From Photobacterium proteolyticum (lineage in GTDB: Bacteria; Pseudomonadota; Gammaproteobacteria; Enterobacterales; Vibrionaceae): DNA of 64,000 bases. A program made the translations under genes and the position numbers. Under the pieces are notes generated by a model. The model was not told the DNA's origin. It did not search any database and saw only the letters and a program-made list of their open reading frames with translations. Position 1 is the first letter of the stretch; every line of letters begins with the position of its first letter. The stretch spans positions 1 through 64,000 of the forward strand of contig NZ_MJIL01000044.1 in assembly GCF_001939735.1 (NCBI RefSeq), given 5' to 3'. Of this stretch, positions 1 to 64,000 are shown one piece after another.

Positions 1-80
1 CGGAATCGGTGATCGGTTTAAACCGGAATGAGCGATCGGATAATCCCGGAATCAGGGGTCGCAATACTCCGGAATATGCA
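1..80. mobile_element. Probable insertion-sequence end with 23-bp spaced repeats
   Basis: The heptamer CCGGAAT recurs at about 0 (cut by the window edge), 23, 46 and 69, exactly 23 bp apart, and the first copies continue into GATCGG. Regularly spaced direct repeats at the tip of an element are typical of transposase-binding ends, for example in the IS21 family. The repeats run into the truncated antitoxin fragment next door, as expected if the element inserted there. The transposase genes would lie beyond the left edge. Family assignment is inference. Confidence 0.5.
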
Positions 81-189
81 CCATAAATGCAATAAGCTCA
101 TCATATTGCTTGTCAGAGGTAATACCCTGTAGCCAAGGCATTACGTTTCTGTTTTCAATGGACAAGGCTTTCAGGGCTTCGATATTCAT
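52..189 (-). pseudogene. N-terminal fragment of a HigA-like antitoxin
   Basis: A 45-codon reading frame starts MNIEALKALS and contains PWLQGITSDKQYDELIAFM. This resembles the N-terminal region of HigA-type helix-turn-helix antitoxins, which are usually about 100-140 residues. The frame changes into insertion-sequence repeat sequence near residue 40 and stops, so the DNA-binding domain is missing. No toxin gene is visible downstream. The likely reading is an antitoxin gene cut by the insertion at the left edge. Family recognition rests on a short segment and is moderate. Confidence 0.45.
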
Positions 190-500
190 AGGTTATCCCT
201 TTTTGTTTTCTCGATGTTAATCAGTGCCGTTCACCCCACCACACTAGGGGAACACCAAATAGAAATAATCCAGTCCACTGTAAGAGGCATATGGTTAAGG
301 AAGAAACTGAATACTATCGCCTTGCGTGTCAGAGAGCTAAATCATCGCTTGTTGCTGCTTAACAATGATTACTAGTTGAGTGCTCTATGGGGTGACTGGT
401 ACGCTGGAACGACAAAGTCCCTCGGTAATTAAATAAATAGATAGTTGCCCAGATTACCGGTTGTTACAGCAGCCGTTTCTGAAAATTAGTAGCGTCGTCC
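190..500. other. Intergenic, no gene seen
   Basis: Lies between the start of the antitoxin fragment and the 3' end of the ParB-like gene. I see no convincing reading frame, strong hairpin or repeat. Confidence 0.4.
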
Positions 501-1691
501 TCACACTATTTTTATCGCTGCCTGCTTCGTAATTTTTAGTGATGCTTTGCCGGGTGCAAGACAAGGAACTGTAAATGGCTCGTTTATATTTCCCGCCCCT
601 TTTGCTGGAAGCTTGTTGCCTTCATCATCTTTTGTAAACTTTGCGACACGACGAACAGCTATCTTTTTTCCAAAAATAGGAATACCAAGGTAACTGTTCC
701 ATCCTTTAAATATTGCTGACAAACGACAAAGTAATGAGTATGACGCAGCTTCTCCAATCAACGTTTGCAAATAGTTTCTCACTTGATATTCGATGTCTTC
801 TTCACTTTTAATGCCAATCCCCGAAATTATTTTTGTTAAATAATATTCAGGTGTAACTGAAAACTCTTCGATTTCTGACACCTCGATTTGCTTTTTAATC
901 AGGTAATGCGCAAAGGCGTATGTCGCTGGCGAGGCCTGTATCTCCTGCCGATATTTTTTAGCCAGACTTTCAACTAGCGCTACAGAGTGAAGAATTTCTT
1001 GATTCTGTTTTACGTAGTCCACTGTCTCCATCTGTTGGTATTTATTACCCTGTGTACCACGAAAATGATATTTATTGGCTGTGTTATCAAAGCATTGGGC
1101 TAGTAGCGCTGCCTGGGCTAGTATGCGTGCATTTACCTGCACACCGGACATTTCAAGCACTTCCGCTCGAGAACGTGTGTTTCCAACATCAATATGTGCG
1201 AAGCTAAGTTGATCGGAGACTCCCCATATAATTACTGCAATAAATCCGTATTGGGATTGAGATGCAGCCTCTAATCTTGTGTGACCATCCATAATTTCGC
1301 CATCGAATCCAATAATTATTGGCTCGCCAGTGAGGCACCACTTTCGCTCGTTCATATCATTAGTAAAACGCTTAACCGTGGTTGCCTTTATACGCCGATT
1401 TTTTAGTCCTTCATTGATAGCTCCGCGTCTTGAGAATCGAAGCATATCTCGTGCGACAGTTGGGGTTATGTGAACTACTTCGTGACGTATAGGTAAATCA
1501 ATTGCCTTGAGCTGCGGATAATACTTGGCTTTTGATTTGAAGATCTCACTCATTGTTTCTACGGAGAGTTTTCTCGTTGAATTGTCCATCAACTCTTCTG
1601 AGCTAGCTATGTAGGTTTCTGGCAAGGCAGCGTATTCTTCAAGAAACACTTGTACAAGAGAGTCTTCATGCAGGTTTGGGGCGTTTTTCAT
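501..1691 (-). CDS. ParB/Srx-like domain protein, 396 aa
   Basis: The middle of the protein carries GEPIIIGFDGEIMDGHTRLEAA, split here as GEPIIIGFDGE and MDGHTRLEAA, the hallmark of ParB/sulfiredoxin-fold proteins (consensus DGxHRLxAA). It follows a basic stretch that includes FTNDMNERKWCLTG. Next comes a segment like HIDVGNTRSRAEVLEMSG, which I recognise from phage- and plasmid-borne ParB-like proteins, then a helical C-terminal half ending in a basic tail. There is no HTH of the chromosomal ParB kind and no partner ParA. The start is supported only by a weak purine stretch upstream. It diverges from a second DGQHR-like gene across a 25-bp palindrome. Substrate and role are unknown; DNA binding, NTP hydrolysis or a part in DNA modification are possible. 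Confidence 0.55.
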   Translation of the reverse strand: MKNAPNLHEDSLVQVFLEEYAALPETYIASSEELMDNSTRKLSVETMSEIFKSKAKYYPQLKAIDLPIRHEVVHITPTVARDMLRFSRRGAINEGLKNRRIKATTVKRFTNDMNERKWCLTGEPIIIGFDGEIMDGHTRLEAASQSQYGFIAVIIWGVSDQLSFAHIDVGNTRSRAEVLEMSGVQVNARILAQAALLAQCFDNTANKYHFRGTQGNKYQQMETVDYVKQNQEILHSVALVESLAKKYRQEIQASPATYAFAHYLIKKQIEVSEIEEFSVTPEYYLTKIISGIGIKSEEDIEYQVRNYLQTLIGEAASYSLLCRLSAIFKGWNSYLGIPIFGKKIAVRRVAKFTKDDEGNKLPAKGAGNINEPFTVPCLAPGKASLKITKQAAIKIV

Positions 1692-1729
1692 ACTGCTTAT
1701 TCTTTAGCTTACTATGAGGCGAGCAATTA

Positions 1730-1754
1730 TTGATCGGACGCAGCGTCCGATCAA
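1730..1754. promoter_or_regulatory. Perfect 11+3+11 palindrome between divergent genes
   Basis: TTGATCGGACG is followed by CAG and its exact reverse complement. The site lies 38 bp from the start of the minus-strand ParB-like gene and about 50 bp from the plus-strand gene. Position and symmetry fit an operator for a dimeric DNA-binding protein, or a parS-like binding site for the ParB-like product. There is no T-tract, so a terminator is unlikely. Confidence 0.6.
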
Positions 1755-1805
1755 GTCTGGAAAGAGAAAAAATGCGAGAATATGCGAAAATAAAATTAAC
1801 TTTAC

Positions 1806-2999
1806 GTGGTATCAGTGGAGAAAGTTTCAATCACAGGTCTTAGCCCAGATGTTGGTGATTTGTTGGACCAAAGTTTAGTCACACATCTTACGGCTATTGA
1901 GCTTCCGAGTTACTTTGATTTGGCATCGGCTCCTTATGTTTCTGAGATGGAAGCAACATTTAAAGCTATTCATAACAGAGCAAATTCATCAAGGATTACA
2001 AGGATATGCGACATCATTACACGGGGTTTGCTTGGAAAAGACAAAATCCCTGTGTTGTCTCTTACTTTCGTTGTTGGGGAGAAGCCAACCGTAGAGAAGA
2101 AAAGTAACGGTATAATCAAGTTATCGTATTACGCAAGTAACACGCTCATCGTTGATGGGGTTCTAAGTCTTTTTGCAATTATGACACTCCTTGGTTTTGA
2201 GCATCCTTTTGAAAAGAAAAGAAAACTTTCTAAGCAGTCGATCGTCGACAACAGTGAAATAAGACAACTGCTATCGAAACTTCCAATCCAATTAACATTG
2301 CTTTTCAATTCAACTAGCGGGATCAACCGCTGCGATATGATTTCTTACTACAGTATATATAATCAAAAGAACGAGCAATTACACGCACCGCTACCCGGAA
2401 CCTTAGTTACCGAAGATCCAATAAAGCAATATGTTAAAGAGATTACCAATGCTATCAATCTGGATGAGTATGGCGGAATGGTTTCGTCGGTTAGGCTGGC
2501 TAAATCTGATTTAGCCATCACGACAGAGTCAACTATGATTCGTGTGATCCTTGGTGCTATAGCGGGAGCCAGTGCCCAAGACAAAAACCGGATAAGTGAT
2601 TTCAATTCCGGGAAAGCCCCTTTTACCGATGAAGCAAAAGCTAACGCTAAGAACCTAGTTATCTTATTTTTTTCTGAGTGGTTATATCGCATGAAAAAGC
2701 AATTTGATAACGACAGGGATGGGCTTCATTATTCTCCGTCTGTTTGGCTAGCACTCAGTCTGGTTATCCATGAGATTATATACACGGGTGGTAGCAAGAA
2801 TGATGTGATGACCGCAGCTCAAAAGCTTTCTTGTTTAGACTATTCGAACAAAGCTGCTCATTGGGCTGAAAGTGGGGTTATGGAGCTTGATGTTACTGGA
2901 AGTTATTATATAAACGCTGCTGGCGGGGGAAGGCGTTTCCGGAAAGGGCTCGCCAAGTATTTTATTAAGCTAGTAAGAGAGCATGAGCAGAGCATATGA
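1806..2999 (+). CDS. DGQHR/DndB-like protein with degenerate motif, 397 aa
   Basis: The layout matches DndB/DGQHR-type proteins. A beta-rich N-terminal part is followed by NTLIVDGVLSLFAIMTLLG where the family usually has DGQHRLxAI. Then come a hydrophobic strand (LPIQLTLLF) and a segment ISYYSIYNQKN that resembles the family's xxFxDxNxxxK region. The DGQHR residues themselves are mostly lost (VDGVLS), so catalysis, if any, is doubtful. Translation must start at GTG 1806 or GTG 1815, neither with a good ribosome site. An ATG at 1772 with a better upstream purine run opens another frame (MREYAKIKLTLRGISGE) that stops after 23 codons, so a frameshifted N-terminus is possible. No other Dnd or BREX genes are nearby. 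Family call is tentative. Confidence 0.45.
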   Translation: MVSVEKVSITGLSPDVGDLLDQSLVTHLTAIELPSYFDLASAPYVSEMEATFKAIHNRANSSRITRICDIITRGLLGKDKIPVLSLTFVVGEKPTVEKKSNGIIKLSYYASNTLIVDGVLSLFAIMTLLGFEHPFEKKRKLSKQSIVDNSEIRQLLSKLPIQLTLLFNSTSGINRCDMISYYSIYNQKNEQLHAPLPGTLVTEDPIKQYVKEITNAINLDEYGGMVSSVRLAKSDLAITTESTMIRVILGAIAGASAQDKNRISDFNSGKAPFTDEAKANAKNLVILFFSEWLYRMKKQFDNDRDGLHYSPSVWLALSLVIHEIIYTGGSKNDVMTAAQKLSCLDYSNKAAHWAESGVMELDVTGSYYINAAGGGRRFRKGLAKYFIKLVREHEQSI

Positions 3000-3445
3000 T
3001 GGTTCGTTTTTTGAGTTAGTCTCGACCAAATCTCTGTTATTTGGATTAGTCTGGATGTAGAAAACCCAAGCATTGGACTTTCAACTACTTTAGTTACAGT
3101 TAAATATGAACACAAATAATATAATTTTTCCTCATGTTAGGCGGTTTAGGGACGGTGCTTGAAAATTCCAAGAAACGCGCAGAAAGCGTACTTTGGGCGA
3201 GAAGTTTCCACATGCATGGCCATGCAAAAACCACTTTCCGTTACAACTCAGATCGGGACAGAAACGTGTCAGTGAGGTTGCTAAATTAGTAATCTATGAA
3301 TTACCTCAAGTATCGCAAAGAGATTGTTACTTGTGGCGAATATGACACCTCTCTAATATGACACCTCTCTAATGAGGTGGCCTGATTTACCAAACCACCA
3401 TAGTTTGTTGCCAGAGGTAACAGAGGTACAAAACACCTCTGGTCA
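3000..3445. other. Intergenic with tandem repeat and inverted repeat
   Basis: No gene is supported. Two exact 16-bp tandem copies (TATGACACCTCTCTAA) lie at 3341-3356 and 3357-3372. An inverted repeat, CCAGAGGT (3411-3418) with ACCTCTGG (3435-3442), sits just past the stop codon of the large minus-strand gene and could terminate its transcript, although there is no clear T-tract. The tetramer CCTC/GAGG recurs throughout the last 100 bases. Confidence 0.45.
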
Positions 3446-6400
3446 TTATGGTCGCTCTGCTGCCTTTAGCCAGTCGTCTATACCTCTGACACCCAAAGCA
3501 AGTAACACATCTTGCAGGGCAACTACACGCTGCAGCATCTGGCCATCATCTAACTCCTCTTGCTCTTCAGCCTCAGCGAACAAGCGAGTTAAAAATTGTG
3601 TGAGGTGATGGTCCCGATCGTAAAGGTAACCATTAGAACTCCGGATATGAGCTAGATACAGTTCAGCAGCATTAAGAGTCAGCATCGGATCGTGCTGAGA
3701 TTTTGCATTGAGCCACTCGCTAAAGCCCCACAACTCGCCTTTGTGTTGCTCTTCGCCTTCCTTTAATACAGAAAAATAGTGCTCTAGCAATTGGTGAGGA
3801 ACAGAAAGCATTTGAGCTTTATCTCGGAATAGCCCTTCAATTTCCTTAGCAACTACTTTGGCTATGTGGTTTTGCGTTGAAAGTCCATGTTCTAGTCCTG
3901 TGAAGCATTGATCAGGATGTGCTTTAGCGTTCCCGGAATGAGTCCATACACCAGAAGCACCACGCCAGGCGCTAGCTGAGCCTAACGCCTTTAAGTCCGT
4001 CAGTAGATCGGAATAGGTGATATGGTTTGCCATCGCGCAGAGTGCTGAGAGTCGGCCCCATATCTCAAGGTCACTTTCTTCGCCTTCATGGCGTAAGCGC
4101 AGCAGATAGGGGGCGACAAGCTCATATTTGTGGTAATAGGCGTAATACAAGCAGCGTTCGGCCAGTTTCCAAAGCCCATGAGTGGAATTACTCATCGCCA
4201 TCTCAAATAAGGCCCATCCCAGTTCGGGATAGCGACTTTGCAAGTACGGTAAACTGCGCAATATCACGGCACAGATAGCCTGGTGTTGATCCGATGCCCA
4301 CTGTTTCAGCGCATCGGCTAGAGCTCCAGGCCATGGTATTCCAGTTTCCTCTAGCTGATTGGCTAGGATGACCATCGCTTCAGCAGCTCTACCACGCCTC
4401 ATATTGATCCCCTTCGTGAGCCAATCAACAGAGTCGCCCGAAACGGAGCTATTTTCCTCCTGTAGCGACAAAAACGTGTTAGCAATGGAAATAACTCTAT
4501 CTGAATCATTGCTGACAACATGTGCGCAACTCTCAATCGCGTTGGCAGTAGAACGTTTGTGCATCCAGCGCTGACTGTGGCGCTCTAGCTCGTCGAGAAT
4601 TGCCCCAGCTAAATCCTGGCCCTCCGGAACTTCTAAAGGCGCCCAATTGCTGTCACTCGGACTTAAGTTGCCAAATCGGTGAGCTAGATGATTGGCGCAA
4701 CCGTTCAAAATGTCATCCCGGAAGCGCTCCGACAATTCCTCCCAACGATTAGAAAGCAGCCATAAAAAGCGAATTGGTTGATAAGAGGCCGCGATAGACA
4801 ATTGATGACCGACCTCACTCTCCCCACCAATAAGATGCTCATCCAAGCAGTGTCTGTTGTATCCGTGATAGTGGCTTAGCAATCGCATGACAGCTTTGTT
4901 GTCGGCGTCGAGAAAGACCTGATAGGAAAATGGCGCACACACTGTACCTCCCCATGATGTAATCTCGGCTTTACGTAGTAATGGCCAGCACGCTTTTTCG
5001 TGCTCCCTCAGGATGGATAGTATCGCAGTAGTACGCATATGACATGGAACAGCCAAGCTCATTTCAGCTTGTTCCTGTATCATCCATTGTCGACGTTCTG
5101 GGTTGTCGGCATCCTCCTGACGGATCGATAGGATGTTTGAGACAACTGCATTCTGCACACTTGGTGCTAGATGAATATATGCAGTCTGGATTAGCGTCCC
5201 TAGCTCATAGGCTATAGCAGAACTGTATAATTTCGGTTCGCTTAGTATACGGCCTATCATCTCTAGGTTGTTTTCTGGAGCGGTTGTACAGGCAAGTAGA
5301 CCAAAGTAGCACAGCGCCCCTTCGTTGCTGAGACATATACGCTCTTGGTTGGCCCTCCACCAGGCAGAACCCTCTTTACTGTGCTGTAAAATAGATGCCT
5401 CAACAGCGTCCATCAACGACCGTATGCTATCGATATGCCGAAAGTCTCGCTCTGAATGCGAATCTTCATAGGACGTTTTGTCTAAAAATCCATGCCGAAA
5501 CACATTTGTTGGAGTGCGGTATCTAGCCGACTCAAGAGTGCTCCAGCGCTCAATATCTGAAACCACCAACTCGAGTAGCTTAGTAGAGTCCTTGAGCTGT
5601 TTTGGCAAAAAGCTGTCGTCGTTGCCAAACTCATGCGGGCGGCAGCGCAACTTATCTTCCCAGTTATACCTGTTCAAGTCCTGGTCTTGGATATCACCGG
5701 CGATATAGCCCCAAAGCTTAGAGGCACACAGACCTCCATATTGAATGCCATAGGCCAATGCATTGCCGACAAAACTGTGATCAGAAACCGGCATCTCAAG
5801 TATCTTTTCAATCAACGCAGAGCATTGAGTAACTCGACCTTTTGGAAATCGAGTAACTTCATGAGCTAGAGAATGTAGGAGCTGGCTTCTCTCATTGAAA
5901 TCCTGTGACAGAATGTCTAGCCAAAACGCTAGCACACCTGAAGTATCTTCGATTTTCCATCGTGATACTTGATAAGCATGCTGCACTATGCCAGTAGAAT
6001 CTTGAGCCAGCTTGAGGTAGGGGACTAGGTGCCTCATCCAGAAGTGATGCCACTCAATGCTGTTAGCACGGCTGTAGATCGCTTGGAAAACATCCTTGTT
6101 CTGATTGCGTAGTTCGCGGAGCATAGACCAGTCATCATCATGTGGTGGCCTTTCTGCATAGGTTTCTGCTACAAGTCTGCTGATATGGAAAGCGTGATTA
6201 CCAATCAAGACGGTCCGTATTTGCTTCCTAAACTCTCGCCGATCACCATTAGCTATCTGTTCCACAAAATTGCGAATGGTGGGGCGGACGAAAGGGACTG
6301 GGGGTAACTGCTGAATAAAGGCATTGAGTGTTACTCCATCGCGTTTTGCACCACTGATTACTAATACATCTAGCAGTGTTTGGTGGCCGAACTCTAGCTG

Positions 6401-8017
6401 TTTGTCTTGTCTTTCATGCAGAATATTGCAGCTGAGCAGAGTACGCACAGTCTGATCACTGACATCTAGTCGCTGAGGAGGAAGTGAAAGACTGCGTGAT
6501 ACCAACATTGCACAGGCAAACTTTTCCAAGGCCTCCAAGGCCGGTCTGCCTAGCAAGGGGTTACCTTCTACGATCGTGTTTAGGTAACGAGTAGATAGTG
6601 ATTGGCTCGTAACGATGTTAAAGCTGCCACCTTGCTGTGCGAGCTCAACAAAGAGTGCCAGTTCGCGCGGATTGCAGAGCAGATCTTGGGTAACAGGCTC
6701 AATATTCGAGGTCTCGATACCGAGTCGATTGAGTAGAGGGATGATCTCTGTTTCCCAGCCTAAAGGTTGGCAGGAGATCTGCTCCTCCCATTGGCGTTGT
6801 GCAATACGCCGATCGTATCGACTGTCGAACTCACGGCAAGCAGTCACCACTGTGGCATTTGGGATCTTTGTTAGACGATCTATCTGGGCAAGGAAGTAGC
6901 TGAGAACGGTGTGCTCACGGGCTATAGATAAGACATCCAGCGAGTCGATCAGTACTACGACATGGGTTTCGTCAGCCAAGCGCGCAGCTTCTTCAACCCA
7001 GTGTTCATCGAGCCCCTGTGCTCGCCGCTCTTGCGCTGTGGGGAGGTCAACAAACTCTCTGGCTTGAATGAATAACGGTTGCAGATCTGTATTTTCTTGT
7101 GCGTAACGTTCTAACTCTTCTTGTACTGATAGCATCACGCAGGTTTTTCCCGAGCCGGGCTGCCCAGTCAGCAATATCGATCGTCTCTTTTCTTTGATGG
7201 CTTCGATTACAGAGTGAACTGTATGGCTAGGGAGACGTTCTGGACCGATCTCTCTGCACCAGGAACGGCCGATTGATGAAATACTTTCAAAAGATGAGCG
7301 GATCCGCTGTATTTCTATAGGTGGAACGAAAAGAGAGCCAGACTTGAGGAGCAGCTCTTTTATGTCATCTTTGGTTAGTCGATGCTGCGCTGCGACAGTC
7401 AATCCTTGTCCCTGAGCACGCATGCCAAGTTGATCCAATCGCCTCCACAGTGCGTCGAAGGCCACATCGTGCTGGCTTACCAGAACTCGTAAGCGTTCCT
7501 TCAGTAACTCTTGCATTCGCTCTAATTCGGGACTGACCTCAAACACAATACACTGAAGGACATGATAAGTTGTTAGGTGTGCTCCTTGCTTTTGAAGCAA
7601 GGTGTGGAGTTTGTCGTCGGTAACTCGATGGGCCTTTGTCAGGAGTGCTTGGTAGCTATGAGCATCTGAGTAGTTGGCGCTGAACTCTTTCAGGGCTTTC
7701 AAGTCACCAAATGAATCTCGAGAATAAAAACGGACTTCGGCATTAGGCTCTTCAGCCAGCAAGTTGATCGCATTTTGCAGTTCATCTTCAAGGTCACTGA
7801 AAGACCAACTCTTGTGTAAGGATTGGTTTTTCTTACACTGGCAGCAAATCCGTTTACCGCTAGTTTTGCCAATCACAACGTCATCAACTGGAGTAGATAC
7901 AGAATCAACCTCGATCCACTGGTAATCAGGGTCCGACAATACAGTTAAAGCTAAATCCATCGCAACCAATGTTTGATAACCGTCTCCTCGATTAGATTGA
8001 ATGCCAGCCTTACTCAT
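3446..8017 (-). CDS. Cap4-like nuclease + STAND NTPase, Avs-like defence protein, 1523 aa
   Basis: Residues 9-65 look like a Cap4/DUF4297-type PD-(D/E)XK nuclease: RGDGYQTLVAMDLAL, then E36, D45/D46 and Q60-x-K62 in CCQCKK. Residues 280-400 form a STAND/NACHT-type P-loop NTPase with Walker A GQPGSGKT (285-292), Walker B VVVLIDSLDVL (353-363) and a sensor-like VTACREFD. About 1000 further residues look alpha-helical and repeat-like, as in sensor domains. This order is that of Avs (AVAST) anti-phage proteins, where binding of a phage protein to the C-terminal repeats triggers oligomerisation and the nuclease. The start has a good ribosome site (AAAGGAAG). It is a single gene with its own AT-rich upstream region, next to insertion-sequence and ParB-like genes. 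Exact Avs type and target cannot be read from sequence alone. Confidence 0.7.
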   Translation of the reverse strand: MSKAGIQSNRGDGYQTLVAMDLALTVLSDPDYQWIEVDSVSTPVDDVVIGKTSGKRICCQCKKNQSLHKSWSFSDLEDELQNAINLLAEEPNAEVRFYSRDSFGDLKALKEFSANYSDAHSYQALLTKAHRVTDDKLHTLLQKQGAHLTTYHVLQCIVFEVSPELERMQELLKERLRVLVSQHDVAFDALWRRLDQLGMRAQGQGLTVAAQHRLTKDDIKELLLKSGSLFVPPIEIQRIRSSFESISSIGRSWCREIGPERLPSHTVHSVIEAIKEKRRSILLTGQPGSGKTCVMLSVQEELERYAQENTDLQPLFIQAREFVDLPTAQERRAQGLDEHWVEEAARLADETHVVVLIDSLDVLSIAREHTVLSYFLAQIDRLTKIPNATVVTACREFDSRYDRRIAQRQWEEQISCQPLGWETEIIPLLNRLGIETSNIEPVTQDLLCNPRELALFVELAQQGGSFNIVTSQSLSTRYLNTIVEGNPLLGRPALEALEKFACAMLVSRSLSLPPQRLDVSDQTVRTLLSCNILHERQDKQLEFGHQTLLDVLVISGAKRDGVTLNAFIQQLPPVPFVRPTIRNFVEQIANGDRREFRKQIRTVLIGNHAFHISRLVAETYAERPPHDDDWSMLRELRNQNKDVFQAIYSRANSIEWHHFWMRHLVPYLKLAQDSTGIVQHAYQVSRWKIEDTSGVLAFWLDILSQDFNERSQLLHSLAHEVTRFPKGRVTQCSALIEKILEMPVSDHSFVGNALAYGIQYGGLCASKLWGYIAGDIQDQDLNRYNWEDKLRCRPHEFGNDDSFLPKQLKDSTKLLELVVSDIERWSTLESARYRTPTNVFRHGFLDKTSYEDSHSERDFRHIDSIRSLMDAVEASILQHSKEGSAWWRANQERICLSNEGALCYFGLLACTTAPENNLEMIGRILSEPKLYSSAIAYELGTLIQTAYIHLAPSVQNAVVSNILSIRQEDADNPERRQWMIQEQAEMSLAVPCHMRTTAILSILREHEKACWPLLRKAEITSWGGTVCAPFSYQVFLDADNKAVMRLLSHYHGYNRHCLDEHLIGGESEVGHQLSIAASYQPIRFLWLLSNRWEELSERFRDDILNGCANHLAHRFGNLSPSDSNWAPLEVPEGQDLAGAILDELERHSQRWMHKRSTANAIESCAHVVSNDSDRVISIANTFLSLQEENSSVSGDSVDWLTKGINMRRGRAAEAMVILANQLEETGIPWPGALADALKQWASDQHQAICAVILRSLPYLQSRYPELGWALFEMAMSNSTHGLWKLAERCLYYAYYHKYELVAPYLLRLRHEGEESDLEIWGRLSALCAMANHITYSDLLTDLKALGSASAWRGASGVWTHSGNAKAHPDQCFTGLEHGLSTQNHIAKVVAKEIEGLFRDKAQMLSVPHQLLEHYFSVLKEGEEQHKGELWGFSEWLNAKSQHDPMLTLNAAELYLAHIRSSNGYLYDRDHHLTQFLTRLFAEAEEQEELDDGQMLQRVVALQDVLLALGVRGIDDWLKAAERP

Positions 8018-8577
8018 AGATGACTTCCTTTACCTTGCATAAAACTATATATATCAATGACATTAGTGAAGTATAACAAGACACTAAACTTCAATGTATT
8101 GATTTGAACAGTTAACCGACGTCGAATGATCTAATTTCAGTTGAGTCGTGAGTTAGCGGTAATACCGGATTGTCTGCCATATCATCATCCTTGTTCCCTA
8201 ACCTGCCTTTTGCCAAATTCAGATAAGACAGCAGGTTATGAAACCAAGCACGCATCCTGGGGATTAGATAAATTTGGTCAAACTGAAGTTACAGAAAGTG
8301 TTTCGAACAACAGCTCTATGAAGCAATGGAGCAGAAGCATGTTGGATCAACCTGTCAACTCTAGTCAAATAGGTGCAATGAAACTGACAGGCTTTATTCA
8401 TACTAACGATATAAAACTAGACCTAAACATTGATGACCTCTCATATTTTCAACCACCCTCTTCTTCTCATACTTGATAGTCGTTCAAATTTTTCAAACAA
8501 GCTGTTCGTTTTTTCCCCCTGTTTGCTTCGCACGTTGCTTTCTACACTACAGAAAAGAAAGAAATTTGGAGGCGACT
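8018..8577. other. Divergent intergenic region before the pirin gene
   Basis: AT-rich sequence upstream of the STAND gene (ATATATAT near 8050) probably holds its promoter. A 111-codon plus-strand frame at 8141-8476 has no recognisable domain, starts with GTG, lacks a clear ribosome site and is unlikely to be real. The last 30 bases hold the pirin ribosome site (GGAGG). Confidence 0.4.
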
Positions 8578-9417
8578 ATGGCAATCCGACGTATCAAACA
8601 AGTCATTCAATCTCACCCATCATCTGATGGCGATGGCGTAAAAATCCAGCGTGTACATGGATTTAATAACACCAGCTTTTCACCATTCTTAATGATCGAT
8701 GAATTGAAATCGATTAGCCCTGATGACTACATTGGTGGATTTCCAGATCACCCGCATCGCGGCATAGAAACTCTCACGTATATGCTCAATGGCCATTTCC
8801 AACATAAAGACCATATGGGCAACGTAGGTGAATTACAGGATGGTGGCGCGCAATGGATGTCTGCAGGTAAAGGCGTCATCCACAGTGAAATGCCGATGAT
8901 GACTGACGGCTTGCTACACGGCTTCCAAATCTGGATTAACTTGCCAGCTGCCAAGAAGATGCAGCCAGCTCAATACACTGACTTTCAGCCTGAGATGATC
9001 ACTGAAAAGGCATTAGGCCAAAATAACCTAGTTCGGTTAATTTCAGGTGATCTCACCATTCAAGGCGATACAATCAAAGGGCCCTTGCAGCAAACTGGTG
9101 TTCCAACCACAATCGCAGACTGGCAAGCCACCAAAGGGGCGAAATTTACCAGTTGCCTAAATCCCGACTTCCAAGCGATGCTCTATGTCTACAAAGGTAC
9201 AATTGAAGTGGAAGGACAAACCGTCAAAACCGGACAGTTGGCGTTACTCGATCACGGTGAGGGGCTAGCCATCACAAACACCGAAGACAGCGGTGTGCTG
9301 TTACTTTCGGGCATCCCAATCAATGAGCCTGTGGTGCATTACGGCCCGTTTGTAATGAATAGCATGGAAGAGATTGAGCAAGCCATACAAGACTACCAGC
9401 AAGGTCAATTGGTATAA
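8578..9417 (+). CDS. Pirin family protein, 279 aa
   Basis: Pirins are bicupin iron proteins; bacterial members include quercetin dioxygenases and redox-responsive modulators. The N-terminal cupin carries FPDHPHRGIETLTYML and the second metal-binding part, with HSEMP. The C-terminal signature VHYGPFVMNSMEEIEQA is typical. I choose ATG 8578 because GGAGG lies seven bases upstream; the frame is open upstream but that extension (rich in F and C) is not pirin-like. A truncated second copy follows 190 bp downstream. Substrate is unknown; function is by family. Confidence 0.85.
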   Translation: MAIRRIKQVIQSHPSSDGDGVKIQRVHGFNNTSFSPFLMIDELKSISPDDYIGGFPDHPHRGIETLTYMLNGHFQHKDHMGNVGELQDGGAQWMSAGKGVIHSEMPMMTDGLLHGFQIWINLPAAKKMQPAQYTDFQPEMITEKALGQNNLVRLISGDLTIQGDTIKGPLQQTGVPTTIADWQATKGAKFTSCLNPDFQAMLYVYKGTIEVEGQTVKTGQLALLDHGEGLAITNTEDSGVLLLSGIPINEPVVHYGPFVMNSMEEIEQAIQDYQQGQLV

Positions 9418-9432
9418 CAGACAACCATATTT

Positions 9433-9474
9433 TATAGAGATCAGGTGAATTAGCATTAACTCCTGATCTCTATA
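9433..9474. terminator. Hairpin after the intact pirin gene
   Basis: Perfect 13-bp arms, TATAGAGATCAGG at 9433-9445 and its complement at 9462-9474, enclose a 16-nt loop. There is no T-tract, so it may stop transcription weakly or protect the pirin mRNA 3' end. Confidence 0.45.
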
Positions 9475-9608
9475 GGCATAGTCAACTCTAATCACTTTAT
9501 GTCAAGTGAATGGTCATATTTGCTCATCGTAGGGCTAAATTTAGCACGGCAGCGTAAAACGTGATCAAGCACTATAATATGGACAATTTTTTTTGTAGCT
9601 CTTGAAAA

Positions 9609-10274
9609 CACAGAGGCATCGAGACCCTTACCTATATGCTGCAAGGCCATTTCCAGCATAAGGATCATATGGGAAATATCGGTGAGCTTCGCGATAGTGG
9701 CGCACAATGGATGTCAGCCGGACGTGGTGTTATTCACAGTGAAATGCCTGTCATGACCGACGGCAATCTGCATGGCTTTCAAATATGGATTAACCTGCCG
9801 GCAACCAAGAAAATGCAACCGGCTCAGTATCATGACTTCCAGCCTGAAGTGATCACTGAAAAATCACTTGCTGAGAATAGTTTGGTTCGGGTTATCTCCG
9901 GTGATTTAACCATCAAGGGTGAAACACTAACCGGCCCGTTACAGAAAACCGGCGTACCAACAACCGTTGCTGACTGGCGAGCCGCCAAAGGTGAATTATT
10001 CAACAGTTGCCTCAACCCGGACTTTCAGGCCATGCTGTATGTTTACCAGGGCGCTATAGAAATTGAGGGAGTCACCGCTCAGGCTGGTCAACTGGCTATT
10101 CTAGAAAGCGGTGAAGGACTGTCGATCAAAGCTGCCGAGGATACAGGCGTCTTGCTACTTTCAGGCTTACCCATCGATGAACCTGTCGTTCACTATGGCC
10201 CTTTTGTAATGAATAGCATGGAAGAAATTGAGCAGGCAATATCCGATTATCAGCAAGGTAAGCTAGTCGGTTAA
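9609..10274 (+). pseudogene. 5'-truncated pirin paralogue
   Basis: The frame matches the upstream pirin closely from HRGIETLTYML to the C-terminal VHYGPFVMNSMEEIEQA. Homology begins abruptly at the second His of the HPHRG motif (9609). The preceding codon is not pirin-like, and an in-frame TGA lies at 9603-9605. About the first 59 residues are missing, including one of the expected iron-ligand histidines. Translation could start only at ATG 9636, giving 212 residues with a broken first cupin and no clear ribosome site. It is therefore a decayed duplicate, or a remnant of a tandem duplication followed by deletion. The rest of the reading frame is intact, so the loss looks recent. Confidence 0.75.
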
Positions 10275-10277
10275 GTT

Positions 10278-10322
10278 AAAAGTGTAAGGAAAGCACCCCG
10301 CCGTGCTATTCCCTACACTTTA
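10278..10322. terminator. Bidirectional terminator between convergent genes
   Basis: Nested stems AAGTGTA/TACACTT and AGCAC/GTGCT lie between the truncated pirin and the convergent acyltransferase gene; the A- and T-rich flanks suit both directions. Confidence 0.6.
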
Positions 10323-10340
10323 CTTATTCACGATTGAGAG

Positions 10341-11267
10341 TTAGTAAAGAGACTCTTCGCCTTCAGGTCGCGTCTTGAAGCGGCGATGAAGCCACATATA
10401 CTGTTCTGGCGCTTCCATTATTGAGCGTTCAATAGCTTTATTTACATAAGCCGCGGCCGCATCAGGATCATTATTCGGAAACGCTTCCAGTGGTGGGAAA
10501 ACCTTCAACGTGTAGCGACCCGTATCTGTATTGCGAACCATCGCGAATGGTACAACGGCACAATCAGAGGCATCCACCAGCAAACTCGTACCTGTTGTGG
10601 TGCAAGCCTTTTCAACCGCAAATAGCGGCGCAAAAGTCGAACGGCGTCGACCATAATCATGATCGGGTGCATACCAAACGCGCTCACCATTTCGCAATGC
10701 ACGCAGCATTCCTTTGACATCCCGGCGATCAACCATGTATTTGTTCGAGCGAATACGGCCGTTAAACTGGAAATAATCAAAACAAGGATTCGTATTTGGT
10801 CGATAGACACCTACGCCCGGAGTCTTCAAACCAAATGCCCGAGCGCCGAGTTCAAGATTCAGTGAGTGTACCGCGATCAATAGAGCACCCTTTCCCTGCT
10901 CTTCAAGTTGATGAAGGTACTCCAAACCTTCATACGTCACGTGACGCTCAACACGCAAATCAGGCCAAAACCAAGCCATGCCCGTCTCAAACATCGCCAA
11001 ACCGGTATTGTCGATGTTCTTTTGCGTCAACGTCTCTCGCTCGTCAGCTGGCATATCCGGAAAACAAAGTTCAAGATTACGTTCAATCGTCTTTCGGCGT
11101 TTTTTAACTATCCCCATCGCCAGACGTCCAAGCCCCTGACCAAGGCGGAACTGGATAAAATACGGCAACCAGCTGATTAGATACATCACACCAATCATGG
11201 TCAACGTTAGCCAATAGCGAGGATGAAGAAATGCTATTTTAAATGCAGGCGCTGTTAAATTACTCAT
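10341..11267 (-). CDS. Lipid A late acyltransferase, LpxL family, 308 aa
   Basis: LpxL-type enzymes transfer a secondary fatty acyl chain from acyl-ACP to Kdo2-lipid IVA at the inner membrane. One N-terminal membrane segment (about residues 18-38, LTLTMIGVMYLISWLPYF) anchors the protein. The catalytic HX4E motif is HSLNLE in AVHSLNLELGARA. The RNLELCFPDMP and WYAPDHDYG motifs are also typical, and the length matches the family. A close paralogue lies directly upstream with about 320 bp between them, so each may be transcribed separately. Vibrio cholerae likewise has adjacent late acyltransferase genes. Acyl chain and position specificity (LpxL, LpxM or LpxN role) cannot be assigned. Confidence 0.8.
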   Translation of the reverse strand: MSNLTAPAFKIAFLHPRYWLTLTMIGVMYLISWLPYFIQFRLGQGLGRLAMGIVKKRRKTIERNLELCFPDMPADERETLTQKNIDNTGLAMFETGMAWFWPDLRVERHVTYEGLEYLHQLEEQGKGALLIAVHSLNLELGARAFGLKTPGVGVYRPNTNPCFDYFQFNGRIRSNKYMVDRRDVKGMLRALRNGERVWYAPDHDYGRRRSTFAPLFAVEKACTTTGTSLLVDASDCAVVPFAMVRNTDTGRYTLKVFPPLEAFPNNDPDAAAAYVNKAIERSIMEAPEQYMWLHRRFKTRPEGEESLY

Positions 11268-11588
11268 ATCAGAAAAACATTCCCATGGTTATTATTATGG
11301 CTTCATCATGGTCAATAAAAGCAAGGGATTACTCCTATCGAACATCGTATTTTATTAATTAGTAACCAATCATGCAAGACTGTAACAAGACTTCTAGCTA
11401 TCCATACAGGCTATATTAAGAAAACTATACTTAAATCCGATAGTTAGCCCTGTAAGTTTACAGCAATACGGAGAACAAATAATACCCAAGAGGAATGAGT
11501 GACATGTTTAACGAGGAAAGAAAAGCCCACATGAGCGGGCTTTTGGAAAGATAGGTGCGTTAGGCTTACTTAGGCAATAAGTCTCTCA
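11268..11588. other. Intergenic between tandem acyltransferase genes
   Basis: No gene is seen. It holds the terminator at 11521-11544 for the upstream paralogue and presumably a promoter for the downstream one in the AT-rich part at about 11270-11400. Confidence 0.45.
11521..11544 (-). terminator. Rho-independent terminator
   Basis: AAAAGCCC pairs with GGGCTTTT over an 8-nt loop; on the minus strand it is followed by TTTTCTTT. It lies 45 bp past the stop of the second acyltransferase gene. Confidence 0.65.
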
Positions 11589-12530
11589 CTAGGACGATGA
11601 TTTAGCATATAAGCAAGTCTCTCCTTCCGGGCGAGTCTTAAAGCGACGGTGAAGCCACATATATTGCTCGGGAGCTTCCATGATGGAACGCTCAACGGCT
11701 TTGTTGATGTACTCTGCCGCAGCCTGTTCATCTTTATGAGGAAAGGCTTCCAAAGGCTCATGAATTTTCAGGGTGTATTGGCCGGATTCTGTATTTCTGA
11801 CAATTGTAAACGGCACTACGGCGCATTCAGATGCATCAGCCAATAAACTTGTTCCCGTTGTCGTACACGCTTTTTCAACGGCAAAAAGCGGAGCAAAGGT
11901 TGAACGACGACGACCATAGTCATGATCCGGGGCATACCATACGATTTTACCGGTACGCAAAGCATGAATCATCCCTTTTACATCTCTGCGATCTATCAAG
12001 GTACGGTTTGAGCGAGAGCGGCCTTGATACTGGAAATAATCAAAACAGGGATTGCTATTCGGTCGGTAAACCCCCATCCCCGCTTTAGTTATCCCAAACG
12101 CACGCGCCCCCAATTCCAGGTTCATCGAGTGAACCGCCATCATCAACATCCCCTTTCCTTGGCTTTCTAGCTTGTAGATATGCTCCATACCTTCAAGGGT
12201 TACATGGCGGCGAACACGCAGATCAGGCCAAAACCAGGCCATTCCGGTTTCAAACAGTGCCAGCCCGGCATTCTTGATATTCATTTCAACAAGATGATTA
12301 CGTTCCTGTTCTGGCATGTCAGGAAAACAAAGCGAAAGGTTCTTCTCAATGGTCTGGCGACGTTTCGGCAAAACCCGCATAACTGCCTGCCCAATCCATT
12401 GCCCTAGGCGAAACTGGATAAAATATGGCAGCCAGCTAAGCAGGTACATGATCAATACCATCACTAATGTTGGCCAATAGCGAGGCAGGAGAAACTTATA
12501 ACTAAAAGTTGGTGCTTCAGATTTGCTCAT
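11589..12530 (-). CDS. Lipid A late acyltransferase, LpxL family, second copy, 313 aa
   Basis: Strongly similar throughout to the neighbouring gene. It has the same membrane anchor (LVMVLIMYLLSWLPYF), the motif HSMNLE in AVHSMNLELGARA, RNLSLCFPDMPEQE and WYAPDHDYGRRRSTFAPLF, and the same APEQYMWLHRRFKTRPEGE ending. It differs by a short C-terminal tail (CLYAKSSS). The role is secondary acylation of lipid A precursors. The tandem arrangement suggests an old duplication that kept two enzymes, perhaps differing in acyl chain or temperature range; that is inference. A terminator follows its stop codon. Confidence 0.8.
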   Translation of the reverse strand: MSKSEAPTFSYKFLLPRYWPTLVMVLIMYLLSWLPYFIQFRLGQWIGQAVMRVLPKRRQTIEKNLSLCFPDMPEQERNHLVEMNIKNAGLALFETGMAWFWPDLRVRRHVTLEGMEHIYKLESQGKGMLMMAVHSMNLELGARAFGITKAGMGVYRPNSNPCFDYFQYQGRSRSNRTLIDRRDVKGMIHALRTGKIVWYAPDHDYGRRRSTFAPLFAVEKACTTTGTSLLADASECAVVPFTIVRNTESGQYTLKIHEPLEAFPHKDEQAAAEYINKAVERSIMEAPEQYMWLHRRFKTRPEGETCLYAKSSS

Positions 12531-12773
12531 AGCGTTTATTGTTCGCAGTGCTAATTGTTGTTATGTACACACTGTAAAAACAATGGATACCCATGCTATA
12601 AAAAGCAAAGCATTTTATTACCTCTGCTTTACAAGTAATAGAGATATTTACTTTTCATAACAATTATTGACCTGATGTCACCTTTTCAGAAAAAATAAGG
12701 AAAGATGTAGCCATTTTTGACGATTTTTACACCAGTAAAATCTATTTAAGGTGCCTGTACAGCTCGAAACCAA

Positions 12774-12802
12774 AAAGGGTAACAAGTACCTTGTTACCCT
12801 TT
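12774..12802 (-). terminator. Terminator of the nap operon
   Basis: Perfect 12-bp arms, AAAGGGTAACAA and its complement, enclose GTACC. On the minus strand the hairpin ends in TTTTT and lies about 20 bp past the napC stop. Confidence 0.8.
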
Positions 12803-12823
12803 GGCTATATCACGACAGAAGAG

Positions 12824-13405
12824 TTAAAATCCTTCAACGCCATGCATATCTGGCAACTTATGGGCGATACCTTTATGGCAGTCAATACAGGTTTTTTCTC
12901 CACTGGCCAAAGCTGTCGAGTGTTGATTAGACGCCCGCTGAGACTGGCGGGTAAAATCCATATAGACAAACTCATGACAGTTACGGCACTCCAGCGAGTC
13001 GTTTTTCTTCATCCTTGTCCACTCTCTGTCCGCCATTTCACGCCGCCTTTCGTTAAATTTATCTAGCGTCGAAATAGCGCCGGTAACCCAGGCATACACC
13101 TCTTTTGAAGCCTGCATCTTACGCGCCATCTTATCTGTCCAGTCATGGGGAACATGACAGTCAGAGCAAATAGCCCGCACACCGGTACGGTTGGTAAAGT
13201 GGATGGTGCCTTGAATTTCCTGATAGACATTATCTCTATGGCAGCTCACACAAAATGGCTCGCTGTTGGTAAATTCCATACCTGTATTAAAAGCCCCCCA
13301 GAAAATGATCCCGGCAATGAACCCGCCTAAAGTTAAAAAACCGAGGCTGAAATACTTCGATGGAGAACGAACCAGCTGCCACCATTTCTTTATCCAGTTC
13401 CACAT
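12824..13405 (-). CDS. napC: NapC tetrahaem c-type cytochrome, 193 aa
   Basis: NapC passes electrons from membrane quinol to the periplasmic NapAB nitrate reductase. Four CxxCH haem sites are visible: CVSCH, CSDCH, CRNCH and CIDCH. One N-terminal membrane anchor covers YFSLGFLTLGGFIAGIIFW. I choose ATG 13405 (MWNWIKKWW) because GAGGAGG precedes it and it starts 13 bp after napB; a longer frame from 13435 would overlap napB. The gene itself looks intact, although napA upstream is broken. Confidence 0.92.
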   Translation of the reverse strand: MWNWIKKWWQLVRSPSKYFSLGFLTLGGFIAGIIFWGAFNTGMEFTNSEPFCVSCHRDNVYQEIQGTIHFTNRTGVRAICSDCHVPHDWTDKMARKMQASKEVYAWVTGAISTLDKFNERRREMADREWTRMKKNDSLECRNCHEFVYMDFTRQSQRASNQHSTALASGEKTCIDCHKGIAHKLPDMHGVEGF

Positions 13406-13418
13406 GCTGGCTACCTCC

Positions 13419-13889
13419 TCACTGCTCTTGATCAATCAAGGTGTCAAGATCTGTGAAATCAGTACCGACCAGTTGCTTCGCATCGGTTTGTACCACATGA
13501 CACTGCTGACAGAAGTACCTTCGCGGAGAAAGCTCTGCTAGGAAGTTACCATCACGATCCATATAGTGGGTCACACTGATCATGCGGGCCTGCGTTTCCT
13601 CTACCCGGCTCCGAGCATGGCAAGACATGCACTTATTCACATTCAGATCAACTTGGTAATTGTCAATCTTGTGCGGAATAACTGGCGGCTGCATCGGATA
13701 ACTTCGCTTCGGAATAATGTCAGTATTGAGAGGATGGCTCATCACCGGAGGCTCGGGCTGGGTATCTAGCGCCGACATACGCAGTGTCGCCAACTCCTCA
13801 TCAACAATTGCAGTAGCCGCAACCACTACCGCGGCAGAAAGTGACAAAGCGGCCGTTAGCAAAAGAAGTACGGAAATTAAACCCTTCAT
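13419..13889 (-). CDS. napB: NapB dihaem cytochrome c subunit, 156 aa
   Basis: NapB is the small electron-transfer subunit of periplasmic nitrate reductase. It has an N-terminal Sec signal (MKGLISVLLLLTAALSLSA) and two haem-binding sites, CMSCH and CQQCH, with the typical PPVIPHKID and ARSRVEETQA segments. It lies 11 bp downstream of the napA reading frame and 13 bp before napC, as in other nap operons. It appears intact. Confidence 0.92.
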   Translation of the reverse strand: MKGLISVLLLLTAALSLSAAVVVAATAIVDEELATLRMSALDTQPEPPVMSHPLNTDIIPKRSYPMQPPVIPHKIDNYQVDLNVNKCMSCHARSRVEETQARMISVTHYMDRDGNFLAELSPRRYFCQQCHVVQTDAKQLVGTDFTDLDTLIDQEQ

Positions 13890-13900
13890 TATTCAGACTC

Positions 13901-16392
13901 CTATGCTTTCATTATTTTAATTGCGCACTTCTTGAAGTCAGTCTGCTTGGACAGCGGATCGGTTGCATCCAATGTCACCTTATTAATGAGCTGACTGGCA
14001 TCAAACCAGGGTACAAACACCAAACCTTTCGGCGGCTTATTACGGCCCCGGGTTTCCACTCGTGTGATGATTTCTCCGCGACGGGAAACAACCTTGACCG
14101 CATCACCACGTCGTAATCCGCGGGACTTAGCATCCTCAGGATGCATAAAGACTTGGGCATTCGGATAAGACTTAAATAACTCTGGAACCCGTTGTGTCAT
14201 AGAACCGGAGTGCCAATGCTCAAGCACCCGCCCGGTAACAAGCCAGAGATCATAGTCTTTATCCGGCGCTTCAGCCGCTGGCTCAAAAGGAAGTCCAAAG
14301 ATGATCGCCTTACCGTCAGGCTTGCCGTAGAACTCAAAACCCGCGCCTTTTTTCACATATGGATCTGAGCCTTCACGATAGCGCCATAGGGTTTCCTTGC
14401 CGTCGACAACCGGCCAGCGTAACCCGCGAGACTGGTGATACATCTCAAACGGTGCCAGGTCATGGCCGTGGCCACGGCCGAACTCGGCATATTCCTCAAA
14501 CAACCCTTTTTGCACATAGAAACCATATTCTGTCGCTTCATCATTAATCTGTCCTTCCGGCAGATCGGACAGCGGGAACTTGTTGACCTGGCCGTTGATG
14601 AACAACACATCAAATAGCGTTTTACCCTTGTAACTCGGGTTTGCATCCAGCAGTTCTTTCGGCCACACTTCCTCGGTTTTGAAGCGTTTTGAAAACTCCA
14701 TCAACTGCCAAAGATCGGATTTTGACTCACCGGGTGCTTTAACCATCTGATACCAAAGCTGTGTTCGGCGCTCTGCGTTTCCGTACGCACCTTCTTTCTC
14801 GACCCACATCGCCGTAGGCAAGATCAGATCGGCAGCCTGAGCCGTCACCGTTGGATAAGCCTCGGAAACAACAATAAAGTTATCCGGGTTGCGATAACCT
14901 GGCAGGGTCTCCTCGTTGATATTGGCCGCAGCCTGGAGATTGTTATTTACCTGGATCCAATACGCATTAATCTTTCCGTCTCGTAACAGACGGTTTTGCA
15001 ATACTGCATGGGCACCGACTTTAGCCGGGATAGTCCCGTCTGGTAGTTTCCAGATCTTTTCCGCTGTTTTACGATGTTCAGGGTTAGCACTACCAAGTCT
15101 GCAGGCAAACGGTGGGCGAAAGTCCCCACTTCACGAGCAGTACCACAAGCCGATGGCTGACCGGTTAATGAAAATGGACTATTACCGGGAGTGGAAATCT
15201 TCCCGGTCAGCAGGTGAATGTTGTAGACCAGATTATTACACCACACCCCGCGAGTATGCTGGTTGAAACCCATGGTCCAGAACGACACGACTTTGGTATC
15301 AGGGTTGGCATATAGCTCTGCCAGCTCAATAAGCTTGTCCGGTTTCACACCTGAAAGCTCACTGGCTTTTTCTACCGTGTATTCCGATACAAACTCTTTG
15401 AATTCGTCAAATGTCATTGGATCAGAGGCGCCGCTGTCCGGGTTCTTCGCTTTTTGTTGCAGTGGGTGCTCGGGGCGCAGTCCGTAACCGATATCTGTCG
15501 CCCCCCGGCGGAAGTTAACATGCTTGCTGACAAAGTCTTGGTTTACCTTGTTGTTGGTAATGATGTAGTTGGCAATAAAGTTAAGGATGGCAAGATCAGA
15601 TTGAGGAGTAAAAACAATAGGGATATCTGCCAGCTCAAAACTACGATGCTCAAAAGTCGATAGAACCGATACTTTCACATGCGGGCTCGACAAACGTCGG
15701 TCAGTCACCCGGGTCCACAAAATGGGGTGCATCTCCGCCATATTAGAGCCCCAGAGAACAAAAGCGTCAGCCGCTTCGATATCGTCATAACACCCCATCG
15801 GCTCATCAATACCAAACGTCCTGATAAAGCCAACAACAGCAGACGCCATACAGTGCCTGGCATTCGGCTCAATATTGTTTGACCTAAAGCCCGCTTTCAT
15901 CAGTTTCGAGGCGGCATAGCCTTCATAAACCGTCCATTGCCCCGAGCCAAACATACCGATCCCTTCCGGTCCTTTATCCTTCAGGGTACCCTTCCACTTT
16001 TCAGCCATAATATCAAAGGCCTGATCCCAACTCACCGGAGTGAACTCTCCGTTCTTGTCGTACTTGCCGCTTTTCATACGCAGCATTGGTTGAGTCAGGC
16101 GATCATCACCGTACATAATCTTAGAGAGGAAATAACCCTTCACACAATTCAGGCCACGGTTCACCGGTGACTTGATATCTCCATGGGTCGCAACAACTTT
16201 GTCATCCTTCACCCCAACGTTTACCGAGCACCCTGTTCCGCAAAAACGGCACGGTGCTTTTTGCCATTTCAACTGAGTCTTAGATGCATCCGTCACCACA
16301 TTACTGGCCTTCACCGGGATCGTCATTCCAATCGCTGCCGCTGCGGATGCTGCTGCCTGCGCTTTAATAAACTTCCGTCGTGAACATTTCAT
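13901..16392 (-). pseudogene. napA: NapA periplasmic nitrate reductase, frameshifted
   Basis: NapA is the Mo-bisMGD catalytic subunit that reduces nitrate to nitrite. The N-terminus has a Tat signal (CSRRKFIK). The 4Fe-4S cluster motif is CRFCGTGC with a later CVKG, and the Mo-binding Cys is in HCMASAVVG. The frame runs normally to HRLPADLVV, then breaks near 15084-15095; the rest ([17 protein letters not shown] onward) continues in another frame to [10 protein letters not shown]. Adding one base restores 830 residues, the family's normal size. The start is ATG 16392 with AGAGG upstream, not the longer frame at 16425. As read, translation ends in an unrelated tail, so no active enzyme would be made unless the deletion is a sequencing error. 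Confidence 0.85.
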
Positions 16393-16455
16393 TACGACCT
16401 CTCTGCATACTTCACTTACGGCCATCTCTACAACGCGGCCTGTTTTAACTGGTAA

Positions 16456-16593
16456 TTAGCCTGTAAGTACCTGTAAAAACCACACCAAAAAGCCATAGCC
16501 ACCAACAACGGCTACAGCAAGGATTGGAAACATGATTACGGTAATAAACAGGAAAGCTTTGAGCTCAGCTCGGCGTTGATTCTCATCTTGCAT
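16456..16593 (-). CDS. napE: NapE small membrane protein, 45 aa
   Basis: A 45-codon frame starting MQDENQRRAELKAFLFIT has one membrane helix (about residues 14-42, VIMFPILAVAVVGGYGFLVW). This is the characteristic NapE sequence found at the head of some nap operons; its function is unknown. GGAGTAGGCGG precedes the start. Only 63 bp separate it from napA, and no napD, the NapA maturation chaperone normally found here, fits in the gap. Confidence 0.85.
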   Translation of the reverse strand: MQDENQRRAELKAFLFITVIMFPILAVAVVGGYGFLVWFLQVLTG

Positions 16594-16682
16594 CCGCCTA
16601 CTCCAAGACTATTTCGATATGTTAACTCTAGTCAGCTTCTGAGAAATTGATAACTCTGATAGCAGCAGGAGGCGTTACAAAA

Positions 16683-16808
16683 ATGGGAAGAAAAACAGAC
16701 ATCGTATCGGAAACTATTGAAGAGGCTACTGAAGTCCAGAGATACAGCCAGTCGCTGGCTGTTGCCGGCCCCCCTTTAGTGTTACTCTCGAAGATGAGGA
16801 CAAAATAA
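16683..16808 (+). CDS. Possible 41-aa peptide upstream of the winged-helix gene
   Basis: ATG 16683 follows AGGAGG with a 10-base gap and opens MGRKTDIVSETIEEATEVQR, ending in a basic tail (SKMRTK). It stops 20 bp before the next plus-strand gene, so it could be translated as a leader or a small partner protein. It resembles nothing I know, and the strong ribosome site is the only support. Confidence 0.3.
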   Translation: MGRKTDIVSETIEEATEVQRYSQSLAVAGPPLVLLSKMRTK

Positions 16809-16828
16809 AAAGGATTTATGTAACGTCT

Positions 16829-17122
16829 ATGGCTACCAGCAAAACGAAAAGCAGTTTTTATCGCCGCCTGTATCTTGCTCACCTGATTGACAGCGGCATC
16901 TCGACAGTGCCCGGCATTCTCGAATACACCGGCATGCCTAGGCGAACAGCCCAGGACACAATTAAAAGCCTTGCTGACTTGGATATCATCTGTACCTTCG
17001 TCCAAACCAAGGGTGAGCGTAACCGCAGTGGCCACTATAAGATTACTGATTGGGGAGCGATTAACAAACAGTGGATTATTGATAATCTGACAGAGATAAA
17101 ACTGGTCCTCGACTACCCCTGA
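16829..17122 (+). CDS. Winged helix-turn-helix protein, 97 aa
   Basis: The protein has a basic start (MATSKTKSSFYRRLY). Its helix-turn-helix is about residues 20-55 (VPGILEYTGMPRRTAQDTIK), with a wing-like strand pair (CTFVQTKGERNRSGHYKIT). This resembles small winged-helix regulators of the YfeC/DUF977 type. It diverges from napE, with about 235 bp between the starts, so it may control nap or itself; that is positional inference. The ribosome site before ATG 16829 is weak. No ligand domain is present. Confidence 0.65.
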   Translation: MATSKTKSSFYRRLYLAHLIDSGISTVPGILEYTGMPRRTAQDTIKSLADLDIICTFVQTKGERNRSGHYKITDWGAINKQWIIDNLTEIKLVLDYP

Positions 17123-17256
17123 GACATGATCCCTCTAATTTACCTTGCTCTACCCATCACGTAACACGTCACCAAGTGTGTTTACCCTCTTTACGTGTCT
17201 GTTGTGGGAAAGCATAATCCCGGATCTATTGTTACTCTGCACAAACGGAATTTTCC

Positions 17257-18339
17257 TTGGAACTACTATCAATTGATTTTCTTGGCCGCCCATTGCGACT
17301 GGAAGGGTCGATGGCGGGCTGGCAGCAGCTTTTTTGGAATAACACTCTGGTATCCCAAATCAATGCCGATGCTGATCATACCAACCAGCATATCCACCAG
17401 TTCGAACTGAGTAACGGCGAAGAAGTGATTCAATGCCGTGTCGAGGTGTCATTGAGCTGGCAGCCTTTCTTGATTGAATATCGCCTGTGTGCCAACGAAC
17501 AACTCATTGCCGACGGTTCAAGAAACACCAAAGATATAGAGCAACAGACGCCGGTAGCCCCACCGTCTCCCGAACGAAAGTTTAGCTTAATCGGCTTGGC
17601 ATCTCTGGGCATGAAGCTGCTGAAAAGTGCCAAGGTAATCAAAGGAATATTAGCTGCGGCCAGTCTAGCGGCCTACTCCTGGCTATTTTCCGTCCAGTTT
17701 GCCCTCGCTCTGGTTGCCTGTTTGGTCTTTCACGAGTATGGCCACATCAGAGCAATGAAATACTTTGGTATGAAAACCAAAGGTATTTACCTGATACCTT
17801 TTCTTGGCGGCCTGGCTCTGAGTGACGAAAAGATAAATACGCGGTGGCAGGATGTGGTGATTTCGATCATGGGCCCGTTCTTTGGCCTTATTATGTCTCT
17901 CATCTGCACTCTGGCCTACTGGGCAACCGGCGAGATGTTCTTTGCCGGTCTGGCTGTATTCAATGCCTTGCTCAACCTGTTTAACCTGCTGCCAATCTTG
18001 CCTCTTGATGGCGGACATGTTCTAAAGAGCATCAGCTTTTCAATGAACAGCATAGTCGGCATCAGCTTATGTGCCTTGGCTGCGGTAGGCGGTGTCATGC
18101 TGAGTTACTCGCTCGGGCTAGCACTGTTTGGCTTTCTGCTCATCATGGGCTCTATCGAGATTCTGATCGAATGGAAATATCGCCACAATAGTCACCTTCT
18201 CCCGCTTGATCGCTATGGGCAAATCGTTTCCTTCGTGTGGTATGTCGGGTTGGTCGGTGCATTGGTTGCAATAATCTGGTATTTCGCAGGCACAGGCAAT
18301 GCCATGCTGGGGCTGCCACTGAAAGTGTTAGGATCTTAG
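17257..18339 (+). CDS. M50 (site-2-type) membrane metalloprotease, 360 aa
   Basis: Zinc-binding HEYGH (159-163) sits in a membrane segment, and the third ligand motif LPLDGGH (248-254) follows 90 residues later. This is the two-part active site of S2P-family intramembrane proteases. An N-terminal soluble domain of about 110 residues precedes four to six hydrophobic helices. The start is either TTG 17257 or ATG 17311, the latter just after GGAAGGG. S2P enzymes cleave membrane-bound regulators, but no candidate substrate or anti-sigma factor lies beside it. Other M50 members act in cell-envelope maintenance. Confidence 0.75.
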   Translation: MELLSIDFLGRPLRLEGSMAGWQQLFWNNTLVSQINADADHTNQHIHQFELSNGEEVIQCRVEVSLSWQPFLIEYRLCANEQLIADGSRNTKDIEQQTPVAPPSPERKFSLIGLASLGMKLLKSAKVIKGILAAASLAAYSWLFSVQFALALVACLVFHEYGHIRAMKYFGMKTKGIYLIPFLGGLALSDEKINTRWQDVVISIMGPFFGLIMSLICTLAYWATGEMFFAGLAVFNALLNLFNLLPILPLDGGHVLKSISFSMNSIVGISLCALAAVGGVMLSYSLGLALFGFLLIMGSIEILIEWKYRHNSHLLPLDRYGQIVSFVWYVGLVGALVAIIWYFAGTGNAMLGLPLKVLGS

Positions 18340-18347
18340 ATTGGAAT

Positions 18348-18432
18348 ACTCCTCCCTCTTTTCAAGGGGGAGGCTGGGAGGGGGTTAACATAACGACCCC
18401 ACCCTAGCCCTCCCCTTCATAAGAGGAGGGAA
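18348..18432. repeat. Palindromic extragenic element, GC-rich
   Basis: Two imperfect inverted copies of an approximately 36-bp unit (CTCCTCCCTCTT ... AAGGGGGAGG and its complement) form a long hairpin that itself contains smaller hairpins. It fills the gap between two convergent genes and could act as a bidirectional terminator. The make-up is that of REP/BIME-like elements. Confidence 0.65.
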
Positions 18433-18439
18433 CAAGAAC

Positions 18440-18793
18440 CTACTTCTTTTTCTCCATCATTGCTTTTAGATCAGCAAATGGATTAAACGTCGCCGCTTCG
18501 TGATCATCTTCACCCGCTTTGATCACACTGCCAGTCTGCTGATCATGCTCGGTATATTTTTCATGCTCGTGATCATGGCAAAACAGACACAGCAACTCCC
18601 AGTTACTGCCGTCTTCCGGGTTATTGGTATGATCATGATCGACATGGTGTACCGTCAGTTCACGAAGGTTTGAGTAAACAAACTCTCTGGTACAACGACC
18701 GCAAACCCAGGGATAAAGCTTCAGCGCTTTTTCACGGTAACCTTGTTCTTTGCGGGCATAAGCGGCACTAGTGCCGTAATAATCTGATGACAT
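18440..18793 (-). CDS. yajD: YajD-family HNH nuclease, 117 aa
   Basis: The HNH core is visible: CGRCTREF for a zinc knuckle, LTVHHVDHDHTNNPEDGSNWELLC, then CHDHEHEKY. YajD-like proteins are small standalone HNH proteins conserved in gamma-proteobacteria with no settled cellular role. The C-terminus has the conserved NPFADLKAMMEKKK tail. Convergent with the M50 gene across a large hairpin. Confidence 0.8.
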   Translation of the reverse strand: MSSDYYGTSAAYARKEQGYREKALKLYPWVCGRCTREFVYSNLRELTVHHVDHDHTNNPEDGSNWELLCLFCHDHEHEKYTEHDQQTGSVIKAGEDDHEAATFNPFADLKAMMEKKK

Positions 18794-19289
18794 AATTCAG
18801 CCTGATGGTTCGTTAAAGCAATTATCTAAATCTACCGCAAGTGTACCCAAAATACATCGCAATAACCGGACAAAACACACATTGTAATGATTTTCCACTG
18901 GCTCTGGTTACCAATACGCACCGCTTCCGGCGCATAATTACGCAAAACTCCCCCATGAAGCCAGCCTCGGCTCAATCTGATTGAACAAAATTAGCCAAAG
19001 GATCTGCAGAATACTGACAAAGTCGTGAAAAATAGACTAAAAATGAAAGGAAGCAATCAAAGATTTCATGAATATTAATATGGGCGTTGTAGAATAACAT
19101 CTTGATAGACATACAATGACAGAGTTATGTCAAACCCTTGATTGGTTGCAAATTAATCTAAGGCATCAATTCTTGCATAATTTGAAGTAAAAAAAGGTCC
19201 ACCCTAGATGTAATGCAGGATGAGTATGTTAGTATTCAGCCCAAATTGTTCATAGTGAATCGATTTTTCACTGTAAAGAGAAGACGGAT
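18794..19289. other. Intergenic, promoter region of the Hsp70 operon
   Basis: AT-rich with no gene seen. It separates the divergent HNH gene from the DUF2760 operon and ends in GAGAAG as the ribosome site. I could not assign a specific promoter or heat-shock box. Confidence 0.4.
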
Positions 19290-19937
19290 ATGGCTTTTGA
19301 TTTTTCTAAAATGACTGTGGATTTATCGGCAATGCCGACAACAATTGATATGGGACACGCTTGGTTAGGCGGTCTGGTATTAGTGTTACTGGTTTTATAT
19401 ATCGCCAAAAAAGGCAAACCAGTTGAAGTCGAGAAAGTTGTCGAGAAAGAAGTCGAAGTAGAGAAAATCGTTGAGGTTGAAAAACCTGTAGAGAAGATCG
19501 TAGAAGTTGAAAAGATCGTTGAGAAAATTGTTGAAGTTGAGCCGAAGCTAAAAACAGCGACTCCGGATGCAGCCCTTCAGCTACTTTCTTTGCTTCAGCA
19601 AGAAGCCCGTTTTATTGATTTCATGCAGGAAGACCTGAAAGGTTTTGCCGATGCAGAAATCGGCGCTGCCGCTCGTGTTATTCACGAAGGTGGCCAGAAA
19701 GTCCTAAACGAATACTTCAGCTTTGCACCTGTTCGTTCTGAAGACGAAGAGACACGCATTACCCTGCCACAAGGCTTCAATGCCTCAGAAGTGCGCCTAA
19801 CAGGTAATGTTATTGGCGAAGCACCTTTCACCGGAACCCTTATCCATCGCGGCTGGAAAGTGACCGACGTTAAATTGCCTAAGCTGGCAGACGGTCATGA
19901 TGCAAGTATTGTAGCCGCCGCTGAGGTAGAACTGTAA
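19290..19937 (+). CDS. DUF2760 protein with VEK-rich linker, 215 aa
   Basis: One membrane helix (about residues 24-40, HAWLGGLVLVLLVLYI) is followed by a charged linker (43-88) of repeated V-E-K/V-E-V units such as VEKIVEVEKPVEKIVEVE. The conserved DUF2760 domain (about 93-215) follows, including AALQLLSLLQQEARFIDFMQ and the ending ASIVAAAEVEL. The stop codon overlaps the start of the next gene (TAATG), so it is translationally coupled to an Hsp70-like chaperone. Function unknown; the layout suggests a membrane-tethered partner that recruits the chaperones, which is inference. Confidence 0.8.
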   Translation: MAFDFSKMTVDLSAMPTTIDMGHAWLGGLVLVLLVLYIAKKGKPVEVEKVVEKEVEVEKIVEVEKPVEKIVEVEKIVEKIVEVEPKLKTATPDAALQLLSLLQQEARFIDFMQEDLKGFADAEIGAAARVIHEGGQKVLNEYFSFAPVRSEDEETRITLPQGFNASEVRLTGNVIGEAPFTGTLIHRGWKVTDVKLPKLADGHDASIVAAAEVEL

Positions 19938-21772
19938 TGCAAGATACACAAGAACATCGTTTTAGCGTTGGTATCGACTTAGGTACCACTCACTGCGTAC
20001 TGTCTTATGTCGATCTGCAAGATGAAGAAGCAAAAGTCAACGTCATGCCGATCGCCCAACTTACCACACCGGGTAATGTTGAAGAAAAAGATCAGCTGCC
20101 ATCATTTATGTATCAGGCTCACGAGTCTGAACTCGCAGAAGGCGATACCGCCCTGCCATGGAATGCGCAGCCGAAAGCAATTGTCGGTGCAATGGCACGA
20201 ACGCTTGGCAGCAAAACGCCAATCCGCCTTATCGCCAGTGCTAAGAGCTGGCTATGCCACGGTGGTATAAACCGTCGTGATGCTTTCCTGCCGCTAAACA
20301 GCCCTGAAGAAGTTGCAAAGGCATCCCCTATCGATGCCACTCGTAACTATCTTGAACATCTGGCAGAAGCCTGGAACAACCAGCACCCTGACACGCCACT
20401 GTTTGATCAGGATGTCACCATCACGGTACCGGCCTCTTTCGACCCTGCAGCACGCGAACTGACAGCAGAAGCGGCACGTAGCGTCGGCTTCAAGCACATG
20501 ACCCTGCTAGAGGAGCCACAGGCAGCCGTATACAGCTGGCTGAAGAACAACGATGACACCTGGCGCGACCAAGTGTCTGTCGGTGATGTGATTCTGGTGG
20601 TTGATATCGGTGGTGGTACCACAGACCTTTCACTTGTTGCGGTAACCGAAGAAGAAGGTAACCTGACATTGAACCGAGTCGCGGTTGGTGACCACATCCT
20701 ACTGGGTGGTGACAACATGGATTTGGCGCTGGCTTATCGCTTGAAGATGAAGCTGGCTCAGGAAGGCAAACAGCTTCAGCCATGGCAGATCCAGGCGATT
20801 ACTCATGCTTGCCGTGATGCCAAAGAAGCCCTGCTAAGCGATACAGAATTGCAAGCGGTGCCTATTGTTGTCCCAAGCCGCGGCTCCAAGCTTCTGGGCG
20901 GCACGCTGCAAACCGAACTGACACAAGAAGAAGTCCAGCAGACACTGGTAGAGGGCTTCTTCCCTCAGAACAGCATTGAAGAGCACCCTGTTGAAATGCA
21001 GCGCGGCGCCCTAACTCAGATGGGCCTGCCATACGCACAAGATGCAGCCGTATCGCGTCATGTTGCCGGCTTCCTGAGTCGCCAGTCTTCAGCAGTTGAC
21101 GAACTGTTTGAGAAATACGATCAGCTACACGAAGACTTTATTCGCCCAACGGCTATTCTGTTTAACGGCGGTGTACTGAAGTCTGAACTGCTATCTCAGC
21201 GTCTGCTGTCTATCATTAACAGCTGGCTAGCGGCGGGTGGCAGCAACGAAGCTAAACTGCTTGAAGGTTTGGATCTCGATCTGGCTGTTGCAAGCGGTGC
21301 CTCTTACTACGGTTCAGTACGAAAAGGTAAAGGCGTTCGAATCCGTGGTGGTATTGCAAGCAGCTACTATGTGGGTATCGAAAGTTCTATGCCGGCAATC
21401 CCAGGTATGGAGCCGCCTCTTGAAGCACTGTGTGTCGCACCATTCGGTATGGAAGAAGGTACACACGCTGACGTTCCTAGCCGCGAATTTGGCCTGGTCA
21501 TTGGTCAGCCGGTACAATTCAAGTTCTTTGGTTCCACAGTGCGCCGTGAAGACCCAGCCGGTACCCATCTTGACTGGTGGCAACCGGAAGAACTGGAAGA
21601 ACTGCCTGCCATTCAGGTAACACTACCTGTTTCAGACGGTCGTACTGCAGGTGAGGTTGTGCCTGTACGTCTTGCGTCCCGTGTTACCGAACTTGGCACA
21701 CTATGCCTTGAAGCCATCCCTACCGATGGCGGCCAGAAATGGCAGGTCGAATTCGACGTTCGCGAAAAGTAA
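19937..21772 (+). CDS. Hsp70-like protein, 611 aa
   Basis: The actin-type ATPase motifs are clear: GIDLGTTHCVLSYV near the start, then VDIGGGTTDLSLV and LFNGGVLKSELL. It is about the length of DnaK, but the C-terminal part is a shortened, divergent beta domain without the normal helical lid. It is the middle gene of a DUF2760-Hsp70-Hsp70 operon. The start overlaps the DUF2760 stop by one base. Its J-domain partner is not adjacent; a membrane J-domain protein is encoded at 57964-59103, with no evidence that they interact. Client unknown. Confidence 0.85.
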   Translation: MQDTQEHRFSVGIDLGTTHCVLSYVDLQDEEAKVNVMPIAQLTTPGNVEEKDQLPSFMYQAHESELAEGDTALPWNAQPKAIVGAMARTLGSKTPIRLIASAKSWLCHGGINRRDAFLPLNSPEEVAKASPIDATRNYLEHLAEAWNNQHPDTPLFDQDVTITVPASFDPAARELTAEAARSVGFKHMTLLEEPQAAVYSWLKNNDDTWRDQVSVGDVILVVDIGGGTTDLSLVAVTEEEGNLTLNRVAVGDHILLGGDNMDLALAYRLKMKLAQEGKQLQPWQIQAITHACRDAKEALLSDTELQAVPIVVPSRGSKLLGGTLQTELTQEEVQQTLVEGFFPQNSIEEHPVEMQRGALTQMGLPYAQDAAVSRHVAGFLSRQSSAVDELFEKYDQLHEDFIRPTAILFNGGVLKSELLSQRLLSIINSWLAAGGSNEAKLLEGLDLDLAVASGASYYGSVRKGKGVRIRGGIASSYYVGIESSMPAIPGMEPPLEALCVAPFGMEEGTHADVPSREFGLVIGQPVQFKFFGSTVRREDPAGTHLDWWQPEELEELPAIQVTLPVSDGRTAGEVVPVRLASRVTELGTLCLEAIPTDGGQKWQVEFDVREK

Positions 21773-21783
21773 TCCCTACCCTG

Positions 21784-21814
21784 TTACGGCGCATCCTAGA
21801 TGCGCCGTAATTTT
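21784..21814 (+). terminator. Intercistronic terminator-like hairpin
   Basis: Perfect 12-bp arms TTACGGCGCATC and complement around CTA, followed by TTTT, lie between the two Hsp70 genes only 14 bp before the second start. It probably lowers read-through so that the second gene is made at a reduced level, or stabilises the upstream message. Confidence 0.65.
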
Positions 21815-21827
21815 AACGGAGTAACCA

Positions 21828-24662
21828 ATGTCTTCCCCTCGTTATCTAGTCGGTATCGATTTAGGTACAACCCACACTGTTGTCGCTTATACCCCTATCA
21901 CCGACGAACTCGAAACAAGTCCAATCAGCATCTTCGAAATTGACCAGCTTATTGCGCCGGGTGAAGTTGCCCGCAAACCTCTGCTGCCATCATTTCGCTA
22001 TCACCCGGCTGAAGGTGAAATAAGTCCATCAGAGCTGGTATTGCCATGGGATATCCAACCGGTTAAAGGCGATATCAGCAACGCCATTATCGGAGAGTTT
22101 GCCCGCGAACTTGGTGCCAAAGTGGAAGGCCGTCAGGTGGTCAGTGCCAAGAGTTGGCTTTCGCACACCGGTGTCGATCGCAGCGAGGCCATTCTGCCAT
22201 GGTCTTCAAATAGTAGTGTCGAAAAAGTCTCACCAGTCGTGGCCAGTGCCAGCTACCTGAACCATGTTCGACAGGCGTGGGACTATCACCACCAAGATGC
22301 CAAGCTTGCCGATCAGGAAGTTGTAGTAACGGTTCCAGCCTCTTTCGATGAAGGTGCACGCGCTTTAACACTAGAGGCCGCTGCAATGGCTGGTCTACCG
22401 AAAATTTTGCTATTGGAAGAGCCTCAGGCCGTCTGTTATGACTGGTACGCAAAAAACAAAGACACTGCCGAAGCTCAGCTTAAAGATATTCCGCTACTGA
22501 TGGTGTGTGATGTTGGCGGTGGTACCACTGATCTCAGCCTTATCAAGGTCAGCACAGAAAATGAAAAGCTGACCCTTGACCGTATCGGCGTTGGTGACCA
22601 CCTTATGCTTGGCGGTGACAACCTGGATTTAGCTCTTGCCCACAAAGCCGAACAGCGCCTTCACGGTGGTGCTAAGAAGCTCAGCGCAGCCGGCTTATCA
22701 AAACTTATCCAACAAACCCGTAAGGTCAAAGAACAGTTGCTTTCAGGCAATGCACCTGAATCGGCCAAAGTCACCTTGCTGGGTAGCGGCTCTCGCCTGA
22801 TCGGTGGCTCGAAAAGTATCGAGCTAACCCGAGAGGAAGTTCACAGCATAGCACTCGACGGTTTCTTCCCACAAACGGAATACAGTGATCAGCCAAGTCA
22901 TCGCCAGGCCGCTGTGGTCGAGTTCGGCCTGCCTTATGCGGCCGATCCGGCAATCAGCAAACACCTGGCTCAATTTATTGACCTGCATGACTCAGTCTGC
23001 CGTGAAGCTCTTGAAAACAATGGTGCAGATCTCGCGGCAAGCCTGCCAGCAATTCCTTCCGCTGTATTGCTTAATGGTGGAGTGTTCAACAGCCCGTTAT
23101 TGTCTGAGCGTGTACTCTCGACCTTCTCCCACTGGAGAGGTGACAGCGTCACTGAGCTTCAAAACCCTCATCCTGACCTTGCGGTTGCCTATGGAGCTGT
23201 TGCGTACGCCAAAGCACGACACGGCGCGCAACTAAAGATCGGTGGTGGTTCTGCACGATCTTTCTTCCTGACTCTTGAAGACAAGAGAAAAGGTAAACAA
23301 GGGATCTGCATCCTGCCTAAAGGGATCGATGAAGGCACAGAGGTACGCTTAACCGATCGCAAGTTTGCCCTGACGCTTGGGGAACCGGTTCGCTTTAACC
23401 TTGTTTCATCAACCGATGACAGCCACACTGAAGCCGGTGAACTGTTTGCTATCGACTCTGACAGCTTCGTTACCCTCCCCCCATTCATTGCAACGCTGGA
23501 CAGCGATCGAGATCGTGCCGAACTGGCTGCCAACCAAAAGGACCGCGAAGAAGTCACGCTAGCTTGTCAGCTGACCGAAGTGGGTACCCTGCAGATTGAA
23601 TGTGTCAGTGTGAACGATGACAGCAAGCGCTGGAAAGTAGAATTTGCCATTCGTAAAGATTTGGCCAAGCTTAATCGTGGTAGCGATGACGCCACCATGG
23701 CAGAGTCGATTCTGCCCGCTCGCATGGATGATGCCATCAGCGCAATCAAACAAGTTTACGGTGGCAGCACCAAAAATGCTGATAACAAAGCCATCAAAAC
23801 CCTTCGTAGCAATCTTGAAAAAATGCTGGGTAAACGCGATAGCTGGGAAACACCCTGTCTACGCGAGCTGGCTAATGCCCTGCTAGAGAGTAAGAAACGC
23901 CGTCGCCGCTCTGATATTCATGAGCGAAACTGGCTCAAGTTGGCAGGTTTTGCCATGCGACCAGGCTTTGGCTACCCATCCGATGACTGGCGAATGGAAC
24001 AAGTTTGGGCTCTCTACCAGCACGGGATCCAATTTGACAGCAAAACACAGACATGGAGCGACTGGTGGACATTCTGGCGTCGTATCGCCGGTGGCCTTAG
24101 CCAAGAGCAGCAACTGGTGATTTTCAAAGATATTGCCAAATACATTAATCCTGGCGCGACACGCAACAGCAAGCTGAACAAAGAGCTTCAAGAGCGTAGC
24201 TATGAAGATATGGTCCGCCTTGCAGCCACGCTTGAGCATTTACCTTTTGAGAAGAAGCTGCAGCTTATCGAGTGGATATTTGGACGCCTGCAAAAGACCC
24301 AGTACTCTCAGGCGCACTGGTGGGCCATCGGGCGTATTGCAAGCCGCAGTCCGTTTTATGGCAGTGCGCACAACCTGCTGACACCGCAGCATGTCGCCTA
24401 CTGTTTGCCCGAGCTTATGGATTACGACTGGCGCAAAGATCCAAACATCGCTTTTGCCGCTGTTATGATGTGCAGAATGACAGGTGACCGCGCTCTGGAT
24501 ATTGACGATCAGAACCGTGCCGATGTCATAGCCAAACTAAAGGCAAGCAAGGCTCCGGATAGCTGGATTCAAATGGTCTCAGAAGTGAAGGTACTTACAG
24601 AAGCTGAAACCAAGCGAGTATTCGGAGATGCATTACCGACAGGGCTTCGTCTAATCGATTAA
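21828..24662 (+). CDS. Hsp70-like protein with DUF3731 C-terminal extension, 944 aa
   Basis: The N-terminal two thirds repeat the Hsp70 ATPase plan: GIDLGTTHTVVAY, CDVGGGTTDLSLIKV, LLNGGVFNSPLL. The similarity to the upstream gene is clear, including KSWLSHTGVDR against KSWLCHGGINR. From about residue 620 it continues into a roughly 320-residue helical domain (MDDAISAIKQVYGG ... WWTFWRRIAGGLSQ) that fits DUF3731. This is long for Hsp70 and lacks a standard substrate-binding lid. The ribosome site is GGAG at 21819. The paralogue pair plus DUF2760 is conserved as a unit in gamma-proteobacteria; its biological role is not known to me. Confidence 0.85.
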   Translation: MSSPRYLVGIDLGTTHTVVAYTPITDELETSPISIFEIDQLIAPGEVARKPLLPSFRYHPAEGEISPSELVLPWDIQPVKGDISNAIIGEFARELGAKVEGRQVVSAKSWLSHTGVDRSEAILPWSSNSSVEKVSPVVASASYLNHVRQAWDYHHQDAKLADQEVVVTVPASFDEGARALTLEAAAMAGLPKILLLEEPQAVCYDWYAKNKDTAEAQLKDIPLLMVCDVGGGTTDLSLIKVSTENEKLTLDRIGVGDHLMLGGDNLDLALAHKAEQRLHGGAKKLSAAGLSKLIQQTRKVKEQLLSGNAPESAKVTLLGSGSRLIGGSKSIELTREEVHSIALDGFFPQTEYSDQPSHRQAAVVEFGLPYAADPAISKHLAQFIDLHDSVCREALENNGADLAASLPAIPSAVLLNGGVFNSPLLSERVLSTFSHWRGDSVTELQNPHPDLAVAYGAVAYAKARHGAQLKIGGGSARSFFLTLEDKRKGKQGICILPKGIDEGTEVRLTDRKFALTLGEPVRFNLVSSTDDSHTEAGELFAIDSDSFVTLPPFIATLDSDRDRAELAANQKDREEVTLACQLTEVGTLQIECVSVNDDSKRWKVEFAIRKDLAKLNRGSDDATMAESILPARMDDAISAIKQVYGGSTKNADNKAIKTLRSNLEKMLGKRDSWETPCLRELANALLESKKRRRRSDIHERNWLKLAGFAMRPGFGYPSDDWRMEQVWALYQHGIQFDSKTQTWSDWWTFWRRIAGGLSQEQQLVIFKDIAKYINPGATRNSKLNKELQERSYEDMVRLAATLEHLPFEKKLQLIEWIFGRLQKTQYSQAHWWAIGRIASRSPFYGSAHNLLTPQHVAYCLPELMDYDWRKDPNIAFAAVMMCRMTGDRALDIDDQNRADVIAKLKASKAPDSWIQMVSEVKVLTEAETKRVFGDALPTGLRLID

Positions 24663-24766
24663 GGTTCTGTTAGGGTTTAGGCTGGTAATCTCATTTTTAT
24701 AAAGTATTTCATATTCTCTGCCACGGTATTCTTGCAGAGAACGCAATATACCTAGTGAGTATTACA

Positions 24767-24970
24767 ATGAACCGTACCCAATATAAGATAATTGCTCAGC
24801 GGATTTTTAAATCGGAAAATCAGCGCATCGCTGTTGAGGCGGTGATCTTTGACGGCTTGTCCAGCTATGAAGCTGAGAAGCGCTTCGATGTTCCAAAGGG
24901 AACACTTTCTCGCAATGTCAGAAAGTATAAAAACGAAGTCGATTACCTTAAGAACATTGTTGCTGCGTAA
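24767..24970 (+). CDS. Small helix-turn-helix protein, 67 aa
   Basis: The sequence has two helices separated by a turn in the middle: ENQRIAVEAVIFDGLSSYEAEKRF then VPKGTLSRNVRKYKNEV. This is a plausible HTH with recognition helix KGTLSRNVRKY, similar in plan to TrfB/KorA- or PapB-like repressors. Start at ATG 24767 is preferred over GTG 24755 because neither has a strong ribosome site and the extra four residues add nothing. It is monocistronic, ended by a strong terminator. Target unknown. Confidence 0.6.
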   Translation: MNRTQYKIIAQRIFKSENQRIAVEAVIFDGLSSYEAEKRFDVPKGTLSRNVRKYKNEVDYLKNIVAA

Positions 24971-24991
24971 TCATTTCTACATATCGTAATC

Positions 24992-25020
24992 AAAAACGGA
25001 GAGCTATGCTCTCCGTTTTT
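24992..25020. terminator. Bidirectional terminator
   Basis: AAAAACGGAGAGC pairs with GCTCTCCGTTTTT over a short loop. It separates the HTH gene from the convergent ABC permease gene and has T-runs in both directions. Confidence 0.85.
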
Positions 25021-25043
25021 ATACCCAAGCTACCTCAAGATGC
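25020..25043. repeat. Dispersed repeat end, copy 1
   Basis: 24-bp sequence TATACCCAAGCTACC + TCAAGATGC, also found at 28036 and, with one mismatch at one end, at both ends of the element at 53343-53608. Here it overlaps the 3' end of the permease gene and supplies its stop codon and last four codons. Confidence 0.8.
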
Positions 25044-25881
25044 TAAAGACACCGTCATCAGTCGATCTCTGCTTGCTACACAGATGAAATAAACCTGCAC
25101 TTACCAGCAACAGAGCTAAGTGGGTCACTATACCTAAACTCAGATAGGCATCGAACGGATTCTCTTCGGTCAGGACAGTCAGAGGCAGTGAGTAAATATC
25201 ACTCATAAAATCACCAATGACACTCGTACCGAATACTAAATAGGACATAACTTTTATCGCTATTACCGCCACGACAACCGCAGCCATCGGGTAAGATATC
25301 AGCTGAGACACAACCAACAACACGCAAGCTATCGGTAATAAAGACAAGCTCATCAATGTTACCCTGCCGATAAAACCAAACCAGTGCCAAAGCATGTCAG
25401 GAACAGTTATCGCAAAAGACACCATCGTATCCATAGGCATCCATAGCTTCGCCAGTAACCAAACCAGTACATCAGAAAAAAGCAGCAGCATAGATGTAAT
25501 GAGTGGAATAATCACAAGCGCAAACAATAATTTTGCGGCTATGGCCAGATGATCAGAAACAGGGACGGCCCGCCAGAACATTAAGCTGCCTTCATTACGC
25601 TCTTTACGTAACGTTTTGGGAACATAAATCAAGAAAAGCAATAAATAAACACAACCGGCAACAACCTCATTGAGTTTGCCGACATAACTGGCAAAACCGA
25701 GCGAGTCAGTCCCTAGCACCCACTCCCCGGCTCCCGAAGATTGAATATAGAAGCTAACGTTGTCGCCGCTCATTAGCAATGCAAAATTCAGGACGGCAAA
25801 CAATGCAATAAAAAGCGGTAACTTTACGACGATACGATATTCTATCACCTCTTTTTCAAGCAGATGTATTAAAGATCTCAC
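25030..25881 (-). CDS. ABC transporter permease, 283 aa
   Basis: Six hydrophobic segments are visible, among them VVKLPLFIALFAVLNFALL, YLLLFLIYVPKTL and THLALLLVSAGLFHL. The large loop GSGEWVLGTDSLGFASY lies after the first helix. This is the ABC-2 type exporter permease plan. It overlaps the ATPase gene upstream by four bases (ATGA), so they form an operon. Its last four residues (SILR) and stop lie in a dispersed repeat, so the natural C-terminus may have been replaced. Substrate is unknown; no peptide or antibiotic gene is adjacent. Confidence 0.75.
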   Translation of the reverse strand: MRSLIHLLEKEVIEYRIVVKLPLFIALFAVLNFALLMSGDNVSFYIQSSGAGEWVLGTDSLGFASYVGKLNEVVAGCVYLLLFLIYVPKTLRKERNEGSLMFWRAVPVSDHLAIAAKLLFALVIIPLITSMLLLFSDVLVWLLAKLWMPMDTMVSFAITVPDMLWHWFGFIGRVTLMSLSLLPIACVLLVVSQLISYPMAAVVVAVIAIKVMSYLVFGTSVIGDFMSDIYSLPLTVLTEENPFDAYLSLGIVTHLALLLVSAGLFHLCSKQRSTDDGVFSILR

Positions 25882-26735
25882 AGCCTGGCCTCCTGCTGAG
25901 TAGCAATAAATATATCAGCAAGACTCGCAGATGACACTTCACCCAGAGATTCAAGCTGTGAACGTTCGGCAGCTTCGAATATCAATTCATGCTTGTTGCT
26001 TCCTGGCCTGTGATAAAGCGGAGCCAATGATAAGGCTGCATCCAATGTTTCAGGGGTAACAGTCAGCTTTGCAAAACGAGACTCAAGCTCATCGACCTTT
26101 GCCTGAAGAACCGTTTTCCCTTTCCGCAGTATCAAAACATCAGTAAGCAAATGTTCTATTTCCGCTACTTCGTGGCTCGCAATAATCAATGCCCGTTCAC
26201 CATCTCTGAACCACGACATTAAACTGCGATAGAATACTTCTCTGTACATCAAGTCCAAGCCGAGCGTTGGCTCATCAAGAATTAGAACTCTGACATTTGT
26301 AGCCATCACGATTGCCAGATGCAACTGGACTTTCATTCCCTTGGATAAGCTTGCGATTTTAGCCGAAAAGTGAATATCGGTGTCGTTCAAATACTGTTCA
26401 GCAATGTGTCGCTCAAATGAAGGGTGAACACCCGCCATATATTTCAGGATCTGTTTTACCGTCATCCAATCTGGCAATACCGCCACGTCAGAAATATAGG
26501 CCAGATCATTAACTACTTTTACCCGATCCTTTTGCGGATGGAGACCAAATACGGATAACTTTCCGTCAAATGCCTGTGTTCCTAGCAACGATTTGATTAA
26601 CGTCGATTTTCCAGCTCCATTATGCCCCAATAAACCAAATATCTGGCCAGTATGGAGCTCAAAGCTAACATCATATAGCGCCTGATGCTGCTGATATGAT
26701 TTATATAGCCGTTCAGCTTTGATCAATATTCCCAC
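25878..26735 (-). CDS. ABC transporter ATP-binding protein, 285 aa
   Basis: Walker A is GLLGHNGAGKSTL (about residues 34-46) and Walker B is VLILDEPTLGLD, with switch histidine in IIASHE. The signature motif is SLSKGMKVQL, an unusual variant of LSGGQ. The C-terminal part (EAAERSQLESLG) is typical of ABC-2 exporters. It is the first gene of a two-gene operon with the permease; the product exports an unknown substrate. The gene runs from ATG 26735. Confidence 0.85.
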   Translation of the reverse strand: MGILIKAERLYKSYQQHQALYDVSFELHTGQIFGLLGHNGAGKSTLIKSLLGTQAFDGKLSVFGLHPQKDRVKVVNDLAYISDVAVLPDWMTVKQILKYMAGVHPSFERHIAEQYLNDTDIHFSAKIASLSKGMKVQLHLAIVMATNVRVLILDEPTLGLDLMYREVFYRSLMSWFRDGERALIIASHEVAEIEHLLTDVLILRKGKTVLQAKVDELESRFAKLTVTPETLDAALSLAPLYHRPGSNKHELIFEAAERSQLESLGEVSSASLADIFIATQQEARL

Positions 26736-27258
26736 GGGATCTACCTATTGCAGATTGATTGTATTCAGTTTGAAAATGATACCAAACGATCAGGAGAAAG
26801 AATAAGCACCAACTGAATATACCCAAGCTAGCGCATCACTCGGTAACGAGCAAAAGAAATGGAATACGGGCAAGGAATAGCCAAGGCGAACCGACTTGGC
26901 ATATTCAAAGCAAAGCACATAAATTCGACACTGAATAATTGCTTAACAATGCTTTCTCATTCGAGCTGAAAATTCAGAAAACAATACTAAAGGCTTATTG
27001 ATCACCTCTGTTTAAGGCAATGGTATTCATGCTAGATATCGCATTATTCAAACGAAAGAAAGTTTATGCTCCCCAACTAGGTAGAGATTTTTAATGCCAT
27101 GGCATCACTATGTTAATAAGCAATTATATTTTTAAGGCAAAAAAATCCTATCACTCAGTAGCACATATGATGCACTGCCTGAATGTCATACCTATCCATC
27201 ACTCGAATATCGAGCGGTTATGTGTTTTGTTTGATAATGATATAATACTATTTATGCA
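26736..27258. other. Intergenic with a partial repeat
   Basis: AT-rich, no gene seen. TATACCCAAGCTA at 26818-26830 matches the first 13 bases of the dispersed repeat before the sequence diverges. The remainder is probably the promoter region of the ABC operon and the 3' flank of the H-NS-like gene. Confidence 0.4.
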
Positions 27259-27561
27259 TTACTCTTCTTTTTCGACTAAGTCTTCTGGATGAACGCCATC
27301 TTTTTCCATCAATGCCAGAATCTCAGTCATACGAACTTGGCGCGCTTCGTCTTTAAATTCATGCAATACTGCAATTAAATCATTAATTTTTTGAAGTGGA
27401 ATACGTTTAATTACGGCTTTCTGGCGTCCTGGCACTTCATCAGCAAAATCAATTAACATCTGACGATAATCAACACGCTCTTCTTTAATCGTTCCCGTTG
27501 TTGAATCAACATTCTTTAACATTGCGGTCAGTGCTTTTTCAGCAGCTGCAAAACTATCCAT
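27259..27561 (-). CDS. Small H-NS-like (truncated) protein, 100 aa
   Basis: AGAGG lies eight bases before ATG 27561. The C-terminal half, RQVRMTEILALMEKDGVHPEDLVEKEE, is similar in pattern to the H-NS oligomerisation/linker region (YREMLIADGIDPNEL). The AT-hook-like DNA-binding domain of H-NS (TWTGQGR) is absent. It may act as a dominant-negative H-NS partner of the H-NST or Hha type; this is inference and the family call is weak. Neighbours give no hint. Confidence 0.4.
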   Translation of the reverse strand: MDSFAAAEKALTAMLKNVDSTTGTIKEERVDYRQMLIDFADEVPGRQKAVIKRIPLQKINDLIAVLHEFKDEARQVRMTEILALMEKDGVHPEDLVEKEE

Positions 27562-28035
27562 GAAACATACCTCTTAAATCATATACCAGCATGTTATTAC
27601 TCAGGCTTCTGTATGGAAAACCAATACAAGATTTATTTTGCCTATATGCAATAGCCGGGCAATTGAAACTTTCAGCTCAAAAAAGAAAACAACCTCAAAG
27701 GAATCGTAGAGGTCGATAACTGTCTGTCAATTAACATCAGTAACGATTGCGATATCTATTCACACTCTAATTATAATGGAAATTGACGGCACATGTGGCC
27801 CGCAAGACAGTTTAACAGGCAAATAATACCTCTAGAAAGCAATCTTGTGAACTCAATTTTAAACAAAAACATCATTTCCGCGAGCGAAATGCCCTATCGC
27901 AAAGTTGTTACTCAGTGTGACATTGATATTTTGGTTCAATAGCAGCCATTTAGCAACAGTCACTATTAATAAAAGTAACAATTTCCTTTCGTCAACAGTG
28001 AGTCAAATGGTCGATAACGCAATATAATTGCGAGA

Positions 28036-28116
28036 TATACCCAAGCTACCTCAAGATGCAGGATTCAAAGTGAGACCAGCGAGCTCAGTTCAAGAAAAAT
28101 GACGGTAGGAATGGCT
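28036..28116. repeat. Dispersed repeat, solo end
   Basis: About 81 bp matching, nearly base for base, the right end of the 53343-53608 element in reverse orientation. It includes AGGATTCAAAGTGAGACCAG and CGGTAGGAATGGCT. The rest of the element is missing, so it looks like a truncated copy. Confidence 0.8.
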
Positions 28117-28337
28117 TTTCCTTGTGACCCTGCTTCTCCCCCCGTCTTCATATGCTTCCAGCAAGGTTGAAGGCACGCTCGCCGCAACAAAAAGCTGTCT
28201 GGCATATCAATCAATCCATAAGAAAACTAATCCTGGAAACATATCTGTTCAATCAGGTAAAGGTTACGAGGCAAAGTCAGCAAAATAGAAGAATGGAACT
28301 CGCTTCAGCAAAAGCAGCCACATGCCAAGCCAGAAGC

Positions 28338-28361
28338 GATGACGATGACGATGACGATGAC
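28338..28361. repeat. GATGAC microsatellite, four copies
   Basis: Exact (GATGAC)x4. In the weak reading frame 28152-28421 it encodes alternating Asp residues. The unit is a multiple of three, so slippage would keep frame, but no real gene is established here. Confidence 0.6.
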
Positions 28362-28765
28362 TTCAAAACTGCCGTGAATATTGTTCAGCGATCAATACCG
28401 TGCTTTTTCGCAACACATTAATAATGTTCGCTAAGAGTCACGCCGCAAATAAGATTCAGTTTTCCTGTAGCAATGAGCGCTACCTACAGGAGATCAGGTT
28501 CAAACTGAGCAAAGGCTTTGAACAATATACCATGCTTACTGATAAACTGAATGATTCCCCTGCTAGCGGACCGTTTCGTGGCAATAGTGGCAATCACCTA
28601 TATAGAGGAAGCAGACTATAAATAGAGGGAAGTTTGTGGATTTGAAACCACGCATACCCTTTTCTTATTTCTGCTATACCGATCAAGGTTTTGATTTTGC
28701 TTTAAACGAACTTTGTTGTTACCCTTATCGCCGTTAGTAAGATTTTGAATATAATGGCCTTTTGG

Positions 28766-28842
28766 CGGACATTAGCGCAGTTTGGTAGCGCACTACTCTG
28801 GGGGAGTAGGGGTCGCTGGTTCGAATCCAGTATGTCCGACCA
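28766..28842 (+). tRNA. tRNA-Pro (anticodon GGG)
   Basis: Acceptor CGGACAT/ATGTCCG pairs over 7 bp and ends with the encoded CCA. The D-stem is GCGC/GCGC, the anticodon stem CTACT/AGTAG holds loop CTGGGGG with anticodon GGG, and the T-loop is TTCGAAT. The gene is flanked by an inverted repeat (AATGGCCTTTTGG and CCAAAGGGCCATT), followed by TTTTATTT. Confidence 0.95.
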
Positions 28843-29069
28843 AAGGGCCATTTTTATTTCCTGTAAACAACACTTCTCTCGCACCATCTCTCTGTAAACT
28901 ACACAAACCTCCCTCTTATTTTTACGCACACCAAATTGGGTTGATTATCAAATGATAGTTATGTGCTAGCGGTCAAAAACTTGCGATGAATCCAATTTTC
29001 TATTTCATATGATATGCAATTGATCTGTATCAAAGTACTATAGCCAGGTAAGACTTTGAGGAGACAATA

Positions 29070-29255
29070 ATGAAAATCAATCCAACTTGTAGTAAGTGCG
29101 GACAGTCTGATGAGTTCCTTATCACAGAAGATGATGTCTATATCTGTATTTGTGGTCACAAGTGTACAAAGATTGATGAGATAAAGAGTGTTCAAGTTCT
29201 TCAGCCAGCCGAAGAACACTACCAAAACCTGCAAAAGCCAGCTTACATGCACTGA
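29070..29255 (+). CDS. Small zinc-ribbon-like protein, 61 aa
   Basis: Starts after GAGGAGA at a good distance. It has CSKCG near the N-terminus and CICGHKC about 22 residues later, a plausible four-Cys zinc ribbon. The rest is hydrophilic. It is followed by a perfect 10-bp-armed palindrome at 29325-29345, which may be its terminator. I do not know the family. Confidence 0.5.
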   Translation: MKINPTCSKCGQSDEFLITEDDVYICICGHKCTKIDEIKSVQVLQPAEEHYQNLQKPAYMH

Positions 29256-29913
29256 TATTTACGCCTATATAAAGCTAACAACACAACCTTTCTTATTTCA
29301 CGCTTTACTGCCCCTTTTAAAGTTCAGCTCCCGGCCCGGGAGCTGCTCATTCTTCCCTCTAATACTTCATTAGAATAGTTATTAACTCGCTATTCATTTG
29401 CCCAAGACGCTTAATTAGAGATTATCCCACGCACTTTTTGTACAAGATTCAGCCAGTTGTTAATTTTTCTTAAAATCCACCAACATTAAATCAGTTAAAT
29501 TTTCTACAAATTAAGTTAAATTCAGGTTAAATTGCTTTTTTAAAGCAATTGAACATCGTACAGAATTTCAAATAATTATCATCGCCATACTAAATCTAAT
29601 TACTTGAATTTAGTCGATAATTTTTATAGGCAGCCATTCTGTAAGCTTCTGGCTCACAAATCTCATTTGGGAAACGTGAGCAAGATCACACTGCATTCAA
29701 AGAATTTCGTGCTAACTTGCAGCGCCTTCTTTGGGCAATACATCCGATTCTATGTTTCACAATTGTGAATGCAACAAGTTACTGATACTGATGCATTTGT
29801 GAGCAAAAAAAAAATATAAATCCAGAATCGTATTCAAGAACTGTCACATATATGGACGTTCCGGTTCGCTCAGCCAGCTTTACTTGGTTGAGCCTGATAT
29901 ACAGGAAAATTTT
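29256..29913. promoter_or_regulatory. Long leader region with CRP-like site
   Basis: Holds the palindrome CAGCTCCCGG/CCGGGAGCTG at 29325-29345, a good CRP-type site GTGA-N6-TCAC (29676-29689, in CGTGAGCAAGATCACA) and a perfect palindrome TTCACAATTGTGAA (29756-29769). The symporter gene lies 145 bp beyond the last, so the region probably holds its promoter and operators. No gene seen. Confidence 0.5.
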
Positions 29914-31404
29914 ATGAGTGTTACTAACGAAACTTGGTTAACATCGCTAAACGATGGCCTGCTGGCTGTGATCGGCGAAGTTAATGGTGTTTTATGGGGC
30001 TGGCTACTTATTTACCTGCTGGTTGCAGTAGGCGTGTACTTCACTTTACGGCTAGGCTTCATTCAAATCCGCCAATTCAAGCATGCTGTTGCTGTTCTTA
30101 AAAGCGGCAAAGATGTTGATAACGGCATCAGCTCGTACCAAGTATTTTGTACTTCAATGGCAGCCCGTGTCGGTACGGGTAACATGGCCGGTGTCGCCGT
30201 GGCCCTTACGGTAGGTGGCCCAGGTGCCATCTTCTGGATGTGGGTTATTGCCCTGTTCGGTATGTCGACTGCATTTATCGAATCAACACTGGCTCAGATC
30301 TACAAAACCAAAGACGTTGACGGTCAATACCGTGGCGGACCTGCATACTACATGGAAAAAGGCCTGGGTATGCGCTGGATGGGTTCACTTTTCTCAGTGT
30401 GCCTGATCATTGCATTTGGTCTAGTGTTCAACGCTGTACAGGCCAATACGATTACAGATGCCCTGAACCACTCTTTCGGTTTTGACGAAACTGTAATGGG
30501 CGTAATCATTGTTGCGGCCTCTGCGTTCTTCATCATGGGTGGCCTACGCAAAGTAGCCGCTGCATCAGCTCGTATTGTGCCGGTAATGGCAATTGGTTAT
30601 CTTGCAATCGCTCTGATTATTGTTGTGATGAACATTACTGAACTACCAGCAGTAGTCGCTCTAATTGTTAAAAGTGCATTTGGCTGGCAAGAAGCTGCGG
30701 CAGGTGGTGTGGCCTACACTATCGCACAAGCTATGCAAAGTGGTATTGCACGTGGTTTGTTCTCAAACGAAGCCGGTATGGGTTCTGCTGCTAACGTAGC
30801 AGCAAGTGCGACGCCAAACCCTAACCACCCTGCCTCTCAAGGCTTTGTTCAAATGCTTGGCGTATTTGCAGATACACTAGTTATTTGTACGGCTTCTGCA
30901 GCGATGATCATGCTGTCAGGTGTTATGGACCAGCCAGATGCTGCATCAGGTATCGGTCTACTACAACAGGCACTAACCAATGAGCTAGGTGGCTGGACGA
31001 CTTACTTTATGGCAGCAGCTATTCTGCTATTCTGCTTCTCGTCTATCATTGCGAACTACACCTATGCAGAAACAAACATCATGTTCCTTAACGGTAATAC
31101 CAAAAAAGGCTTGTTTGTATTCCGTCTGATTGTTCTGGCTATGGTAATGTTCGGCTCTGTCGCTTCCCTGCCGGTAGTTTGGAACCTTGCAGATGCTTCT
31201 ATGGGCTTCATGGCACTGATCAACATCATTGCGCTGGTTATGCTGTCTAAGCTGGCTATCAAAGTCATCAAAGACTACGAGCAGCAGCTTAAAGCCGGCA
31301 AAACGCCTGAGTTTGACCGCTCTAAGTTCCCTGAGCTAGACGAGCTGGATGGTGCATGGCACCCAGAAGGTACTGAGCCTGTTGCGGCTTCAGTGACTAA
31401 GTAA
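29914..31404 (+). CDS. Na+:alanine/glycine symporter (AGCS family), 496 aa
   Basis: AGCS carriers import alanine or glycine with Na+ across the inner membrane. Signature segments are present: GTGNMAGVAVALTVGGPGAIFWMW and AMQSGIARGLFSNEAGMGSAA. About ten helices are visible, ending with a soluble tail rich in Asp and Pro. I choose ATG 29914 (MSVTNETW), with AGGA upstream, over 29884. A CRP-like site lies in the leader and a terminator follows. It is similar in plan to the gene at 60977, but that one is under a glycine riboswitch and this one is not. Confidence 0.88.
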   Translation: MSVTNETWLTSLNDGLLAVIGEVNGVLWGWLLIYLLVAVGVYFTLRLGFIQIRQFKHAVAVLKSGKDVDNGISSYQVFCTSMAARVGTGNMAGVAVALTVGGPGAIFWMWVIALFGMSTAFIESTLAQIYKTKDVDGQYRGGPAYYMEKGLGMRWMGSLFSVCLIIAFGLVFNAVQANTITDALNHSFGFDETVMGVIIVAASAFFIMGGLRKVAAASARIVPVMAIGYLAIALIIVVMNITELPAVVALIVKSAFGWQEAAAGGVAYTIAQAMQSGIARGLFSNEAGMGSAANVAASATPNPNHPASQGFVQMLGVFADTLVICTASAAMIMLSGVMDQPDAASGIGLLQQALTNELGGWTTYFMAAAILLFCFSSIIANYTYAETNIMFLNGNTKKGLFVFRLIVLAMVMFGSVASLPVVWNLADASMGFMALINIIALVMLSKLAIKVIKDYEQQLKAGKTPEFDRSKFPELDELDGAWHPEGTEPVAASVTK

Positions 31405-31457
31405 TCCAGCACAATAAACTAATGCAGTGAGATAATTTATCTCCTACTTGGAATAAC

Positions 31458-31488
31458 AAAAAGCCAGCAAATGCTGGCTTTTTCTTTT
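31458..31488 (+). terminator. Rho-independent terminator
   Basis: AAAAAGCCAGC pairs with GCTGGCTTTTT, followed by CTTTT, 55 bp after the symporter stop. It may also serve the convergent GH31 gene. Confidence 0.8.
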
Positions 31489-31512
31489 ATTGTTCGGCGG
31501 AATTACTGAGGA

Positions 31513-34161
31513 TTACTCAAACTCTACCGAAACTGTTAATTGCTTCTCTACCGGCAACGCAGCGCTCTCTATCACTATCCCGCCTTCTTGCTGTTTCCAG
31601 CCAGTCATCGGCTTGCCGTTGAGTTTTACTGTCTTCACCTTGCCTTCAAGACCAAACCATTCAAGATGTAGCGGACGTGCCGCCGGTGCATTTGCATACT
31701 CACCTTCAGATGAAATCAGCAACTGAACACCATTGGTCATCCCTTTTGTTTTCAGAGTTGTTTTACGTAACTCTCCCTTAAGGTATGCATTGGTGGCACC
31801 ATCATCTTCATAAAGCGTAAACTCCCCGTTGCTACCGTAAATTCTTGCTCCAAGAACGACCGGCACATCACTGGTTAATGGCATTTCTTGCTGTGCATTG
31901 ACCGGTATAATGGCGCCTTGGCGAGCAAATAGCGGCAAGGTCAACACGTCATTATCGATAACAGAAAGCTGTTTGAACCACTCCCCTTTACTGACAACTT
32001 GTTTACCAGTGCGGTAGTCAAACCAGGTTCCACTCGGTAAGTAGACATCTGTCGCTGTTTGACCTCTTTTCGCAATAGCAGCCCCCAGCAAATCTTTACC
32101 CATCATTTTCTGGGCCGGAAGATTCTTGGCCATAGGATCGCCGCCGAAGTAGTAATCCATTGACGGATAAACAGGCTCTGCTGCAATATTGGCACGGTGA
32201 GCCAATGAGTATAGGTACGGAATTAACTGGTAGCGCAACTTAATGCTGGCTTTGTTACTTGCAAGATCACCAACACGATCCGGCGCCGTTTCTTTACAGT
32301 TACATAGGTTTTCGGTGTGCGGGCGAACAGGCACCTCAAACAAAGAACTGTAGGCGAACCACTGTGTATAGGTTTCATCCAGAGCCGCTTCTTGCTCTTC
32401 AGGCAAAACACTGAGCGCACGGCGGTGGAAACCACCAATATCTGAACTGTAGTAGTCGATTCCAGACAGCACCATATTTGGCTGCATGCTGAACTGGGTG
32501 GCCAGGCTCTCGAGGTTGGTACCAATATCCGCCGACCACATAGTCGCACCAAAGCGCTGAATACCAGGCGCCCCTGAGCGCGACATCATAAACGGACGCA
32601 CGTCAGTCTCATTGCGCTGATAGCCGTTGTAGATACTTTCCAACCACTTGTAGTTATAAATATTGTGGACATCATTCTGCTTTTTCCCACCAGCATATAC
32701 GCTTAGCGGGTTATACATTTCAGGCTCACCCAAGTCAGTCCAGTGACCAATCACGCCCATCTCGATGAGTGGTTTACGTTTCCAGTCGTGCCAATGGTCA
32801 CCTGCTTCTGGATTAGTCCAGTCGATCATGCCACCTTTGCCCCACCAGTAGCCGTAGCCATTCGGATCGGAGTCAATAGGCTTATCGGTTTGTGGGCCCA
32901 TCACTAAGTGTCCGTTTTCGGCTAGGTCTGCGTGCTCCTCCAAGCCATCGCTGACGTAGGACTCCTCTATCAGCATCATGCCAACACCCTGCTCTTTGAG
33001 TGCCTTAATTTTCTGCTCTGGTGCCGGGAAATGTTCGAGATCCCAGGTCAGAGTTCCCATCGGACTGGTTGCGCTAAATGCTTCGACGTTACCGAACCAC
33101 TGCAGATCCATTACCACACCGTCGATAGGAAAATCCTGCTGCTTTAGCGTACTTAATTTATCATCAAGCTCCTGCCAGTTATCAAAACCATATTCCGACA
33201 GCCACATCCCAAACAGCTTACGCGGCGGTACAAGCGGGTTCCCCACCAACGCCATATATTGCTGTCTTAGATCAGGCAGATCATCACCAGCCATAAACAA
33301 AAAGCTCGGCTTACCTTCAAGCTGTGATACTTTCCAAGGTGCTTTGGTGAAATCCCAGTTCGCTGAATACACCGTATCCAGGTACAACGCGTAATTCTGC
33401 TGCTTCGAGTTCAATGCATACAACACAGGAAACTGGGTGTTACCAGTACCGCCGCCCTGGTAGCCTTCCATCTTATTGCCGCCCTGGCGCTTGAACCCAA
33501 GCCAGTTAGCATTAAGCTTACCAGGGGCATGAAATTCCTGTCCCAGCCCGTTTAGCTGATAATCACCTTCTGAATTGAGGGTAAAGCTGTTGCTCTTCTC
33601 AGGGCAAATCTCGCTAAGCTGGCCTTTTGCTTTCGATGTAACCGTCATGCAGAGGGTTTGCGGATCAACACCTACCTTCAAATTGGCCGTTTCAAAGCCA
33701 CCTTGGATACGGTTTAGTGCCGACGGTCCGCTAAATTCATCAAGCTTAATTAACTCGGTGGAAGGTAGCGCCTGATCTTTAGACTGCGCTTTAAAGGCAA
33801 TATGAAGAACATCATCATCAAGCACGTCGATAGCTAAATCACGTACCGGTTGGCGGGCCTTGTCGAGAATTCTCGTTTGATGCTGCGCGACAACATCATT
33901 GCCCAGTTGCTCAGTGAGCGAAGAAAGAAAGGCTTGCTGACTATAATATGTCTTGCCGATCATAGGCTTCAGAGCTTTGCGCAGGTTCACCTCAGGAATT
34001 GCTTTGCGCATCCTGAATATCTGGGCGGCTTCCAATCGGTAGCTTTCGCTGTTCTGATAGCGAAAATGTTCGACCTCTGCAAAGGCCGAGCAACTTATTG
34101 CCAGTAAGCTAGGCACAGCAATCCCCAACATCAAATGCTGTAATGGTTTCTTTCCCGTCAT
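31513..34161 (-). CDS. Secreted glycoside hydrolase family 31, 882 aa
   Basis: GH31 enzymes are retaining alpha-glucosidases, alpha-xylosidases and related enzymes. The catalytic nucleophile lies in WTDLGEPEMY, and the acid/base Asp is probably in GATMWSADIGT. GVVMDLQWFG and IDYYSSDIGGFHRR belong to the (beta/alpha)8 barrel. The C-terminal beta domain (EFTLYEDDGATNAYLKGE) resembles DUF5110. A signal peptide is at the start (LMLGIAVPSLLAISCSAFA). I choose ATG 34161 because GGAAG precedes it; a 12-residue upstream extension lacks that. It is monocistronic. Substrate unknown; extracellular or periplasmic polysaccharide use is likely. Confidence 0.85.
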   Translation of the reverse strand: MTGKKPLQHLMLGIAVPSLLAISCSAFAEVEHFRYQNSESYRLEAAQIFRMRKAIPEVNLRKALKPMIGKTYYSQQAFLSSLTEQLGNDVVAQHQTRILDKARQPVRDLAIDVLDDDVLHIAFKAQSKDQALPSTELIKLDEFSGPSALNRIQGGFETANLKVGVDPQTLCMTVTSKAKGQLSEICPEKSNSFTLNSEGDYQLNGLGQEFHAPGKLNANWLGFKRQGGNKMEGYQGGGTGNTQFPVLYALNSKQQNYALYLDTVYSANWDFTKAPWKVSQLEGKPSFLFMAGDDLPDLRQQYMALVGNPLVPPRKLFGMWLSEYGFDNWQELDDKLSTLKQQDFPIDGVVMDLQWFGNVEAFSATSPMGTLTWDLEHFPAPEQKIKALKEQGVGMMLIEESYVSDGLEEHADLAENGHLVMGPQTDKPIDSDPNGYGYWWGKGGMIDWTNPEAGDHWHDWKRKPLIEMGVIGHWTDLGEPEMYNPLSVYAGGKKQNDVHNIYNYKWLESIYNGYQRNETDVRPFMMSRSGAPGIQRFGATMWSADIGTNLESLATQFSMQPNMVLSGIDYYSSDIGGFHRRALSVLPEEQEAALDETYTQWFAYSSLFEVPVRPHTENLCNCKETAPDRVGDLASNKASIKLRYQLIPYLYSLAHRANIAAEPVYPSMDYYFGGDPMAKNLPAQKMMGKDLLGAAIAKRGQTATDVYLPSGTWFDYRTGKQVVSKGEWFKQLSVIDNDVLTLPLFARQGAIIPVNAQQEMPLTSDVPVVLGARIYGSNGEFTLYEDDGATNAYLKGELRKTTLKTKGMTNGVQLLISSEGEYANAPAARPLHLEWFGLEGKVKTVKLNGKPMTGWKQQEGGIVIESAALPVEKQLTVSVEFE

Positions 34162-34651
34162 GGTTCTTCCTTTAAATGGTACCGGGCAGCTAGTCACGCA
34201 TTATTAATAGTTTCAGTAATAACGCTGATCTCTTTGCTAATGGTATTTTCAATATAATTAATGGGAATATACGTCGAGGAAAAACCACTGAAAAGTGATT
34301 GTTATCAATAATTTATTTGTACTGGTTACGTCACTAAATGTGCAATCAAAAGTAAACCGCAGTCACAGAATGTGATGATGGTTATGGTTTAGTATGAAGC
34401 CACCATTGGCATACTCCTTTTTGGATCCATTTCCATCGCAAGCAAAATCCTCGCACAGAACTAACGAGCAATAATCACTCAGCAAGACGGTTAAATTCCC
34501 GACAATTAAACCAGCAGAGTTATCATTTCTTTTATTAAGCCTTCTGCCCGTTTATTGCTTTTCTTCCTACAACCTATTAATTATCAGTTAGCTACGAAAA
34601 CGTTGTCATAACCTTCATCTTATTCATAATGCAACTGTATGTATTTCGTCA

Positions 34652-34713
34652 TTGCTCATACTAGTAATCTTGGCTATATTGCGCCCGCCTCGCCATTTGC
34701 GGGGCATTTTTTT
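34652..34713 (+). promoter_or_regulatory. Promoter followed at once by a terminator hairpin
   Basis: TTGCTC (34652-34657), a 17-bp spacer and TATATT (34675-34680) make a plausible sigma-70 promoter. Starting about at the predicted transcript start, GCCTCGC (34687-34693) pairs with GCGGGGC (34699-34705) and is followed by seven T. The hairpin lies 28 bp before the 5'-nucleotidase gene with no gene upstream on this strand, so it could attenuate that gene. Confidence 0.45.
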
Positions 34714-34741
34714 ATCTGAGTTTTACTTTTTAGGTAGTTAT

Positions 34742-36741
34742 ATGACCTTTTCTAAGCCTCTCGTCGCATTATCTGTCACGCTGGCCTTGGCTGGCTGTAC
34801 GCAAACAGCGAATCAATCAGAATCGAATCAACAGGACCATACCTTCACGCTAACCGTTGCCCATATCAACGACACGCATTCCAATTTCGATCCGGTTAAA
34901 TCCAGCTTCAAAGCCGACGAAAAACTGGTTTATAACGAGTTTGGTGGCTTCCCTCGCCTGCAAACGATGGCTGAAGAATACAAACAGGCTGCCAAACAAC
35001 AAGACAACAGTTTTCTATTCCTGCACGGCGGCGATGCATGGCAAGGTAGTGCCTATTTCAAGCTCAACGAAGGGGCTATGAATGCCGAGCTTCTAAGCAA
35101 AATGAGCCTGGAGCTATGGCACTGGGCAACCACGAGTTCGACCTGAACAATGCCAAGCTCAACCAGTTCATCAGTGATATCAACTTCCCGGTTGTTGCCG
35201 CTAATATCGATACCAGCCACGATGCCGATCTAAAAGATCAAACAAACCTTAAACCTTTTGTTGTCTTCACTTTCGACGGAAACAGCAAAACAGTGATCAA
35301 TGATCTGGATAACTTGCCTGAGAATAAAGACCTGGTTGCAGTATTCGGTATCGCCCTTGACGACATGCCTAACCTGGCACCGAATACCGGTAAGGTGATA
35401 TTCCATGACATGGTTGAATCCTCTCAGGCCACTGTCGATATGCTTGAAGAAAAGGGAATCAATAACATTGTTGCTCTCACCCACATTGGTAATGCCGTTG
35501 ATCTGGAGATCGCATCGAAAGTAAACGGTATCGATCTAATTGTCGGCGGTCACTCTCACACACTCCTTGGTGATTTCACCAATATCGGCCATGACCACAA
35601 TGGTGTCTATGCGCAGATGGTACAAAACCCCAATGGCCAGAGCCAAACCTGTGTGGTTCAGGCCGGCCAATATGCGCAGGCAATTGGCCGACTTGCTGTT
35701 AGTTTCGATACCAATGGCGAAGTAACAGCCTGTAACGGTCTCAATACCCTACTGAGCAATGACGAATACTTCCACTCCCCGACCCGAGAAACGGAAAGCC
35801 AGTTCAATAAGGCTGATACAGCCAAAGTGGTTGATTTCATCGATGACGAAGACAATATCACCATCACCGAGGAAGAACCGGCGATGCGTGGTCTGATAGA
35901 CAGCAAGTACAAGCCTGCCGTCGACCAGGCGTACGGAAACGTGATTGCTCAGGTTACTGAAGAAATTACCCACGAGCGCCGCCCGGGTGATCGTGGAACA
36001 GACAAACATGGCTCGGATGTTGCTGCAATTATTGCCGAAGGGCAGTACTACTGGGCGAATACCGCAGAAGTTCAGCAAGTCACCGGGATGAGAGTCGACT
36101 TTGCCCTCATCGGGGCTGGTGGTATCCGTACCAATATCGAAGCTGGTGAATACCGTGAAGGCAACGTCTCACTCGAAATGCTACCATTCTCAAACTTCAT
36201 GTCAGTGCTGCCGGTGAAGGGGGCTGATATCAAAGCTCTCATCGAAGGCGCTATTTCCGCTACCTTGCCTGAAGGTTCACATGCCGGCAAGTTCCCGTAC
36301 GGCGGCCATATTCGCTATCAATACTCAGAAACCATCGCTAACCAGGCTGGTAAGCTGGATTATGTTGAAGTAATGACGGGACCAGCTGAAAACCCAACCT
36401 GGACAGCACTTGATGACAACAAAACCTACAACGTTGCAATCAACAACTACAACGCAACAGGTAATGACGGCTGGACACCGCTATTCAAGGCACAGAAAAA
36501 CAGCTCAGGCCGCGTTGATCTTGCCTATGTCGACGGCAAGCTAACAAGCTTTACAGTGAAGAATATCGAGGACGTTGGCGGAAAATATAAAGTTCGCTAC
36601 AAGACCCAGGGACCGGACTGCAAGGCAGATAACGTCCGTTGTAATACCGACGCCCAGTCAGTTATCGACTTCATTGCCAATGAGCGACCGGCGCTTACAC
36701 CGCTCGACTATCAAGTCGTGACTTTCGAGCGAATCAAGTAA
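34742..36741 (+). pseudogene. 5'-nucleotidase lipoprotein, frameshifted
   Basis: Secreted 5'-nucleotidases release phosphate from nucleotides. The protein has a lipoprotein signal (LALAGC, Cys19). The metallophosphatase motifs AHINDTHSN, HGGDAWQGS, ALGNHEFDL, LTHIG and GGHSHT are followed by a nucleotidase C-terminal domain (NNYNATGNDGWTPL). The frame changes at about 35110-35113. The first part ends after SKMSLE and the second resumes with MALGNHEF; adding one base restores a 666-residue protein of normal size. Homologues read KMxLDAMALGNHEFD here. As read the gene is inactive, but a sequencing error is just as possible. A 626-codon remainder (35116-36741) could start internally, but would lack the signal and first metal ligands. 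A terminator follows the stop. Confidence 0.85.
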
Positions 36742-36795
36742 GTCGTTAAGAGGTAAAGCTCAGCAGTTACTGCCGAAACAAACCGCTAACTACCC

Positions 36796-36825
36796 AAGGG
36801 CTTTCTGTTCGAAAGCCCTTTCTAT
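36796..36825 (+). terminator. Rho-independent terminator
   Basis: AAGGGCTTTC pairs with GAAAGCCCTT over TGTTC, followed by TCTATTTC, 55 bp after the 5'-nucleotidase stop. Confidence 0.75.
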
Positions 36826-36826
36826 T

Positions 36827-37114
36827 TCAAGTCTTGCAATAACCATGATCTCTTTTCCAGCTCTCACTCATTTTTTCGAGTACACAAGGCGGTAGCGGAC
36901 GGTGGGCCCTTGCTGGCTTAGTCGCGATAGTGCGGTATCCGGCAGCGATCAGGCGTAAATCAAACGCCCTGTCGATAGGCATCCCGGCACGACCTAAATC
37001 CCAGCGAAATACCCTTAACGACATATATTCATACGGCGCTAACTCTCCGCCATATGGATACTTTAAAACCTTGCCATAGGCATGTTTTGCCAGTTCGAAG
37101 TTAACTTCAATCAT
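36827..37114 (-). CDS. Conserved-looking protein of unknown function, 95 aa
   Basis: ATG 37114 follows GGAGG by five bases. The protein begins MIEVNFELAKHAYGKV and contains LKYPYGGELAPYEYMSLRVFRWDLGR and a basic C-terminal part with two Cys. No membrane segment or signal. I do not recognise the family. The layout of aromatic and Arg residues suggests a small soluble protein. Confidence 0.6.
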   Translation of the reverse strand: MIEVNFELAKHAYGKVLKYPYGGELAPYEYMSLRVFRWDLGRAGMPIDRAFDLRLIAAGYRTIATKPARAHRPLPPCVLEKMSESWKRDHGYCKT

Positions 37115-37352
37115 AAGCACCTCCAAACACACTGGTTATAATAACAGTAGTCCGTTACAGGGTAGCTTGCAAAAAAGATTAAGTAAAACCATACCTAAAT
37201 CAAACCTAGGTCAAAAAAATACTACTATTGCATCAGGTTAATGCTATTTCTCCCCTTACGTAATGGCAGCATATTGGCCGATTCCCTTTTTACCGTGAAT
37301 TATTAGCATCTTGTCCTATGCTTAGGCTATGACAAATTAATGCTATTCAGCA
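37115..37352. other. Intergenic, promoter region of the acylation operon
   Basis: AT-rich, no gene seen. No clear operator or hairpin; only TTAATGCTATT is repeated, at about 37235 and 37337. Confidence 0.35.
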
Positions 37353-40070
37353 GTGAAGGGACGCAATTTGTTCGTAGATACGTTAAGGCATTATGGCGAT
37401 CTTCCCGCTATCGTCACAGACACAGGCTTAACACTGAGTTATGGTGAACTGGCCGACAAGGTTGATGCCTTCACCGACAACTTAGGTTCACACCGACAAT
37501 TGCTCATCGTCGAAACGCTGAATGAGTTACACCCATTAATCGCCTATCTAGGCGCATTACGGGCACGACACCCGGTCATATTGGTTGCAGCTGGCTCGAC
37601 AGAAAAAGACACCAATATACTCGACACCTTCAATCCATTTGCCGTCTACCGACACACTCCTATTGGTAGCTGGACACTTGAGAAAAACCCTAAGTACAAG
37701 AAAGTGCAGCTTCACCCTGATCTATGCGTCCTGTTATCGACATCCGGTACCACCGGCAGTGCCAAACTGGTTCGACTTTCACAAGAAAACATAGAAGCGA
37801 ATGCCCGTTCGATAGCCCAATACCTAGAGCTGGACACCAGACAGACAGCCATTACCACACTGCCTTTTCATTACTCATTCGGTATGTCTGTTATTAACTC
37901 TCACCTTGCTGTTGGCGCTACTTTGTTGTTAACAGAACGTTCTGTTTCCGAACCGGGATTCTGGGCGCTCTTCCGTGAAGAACAAGCAACCAGCCTTTAT
38001 GGCGTCCCCTATACATTCGAGTTACTGGAGAGAATCCGGTTCAGAGACAAGCAATTTCCGTCACTGCAATATATCGCCCAGGCGGGAGGGCGGCTTTCAA
38101 CAGATATCATCACTCAATATCTCGGCTGGGGCGAGCAACAACGCAAACGCCTGATTGTGATGTACGGCCAGACTGAAGCCTCCCCACGTATGGCCTATGT
38201 GCCGCCTCATGAGCTTAAGCAAAACCGGGACTGTATCGGCATAGCCATACCGGGCGGGCACTTTTCACTCATCAACGAGCAAGGAGTGGAAATTCACGGC
38301 CCCGAGCAAAGTGGAGAGCTAGTTTACCGAGGCCCAAATGTCATGATGGGTTATGCCACCAGCCCTGGTGATTTAGCCAAAGGCAACGAGCTTGAGCTAT
38401 TGCGAACAGGTGATCTGGCTTGCCGAAATGTAGCAGGCCTTTACCGAATTGTTGGTCGAATGAATCGCTTCTGCAAGCTGTATGGTTTGCGTATCAGTCT
38501 TGACGAGGTTGAACTTTTCCTGCAAAAGTCGGGCTTCTCTACCGTTGTTGTCGGCAATGACTCAGCATTGCTGATCGCGACGCTACAGAAGCATTCCAGC
38601 TCGGCAATCATCAATGTGCTTACCAACCGCTATCAACTTGGCGCGAACGCCTTTATTGTCAAAGAGATGGACGAGTATCCGCTTCTCCCTTCAGGCAAAG
38701 TCGACAATCGCTCACTAACATCCCTTATCGAACCAGCCGCAGGCAGCAACAACCACTACGACAACCTCTATCAGGCCTATAGTGACATCCTCGGTAATAA
38801 TGATATTCGTGAAAGTGATAGCTTCCTAAGCCTGGGCGGTGACTCGCTGTGCTACGTTGCAGTATCTGTCGCAATTGAAGACTACCTGGGCCAGCTTCCC
38901 GACAACTGGGAAGCCATGACCGTCAGTGAGCTGGAAGATTTTCATGAGGTCGAGCAATCTCCACTCCAGACAACACCGATAGCAGAACAGCGCCAGCCCC
39001 GAGCCTGGCTGACGATCTGTTTCATCATCGGTATCCTGTTGTTCGGCGAGATCTTTCTGCATATCCGCACCTATATTAAAACCGGACGCAACGTCCTATC
39101 GTTATTAACAGATAACAGTGCCATTGTGGTCGACGACAAACTTCAGACGCGTACCTACCGCCCGAACCTCGTCATCAAAGATACAAACACACAGCAAGAC
39201 CGCATGGTCATTAACTCATATGGTTTACGTAGCCCCGAAATCCCCCCGGAGCGCCTGCCTGACGAAATCCGTTATGCCGTTGTCGGTGCCTCAACGGTTG
39301 CTGGCATCTATGCCAAATCCAATGAACAGACTTTCTCTCAACTACTGGCAAGCGCAATTAAAGATAAATACCAGCATCGCCCGGTGAATATTATCAATGC
39401 CGGGATAGAAGGCAGTTCACTAAGCGAAACCCACCTGATTACTGAAAACATTGTCTACAAGCTGTCGCCCTCGGCAATTATTATCTACCCGGGGTTTAAC
39501 GATATAACGATGCTGTGCCCCAAAAAAGGGGCAAACAACAGTAACCAATTGGCTCAGTCACCGAACGTATTACAGCCGCTGGGCTACCCGACACTACCTA
39601 ATTGGCTGATGAGCAAAGACATGATCCAGAAGAACACCATCTTTCTCAGAACGCCGAAGGCCACCAGCGTTAGCTCACTCGATCCGGAAACCATCAACCC
39701 CACTGATTATCGCAACAGAATAGAGTCCCTTGTTAAAAGCATCATCGCGCAAGGGATCAAGCCTGTTCTGGTTACGGTTGCCCGCTCCTATATCAACGTT
39801 GCCAAAGAGCAACAGGAAAGCCTGGCCGCGACCTCGATGTATTATTATCACTGCCTGGACCTGAATGGCATTATCCGCGTTGGGGAGATCTATAACGATC
39901 AAATCCGATCCGTTGCCCGGCAATACAATACGCCCTTTGTCGATCTCGCGGAGTTAATGCCCGGAGGCAGTCAGTATTTTGTCGATGGCGGGCATTTTAC
40001 CTACAAGGGTGAACAGTATGTAGCGAAGACACTGAATGACAAATTAGCAAGCCAGTTGATGGAGCGTTAA
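37353..40070 (+). CDS. Adenylation-carrier-membrane-SGNH fusion protein, 905 aa
   Basis: Residues 1-460 are an adenylate-forming domain: STSGTTGSAK (129-138), YGQTEASPR (271-279), RTGDLA (351-356), GRMNRFCKLYGLRISLDEVE (368-387) and catalytic Lys449 in PSGKVDN. Residues 465-535 are a carrier domain with phosphopantetheine Ser498 in LGGDSL. A membrane helix (about 551-573) then leads to an SGNH hydrolase/acyltransferase (about 640-905): GAST with Ser647, NAG (682-684), GFND (714-717) and D878-x-x-H881. In Dlt terms it joins DltA, DltC and a DltD-like part in one chain. The start is GTG 37353, or TTG 37368 after AAGGGA. It is followed two bases later by an MBOAT gene. Inferred role: activate an amino or fatty acid, pass it across the membrane with the MBOAT and attach it to a surface glycan. 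Substrate unknown. Confidence 0.75.
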   Translation: MKGRNLFVDTLRHYGDLPAIVTDTGLTLSYGELADKVDAFTDNLGSHRQLLIVETLNELHPLIAYLGALRARHPVILVAAGSTEKDTNILDTFNPFAVYRHTPIGSWTLEKNPKYKKVQLHPDLCVLLSTSGTTGSAKLVRLSQENIEANARSIAQYLELDTRQTAITTLPFHYSFGMSVINSHLAVGATLLLTERSVSEPGFWALFREEQATSLYGVPYTFELLERIRFRDKQFPSLQYIAQAGGRLSTDIITQYLGWGEQQRKRLIVMYGQTEASPRMAYVPPHELKQNRDCIGIAIPGGHFSLINEQGVEIHGPEQSGELVYRGPNVMMGYATSPGDLAKGNELELLRTGDLACRNVAGLYRIVGRMNRFCKLYGLRISLDEVELFLQKSGFSTVVVGNDSALLIATLQKHSSSAIINVLTNRYQLGANAFIVKEMDEYPLLPSGKVDNRSLTSLIEPAAGSNNHYDNLYQAYSDILGNNDIRESDSFLSLGGDSLCYVAVSVAIEDYLGQLPDNWEAMTVSELEDFHEVEQSPLQTTPIAEQRQPRAWLTICFIIGILLFGEIFLHIRTYIKTGRNVLSLLTDNSAIVVDDKLQTRTYRPNLVIKDTNTQQDRMVINSYGLRSPEIPPERLPDEIRYAVVGASTVAGIYAKSNEQTFSQLLASAIKDKYQHRPVNIINAGIEGSSLSETHLITENIVYKLSPSAIIIYPGFNDITMLCPKKGANNSNQLAQSPNVLQPLGYPTLPNWLMSKDMIQKNTIFLRTPKATSVSSLDPETINPTDYRNRIESLVKSIIAQGIKPVLVTVARSYINVAKEQQESLAATSMYYYHCLDLNGIIRVGEIYNDQIRSVARQYNTPFVDLAELMPGGSQYFVDGGHFTYKGEQYVAKTLNDKLASQLMER

Positions 40071-40071
40071 T

Positions 40072-41490
40072 ATGGCAATTACCTCCCTGTCCTATTTCAT
40101 TTTTGCGCTCTTTGCACTGATCGGCTGCGCGGCACTGCAGCGACAGAACGAGTACAAAAAGAGCTTTCTTCTCATCATCAGCTATTACTTCTACATGACG
40201 TTTGACTGGCGTTTTTCAGCTCTGCTATTGCTCCTTACCGGGATCAACTTCCTAGCTGGACATATCATTATGCACCACCAGCAAAAATTGATGAAGAAAG
40301 CCGCGCTGGCGGGTGCCATTAGCAGTAGCCTGCTGATTCTGTTCTACTTCAAGTACAGCAACTTTTTCATCGAATCCCTGTACGATTTTCTTCAGCTTTT
40401 CGGGCTATCCGGTCGAAGCCCGTTTGTCGACGTTATCTTGCCGATTGGCATCTCATTTATGACGTTCCAGGCTATTACCTATCCACTTGATCTCTATCAG
40501 CAGCGATTAGCAAAGCCCAGTTCCCTCAAAGATTTCGCCCTGTTTATGGCGTTCTTCCCGCAGCTGCTCTCAGGCCCTATCGTCCGGGCCTCCTACTTTA
40601 TGCCCCAACTTGAATCGAGCCAAAAGCTGTGTGGCCAGGATATGATGGAAGGGTTAACCCTGATTATCCGTGGGCTTATCAAGAAAATAATGATTGCCGA
40701 CATACTCGCACTGCACATCGTGGATCCGGCCTTTGGCAATCCATCAGGCTTTTCCTCACTATTTCTTGTCATAGCACTGTTTGCCTACAGTTTTCAGGTC
40801 TATATGGATCTCAGCGGTTATACCGATATTGCCATCGGGGTAGCTAAAATGATGGGCTTTAAACTACCCATCAACTTCAATCGCCCCTACATGGCAACCA
40901 GTGTGGCCAATTTCTGGCAACGCTGGCACATCACCATGTCCTCGTTCTTTCGAGATTACTTGTACGAAGCCGTCAAAAACTGGCGCTGGAGCAATATCTA
41001 TTTCAACTTACTGATTGTGTTTGTCGCCATCGGGATCTGGCACGGCGCAGGCTGGAACTTCGTCTTATATGGGCTGATCCACGGTAGCCTTGTCGGCATC
41101 GAACACTATCGCAGCCGCATGAGAGAACAACAAGGCCTGCCTCCCGTTGTATTTCGAGGTGTGTCGCTGGTTATTCGGATCCTTCAAATTTTCACCATCA
41201 TCACCCTGACCCGTCTGTTGTTCAGAGCCGATGATCTTGAAACCAGCTGGCACTATCTTCAGACAATCGTCAGTACCACAAACTCTGGCTTGCCGATAGC
41301 TCCTATTGCGGGCGTAGCCCTTCTGTTAGCGGCTTTACTTCACTTCACGCCAATTCGCTGGCGTGATCAGCTAATGAAATCTGCCGTCAGGATCCCAGAA
41401 TACGGCTACGCCGCTGTCACCGTAGTGTTCATTTACCTGATGGCGGCTCTTGGCTCCGATCAGGCTGCCTTTATTTATTTCCAGTTTTAA
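40072..41490 (+). CDS. MBOAT O-acyltransferase (AlgI/DltB-like), 472 aa
   Basis: MBOAT proteins move acyl groups across or within the membrane to a partner; AlgI (alginate O-acetylation) and DltB (teichoic acid D-alanylation) are the bacterial models. Characteristic segments are GISFMTFQAITYPLDLYQQR, FFPQLLSGPIVRASYF, FWQRWHITMSSFFRDYLYEA and GIWHGAGWNF with a His pair at 324 and 338. About ten helices are visible. It follows the fusion gene by two bases (TAA then TATGG), so the two are an operon. No other Dlt or Alg gene follows. Partner and acceptor are inferred. Confidence 0.85.
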   Translation: MAITSLSYFIFALFALIGCAALQRQNEYKKSFLLIISYYFYMTFDWRFSALLLLLTGINFLAGHIIMHHQQKLMKKAALAGAISSSLLILFYFKYSNFFIESLYDFLQLFGLSGRSPFVDVILPIGISFMTFQAITYPLDLYQQRLAKPSSLKDFALFMAFFPQLLSGPIVRASYFMPQLESSQKLCGQDMMEGLTLIIRGLIKKIMIADILALHIVDPAFGNPSGFSSLFLVIALFAYSFQVYMDLSGYTDIAIGVAKMMGFKLPINFNRPYMATSVANFWQRWHITMSSFFRDYLYEAVKNWRWSNIYFNLLIVFVAIGIWHGAGWNFVLYGLIHGSLVGIEHYRSRMREQQGLPPVVFRGVSLVIRILQIFTIITLTRLLFRADDLETSWHYLQTIVSTTNSGLPIAPIAGVALLLAALLHFTPIRWRDQLMKSAVRIPEYGYAAVTVVFIYLMAALGSDQAAFIYFQF

Positions 41491-41624
41491 ATAGCATTTG
41501 CCAGCCAAAGCCATAAACGTTTACTTTTTGTCCAGCCGGGCACGTGAGTAAATGTTATGGCTTTAAACTCCCCTTTCACTCATTTACTATTCCCTTTCTT
41601 CCAATCCCCAAGGACATACACCCA

Positions 41625-41990
41625 ATGCAACAAGTAAACATCGCTCCGAACCCACAAATCGCCGTTATCTTCAAAGGTTGGGCGGCAGACTGGGCAAAAG
41701 AAGGCCAGGAAAACAAGAAAGACATGGCGACGAAGTTTCACACTGTCTATAGCATTGCGGCTAAGGTGTTTACCGAGGGTGGTGAAGTAGAACTAACCTT
41801 CCTTTCAGCACTATTTCAAGACTGCAAGCAGAAGCTAGAAATGGCCGAAGCCATGAACGAGAAAGTAAAGGCGAGCCTGAAAGACGATGATGAGCGTGCC
41901 CAGGCGATCATTGCCAAGGTAAACAGCGCCGCTCAAGATGCAGCCCATGTTGTTCGCTATCTTGGCCAGCTGCTGATGCCTTCTGCGTAA
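41625..41990 (+). CDS. Hypothetical alpha-helical protein, 121 aa
   Basis: I choose ATG 41625 (MQQVNIAPNPQ), preceded by AAGGAC; the upstream extension is unlike a protein start. It is hydrophilic, with heptad-like helices (FLSALFQDCKQKLEMAEAMNEKV) and a mixed-charge C-terminus. No known domain. It lies downstream of the acylation operon with 134 bp between, so a link is possible but unproven. A terminator follows. Confidence 0.55.
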   Translation: MQQVNIAPNPQIAVIFKGWAADWAKEGQENKKDMATKFHTVYSIAAKVFTEGGEVELTFLSALFQDCKQKLEMAEAMNEKVKASLKDDDERAQAIIAKVNSAAQDAAHVVRYLGQLLMPSA

Positions 41991-42004
41991 GCCAATGCCA
42001 GAAA

Positions 42005-42032
42005 ACCCAAACCGCCTTAAGACGGTTTGGGT
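42005..42032. terminator. Hairpin between convergent genes
   Basis: ACCCAAACCG pairs with CGGTTTGGGT over an 8-nt loop. It separates the hypothetical gene from the convergent reductase gene; there is no long T-run. Confidence 0.6.
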
Positions 42033-42050
42033 ATATACCCACAACACACG

Positions 42051-43364
42051 TTAGCGCATTTTAAAGATCTCGGAATGAAAGTGCTCGGGTCCAATCCCTG
42101 CGACAGCTAACCCCGTACTCAATCTCTCACCAAATGCCGTGGGCCCACAAAAGCTAACATCAAACGTATTGCTATTCGTTCTGTCCAGGATAGCCTCTAC
42201 ACTAAGGAACTCTCCTTTATCAGCATCAAGCACTTCAAGCTCAATGAAATCTAAGCCTCTTAAAATTAAGAGAATCTCTTTTTCAAAGAACGCTTCCTTT
42301 CTCGAATTGACACAGTAGAAAAGATGAATTTTTTTATACTGACTATTTTCCTGATTAGCCTTTCGTGCCAGCCAATACAGTCTGGAAAGAAACGGAACAA
42401 TGCCTATACCGGCTCCAATCCAAACTTGCGTTGCTTTCTCCGGTATCTGAAAACACCCATACCCCCCTTCAACCGTCACCTTTTGGCCCACAGTTAATTG
42501 ACTGACCATTTGATGGGTATAATCACCTAAGTCTTTAATACCAAACTCAATGAGTTGGGTTTTCTCATTGTAGTTAAGAATTGAGAATGGATGCGGCGCT
42601 TCACCATCATGAAAGTTCAAATAAGCAAATTGACCTTCTTGATATTCAATGGACGAATCTAATTTAATCGCCAGCCGAATGACGCCAGGGCTTTCCATAT
42701 CGTTATTAAATCGCTCAACTGACACCACCTCTCCTGGTGATTTATTACTCGCGCCAATCTTTCCGGTTAACGATAAATAGCTACACCAAACACCAACAAC
42801 GGCAACCCCGGCAATAGCGATATTCATCGGTATCGACTGGCTATTCCAGTCAAGCAGCAAAACGGTATGAATAACGCCTGCGATAACCAGCAAGCCGCCT
42901 ATTTTATGGGTAAATTTAAACCGTTTATAACTAATAGCCTGAACCAGGCTGATAAAACTAAAGAGCAAGAAGACATAGAACGCGATTTCTCCTATCTCAC
43001 TGGCAATATGATGCCAGTTCACCCCTTCTATTTCAGGCCGTCCTCTTTCTGGCCTTGCTAACTGTCCAGCTTGCACAAGCCACTTGGCACTTTGGACACA
43101 AAGCCAGTGCAACACTAAAACGACTGTCGCACCTATACCCAGCTTTTTATGCAGCGCATAACCTTTATCTAACCCATTCAACCGACGTTCAACCCAATCA
43201 AATCTGGCCGCAATCAGTACCGCAAGGCTCATATAACCGAGCCCTATCATGCCAGACAGCATAGTTAACTGGTGACGCCAAAAAAAGAAGTCTCCCATTT
43301 CTTCATAGCCCATCAACAAGGCCGGAGACCATAGCAGTACAAGTATCAGTGTAAATTTCAACAT
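42051..43364 (-). CDS. Ferric-reductase-like transmembrane flavoprotein, 437 aa
   Basis: The N-terminal half is membrane-embedded: six segments with conserved His residues (HKKLGIGATVVLVLHW, IGEIAFYVFLL, HKIGGLLVIAGVIHTVLL) suggest haem b ligation as in ferric reductases. The C-terminal half is an FNR-type module: FAD site HPFSILNY, nucleotide site GAGIGIVPFLSRLYW and C-terminal FCGPTAFGE. The reaction is likely electron transfer from NAD(P)H through FAD to haem and an outside acceptor. It resembles bacterial FRE/NOX-like proteins; exact substrate cannot be stated. Confidence 0.8.
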   Translation of the reverse strand: MLKFTLILVLLWSPALLMGYEEMGDFFFWRHQLTMLSGMIGLGYMSLAVLIAARFDWVERRLNGLDKGYALHKKLGIGATVVLVLHWLCVQSAKWLVQAGQLARPERGRPEIEGVNWHHIASEIGEIAFYVFLLFSFISLVQAISYKRFKFTHKIGGLLVIAGVIHTVLLLDWNSQSIPMNIAIAGVAVVGVWCSYLSLTGKIGASNKSPGEVVSVERFNNDMESPGVIRLAIKLDSSIEYQEGQFAYLNFHDGEAPHPFSILNYNEKTQLIEFGIKDLGDYTHQMVSQLTVGQKVTVEGGYGCFQIPEKATQVWIGAGIGIVPFLSRLYWLARKANQENSQYKKIHLFYCVNSRKEAFFEKEILLILRGLDFIELEVLDADKGEFLSVEAILDRTNSNTFDVSFCGPTAFGERLSTGLAVAGIGPEHFHSEIFKMR

Positions 43365-43725
43365 AGCGGCAGCTTCTAGTAGAAAAGTGGAAATAAATCA
43401 TTATTAGTATCTATGAAATACATAATACCCACTTCTCACAGCTATATAAGCGGCTTTACTTAGCTTCAAATTAGTTTACGTCAGTTTACACAATCCCCCT
43501 CAAACCATAGCTATATTACTCTATGGTGAACGGCGTTCTTTCTTGCAACCACTAGTAATCATTAGTTCTGCAATGCATCAGTATGCAATTACAAAATACA
43601 TTTCTTTACATTGAAAACAGTCAGTTTTGACATTTCCCTGAAATTCGACGCCTCAAAAAGTGATTAACTATCACCATAAACAGTTAGCACTATGCATTTT
43701 TTCAACGTTATTCAGCGAGGTGGTT
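43365..43725. other. Intergenic between divergent genes
   Basis: AT-rich, no gene seen. An upstream extension of the next small gene (from 43660, MINYHHKQLALCIFSTLF) could encode a signal-like stretch, but the ribosome site favours 43726. Confidence 0.35.
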
Positions 43726-43917
43726 ATGGCTCAAGTACTAATGGATCAAGCAAGCGGACTACGAGACGCGTTTTCGCGTCAACAGTGTATTAGCCGGGTT
43801 AAGAGTTACCAGAGCAGAATTCGCAAAGCAATCAGTAACAACAGAATCAGCGATGCTTCAATGCTATTGACTCAACTTGAAATTGCACAGCAACAACTTG
43901 AGGCGACGTATAAATAA
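43726..43917 (+). CDS. Small protein of unknown function, 63 aa
   Basis: ATG 43726 follows GAGG by five bases. The product is MAQVLMDQASGLRDAFSRQQ, then a basic, helix-rich part (SRVKSYQSRIRKAISNNRIS) ending in LLTQLEIAQQQLEATYK. It could be a short coiled-coil or nucleic-acid-binding protein. Not recognised. Confidence 0.5.
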   Translation: MAQVLMDQASGLRDAFSRQQCISRVKSYQSRIRKAISNNRISDASMLLTQLEIAQQQLEATYK

Positions 43918-43946
43918 TATGACCAGCCTTTTTTCATCATTGCGTT

Positions 43947-43971
43947 GAATGGCCTAATCACCAGGCCATTC
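43947..43971. terminator. Hairpin after the 63-aa gene
   Basis: GAATGGCCT pairs with AGGCCATTC over AATCACC. No T-run, so its role as terminator is tentative. Confidence 0.45.
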
Positions 43972-44076
43972 AAGCATTCGATCATTTGCTCGCCACAAAC
44001 AACACTATCTATTTAGCATTAGTCAACAGTATAATGTGCGTTGATCCCGCCATATACATCTGTCACAGGAACAGCA

Positions 44077-44472
44077 ATGCTAGAAGAACAGCAAAACAAC
44101 CCGCTACACGGCCTTAAACTAGAAACATTACTGACCGAGCTTGTCGATCATTACGGCTGGGAGATCCTCGACACAGCAATGCGTTTTAACTGTTTCCATA
44201 CCAACCCGACCATTGCTGGTAGCCTGAAGTTTCTTCGTAAAACAGAGTGGGCCCGTGAAAAATTAGAAGCGTTTTATCTATCCCGTTTCAAGCGAATGCC
44301 TAAGCCAACCGCAGAGGAGCGCGATCTACCGCCCCGTAAGCGTACTTTCCCTGTCGGTATTGTGCCAAGAGAGCCAATGGAGCTGACTGTTGAGTCCATT
44401 TTACTTTCTCAGGCAAAGGCGGCATCTGCCTATAAAGCCAGATCATCACGCAAGCATCCTCGACGCCGATAG
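44077..44472 (+). CDS. VF530 (DUF2132) family protein, 131 aa
   Basis: The conserved VF530 core is [21 protein letters not shown] and later [35 protein letters not shown]530 proteins are small helical proteins with a DNA-binding-like fold, named from Vibrio fischeri. This copy has a 60-residue basic C-terminal tail ([11 protein letters not shown]). ATG 44077 follows AGGAACAGCA. It is monocistronic. Precise role unknown. Confidence 0.85.
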
Positions 44473-44533
44473 GAAGAAAGCATATTCTGAAGGTTCGGCC
44501 TTGAGTACCAGCTCGAACCTTCTTGCCTCGTGC

Positions 44534-45367
44534 TCACTCACTAGGGCGATTGTTCTCACACACCGTACTTTTCAGCTTCACTTCATAACGACTCAGCAGT
44601 TTATTGTATTCTCCGCTTTGACACAGCTTGCCCAGTGCCTGGTTGAAGCTATCTCGTACCTTGGCTTCTTTAAAGCTGGCCTGAAAGCTCGTTACTGACG
44701 GGAACACATAATGAAACGTCGCATCATCCGCTACATAACCCAACGCTTTGGTGAAGTAGATAAAAATACTCCTATCAATCACTGCAATACGGTTATTGCC
44801 CTGCCAGAAAATTCGAACCTGATCTGCCTGATCGGCAACCTCGATATAGTTCTCCCGCTCCGGCGACTGAGGTGAGTAAAGTTGCTCAAATGCATCGCCT
44901 AACTCCAAGTAGGCATTCTGCCAGGTCAACACCAGATGGTCTTTCAAGTCAGCCACCTGTTCAATCTTTTTACTACTGGCCTTTTTACTCACGGCAACAT
45001 TGGCGAAAGTGATGAAATGATCCGAGTAAAACACCCCGCTATCATCCTCCAGAACACCAACACCAACGTCTGCAATCCCTTTCTGAACCGCAGTCTGGAT
45101 CTCACCAAAAGGCATCTGTACAAAACGAACGTCATAGTCATCCAGTGCCAACTTGATGATGTCGACCTGCAAGCCACTTATCGCCTGGTTAATAACATAG
45201 GGAGGCATATCAACTGAAATCGCCACGGAAAGTGGAGGCTTTGCTGCAAGTGATTGTGGACCAAACACTATCGAGATTGAAATCGCTAACAGCTTGATAA
45301 AACAACGAGCTTTTCTGAATGAAACGAATAACGAAGCAGACATTCGTTGTATTGTAACCATCATCAC
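44534..45367 (-). CDS. Periplasmic solute-binding protein (SBP family 3), 277 aa
   Basis: Signal peptide about residues 20-41 (IKLLAISISIVFGPQSLA). The mature part has the type 3 amino-acid-binding pattern: SVAISVDMPPYVINQAIS, GLQVDIIKLAL, then IADVGVGVLEDDSGVFYSDH. The start at ATG 45367 has GGGAG upstream. There is no adjacent permease or ATPase, so it may serve an orphan transporter or act as a sensor-like protein. Ligand unknown. Confidence 0.7.
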   Translation of the reverse strand: MMMVTIQRMSASLFVSFRKARCFIKLLAISISIVFGPQSLAAKPPLSVAISVDMPPYVINQAISGLQVDIIKLALDDYDVRFVQMPFGEIQTAVQKGIADVGVGVLEDDSGVFYSDHFITFANVAVSKKASSKKIEQVADLKDHLVLTWQNAYLELGDAFEQLYSPQSPERENYIEVADQADQVRIFWQGNNRIAVIDRSIFIYFTKALGYVADDATFHYVFPSVTSFQASFKEAKVRDSFNQALGKLCQSGEYNKLLSRYEVKLKSTVCENNRPSE

Positions 45368-45485
45368 AGACTCCCGGCAGGATAAACTGAAAGTATTATG
45401 AAGTTTAACACCTGCTCGGGAAGTGGGAGGGGTTAGTTAAAGGATCCCTAAATTAGGTTTTATTGGTTGCTTTAACCTTTTCAAC

Positions 45486-47240
45486 CTACCACTCCCTCAC
45501 AAGTAACCGGCTCTTAACACCCTTTACCTGTAACCCCATTGCTTCAAATACATCCTCGAAATTTCGGCATTGTGATGGCAAATTAGGCAATGACAAAACA
45601 GCTTCATCAAAAAAGCGGGTTTGCTCCTGCTCGCTCTGCCAGGCAGTTTGCCACCACTCCAAAATACGCTCTTTGGACTCATTCAATCGCTTATTTTTTG
45701 GCAGCCTGTCTTTCTTGTTCAGATTCTCTGTTGTTGTCGTCGGCAGTAAGTTCCAACGATCATTGTTCGGCCAGTAGGCAAACGGCAAGCAATGATCAAC
45801 ATGGTATTGATTACGAAGCTTTTTTCCACTCCATACGCTATGGATTTCAGTACCGCACTGCCGTAGCGCATCGACTTTCTTTCGTACTTCTCGGGTATCG
45901 TGATCTTTATCTACCCAAATCAAGCAGTCATGATACTGTTGCAACCCGATGTTTCGCGCTTTGTTACTTTCAAACCGTTGCATTTCAAGTACCCATTGGT
46001 TCACTACCAATGGCTCAATCCAGCTATTATATAAGCGTAAACACTCCCACAAACTTTCATCCAAAATAAACGTGCCGAAACTTCCTAAAAAGTCACTGTC
46101 GATAAAGAAAGAAGAAAGTAAATTTCTTCGTTTAGAAGGTGGCATCATTTCAAACAGCCTATTATCATTGGCTCCTTGATAAATAAACTTCACAGGTCCT
46201 TGCTTAATTGTCGACAAAGCATCTTTCAAAGCCTTCTGTAGCGCTTTGGCATCTTCACCTGTAAATAATGAACCGATTGCCAAGTCATCGGCCGACAAAT
46301 GAGTCAGCTTTTGCCAGCCGTCCTCTTTGACAAAACCAAGCCCTTTACTGGTATTACTGTTTTGCTGGATCCCTTTTAAACCATCAATGTCTATATCAAT
46401 TAAGCGCTTAAACTGACGAATCCAGTAAAGGCCAACAAGGCCAAGCGGAATAGCTACCTTTCCATCAGTTCTGTCCATGACTGCACCGGGGTGGGCATCT
46501 GCAATTCGTAACAAGGTTCGAAGCAATGCTAATTTATAGGTTGCAGATTTGCTGTCGTTGACAATGATGTGGCGTACTTTGGTCAAATCACCTGAACCAT
46601 CATCTGGCAAGTTGAACACAATTGTCTGCCACTGGACATAGTCCCGCCCCATTGTGTCCTTACTAAGATCACTTTTATGACAAACATGAAGTGCATGATC
46701 CGTTGCTAATTGCTCAAGTTCTTCAACAGAAACACCATGAGTCGAACGACCATCATTAAAACTACCATGGCGTAGTGTAATAACTAGTTTTCCGTTAGCT
46801 GCCAGTAAATTTGCTAATTTCCGAAACGCTCGCTTTCGCTTAGATTTAGCGAGATGCATCCAAACTGCAGATACAAGAATTAAATCATAACGCATCCCCA
46901 AATCAGTCACTTTCGCTAAATCAGGGAGAACATCATCAATCCAAGTCACCTCCACACTGTCAGTATACTGGCGGCCAAAAGCTCTTAGCGATTTTGCAGG
47001 TTCCACTGCAAACACTTCACAACCACATTGAGCAAACCATTTTGCATCTCGCCCCGAACCAGCACCAATATCCAACACCCGAGCAGGTTGGAGATCATTA
47101 TTCAGCACTGGCCAATACGGTTTCCAGCTAGCATGAACATCCTCAAAAGATACTTGCCGGTAATTATCAGCCAGCTTTAAGGCGTTGTTATGATAATACT
47201 CAATATTTTTGTTCACTGAAGACACATTTACTTTATGCAA
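45486..47240 (-). CDS. Methyltransferase-HNH nuclease fusion, 584 aa
   Basis: Residues 30-190 are a class I SAM methyltransferase (ARVLDIGAGSGRDA with motif I at 55-65, then VSAVWMHLAKSKRK). A 250-residue middle part follows; an HNH-type region starts at about residue 479: YHVDHCLPFAYWPNNDRWNLL, with N498 (WNLLP) and N508 as HNH-like positions. This order of methyltransferase then HNH suggests a restriction-modification-like or DNA-damage-type protein, but the middle part is unlike known recognition domains. A fused enzyme could methylate and cut the same DNA, or modify a nucleotide or RNA. It is a single gene with no partner; function unproven. Confidence 0.65.
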   Translation of the reverse strand: MHKVNVSSVNKNIEYYHNNALKLADNYRQVSFEDVHASWKPYWPVLNNDLQPARVLDIGAGSGRDAKWFAQCGCEVFAVEPAKSLRAFGRQYTDSVEVTWIDDVLPDLAKVTDLGMRYDLILVSAVWMHLAKSKRKRAFRKLANLLAANGKLVITLRHGSFNDGRSTHGVSVEELEQLATDHALHVCHKSDLSKDTMGRDYVQWQTIVFNLPDDGSGDLTKVRHIIVNDSKSATYKLALLRTLLRIADAHPGAVMDRTDGKVAIPLGLVGLYWIRQFKRLIDIDIDGLKGIQQNSNTSKGLGFVKEDGWQKLTHLSADDLAIGSLFTGEDAKALQKALKDALSTIKQGPVKFIYQGANDNRLFEMMPPSKRRNLLSSFFIDSDFLGSFGTFILDESLWECLRLYNSWIEPLVVNQWVLEMQRFESNKARNIGLQQYHDCLIWVDKDHDTREVRKKVDALRQCGTEIHSVWSGKKLRNQYHVDHCLPFAYWPNNDRWNLLPTTTTENLNKKDRLPKNKRLNESKERILEWWQTAWQSEQEQTRFFDEAVLSLPNLPSQCRNFEDVFEAMGLQVKGVKSRLLVREW

Positions 47241-47376
47241 CTACGCGTATTTTAGTCTCAATAATTATTAATTGCATCAACATGATAGGTAAAGTTATAA
47301 CAAGCGCACTCTTTGCTCATTTAGAGATGGGGTCATACCCTCCTCGTTGAAAAGGTTAAGATAAAGAAAGGAACTT

Positions 47377-47886
47377 CTATGCCACGCCCAACAACTCATC
47401 ACTACAGCAATTACAAACCTGATCATGACCCAGGTATCCTGCTGGTCGTATCGTGTTACAGGTTACGCACTGTTTAAAGAAGCCGTCGTTGCTGAGTGTC
47501 TCGAGTAACGCATCAATTGCACCAACAATATCATCACACCGGAATGTGCCAACCGTATGCCAGCGATGAACCGGTTTATGCTCATTCTGGATAACGGTGC
47601 AGAGCTTCAGGCTAATCGGCTTAAAACTTTGATCATTGCAGGCCGCCATTGAGCATGGGGAATCGACATTGAAAAAGTCGATAGGCATGTAAGAGCCCAT
47701 GCAAACATAAGGATAATGGCCATTGAGGTCATCAAGTGACAGATACTTTTCTCGCTTTATTCCTTGCTCCAGCATCAGACTCTCGATATACACCAATACG
47801 CCCTGTCTCAAGTTGTCATCGAGACTTACCAAGCCCTGAAGCATTACACCATACGCCTGCGTAAGCTGTTTTGTTGTCAATATCAC
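47377..47886 (-). CDS. Protein of unknown function with a zinc-binding motif, 169 aa
   Basis: The C-terminus has CVTCNTIRPAGYLGHDQVCNCC, a C-x2-C ... C-x-CC zinc knuckle. Upstream there is YPYVCMGSYMPIDFFNVDSPCSM. No signal or membrane segment. It lies upstream of the methyltransferase-HNH gene on the same strand, with 136 bp between, so an operon is possible. Not recognised. Confidence 0.55.
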   Translation of the reverse strand: MILTTKQLTQAYGVMLQGLVSLDDNLRQGVLVYIESLMLEQGIKREKYLSLDDLNGHYPYVCMGSYMPIDFFNVDSPCSMAACNDQSFKPISLKLCTVIQNEHKPVHRWHTVGTFRCDDIVGAIDALLETLSNDGFFKQCVTCNTIRPAGYLGHDQVCNCCSDELLGVA

Positions 47887-48297
47887 TTTCTACCACTACC
47901 TAATCTGCTGTGTCGCTATGCTGATGACATAGACGTAACTGTCTACATGTCACACTGCTAATCACTCACACTGCAATGTTTCTCATTCACTCGCTATTCT
48001 CCATAATCAAAGCAACTTTTCACTATTGGTTTAACTTTTATTTCAATTACTTCGACGGCATCGATTGCTATTTGATACCTCACGACACTCTGTGCATATT
48101 CACGCTGCGGTCCAGTTCAAAATCGGCCAAATCACGAGCACCCCTAATCAAGCCGGCGTGATGTTGTACTCAAAATAAGTAGATAAGAAATACGTGTACC
48201 TTATCACCGAATAAAATGCTCAATGGTGGTTTCAGGTCTTGCATCTACTTATTTTAGGTATATATTTGTCTGCATATGGAATACTGGATAAATAACC
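47887..48297. other. Divergent intergenic region upstream of WYL gene
   Basis: No gene is supported. Contains the inverted repeat at 48172-48255 and AT-rich sequence before the WYL start. Confidence 0.4.
48172..48255. promoter_or_regulatory. 13-bp inverted repeat upstream of the WYL regulator
   Basis: AAAATAAGTAGAT (48172-48184) and its exact reverse complement (48243-48255) are separated by 58 bp, ending 42 bp before the WYL gene. Such split palindromes can be operators for dimeric WYL regulators (BrxR/CapW type) or hairpins. Function is inferred from position. Confidence 0.5.
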
Positions 48298-49209
48298 ATG
48301 TCTTTACATCAACTCGGTCACATTATGGATATCACCAAGAAGTTAGACGCCATCGGTTCTGCACAACGCGAACGGCTTGCCTTCATTGACTTTGCACTCT
48401 ATTTCCTGGGCGAGGTCACCCGTAAGGATCTAATTGATCGCTTTGCTGTCGGGCATGCTGCTACAACACGCGACTTTGCATTGTATAAAGAGATTGCTCC
48501 CGACAATCTGAAGTTGGATATGCGATCAAAGAAATATTACAAGCAAGCAACGTTTACCCCGTTGTTTAATCTGGATCTCAAGAAAACTCTGGCTACCGTA
48601 TCACTAGGCTACGGTGATGGCTTTTCCGGGTTTCAGGAGTTTCCGATCAGCTGCGAATCACCTGAATCACTGACTATTCCGAAAACGGCAATTATGGCAG
48701 TGCTGTGTGAGGGCATTTATCGCAACAAAGCGGTTGAAATTGAATACATCTCAACATCCAGCGGTAAAGGACAACGTGAAATTGTGCCGCACAGCCTAGT
48801 CGATTCAGGCAATCGATGGCATGTCCGCTCTTATGACCGCAAGAATGCACGGTTTATGGATGTCGTTTGCAACCGCGTTGTATCAGCGCGCATTATCGAC
48901 GAATCGCCAGCCAACCATGAGCAATCGAGTGAAGATCGCCAGTGGCAAAAATTTATCGAGCTTGAACTTATCCCCCACCCTCAGCAGGATAACCCTGAAG
49001 CCATTGAGCTTGATTACGAAATGAAGGATGGCAAAAGAATCATCGAAGCGCGTGCGGCGCTTGCCGGATACCTTCTACGTAAATGGGAAGTCGACTGCAG
49101 CAAAGACGGCAAACTTCACAAGTGTGTAGGTTATCAGCTGGCACTGGCAAACCCTCAAGCGCTATACCAGGTTAACAGTGCTATGCTAGCTCCGGGTTAT
49201 GAAGCATAG
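48298..49209 (+). CDS. WYL-domain transcriptional regulator (CapW/BrxR-like), 303 aa
   Basis: An N-terminal winged helix-turn-helix (about residues 20-70, FLGEVTRKDLIDRFAVGHAATTRD) is followed by a WYL domain (about 130-200: VEIEYISTSSGKGQREIVPHSL, RWHVRSYDRKNARFMDVVCNRV) and a C-terminal WCX-type part. This order matches CapW and BrxR, WYL regulators that repress defence operons. The start is ATG 48298 with a weak site; ATG 48325 is the alternative. The 198-aa gene 56 bp downstream is in the same direction and may be its co-transcribed target. It is not beside a BREX or CBASS operon here. Confidence 0.75.
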   Translation: MSLHQLGHIMDITKKLDAIGSAQRERLAFIDFALYFLGEVTRKDLIDRFAVGHAATTRDFALYKEIAPDNLKLDMRSKKYYKQATFTPLFNLDLKKTLATVSLGYGDGFSGFQEFPISCESPESLTIPKTAIMAVLCEGIYRNKAVEIEYISTSSGKGQREIVPHSLVDSGNRWHVRSYDRKNARFMDVVCNRVVSARIIDESPANHEQSSEDRQWQKFIELELIPHPQQDNPEAIELDYEMKDGKRIIEARAALAGYLLRKWEVDCSKDGKLHKCVGYQLALANPQALYQVNSAMLAPGYEA

Positions 49210-49265
49210 AGCACCTTGCTGCTAAGTGCTTCTGACATACACGAACAAACTACAGGGAAAGAAAC

Positions 49266-49862
49266 ATGTTCGAGCCAATCATTGATGACGATAAATACGC
49301 ATTTGCATTTATTGGTCCGCACTGGCCAAGCTTTATCAACTTGAAGCAATGCGATCCAGAGGTTATTCATCGCCTTGAGAAGGCTCCAGATAAACAGGGC
49401 CAGTTTGACTTAATTTTTACCCTCGAGAAAGAGCTGTCTGATAACGATCCTAGCGATGCCTATCGCCTGACGATTGAAGACAGAACCAATCACGGCGCAT
49501 CGGCTAACTTTCTGACTTTCGCATCAAAGGATAAAAATAAGGTGAAGCAATTTATCTTAGCTATTGTTCAGGGGCTTACCCAACAACAACTGATTGGCGT
49601 TAGTGTTATTGATATTCAGTGGGCATTGGAAACAGGAGGCAGGGAGCTGTCTTTAATGACTGTTGAAGCAGAATCGAAACTAAAAAGTACGGTCAATAAC
49701 GCCCTGTTTGTTTACACCAACAATCAGGGCAATATAAATCATTTTGAAGCAACGGTTCAGCGGGTTCAGGAATCGCTTACACCCAACGCAACCCTGGTTG
49801 CAATGATTGCACCAGTAGAGGGCCCTGCCGACGCCTTCCGCTTAACAAAGGTTGACGCTTAA
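49266..49862 (+). CDS. Protein of unknown function, 198 aa
   Basis: Preceded by AGGGAAAGAAAC and directly downstream of the WYL gene. Mixed alpha/beta, with YRLTIEDRTNHGASANFLTF, ILAIVQGLTQQQLIGVSVIDIQW and VAMIAPVEGPADAFRL; no signal or membrane segment. The C-terminal third contains two beta-rich segments. I do not recognise it. The pairing with a WYL regulator suggests co-regulation. Confidence 0.55.
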   Translation: MFEPIIDDDKYAFAFIGPHWPSFINLKQCDPEVIHRLEKAPDKQGQFDLIFTLEKELSDNDPSDAYRLTIEDRTNHGASANFLTFASKDKNKVKQFILAIVQGLTQQQLIGVSVIDIQWALETGGRELSLMTVEAESKLKSTVNNALFVYTNNQGNINHFEATVQRVQESLTPNATLVAMIAPVEGPADAFRLTKVDA

Positions 49863-49880
49863 TACATCCTAATATTGAAG

Positions 49881-50216
49881 TTACTTAGGAATGTTAAAGC
49901 TTTTCTCATCCTTGCAGGTAAATGTGTAGTAGTTACTACGCTCGTTGAAAACAGAGAAGCCTTTGCCGTAACAATATGCGCCATTTAACTCGTTCATATA
50001 GGCAAGTGTTTCTTTGTCTTTTACTAGGAAGTAACTGTCATTTTCACAGATAACCCTGATCTTGCCATCATCTCCCTGAGAGTAGGTTTTTACCTTGGCG
50101 CCACACAATGTGAAGCTCAAATCAACATACTCATCGGCGCGCTCGTCCACTGTTTGTGAACAGCCAACAAGAAGCAATGGTAGTAGAATAATGCTCAGTA
50201 ATGGTTTCAAAGCCAA
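49881..50216 (-). CDS. Small lipoprotein, 111 aa
   Basis: Lipoprotein signal with lipobox LLVGC (Cys19), then SQTVDERADEYVDLSF. The mature part has three more Cys residues (LCGAKV, RVICEND, GAYCYGKG) that could form disulfides. Convergent with the upstream gene of unknown function. Likely anchored in the outer membrane. Not a known family. Confidence 0.6.
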   Translation of the reverse strand: MALKPLLSIILLPLLLVGCSQTVDERADEYVDLSFTLCGAKVKTYSQGDDGKIRVICENDSYFLVKDKETLAYMNELNGAYCYGKGFSVFNERSNYYTFTCKDEKSFNIPK

Positions 50217-50371
50217 ATCCTTGACAAATAAAGTTTTATAATCAGTGTAATAGCAATATTATGCTGAATTATAGCAGCCAGTGCAATAAACTTCAGGGTA
50301 CGATAGTGCTTACATTGTCGATATGCTTCGAAGAATTTCCATTCAGCGTTTTTTCTTGCCTTGCTTTTCAT
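50207..50371 (-). CDS. Possible small membrane protein, 54 aa
   Basis: Candidate frame MKSKARKNAEWKFFEAYRQC with a hydrophobic C-terminus (KFIALAAIIQHNIAITLIIKL). It overlaps the end of the upstream membrane gene by about 29 bp and the start of the lipoprotein gene by 10 bp. No clear ribosome site. It may be spurious. Confidence 0.25.
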   Translation of the reverse strand: MKSKARKNAEWKFFEAYRQCKHYRTLKFIALAAIIQHNIAITLIIKLYLSRIWL

Positions 50372-50828
50372 CAATACGGCGTCGATGCCAAATAGAATAG
50401 TGGCGCAACCCTGCCGGTCCATGTGCGATAAACACTGACATTAACAAGACAGTAATAAACAACATAGGTTTGTGCTGCGGAATAATAAAGAAAGAGCCAA
50501 GCAACATCAGCTTCACCAGCGTCAGCACACCTTTTAGCTGAATTAACCATAATTTGGATCGACTGATTTCCAGCGTCATCAGAATAACGCCAGTCACCAT
50601 TGCCAAAACCCACCAGTTCAGCCATAACTCGCGCTCGACGCCATACAAAATACCGCCGGCTGAGCCTGCGATCCCTAAGATATGCAAAGCCCTCACCCCT
50701 GTTTTACTCAGGCGTTGAATCCAAAAACGGGTCTCTGATATTGGGTATTGATCTTTAGACGCTGTGCGGTGATCGGATGATTTTCTTTCGGCGTGTACTT
50801 GTTGCTGTTCTGCGGTTGCTTTTTTCAT
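50343..50828 (-). CDS. Integral membrane protein, unknown function, 161 aa
   Basis: An N-terminal charged segment (EQQQVHAERKSSDHRT) precedes about four hydrophobic segments (ALHILGIAGSAGGILYG, WWVLAMVTGVILMTL, VLTLVKLMLLGSFF, PMLFITVLLMSVFIAHG) and a basic end (RRRIDEKQGKKKR). No known family. It lies on the minus strand between the HAD and lipoprotein genes. Confidence 0.6.
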   Translation of the reverse strand: MKKATAEQQQVHAERKSSDHRTASKDQYPISETRFWIQRLSKTGVRALHILGIAGSAGGILYGVERELWLNWWVLAMVTGVILMTLEISRSKLWLIQLKGVLTLVKLMLLGSFFIIPQHKPMLFITVLLMSVFIAHGPAGLRHYSIWHRRRIDEKQGKKKR

Positions 50829-50897
50829 CTTGTTGTCAGGGTATTCATTCAGTACATGGAAGAATACCCTTTCTTTGCCAAGGTGTAATCTGATTCT

Positions 50898-51500
50898 TTA
50901 ACGAGTACTTGCCTTCGTCAGGGTCGTGATTTCACCATCGACCACCAGCACGCAATCCATTCCGGCTGCCAGGGCAGCGGTTTTACCTAGTTCAGTATCT
51001 TCAAATACCAAACACTCACTGGGCTCAACACCGATGCGCTGTGCAGCCTGTAAGAAGGTATCAGGGTTGGGTTTATGCTTTTCTACGTCATCGGCGGTAA
51101 CCAGCGCATCTAGCAATGGCAGGATGTTTGTTTCGCCAAGCAATGGTAACGCGTTCAACTGACGGCACCCGGTGCCAACGGCAATCTTCTTTGATGGTTT
51201 ATTATCGAGCAGCAACCGATAGGTGGAAGATATCACTTCTCCCTTAAAATCCAGCGTTTCAAAAAACTCGCTTTTGGTATTCGCCAAACGCTTGGTATCA
51301 AAGTTCTGCTGATAGCGGTGGTTAATTGCCTGCGCCGTTTTTATCGTCGGCATACCACCCAGGCTGTAAAACCACTCCTCGTCGAACGGGATCTCGAAGA
51401 GTACGCATGTTTTTTTCCACGCCTCGACATGAGCCGGCATTGAATCTATCAGGGTGCCATCCATGTCAAAAATAAGTCCTTTATAGGGTGTTAAGTCCAT
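50898..51500 (-). CDS. yqaB: HAD phosphatase, YqaB-like, 200 aa
   Basis: HAD motif I DMDGTLIDSMPAHVEAW, motif II as VGTGCR, motif III lysine in KHKPNPDTF and motif IV FEDTELGKTAALAAGM. YqaB-type enzymes dephosphorylate fructose-1-phosphate and related sugar phosphates. The length matches. ATG 51500 has GGAGC upstream. It stands alone. Confidence 0.8.
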   Translation of the reverse strand: MDLTPYKGLIFDMDGTLIDSMPAHVEAWKKTCVLFEIPFDEEWFYSLGGMPTIKTAQAINHRYQQNFDTKRLANTKSEFFETLDFKGEVISSTYRLLLDNKPSKKIAVGTGCRQLNALPLLGETNILPLLDALVTADDVEKHKPNPDTFLQAAQRIGVEPSECLVFEDTELGKTAALAAGMDCVLVVDGEITTLTKASTR

Positions 51501-51663
51501 ATTGCTCCTTTAACTTGCGGGTATCTATTCCTGTTTTCTCCTAAAACCTATCAACCCACCATGTCACTTTTATTGCATATGTTCAAGCTGTATGGCTGCA
51601 CGATCTCGTCAAATCGTTACCTTTCCCTCAGGCAAACGTTTAGGTGGAAATGAATTATGGGAT

Positions 51664-52470
51664 TTAACGAACATCCAACCTAACTAGTCCCCACTTTCTG
51701 GCTATCCGATCAAAAAATCCCTGCGTTTTCTTCAGCTCGATCCAATGGTTGATGTAATTTATCCAAATCTGATCCTCTTTGGGCAACAACATAGCCACAG
51801 GTGTCGGGCGGCGCATGCCGTTGACTTTGGCAACAGTTAGCTGGGGAAATCGATTGGTGATTGTTGCAGCTTCGATATTCGATGTCACAATGACGGTTGC
51901 TTTATTGGCCAGTAACTGCTGATAGTCACGGAGGGGAGCTTGAATGACACTATGGCGCGCTTTGGGAAATAGTTCTTGTACCAGCGCCTCTTGAACCGTT
52001 CCTCTGGTCGAAATGATCGTCACAGAGCTCGAATTGAAGTCACTCCATTTACGAAATCGTTTAAAATTCTGCTTTTGAATAACGGGAACGAAAGCGAGAT
52101 TAAAATACGGCTGGCTATAACCGGCGACTCGCGCCCGCTTCATGTTCAGCGCCGCGCTGCCTGTCATGTCATATTTGTCGGTTACGACACCGCTGACCAA
52201 GGTTTTCCAGTCGGTCGCGACATACTCCACTGTCACCCCCAAATCCTTCGCCAGCTCGGTGGTAATGTCGATATCAAAGCCTTTATAAAAATTGGTCGCA
52301 GGATCACGGATAGTCATCGGATTCCAGTCACCCGTGGTCCCGACTCGCAGCACGCCACGATCAATTATTTCCTGCAAACGACTAGGAGCAGCATGAGAGG
52401 GAACTGAAAACACCGACACCAAAGCAAAAACAACAACGACAACTTTCTTCAGGGCGTACAACGCTCTCAT
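51664..52470 (-). CDS. Periplasmic amino-acid-binding protein, PheC-like, 268 aa
   Basis: Signal about residues 10-27 (VVVVFALVSVFSVPSHA). The mature part reads LQEIIDRGVLRVGTTGDWNP, then YKGFDIDITTELAKDLGVTV and YDMTGSAALNMKRAR. This pattern is shared with cyclohexadienyl dehydratase PheC and type 3 solute-binding proteins. PheC acts in phenylalanine synthesis outside the cytoplasm; a binding role is equally possible. No transporter partner is adjacent. Confidence 0.65.
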   Translation of the reverse strand: MRALYALKKVVVVVFALVSVFSVPSHAAPSRLQEIIDRGVLRVGTTGDWNPMTIRDPATNFYKGFDIDITTELAKDLGVTVEYVATDWKTLVSGVVTDKYDMTGSAALNMKRARVAGYSQPYFNLAFVPVIQKQNFKRFRKWSDFNSSSVTIISTRGTVQEALVQELFPKARHSVIQAPLRDYQQLLANKATVIVTSNIEAATITNRFPQLTVAKVNGMRRPTPVAMLLPKEDQIWINYINHWIELKKTQGFFDRIARKWGLVRLDVR

Positions 52471-52597
52471 AGATACCTCTCCCCCAATCTACCTGAATAC
52501 ACAAGCGCATACGTTTAAAGATAGCAGTAATTTGATCAGGCATTTCGCAAAGAAGTGATACCCCAAAAGTTGTCGTTCCGTGTCGTCCCTTGCTGGG

Positions 52598-53242
52598 TTA
52601 TGACGAAGAAGCCATTTCCTGGCAATCATATCCTTTAAGAAAGAGATCCACGCATCGCTCCAGATACACACGGCGTTCTTCATCCGACTCGCCGCTATCC
52701 TGACCGAGGTATTTCCAGTACACAGCTTTGCCATGAAGCATCAATAGCAGCTGCAGGGCAGCATCACGCATATCGATATCAATGGCTATGACCCCTTTTT
52801 CTACATTGTGCCCCAAGTATTCGGCCACCATATCCGTTGTCGCTTTTGGCCCGGCATTGAGATACACCAGGGCAAGTTCAGGGTGTGTATCGGCCTGGCT
52901 GACTGACGTCTTGTAAGTATGCTGCGCCTCATCACTCATCAGCATACTCTGGAACCGCCAGGCAAACTCACAAAGCACTTGTCTCATCGTACTTGAGTCA
53001 TCAATTAAACTCCCGTCCAACTGGTTTGCCGTACACTTTGCGCGAATACAAGTGTCAAACAGATCATCTTTGGTTTTAAAGTGAGCGTACACCGTTTGTT
53101 TGGAAACCTTAGCCCTAACAGCAATAGCATCCATACTGATGGCATACCCCTGCTCAGCAAACAGCTCACCGGCGGCTTCTAGGATCTGCTCTCTCTTCTT
53201 TGCACTTCTCGGATTCAATACTGGCCCACTCACAATTAACAT
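52598..53242 (-). CDS. TetR-family repressor, 214 aa
   Basis: The N-terminal HTH is typical: KREQILEAAGELFAEQGYAI ... VSKQTVYAHFKTKDDLFDTC. The C-terminal ligand domain is variable. It is divergent from an RND efflux pair. Two palindromic TetR-type sites (53278-53292, 53321-53335) lie upstream of its start. GTG 53233 with AAGG upstream is an alternative start. It most likely represses the pump and itself, and is released by a drug or metabolite. Confidence 0.8.
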   Translation of the reverse strand: MLIVSGPVLNPRSAKKREQILEAAGELFAEQGYAISMDAIAVRAKVSKQTVYAHFKTKDDLFDTCIRAKCTANQLDGSLIDDSSTMRQVLCEFAWRFQSMLMSDEAQHTYKTSVSQADTHPELALVYLNAGPKATTDMVAEYLGHNVEKGVIAIDIDMRDAALQLLLMLHGKAVYWKYLGQDSGESDEERRVYLERCVDLFLKGYDCQEMASSS

Positions 53243-53277
53243 CCTTACATCACAATTGACAGTTTTGACACAATCAA

Positions 53278-53335
53278 ACTGGACAGTCTAGTTTGCTTGA
53301 GTTATTTTTAACTCATATGGACTAGACAGTCTAGT
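53278..53335. promoter_or_regulatory. Two TetR-type operator palindromes
   Basis: ACTAGACAGTCTAGT at 53321-53335 is a perfect 7+1+7 palindrome, and ACTGGACAGTCTAGT at 53278-53292 differs by one base. Their starts are 43 bp apart, about four helical turns, so two repressor dimers could sit on one face. They lie just outside the repressor's start. Confidence 0.75.
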
Positions 53336-53342
53336 TTTAGCA

Positions 53343-53608
53343 TATACCCAAACTACCTCAAGATGCTCGTTTCAGCGAGAATTACTTGGGTTTTAGGCTA
53401 GGCACCGATTTGAAGATCTAGTGGTTCTAAATCAATAATCGGTAACAACGCATAGAAGCCAAGTAAACTCGCCCTTTGGGAGTGAGCCAGCGAACTCATT
53501 TCTGTGTCAAATAACGTTGAAAGGGGTAGCCATTCCTACCGTTATTTTCCTTGAACTGAGCACGCTGGTCTCACTCTGAATCCTGCATCTTGAGGTAGCT
53601 TGGGTATA
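53343..53608. mobile_element. MITE-like element with 24-bp terminal inverted repeats
   Basis: 266 bp bounded by TATACCCAAACTACC + TCAAGATGC (53343-53366) and the inverted copy (53585-53608) with one mismatch. The ends start with TA, consistent with TA target duplication as in Tc1/mariner or IS630 elements, though that is inferred. The interior has no gene. It lies between the TetR operators and the RND operon, adding 266 bp to that gap. Confidence 0.75.
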
Positions 53609-53631
53609 AACCCTAATCAGGATGAATTACC

Positions 53632-54765
53632 ATGCGACGGAAATTAAAGTTCACAGCCTGCAGCTTACTGGTTGCATCAGCACTACTAAGCGGCTGCAAC
53701 ACATCAAATACCGAAGCAAGTCAAACACATGAAACCCAGCAGATACCAAGGGTTAATACCGTTACCCTCGCTCCATCAGATCATTATCTGGTAGAACGGG
53801 AATATGTCGGCACTGTCCAGGCTGGCCAGCAGGCCAACCTCGGGTTAGAACTGGGTGGCAAGATTGCGCAGATCCTTGTTGATGTCGGTGACAAGGTAAC
53901 TGCCGGCGATCCGCTGATCATCCTCGACAAACAGCTTCTTCAAACCCAGGCTGACGAGCTAAGTGCCCAACAGGCGCAAATTACTGCCCAGCTAGAATTG
54001 ATTGAGGCCAACCTGAAACGGCAAAAAGCCCTTAAAAAGAAAGGCTTTAGTGCCGAATCTGAAATCGACAACCTAAACAGTCAGAGAAACGCCCTACGGG
54101 CAAATTTCCGCCAGCTCGCAGCCTCTTCGGCGGCCAATCAGCTCCAGCAGAAAAAATCGACTGTGTTTGCCCCGTATGACGGCACTATCAGTGCCCGGTT
54201 TGTTTCGAAAGGCGACGTAGTCAATACCGGCGCTCCAACACTGACATTGCTTGCCAGTACCAATAAAGAAGCGCACATAGGCATTCCGGCCAAACAACTG
54301 ACCAAGATGAGTGGAGAGGCGGACTGGACATTACGTATCGGCAACCGCTCCTACCAAGCCAGCTTGCTCAACCCAGGAGCACGGGTAGACACCGGCTCCC
54401 GTACCGTGAAGCTACGGTTTGGCCTGCCGCAAAATGCTGACGTTATTGACGGTGAACTGGCCTACCTGCAGTTTGATGATATTCGCGAAAAGCCGGGATA
54501 CTGGATCCCACTGTCTGCAATGACTGATGGCATTCGTGGGGTTTGGAATGTGTTTGCCCTCAACGAAAACAATCAGGAACTGCGCATCGAACGTCGCTCA
54601 GTTCAGGTACTTTATGCCAATAACGATCACGCCTTCGTGACCGGGGCGATCAGCAATGGCGAGCGTCTGGTTTCCGACGGACTTCACCGCTTGGTACCGG
54701 GACAGGCTGTGATGCCGGTAAAGAAGTTGCCTTTGCCTCTGAATAATTCGGATGACGAGGCGTAA
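53632..54765 (+). CDS. RND efflux periplasmic adaptor, lipoprotein, 377 aa
   Basis: Membrane-fusion protein of an RND pump. Lipobox LLSGC (Cys22). A lipoyl-type segment (GLELGGKIAQILVDVGDKVTAGDPL), a coiled coil (ALKKKGFSAESEIDNLNSQ) and the second lipoyl half (FAPYDGTISARFVSKGDVV) are in order. It is followed by the permease gene after three bases. No outer-membrane channel gene is adjacent, so it probably uses a TolC-type partner. The pump likely exports drugs or metabolites. Confidence 0.88.
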   Translation: MRRKLKFTACSLLVASALLSGCNTSNTEASQTHETQQIPRVNTVTLAPSDHYLVEREYVGTVQAGQQANLGLELGGKIAQILVDVGDKVTAGDPLIILDKQLLQTQADELSAQQAQITAQLELIEANLKRQKALKKKGFSAESEIDNLNSQRNALRANFRQLAASSAANQLQQKKSTVFAPYDGTISARFVSKGDVVNTGAPTLTLLASTNKEAHIGIPAKQLTKMSGEADWTLRIGNRSYQASLLNPGARVDTGSRTVKLRFGLPQNADVIDGELAYLQFDDIREKPGYWIPLSAMTDGIRGVWNVFALNENNQELRIERRSVQVLYANNDHAFVTGAISNGERLVSDGLHRLVPGQAVMPVKKLPLPLNNSDDEA

Positions 54766-54768
54766 CCC

Positions 54769-57700
54769 ATGAAGATAAACCACATTATCAGCAACACGCG
54801 GCTATTGGTATTGGCAGTGGCACTGCTCATTGTCAGTGGCCTTTCCGCAATCAATACCCTACCCCGCGCTGAAGATCCGGTGATCCATAACCGTTTTGCC
54901 AGTGTGATCACCCATTTCCCCGGTGCAACTGCCGAACGTGTCGAAGCGTTGGTGACGGAAAAGATTGAAACTAGCCTGCGGCAGCTTGATGAAGTAAAGC
55001 TGCTCGCATCTGTTTCTCGGCCGGGGATCTCCGTTGTAAGGGTTGAATTAAAAGATGAGGTAAACAACGCCGAGCCCGTATGGTCTCGGGCAAGGGACAA
55101 ACTGGCCGATGCACAGCCTTTACTGCCACAAGGTACTTCTGTGCCCGAGCTGGATGATGACCATGGCTATGCCTTTACGGTGATCACCGCCTTGAGATGG
55201 CAAGGACCGACCAAGCCGGATTTGCTGACTCTGCGTCGCTATGCCATCGAGCTGGGTAACCGCCTGCGGGTATTGAACGGTACTGAGTTCGTCGATCTGT
55301 ACGGGCTACCGGACGAAGAGATCCTGGTTACCATGGATCCTAGCGTCACAAGTGCCCTGGGCCGCTCAGCGATTTCCTTATCCAATGCAATCAACAATGC
55401 CGATGCAAAGAACTCCGCGGGTGAGCTGGTCAACGGTGCCAATCGCTTTACGCTGGAAGTGTCAGATTCACTGGATTCACTCGACAGAGTAAGGCGGGTA
55501 CCGGTAGCCATTGACGAAAGTGGCTATATGATCCGGTTGGAAGATATTGCCGAAGTCGAGCGCACACACGCCTCACCACCTGCTGAGTTAGCCGTCATTG
55601 ACGGGAAACCCGCCATTCTTGTTGCGGCCAGAATGCAGCCAACACTTCGTGTTGATCAATGGACCCAGCGGGTCAAAAAACTGCTTGATAATTATCAGCA
55701 AGAGGTTCCTTCCAATATCAGCGTTGACCTTGTTTTTGAACAGCAAAGCTATACCGAGACTCGTCTATCAGAGCTCAATGAAAGCCTGTTGCTAGGCTTC
55801 TCCATTATTCTGGTTGTTCTGCTGCTGACGCTGGGAATACGCTCGGCCATCATTGTTGCACTCTCTCTGCCATTAACCAGTCTGGTTACACTGACAATGA
55901 TGAAGTTTACCGGGTTGCCGATTAACCAAATGTCAGTTACTGGGCTGATTGTGGCACTAGGGATCATGGTCGATAACGCTATCGTCATGGTCGACACTAT
56001 TCAGCACTATCGCCAACAAGGTGTTGCCAAGCTCACTGCAGCCGTGAAAGCAGTCAACCACCTCTGGATCCCACTGTTGGGCTCGACGCTGACCACTGTA
56101 CTGGCATTTGCACCAATCTTCCTGATGCCCGGCCCGGCAGGAGAATTTGTTGGCGCCATCGCCATCACCGTCTGCTTCTCGCTGATCGGTTCATACCTGA
56201 TATCCCACACCATCGTGGCAGGATTCGCCTCCCGCTGGCTGCCCGCACAAAAAAGCGCACAGCGTTGGTACCACACTGGCATCTCGTTCCCGGCACTCAG
56301 TGCCCGGTTTGAAAAGTCAGTAAAGTTCGCGATTAAGCACCCGGCGATTACCGCGTTGCTTGTTTGTATATTGCCATTTACCGGTTTCTGGAGTGCATCG
56401 CAGCTAACCGAACAATTTTTCCCGCCTTCGGATCGGGATATGTTCGAGATTCAGGTCTTCTTACCGCCTCAGGCCAGCATTTATGCGACACTCGATGCCA
56501 CCAGACAAGTTGACGAGATCATGGCGGAATACGACACTGTCGAACAAATCAGCTGGTTGGCCGGCGGTAATTTCCCGTCATTCTATTATAACCTTGTCAG
56601 CGGTCAGCAAGGTGCGCCCTACTTCGCCCAAGCAATGGTAAAGGTCACCGATTTCCAGGCCGCCAACAGCTTGATCCCGGAGCTACAAATCAGGCTTGAT
56701 CAGGCCATGCCTCAAGCCCAGATATTAGTCAGGAAGCTTGAACAAGGGCCTCCGTTCAATGCACCGCTAGAAGTACGTTTGTATGGTCCGAATCTGGATC
56801 GGTTAAAATCGATTGGTGAAGATATTCGCCTGATCATGGCCGAAACGCCAGATGTCACCCATACCCGCGAGACCTTGCAACCCGGCACACCTAAGGTCTG
56901 GATCAATGTGAACGAAGAAGCCAGCCAACTTAGCGGCCTCTCCCTGAGCGAGCTGGCTGATTTGCTACAGGCTTCACTCACCGGACGCGTCAGCGGCAAT
57001 GTGATTGAAGCGACAGAGTCCATTCCTGTGCGTGTCCGGGTGAAAGACGAACACCGGGAGAATATGGCCAACTTAAGTAGCCTTCGCCTGCCGGTTCGCT
57101 CAGGCGAAGGGCTGACGGGCCTTCCGGTCTTTGCCTTGGCTGATCTCAAGCTCACGCCTACCCGAGGAGCCATTCCCCGTCGTAACGGACAACGGGTGAA
57201 TGTTATCGAAGGGTATATCCGGGCTGGTGTTTTACCACAAACGGCGCTCGATCACTTCCAGGAAAATCTCGAAGCCTACGCCCAGACACTTCCGTCAGGC
57301 TACACCATCGAATTTGGCGGTGAGTCGGCAGAGCGAAATGAGTCCGTCGGCAACCTGATGGCGAATCTCACTATGGTCATGACCTTATTAGTGATGGTGG
57401 TTGTGATCTCGTTTAACTCGTTCCGGCTTAGCCTGATCATTTTCTCCGTTGGCCTATTAGCAGCCGGACTGGGCATACTGTCGGTATGGATATTCAGTTA
57501 TCCGTTTGGCTTTACTGTAATTATCGGCCTGCTTGGCCTTGTCGGACTGGCTATCAATGCGGCTATTGTCATCTTGGCCGAGCTCAAGGCCAGCCCGAAA
57601 GCCTTGCACGGTGATACGGATGCCATTCTGGTCGCGGTGATGAGCTGTACCCGCCACATCACCTCTACCACCATTACCACAATCGGTGGCTTTATGCCGT

Positions 57701-57858
57701 TAATTCTGGCAGGTGGTGGATTCTGGCCCCCCTTTGCAGTCGCCATCGCTGGCGGTACACTACTAACGACTATCGTCTCTTTCTACTTCGTGCCGGCGGC
57801 CTACCGGCTTGCCGTCATCAAGAAACCACTTTGTGACGGAAAGCTTGTAGAGGCTTAA
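54769..57858 (+). CDS. RND efflux permease, 1029 aa
   Basis: Inner-membrane pump of the AcrB family (HAE). TM4 reads VALGIMVDNAIVMVD, where AcrB has VDDA: the second Asp of the pair is Asn. The TM10 segment GLAINAAIVILAEL has Asn where AcrB has Lys940. These are the residues of the AcrB proton relay, so this pump belongs to a subgroup with a changed relay. The N-terminus (ISNTRLLVLAVALLIVSGLS) and two periplasmic domains are of normal size. Substrate unknown. Confidence 0.88.
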   Translation: MKINHIISNTRLLVLAVALLIVSGLSAINTLPRAEDPVIHNRFASVITHFPGATAERVEALVTEKIETSLRQLDEVKLLASVSRPGISVVRVELKDEVNNAEPVWSRARDKLADAQPLLPQGTSVPELDDDHGYAFTVITALRWQGPTKPDLLTLRRYAIELGNRLRVLNGTEFVDLYGLPDEEILVTMDPSVTSALGRSAISLSNAINNADAKNSAGELVNGANRFTLEVSDSLDSLDRVRRVPVAIDESGYMIRLEDIAEVERTHASPPAELAVIDGKPAILVAARMQPTLRVDQWTQRVKKLLDNYQQEVPSNISVDLVFEQQSYTETRLSELNESLLLGFSIILVVLLLTLGIRSAIIVALSLPLTSLVTLTMMKFTGLPINQMSVTGLIVALGIMVDNAIVMVDTIQHYRQQGVAKLTAAVKAVNHLWIPLLGSTLTTVLAFAPIFLMPGPAGEFVGAIAITVCFSLIGSYLISHTIVAGFASRWLPAQKSAQRWYHTGISFPALSARFEKSVKFAIKHPAITALLVCILPFTGFWSASQLTEQFFPPSDRDMFEIQVFLPPQASIYATLDATRQVDEIMAEYDTVEQISWLAGGNFPSFYYNLVSGQQGAPYFAQAMVKVTDFQAANSLIPELQIRLDQAMPQAQILVRKLEQGPPFNAPLEVRLYGPNLDRLKSIGEDIRLIMAETPDVTHTRETLQPGTPKVWINVNEEASQLSGLSLSELADLLQASLTGRVSGNVIEATESIPVRVRVKDEHRENMANLSSLRLPVRSGEGLTGLPVFALADLKLTPTRGAIPRRNGQRVNVIEGYIRAGVLPQTALDHFQENLEAYAQTLPSGYTIEFGGESAERNESVGNLMANLTMVMTLLVMVVVISFNSFRLSLIIFSVGLLAAGLGILSVWIFSYPFGFTVIIGLLGLVGLAINAAIVILAELKASPKALHGDTDAILVAVMSCTRHITSTTITTIGGFMPLILAGGGFWPPFAVAIAGGTLLTTIVSFYFVPAAYRLAVIKKPLCDGKLVEA

Positions 57859-57925
57859 TAGCTCACAGCAATAAACCGATAAACGAAAGCGTCCACACCG
57901 GACGCCTCATCATCGGAAAACAATA

Positions 57926-57950
57926 AAAAAGGCACGTAAAGTGCCTTTTT
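57926..57950. terminator. Bidirectional terminator
   Basis: AAAAAGGCAC pairs with GTGCCTTTTT over GTAAA, with T-runs on both strands. It separates the RND operon from the convergent J-domain gene. A second small hairpin (GCGTCC/GGACGC) lies just upstream at 57889-57905. Confidence 0.8.
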
Positions 57951-57963
57951 TACTATCTCTATG

Positions 57964-59103
57964 CTAATACCGCATACATAGCATCTCTAACTCTTGGTAT
58001 ACTGCGGAAAACCCTTCATTTGGAAAGTACTCTCCGTTTATCAGCAAGCTTTTACTTTCCGCCCAGTTCCCGGCGAATGAACCATTACCATAGGGGATGT
58101 TATAGACAAGGAAATGGCGCTCCTTCCTGTCAAAAATCAGGTTAGCAGCCATTCTGCCTGAGCGCAGATTCGAATTGCGGTAATACTGGAATTTAGCATC
58201 ACAGCCTCTGACGATATAGGATCCCTTCTCACTTCGAACTGCGATATAGGGACGATTATTCTCTTCAAAATAACGCAGCTGCCACACACCAACCGCTCTT
58301 TCCAGCTGGATACGTGGGACAAGTACAGGCTTTGCTGGAGCCGCGCTAATCAACGTCACCGCAGGCTGAGCTTGTAGCTGAAGATCATCAGCTGGATTAT
58401 TGTTAACAATCGTCACCTTTACTTCAGGTTTCGGCTGAGGCTCTTCAAACAGTGTCATCATCGCCAGCAAAGGCTCTTTGCCCAAAGTAAACAGCAGGCC
58501 AGCAATAACCACAGGCATCATCAGCATTAGCCCAAAACGACGGAGATTAACGCGGCCAAGTGCTTTTATTTGGTTAATCACCTTAGGAGATATTTCGCTC
58601 AGGGGAGATGGAGATGGCGCTGTCTTCGTTCTCGGCGACACGGTTGTTACCGTCCGGTTTGTATCACTAAGTTTCCGGCGAGCTTCTTCAAGCTGACTGT
58701 TCAGACGCTTGTTTTCCCGACGCAACCATTTGAGCTCATCCTCCGAGGCGCTCATATAGCGCTCGCTTTCCTCGGCCAATAATTTGCTTTTCTGCTGCTC
58801 TAGCTTAAACTGACGGTCAAGATCTTCATTGATTCGCCTAAGCGCCTGACAGTCTCGTTCAAGTTGCTGTAATTTTTGCTTGTCTGCTTCCGACGTCGCA
58901 TTCCTGGAATGAATCGTTCTGACCGCTTCTTCGTGCCCCTTGCCCTGACCTATTTTTTCGTATGCTTGAACAAGCAATTGCATGATTGCTTTTGAGCCGC
59001 CTTTATCGGGATGGAGGCGGCTGGAAAGTAACTTGTAACGTCGCTTTACGTCAGCGCTTGGAGTATTGCTGTCTGTGCCTAATATATCGTGAAAAGATGT
59101 CAT
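57964..59103 (-). CDS. Membrane J-domain protein, 379 aa
   Basis: J-domain at the N-terminus: DILGTDSNTPSADVKRRYKLL followed by LHPDKGG with the HPD motif that stimulates Hsp70. A coiled coil follows (about residues 75-150, RDCQALRRINEDLDRQFKLEQ). One membrane helix (about 200-217, FGLMLMMPVVIAGLLFTL) leads to a C-terminal domain of about 150 residues, probably periplasmic. It recruits a DnaK-type partner to the membrane. No Hsp70 gene is adjacent; the two Hsp70-like genes at 19.9-24.7 kb are possible partners, unproven. Confidence 0.75.
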   Translation of the reverse strand: MTSFHDILGTDSNTPSADVKRRYKLLSSRLHPDKGGSKAIMQLLVQAYEKIGQGKGHEEAVRTIHSRNATSEADKQKLQQLERDCQALRRINEDLDRQFKLEQQKSKLLAEESERYMSASEDELKWLRRENKRLNSQLEEARRKLSDTNRTVTTVSPRTKTAPSPSPLSEISPKVINQIKALGRVNLRRFGLMLMMPVVIAGLLFTLGKEPLLAMMTLFEEPQPKPEVKVTIVNNNPADDLQLQAQPAVTLISAAPAKPVLVPRIQLERAVGVWQLRYFEENNRPYIAVRSEKGSYIVRGCDAKFQYYRNSNLRSGRMAANLIFDRKERHFLVYNIPYGNGSFAGNWAESKSLLINGEYFPNEGFSAVYQELEMLCMRY

Positions 59104-59341
59104 TGTATCTGCAGATGCCGTTAACTACTGATTGTCTACGCAATACCGCGCATGTCCTGGAAAATATGCAGCTTGCCTAAGTCCATATGCAATCAATATA
59201 GTCTAATTATGTTTGCGCGAGCTGATAATATACAGACATGAAAACCGTATGTAGTCTGTTATCGGCAGATTTCTGCTAACTTGATACCTCTAGCACACAA
59301 ATTTGAAGAAAAACACAACGATGCTTCGTCCTTGAACCTCT

Positions 59342-60049
59342 TTAAGTGTTCAAGTTGTGCTTTCTCATTCTGAACTCTCCCGGTGAGCACCCCATATGCT
59401 TCTTAAAAACACGGGAAAAATAGGAAACATCCTTAAAGCCTGCTGAGTTTGCAACCTGAGAGATTTTTTCCCGGTCCGAGCTCAGCAACCCACAGGCCAG
59501 ATCTAACCGCTTTTTGATGATGTATTGCTTTAGGGTGACACCCATTATGCTATGGAACAGGCGTGAGAAGTACGTAGGCGAATACTGGCAGGCATTCGCC
59601 AGATCTTCTTCTCGCAGCGGTGCGCTAATATTCTCATCAATGATCTTGAGCGCGGGCCGTATCGACAACTCCCGGTGCTCGAACCCCGTATCGGCATCCG
59701 CTTCTACCTGATGGGTATGCAAACGACTGAAGCACTCATCGAGCTCTTGTCTTGTCGCACTGGCTTCAATCACATCTTCGCCCCCGGCCCGAAGTACATT
59801 CAGTGCCAGATTGGCATCCAGGCTGTGATAAACAATAACAACCTTTGCCAGCGGAAAACGGTTCTTGATAGATCGCAATAACTCAAAACCTTCCGATGTG
59901 GAATCTACAACCTCAAGGAAAATCAATTCCTGTCCGGTCATTGTCGAAAGTAACTCAAAGGGCGAAACATCAACGACGTTATGTGATAGCTTAAGATTTT
60001 CTCTGGCGTCTGCCATTTTGTCGTAATGACTGCAACTAACCCAAATCAC
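59342..60049 (-). CDS. AraC-type regulator with degenerate receiver, 235 aa
   Basis: Residues 1-115 have a receiver-like fold (ELIFLEVVDSTSEGFELL ... FPLAKVVIVYHSLD), but the phospho-acceptor Asp is replaced by Glu46 in FLEV. Acidic residues at the start that bind Mg2+ are also missing. Residues 130-235 are a normal AraC DNA-binding domain (LANACQYSPTYFSRLFH ... VSYFSRVFKKHMGCSPGEFR). It may therefore act without phosphorylation, or as an always-active form. Divergent from the glycine symporter gene with 900 bp between. No sensor kinase adjacent. Confidence 0.75.
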   Translation of the reverse strand: MIWVSCSHYDKMADARENLKLSHNVVDVSPFELLSTMTGQELIFLEVVDSTSEGFELLRSIKNRFPLAKVVIVYHSLDANLALNVLRAGGEDVIEASATRQELDECFSRLHTHQVEADADTGFEHRELSIRPALKIIDENISAPLREEDLANACQYSPTYFSRLFHSIMGVTLKQYIIKKRLDLACGLLSSDREKISQVANSAGFKDVSYFSRVFKKHMGCSPGEFRMRKHNLNT

Positions 60050-60976
60050 AAATTCACCTTACTACTAGTGTCATAAGTACATACAAAAACTCTGTATGCT
60101 GCGGTGAAACACTCCTTGTCGATGAATACCTGAACCTTTATAAGAATTGTTATGACCGCAACGTCAAAAAATTGACTTGCTATGAATAATTAACGTTCAG
60201 AAACCTAAATAATTCCAGCAGGGCGCTTTTGTTTCAAATTTAAGCAACAACGATCAGATTCTATGCTAGCTCCTGTACATCAATAAGTTAGCCGAAAAAA
60301 TAAGCAGGAAACGCTTTTCTAATATTACCTTTAGCAATTACAACCAGTTTTTAATTTCAATTTATTCTATATTTTCTCCGTCACAAGCTGCCTACAAAAT
60401 AGTATAGGTGAGCATAAAAAAATAACACTGCAACATTTTTCCCTTCAAGCTGGGTGCAAATTAAGCGTTAAGTAGCGTATTCATATATAGCTCCATACAG
60501 CAGAAAAATGACTTAGCTACATTGCTATGAAAAATTTATCGTTTGATGCGATTTTTTTGCAGACAATCACATTTTTATCATTTAGTATGTCGCCCGAAAA
60601 TGAGTTCCGATGAAGACAGCAGGAGAGTGGCAAGATACGTTATTGTATCCGCCCGCCGAAGAAGTAAGCAGTTTAACCAACCAGAATTATTCTGTTATTA
60701 AGTTGTAAATCTTTCAGGCACCGCAATGTTAATTCCTTGAGTTGATATTAGGTATGGACTGTTGTTGGAGGAGCCTCTGGAGAGATCCGTTAAATCGGAC
60801 GCCGAAGGAGCAAGCTTCCACCCTCTGCCTTGCAGGAGTGGTTAGTGAAACTCTCAGGCAAAAGGACAGAGGAGATAAGATCAACAGCTCAGAAAAAAAC
60901 TGAAAACAGCTTTTCTGTAACACCACCTTTCTGTTGTTTTTTATCTCTTCCTTTGATGTTTAAGGGGAGAAGAATA
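60050..60976. promoter_or_regulatory. Long leader containing a glycine riboswitch
   Basis: AT-rich and gene-free in its first 550 bp; the riboswitch occupies 60612-60874. The start of the symporter is at 60977, after GGGGAGAAG. Confidence 0.5.
60612..60874 (+). ncRNA. Tandem glycine riboswitch
   Basis: Two similar aptamers: the first (about 60614-60726) has GGAGAG, GCCGAAGAAGTAAGC and TTTCAGGCACCG. The second (about 60773-60873) has GGAGAG, GCCGAAGGAGCAAGC and CTCTCAGGCAAAAGGACAGAGG. P1 of the second pairs CCTCTGG with its 3' end. These are the conserved elements of the glycine riboswitch. It precedes a glycine-type symporter; in many bacteria it controls glycine cleavage genes. Here it probably senses glycine to set import. 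Confidence 0.92.
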
Positions 60977-62353
60977 ATGAATCCGCTACACAATTTACTA
61001 CAAACTATTGATAACTTCGTCTGGGGTCCGCCTCTACTTATTCTATTGGTTGGTACCGGTTTATACCTGACTATCCGCCTTGGTTTTATCCAGGTTCGCC
61101 ACCTGCCACTCGCGCTTAGCTATGTTTTCTCAAACAAGAAAAATCGCAATGGCAGCGGGGATGTTTCCAGCTTTGCCGCCTTGTGTACTGCGCTGTCTGC
61201 CACTATCGGTACAGGTAACATTGTCGGTGTTGCGACAGCGATCAAGCTGGGTGGTCCGGGTGCACTTTTCTGGATGTGGCTTGCGGCACTGTTTGGTATG
61301 GCGACCAAGTACGCCGAGTGTCTACTGGCGGTCAAATACCGTGATACGGACTCTAACGGCCAGATGATTGGTGGTCCAATGTACTACCTGGAAAAAGGCG
61401 TCGGAAGTAAATGGCTGGCCAAACTCTTTGCAATCTTTGCACTTGGTGTTGCCTGTTTCGGTATCGGTACCTTTCCGCAGGCCAATGCAATCGTAGATGC
61501 TGCCTACCTGTCGTTTGAAATGCCACGAGAGATCACTGTCATTATCCTTACGGTTCTTGTCGCGACAGTTACCCTTGGCGGGATTAAATCGATTGCAAGT
61601 GTAGCCAGTAAAGTCGTACCTGTTATGGCCGCATTCTACATTGTGGCTTGTATCACTGTACTGACCTCTCAGGCTGATGCACTGCCGGCCGCAGTCGAGC
61701 TGGTAATTACCTCGGCCTTTACCGGTCATGCTGCCGCGGGTGGCTTTATCGGTGCCGGTATTATGCTTGCCATCCAGTCAGGTATCGCCCGCGGTGTTTT
61801 CTCGAACGAATCAGGTTTGGGTAGCGCACCAATGGCGGCGGCAGCAGCCAAGACTGACTCTTGTGTGAAGCAAGGCCTGACATCAATGACAGGTACATTC
61901 TTCGACACTATTATCATTTGTACCATGACAGGTTTGACCCTGGTTGTAACCGGTGCATGGCAAAGCGATTACGCCGGTGCCGAGATGACGACTTTCGCAT
62001 TTGCAAGCGGCCTGGACTCTGCATACTGGGGACCGTTGATGGTATCTGTCGGCCTGATGTTCTTCGCCTTTACCACTATTCTTGGCTGGAACTACTATGG
62101 TGAGCGCTGTGTTACTTACCTATTTGGTGTAAAAGCGATTCTGCCTTATAAGCTATTTTTCCTTGTCCTTGTTGCAGGCGGTGCCTTCATCAAGCTGGAT
62201 ATGATCTGGCTGATCGCAGACATTGTTAATGGCCTGATGGCTGTTCCGAACCTGATTGGTTTGATCCTGCTAAGAGAAGTCATTGTTAGCGAGACCAAAC
62301 AGTTCTTCGAACAACTTAAGCTCTCTCAGGCACAAAATATCCAGACAGCCTAA
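60977..62353 (+). CDS. Na+:glycine/alanine symporter (AGCS family) under glycine riboswitch, 458 aa
   Basis: AGCS family carrier of the inner membrane. Signature segments ALSATIGTGNIVGVATAIKL and AIQSGIARGVFSNESGLGSAP match. ATG 60977 is preceded by GGGGAGAAG; an upstream frame lies within the riboswitch. About ten helices. The riboswitch makes glycine the likely substrate. A terminator follows. It has the same fold as the symporter at 29914 but different control. Confidence 0.9.
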   Translation: MNPLHNLLQTIDNFVWGPPLLILLVGTGLYLTIRLGFIQVRHLPLALSYVFSNKKNRNGSGDVSSFAALCTALSATIGTGNIVGVATAIKLGGPGALFWMWLAALFGMATKYAECLLAVKYRDTDSNGQMIGGPMYYLEKGVGSKWLAKLFAIFALGVACFGIGTFPQANAIVDAAYLSFEMPREITVIILTVLVATVTLGGIKSIASVASKVVPVMAAFYIVACITVLTSQADALPAAVELVITSAFTGHAAAGGFIGAGIMLAIQSGIARGVFSNESGLGSAPMAAAAAKTDSCVKQGLTSMTGTFFDTIIICTMTGLTLVVTGAWQSDYAGAEMTTFAFASGLDSAYWGPLMVSVGLMFFAFTTILGWNYYGERCVTYLFGVKAILPYKLFFLVLVAGGAFIKLDMIWLIADIVNGLMAVPNLIGLILLREVIVSETKQFFEQLKLSQAQNIQTA

Positions 62354-62377
62354 TATTGCTTGAGCTAAACCTAAAAA

Positions 62378-62408
62378 GGCGGTATCGATAGATATCGCCT
62401 TTCTTTTT
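62378..62408 (+). terminator. Rho-independent terminator
   Basis: GGCGGTATC pairs with GATATCGCC (one G-T pair) over GATA, followed by TTTCTTTTT. Confidence 0.8.
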
Positions 62409-62421
62409 GCTAGTCATTTAC

Positions 62422-62910
62422 CTAGTCGAGATATCGCGTTAGCTGCTGATACAAGTCAAAGCTACTGTCTTCGAGCCAACAATCGGTGATCATCCCCTCC
62501 TCTCGTTTGAAAAACACCATGCCTGTCATCTCTACATGCTGCTTTCTGGCCGGAATCCTCGCCCAGCCACCGTTATAGGTCGCACTGCAATGGTACAGAG
62601 CTACAGTCTTCGTTCCGTCGTTTATCACATCTTTAACTGTAAAATTTACGTTCTTAAACCGCTGGCACCAGATGGATATAAAGTTCAGGTAATCGACATG
62701 GCTAAGAGTTAGTACCCTTCCGCCGGGCAAATGAAAGTTAAAAGGATCAGTAGCATATTCTGCGAGTAAACCGCCATCTGCCCTGCTCCAAACATCCGCA
62801 AACCAGCGAACTACCCATTCGTTATCATTCATCATGCACGATATCACTCCAACTGCTTTTTCTTGCGCTTCCATAGGCAAGACTAGACAAAAAAATGACA
62901 CTTTGCTCAT
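62422..62910 (-). CDS. SnoaL/NTF2-like protein, 162 aa
   Basis: NTF2-like fold with the pattern WVVRWFADVWSRADGGLLAEY, VLTLSHVDYLNFI, TVALYHCSATYNGG and a C-terminal acidic helix. SnoaL-like proteins bind or turn over small molecules. The start is uncertain: ATG 62910 adds an N-terminal stretch; ATG 62835 (MMNDNEW) follows GGAG at a wider gap. Function is unknown. Confidence 0.6.
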   Translation of the reverse strand: MSKVSFFCLVLPMEAQEKAVGVISCMMNDNEWVVRWFADVWSRADGGLLAEYATDPFNFHLPGGRVLTLSHVDYLNFISIWCQRFKNVNFTVKDVINDGTKTVALYHCSATYNGGWARIPARKQHVEMTGMVFFKREEGMITDCWLEDSSFDLYQQLTRYLD

Positions 62911-63088
62911 GTCTTAACTCTTTTGCCTTTCACATTATTGGAAAAAATACCATGACAATGTTTCAACATTAACGCAGCCTAGGCTGGTTCTCACTAATCC
63001 ATTACCGACCACTAGTACGCCAAAGGATCCCCCCAGCCCAAATAGCCAGGGATCAGACATGAAGGGAATTGTGTGTTGGTGTTCAGAA

Positions 63089-63745
63089 TTATTGTAAAGC
63101 CAACTGTGAAAACGCGGCCTGATAGTGAACAAGATTAGGAATGTGATGATGATGCTGGCCTTTATCGCCTATCTCGACAAAATCATACCCCAGCTCTTGC
63201 GAGGCATGCTTGTTCCATGATCCATGTCCGAACAAGACCCGACGTTGGAACGTCGCACCTGAATCTTGCTTGGCCCTGAATGCTGCCAGCGCCATGATCT
63301 CAGTCCGGCTCATAGCATCAGAAGAAGAAGCAAACGTCATATTAGCAATATCAATACCCGCAGCTCGCAGCTTCAGCTTGGCTGCGGATTCCCAACCGCC
63401 TGTGGCAATCGCTACATGAGTATCTTCTCTTTCTCGCATCTGATCGATAAAATCTTTGGCTCCCTGAATCTGGCTAACTTCTGTAGGGTTCTTGACCAGA
63501 TACTCCTGGATCAATTGTAGGTATCTCGCTTCGACCTGACGGTGAATCAGTGAGCGGCTGGCAGTGATCTTATGCTTGGAAATAATTTCATCCAATACAC
63601 CAGAATCAGTCACATTCCGGTAGTGGCTCCAATCTGCCTCAATGTGGATTCCCAACACATCCTGCACGGCCTGGGTATAACACTTCATATCAACACTTTC
63701 TGAATCAACCAGGGTGCCATCAATATCAATAAGGAATAAGTTCAT
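63089..63745 (-). CDS. HAD-family hydrolase, 218 aa
   Basis: HAD motif I is DIDGTLVDSESVDM, then IATGGWESAAKLKLRAAG (motif II-like). A distinct motif IV is weak (LFGHGSWNKHASQELGYDFV). I choose ATG 63745, preceded by AAGGTAGAG, over ATG 63787. The C-terminus (GQHHHHIPNLVHYQAAF) is His-rich. Probably a sugar or nucleotide phosphatase; substrate unknown. Confidence 0.75.
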   Translation of the reverse strand: MNLFLIDIDGTLVDSESVDMKCYTQAVQDVLGIHIEADWSHYRNVTDSGVLDEIISKHKITASRSLIHRQVEARYLQLIQEYLVKNPTEVSQIQGAKDFIDQMREREDTHVAIATGGWESAAKLKLRAAGIDIANMTFASSSDAMSRTEIMALAAFRAKQDSGATFQRRVLFGHGSWNKHASQELGYDFVEIGDKGQHHHHIPNLVHYQAAFSQLALQ

Positions 63746-64000
63746 TTTCTCTACCTTTGTTCTTTTCGTCTTTGGTAAGGCGGTCATAGCATGCGCTTGT
63801 AAAGGAAATGTTGCAATAGTGAGATTGCTACATTTTGTGTTTTTTTGCTCAGACTCAAACCTTTGCTAGTCAAATACTTATTCTTCACCAGGCGACACAA
63901 CTTTTATTAATAATTTGTTAATAAATGTAATCCATTTCAACTGGGTCTCTTACCCTCCGTATTCGCTCTTATTGCTAACTAATTAAGCACTTTCGCAAAA
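63746..64000. other. Right window edge, AT-rich
   Basis: No gene seen. Holds the promoter region of the HAD gene on the minus strand. Confidence 0.35.

Follow-up and report, generated by a model that had tools for sequence, protein, structure and literature searches.

The Dlt system of Gram-positive bacteria consists of DltA, DltC, DltB, DltX and DltD, and machines of this kind normally divide their jobs among four or five proteins. According to PMC12148441, surface acylation by an MBOAT acyltransferase and an SGNH protein is carrier-fed in Dlt, which handles D-alanine and has a separate DltX, and is fed by acyl-CoA without a carrier elsewhere, including systems of the PatA/PatB, AlgI/AlgX and WssH type. 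The same text describes the C-terminal FxYxxF tail as an acyl-tyrosine shuttle, demonstrated in PatA and reported for DltX. For the AT3 family, the donor is taken to be acyl-CoA and not a carrier (PMC9558356).

Here we describe two adjacent genes in a 64,000-nucleotide stretch of a Photobacterium proteolyticum contig (the window). By their sequences and by analogy with these systems, they probably form a self-contained, carrier-fed MBOAT-SGNH cassette for envelope acylation. Our literature search, which covered open-licence PMC articles, found no description of a fusion of adenylation (A) domain, carrier and SGNH domain, or of A-carrier-AT3 fusions.

Results

Architecture of the fusion protein

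A sequence-only reading of the window had described a 905-residue chain with A-domain motifs, Ser498, a membrane helix, and an SGNH domain with S647 and D878/H881. ORF coordinates, residues and hydropathy bear this out: a single chain of A domain, carrier, one helix and SGNH domain, with its catalytic residues present, is real (Table 1). Its ORF starts with GTG. The translation contains the A-domain motifs TSGTTGSAK (P-loop), YGQTE and RTGD, with K138, Y271, E275, D354 and the catalytic K449 (codon 38697-38699) in place. Loss of this lysine had been named in advance as fatal to the idea, and the residue is kept in every aligned A-carrier protein, the window's included.

The Pfam search proposed earlier found the A domain (PF00501, 139 bits, cut-off 29.9), the SGNH domain (PF13472, 37.7 bits, cut-off 32.9; PF00657, 34.3 bits, cut-off 23.6) and the MBOAT above their cut-offs; the carrier fell slightly short (PF00550, cut-off 20.8). 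Among six relatives, PF00550 is above cut-off in three (34.4, 23.5 and 21.3) and narrowly below in two (20.5 and 19.3), and the scan gave no match reaching E 0.01 in the fusion of genome G488 (L040), whose SGNH part is below its Pfam cut-off too (28.6). The carrier serine is nevertheless present in all 17 aligned A-carrier proteins, again counting the window's. The genome contains two PPTase-family genes (PF01648) to make the holo-carrier. Searched with an E-value limit of 0.1, the fusion gave no hit to the AT3 domain PF01757.

A 19-residue hydropathy scan with a threshold of 1.6 returned one membrane segment in the fusion. Because this anchor resembles the N-terminal anchor of three of four stand-alone MBOAT-partner SGNH proteins (L044, L046 and L050; not L098), it suggests an N-in/C-out topology. 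The SGNH blocks S647, G684, N716, D878 and H881 were all found in the translation. An AlphaFold model of the full-length fusion, computed from six sequences, was poor (mean pLDDT 49.5), and only its helix 552-575 was used, whereas the SGNH part alone was modelled well (pTM 0.80; best SGNH-fold match Z 21.0). Its structural matches by Foldseek and VIA-align were mostly carbohydrate or acyl esterases, and also CgnD; DltD, PatB and AlgX/AlgJ did not appear among the 50 best rows of either search, which is uninformative either way. Used as a profile against the PDB, the SGNH alignment returned generic SGNH/GDSL matches, with PatB at E 0.43-0.87.

Table 1 Features of the fusion-MBOAT pair in the window
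Feature	Position	Strand	Evidence
Fusion gene, A domain - carrier - membrane helix - SGNH, 905 aa	37353..40070	+	ORF, Pfam, end-to-end alignment, hydropathy
Adenylation domain, about residues 1-462	37353..38738	+	PF00501, residues 116-334; K449 in 17/17 aligned proteins
Ser175 codon (column is Asp in amino-acid A domains)	37875..37877	+	MAFFT alignments
Carrier domain, about residues 469-531, GGDSL, Ser498 at 38844-38846	38757..38945	+	PF00550, 19.8 bits; Ser in 17/17
Single membrane helix, residues 549-575	38997..39077	+	Hydropathy, anchor comparison
SGNH domain, residues 642-888; S647 at 39291-39293, N716, D878 at 39984-39986, H881 at 39993-39995	39276..40016	+	PF13472, structure model, fold match
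MBOAT acyltransferase, 472 aa	40072..41490	+	PF03062; DltB structures at about 1e-28; sole PF03062 match in genome
MBOAT catalytic His324 (WHGAG)	41041..41043	+	Invariant in 8/8 aligned MBOATs
C-terminal FIYFQF acyl-shuttle hexapeptide, Tyr469 at 41476-41478	41470..41487	+	MBOAT alignment; FxYxxF from PMC12148441

The MBOAT gene

The MBOAT gene lies directly after the fusion, as the earlier reading had it, and matches PF03062 at 84.9 bits (cut-off 27). A search of the genome returned no second PF03062 protein, which leaves the carrier without an alternative MBOAT to supply. The ORF begins at an ATG one base past the stop codon of the fusion; as regards DltX, this base is what separates the two genes, and the MBOAT itself bears the shuttle motif. 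Only two PDB sequences were matched, both of them DltB, and 88 residues of the MBOAT extend past the DltB-aligned part and carry the FxYxxF tail. Tail residues F467, I468, Y469, F470 and F472 are invariant in the eight aligned MBOATs, in the forms FIYFQF and FIYFDF. Around the next-best MBOATs, we examined 15 loci from 61 further match rows (the 13 best and two lower; several on short contigs). None of these MBOATs is flanked by an A-carrier gene from the fusion's clade, and one has an XrtA-type ligase there.

Clues to the acyl group

Amino-acid-activating A domains, presumably DltA among them, typically have at the Ser175 column an aspartate that is associated with the amino group. All five A domains drawn from the genome's own long, NRPS-like ORFs have this aspartate; the 17 A-carrier proteins have serine in 16 cases and cysteine in one. 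Because Ser175 replaces the aspartate, D-alanine is unlikely as the acyl group, and to judge from these alignments the activated substrate is probably a carboxylic acid without an alpha-amino group.

In a tree of A domains, computed without DltA sequences and without L075 (no ORF match), the 17 A-carrier rows group together (95/89), and the AT3 fusions group with the SGNH fusions (90/82; not starred, with long-branch and composition warnings). Elsewhere, members of the A-carrier clade are fused or adjacent to AT3-type acyltransferases, and two of the A-carrier-AT3 fusions are annotated simply as 'AMP-binding protein'. An activating A-carrier module thus appears common to different membrane exporters, AT3-type and MBOAT-SGNH.

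Conservation, distribution and genomic setting

Five other species match the fusion end to end (53-96% identity), and dN/dS, from computed dN and dS, is about 0.07-0.18, from which we estimate that purifying selection is strong; together, these observations argue that the fusion is not a chance product. Separate inheritance of fusion and MBOAT would have spoken against a common function in the sequence-only reading, and the two occur together in all five complete loci (the window, L012, L013, L003/L049 and L040), four from Photobacterium and one from a gammaproteobacterium of another family, with 0-1 base from stop to start. At a sixth locus (L011), the contig ends within the MBOAT gene.

The check proposed earlier, for conservation across Vibrionaceae, gave a negative result. 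The fusion was found in 4 of 52 Photobacterium genomes and 2 of 369 gammaproteobacteria, and the order-level sample gave no match in genomes of the family except the window's own; it is rare, and patchy within Photobacterium. A scan of genome contigs returned five loci, three of them fusions, with L014 and L015 matching in the A domain only. Among 1750 matching plasmid records, none covers 80% of the fusion. Two genomes (G020 and G488) have the pair in different surroundings and a third (G048) has the window's site empty, which points to a portable pair. The flanking reductase is present in 13 of the 52 Photobacterium genomes; of four compared that have it without the cassette, two are syntenic and two have the reductase alone in common. 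Base composition does not change abruptly at the pair. Promoter-like sites number 5 (7.3 in shuffles, so fewer than shuffled) and terminator-like sites 10 (5.2 in shuffles); neither set enters our interpretation. Next to the cassette, a 5'-nucleotidase-like frame is broken in the window, and no polysaccharide genes were recognised by eye in three settings. None of the neighbours points to an acceptor.

Proposed mechanism

Domains, catalytic residues, the one helix, tight pairing and conservation are read directly from the DNA; reactions, topology and the order of steps are modelled on related systems. In the cytoplasm, the fusion's A domain would use ATP to activate a carboxylic acid and attach it, in thioester linkage, to the phosphopantetheine that its own carrier bears at Ser498. 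The carrier would dock at the cytoplasmic funnel of the MBOAT, where His324 may aid passage of the acyl group to Tyr469, and this residue, in the C-terminal tail, would hold it on the outer face. The tail would then swing to the periplasmic SGNH domain of the same fusion and acylate Ser647. From there, the SGNH domain would transfer the acyl group onto a hydroxyl of an acceptor in the envelope. In our best reading of the sequence, one polypeptide would hold the acyl group first on one side of the membrane, on phosphopantetheine in the cytoplasm, and again on the other, on the SGNH serine in the periplasm.

Alternative readings

The pair could instead be a true Dlt-type D-alanylation system, or another aminoacyl system, condensed to two genes. 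The division of labour among A domain, carrier, MBOAT and SGNH is alike, the MBOAT matches nothing in the PDB except DltB, and the A domain is weakly similar to DltA. That similarity, however, amounts to 69.6 bits against a cut-off of 559.85 for the curated DltA equivalog TIGR01734 (26 matches in the genome, none above cut-off, best 291.2 bits), and the MBOAT scores 162.8 bits against 375 for the DltB equivalog TIGR04091. The SGNH region matched no DltD model in Pfam, which presumably includes one (only PF13472 and PF00657 at E up to 0.1), the carrier is part of the fusion and not a stand-alone DltC-type protein, and Ser175 occupies the aspartate position; we consider D-alanylation unlikely. 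A gene that is decayed or chimaeric, whether a pseudogene or an assembly join, might be suspected from the broken frame nearby, but full-length homologues in five other species, one of another family, and the low dN/dS make it exceedingly improbable; the observed conservation already refutes it.

Because the MBOAT is by its tail of the acyl-CoA-using type, the carrier could be bypassed: the MBOAT might use acyl-CoA like PatA or AlgI, with the A-carrier half making a different product or just raising the local acyl concentration. The 88-residue extension with its tail resembles that type as described in PMC12148441. Yet in all six species the A-carrier half keeps its catalytic residues and shares one chain with the SGNH partner, the genome has no other MBOAT, and XrtA loci likewise have an acyl ligase together with genes for MBOAT and SGNH proteins, so we give a bypass little credence. 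Somewhat less improbable in itself, though still doubtful, is the same machine acting on a lipid, siderophore or other exported small molecule in place of an envelope polymer. The lack of recognised polysaccharide genes nearby favours this, as do two annotated AT3 cousins adjoining iron-transporter or polyamine-transporter genes, but characterised MBOAT-SGNH pairs act on polymers (PMC12148441), and the SGNH fold matches, weak evidence as they are, are mostly carbohydrate or acyl esterases.

Discussion

The earlier proposal, that two genes of a Gram-negative bacterium encode a system with an MBOAT and an SGNH part that transfers acyl groups by way of a carrier thioester, is supported by domains, residues and co-occurrence. 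Its description as Dlt-like survives in the carrier-fed MBOAT-SGNH scheme but not as a close analogy, given the missed DltA and DltB cut-offs, the lack of a DltD match, Ser175, and the shuttle on the MBOAT. Tentatively, and with somewhat more doubt than confidence, we suggest that this is the first non-Dlt MBOAT-SGNH exporter with a dedicated carrier thioester and a non-amino acyl group, in which a single chain forms a covalent bond to the acyl group in the cytoplasm and again in the periplasm, a second protein carrying it across, and whose activating module has come to serve two unrelated membrane acyltransferase folds, AT3 and MBOAT. With such a pair, cells could export an acid whose CoA thioester is not abundant, and its two-gene size is convenient for dissecting acyl passage across the membrane. 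The A-carrier-AT3 cousins pose the same donor question for AT3 acyltransferases.

Among described systems, the XrtA (exosortase A) loci with ligase_PEP_1 (L044, L045 and L088) also have SGNH and MBOAT genes beside an acyl ligase, and the MBOAT is 49% (L044) and 48% (L045) identical to theirs; there, however, the proteins are separate, L044 includes a PLP decarboxylase, and the ligase is of another clade (TIGR03098: fusion 140.9 bits, below the cut-off of 592.35). The A-carrier-AT3 fusions share an A-carrier unit of one clade (about 42% identity over residues 7-535), but their membrane half is AT3-like in place of a TM-SGNH part and a separate MBOAT. AT3-SGNH fusions of the OatA/OafB type, as described in PMC9558356, likewise join a membrane part to an extracytoplasmic SGNH domain in one chain, but with AT3 instead of MBOAT, an acyl-CoA donor and no A-carrier part. 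Adenylation, carrier thioester, MBOAT, tyrosine shuttle and SGNH serine are common to the pair and Dlt; here the roles are rearranged into two proteins, with the shuttle tyrosine on the MBOAT and an A domain without the amino-acid aspartate. Like the PatA/PatB, AlgI/AlgX and WssH type, the pair has an MBOAT with the catalytic histidine and a C-terminal FxYxxF, and a partner with the SGNH blocks and one membrane anchor, but this partner bears its own A domain and, at Ser498, the carrier that the PatAB type lacks. The pair therefore mixes both types: it is predicted to be carrier-fed, yet has its shuttle on the MBOAT.

Architecture of the two genes

Both open reading frames proposed in the sequence-only reading were found where it had placed them. 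By Pfam, the first (the fusion) contains AMP-binding and GDSL/SGNH domains, with a carrier domain slightly under the curated cut-off, and the second is an MBOAT. The translated fusion carries the adenylation (A) domain motifs (P-loop, YGQTE, RTGD and K449), the carrier serine S498 and the SGNH residues S647, G684, N716, D878 and H881; of these, S498, S647 and D878/H881 had been correctly picked out beforehand. A single membrane segment (residues 549–575) separates the carrier from the SGNH domain, whose predicted structure is good (pTM 0.80) and gives clear SGNH-fold matches (best Z 21.0). The MBOAT, which is the only PF03062 match in the whole genome, retains the catalytic H324. Its C-terminal end, FIYFQF, had been overlooked; it fits FxYxxF, the "acyl shuttle" hexapeptide that bears the acyl-tyrosine in PatA (an acyl-CoA-using MBOAT) and in DltX (PMC12148441). 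The genome also contains two PPTase-family genes.

Coordinates of the cassette, its surroundings and related loci
Feature	Position	Details
Fusion gene	37353-40070	905 aa, GTG start
MBOAT gene	40072-41490	472 aa, ATG start; one base after the fusion
101-aa ORF	36827-37132	one border of the pair in the window, L012 and L013
148-aa ORF	41544-41990	other border of the pair in the same three
5'-nucleotidase-like gene	34652-36741	two overlapping frames
584-aa protein	45486-47240	
206-aa ORF in G051	L117:3744-4364	unrelated; fills the cassette slot
A-carrier-AT3-like fusions (n=8)	L071-L074, L076, L077, L084, L085	
AT3-type gene, then separate A-carrier gene	L048:5444-8172, L047:7606-10332	unfused version of the pairing
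XrtA loci	L044:4386-9726, L045, L088:5347-9535	
A domain with LuxE-like part	L081:5838-8471	one 877-aa frame

Occurrence and selection

The full fusion was found in two of 369 gammaproteobacteria sampled (the window's genome and G488, from another family), in 1/394 genomes of the order, 1/19 of G488's family and order and 1/398 of the phylum; this rarity is approximate, because the samples are overlapping draws from larger groups and only the best two (369- and 398-genome samples) or best four (394-genome sample) candidates per genome were scored. Any match at 1e-50 was present in 15 of the 369 genomes, the 13 besides the two fusions being A domain only, and in 23 of the 398; at 1e-6, six of the 394 had one. 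Within Photobacterium, the carrier-SGNH half occurs in four of 52 genomes, the window's included, and P. chitinilyticum, from a separate collection, is a fifth bearer. G022 and G063 appear to be conspecific with L012 and L011, respectively, and were not counted a second time. Among named genomes, Photobacterium alginatilyticum comes nearest (96% identity), and the window was accordingly assigned to this genus.

The sequence-only reading had treated the two genes as one system, and they do stay together: each of the five loci with enough contig has the MBOAT gene immediately after the fusion, while the L011 contig stops 192 codons into it. The six fusions (the window's and those of five other species) align end to end with invariant catalytic residues. 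Ratios of computed dN and dS values were 0.14 against P. alginatilyticum, 0.10 against OFAV2-7 and 0.07 against P. chitinilyticum for the fusion, and 0.18 against P. alginatilyticum and 0.08 against P. chitinilyticum for the MBOAT, the P. chitinilyticum values being rough because dS exceeds 1.

Genomic setting

The fusion and MBOAT are a portable pair. Beyond the two small bordering ORFs, the window, L012 and L013 have two further genes in common, one 5'-nucleotidase-like (named by eye), the other of ferric-reductase type (PF01794). In G048 the small ORFs adjoin, ~230 bases apart, without the cassette, and other genes take the nucleotidase position; G051 keeps the nucleotidase. Two further genomes compared have only the reductase in common with this setting, and the pair has different neighbours in G020 and G488. 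No polysaccharide genes were recognised by eye adjoining the pair.

The different gene filling the slot in G051 may mark an insertion-prone site. The nucleotidase-like gene is a single frame of 691–696 aa in L012 and L013, so its split in the window is either a broken gene or a sequencing error. The 584-aa protein, with a methyltransferase-like N-terminal part and an HNH-nuclease-like C-terminal stretch (by eye), is possibly a defence gene.

Apparently one activating module, two acyltransferases

The first 535 residues of the fusion align with A-carrier-AT3-like proteins of ~850–930 aa, which then run into a multi-helix domain. Their sources are genomes from a different class within the phylum (probably Alphaproteobacteria) and two plasmids, one of Roseateles by its record (organism unverified) and one of Mycolicibacterium. 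Four of the eight were scanned by Pfam, and in these the multi-helix domain matched Acyl_transf_3 (PF01757) at 15.6–32.9 bits, one of them above the cut-off of 31; in the other four (L072, L073, L074 and L076) the domain was assigned by eye. Rhodococcus and Arthrobacter plasmids match at ~42% over residues 7–527, their C-termini lying outside the comparison. The unfused arrangement occurs in G024, whose AT3-type gene scores 84.3 bits by Pfam, and in G221.

A maximum-likelihood tree was built from 33 A domains; the program warned that outgroup branches are long and that 11 rows are uneven in composition. In this tree the six SGNH fusions formed one clade (100/99) and grouped with the eight AT3 fusions at 90/82 (not starred); adding two AT3-adjacent proteins and that of L078 gave a clade at 95/89. 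Outside it fell A domains whose loci have SDR, LuxE-like and LuxC-like genes and in some cases adjoin pseudaminic-acid-type genes (named by eye); further out came the XrtA ligases, together with A domains from the genome's own long ORFs. K138, Y271, E275, D354, K449 (the catalytic lysine that the sequence-only reading had presumed), the carrier Ser and a later Trp (W519) are each present in 17/17 A-carrier proteins. This grouping and these shared residues point to one activating module, which seems to have been paired with membrane acyltransferases of two unrelated kinds. AT3 proteins are regarded as acyl-CoA users (PMC9558356), yet the AT3-like fusions bring along an activating and carrier unit of their own. 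One A domain of the wider clade continues into a LuxE-like C-terminal part (by eye).

Stand-alone SGNH proteins of L044 and L046 (adjoining MBOAT genes) and of L050 (alone) have an N-terminal anchor like the fusion's membrane segment, a helix ending in E..[L/F]..R, which the L098 protein lacks. To judge from these sequences, the fusion resembles an ordinary anchored SGNH partner with an A-carrier protein attached at its front.

At the XrtA (exosortase A) loci, SGNH and MBOAT genes adjoin a ligase_PEP_1-type gene, confirmed by NCBIfam in L044 only, where a decarboxylase is also found. This arrangement hints that an MBOAT-SGNH pair may be supplied by the XrtA ligase.

Predicted substrate

In NRPSs and in DltA, an Asp holds amino-acid substrates by their amino group. 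Five A domains of the same genome's long, NRPS-like ORFs, and the XrtA ligase, have Asp in that column, which holds Ser175 in the window and Ser (16/17) or Cys (1/17) among the A-carrier proteins; shifting the alignment by two would place Gly177 there, equally non-acidic. Because of this residue, a non-amino acid is the likelier substrate. Loci of wider A-domain relatives contain 3-oxoacyl-ACP-reductase-like, LuxE and LuxC genes (by eye). In gene set they resemble Aeromonas flagellar glycosylation islands with an acyl carrier protein, 3-oxoacyl-ACP reductase, AMP-dependent synthetase, LuxE and LuxC, for which fatty acid synthesis or a liposugar was proposed (PMC7874193). Hydroxy acids are no more than an appealing guess.

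Proposed working and relation to known systems

We infer all reactions of the cassette. The N-terminal half of the fusion would activate an acid and load it onto the carrier in the cytoplasm; the carrier would deliver the acyl group to the MBOAT, which would relay it to Tyr469 in its C-terminal tail on the outer side, and from that residue it would move to Ser647 on the fusion's periplasmic half and then to an acceptor. In related systems, DltC is reported to dock on DltB (PMC9338922), and acyl-Tyr transfer to an SGNH partner is reported for DltX and PatA (PMC12148441).

Our search, mostly of open-access papers, found no published description of this architecture, which domain databases may list without comment. 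The label "Dlt-like", given in the earlier reading, holds for the logic, which is that of Dlt; the shuttle is as in PatA, and by the tests made the cassette belongs to neither type. MBOAT-SGNH pathways other than Dlt are described in PMC12148441 as lacking a carrier, and to these the cassette, judged by its sequence, is an exception.
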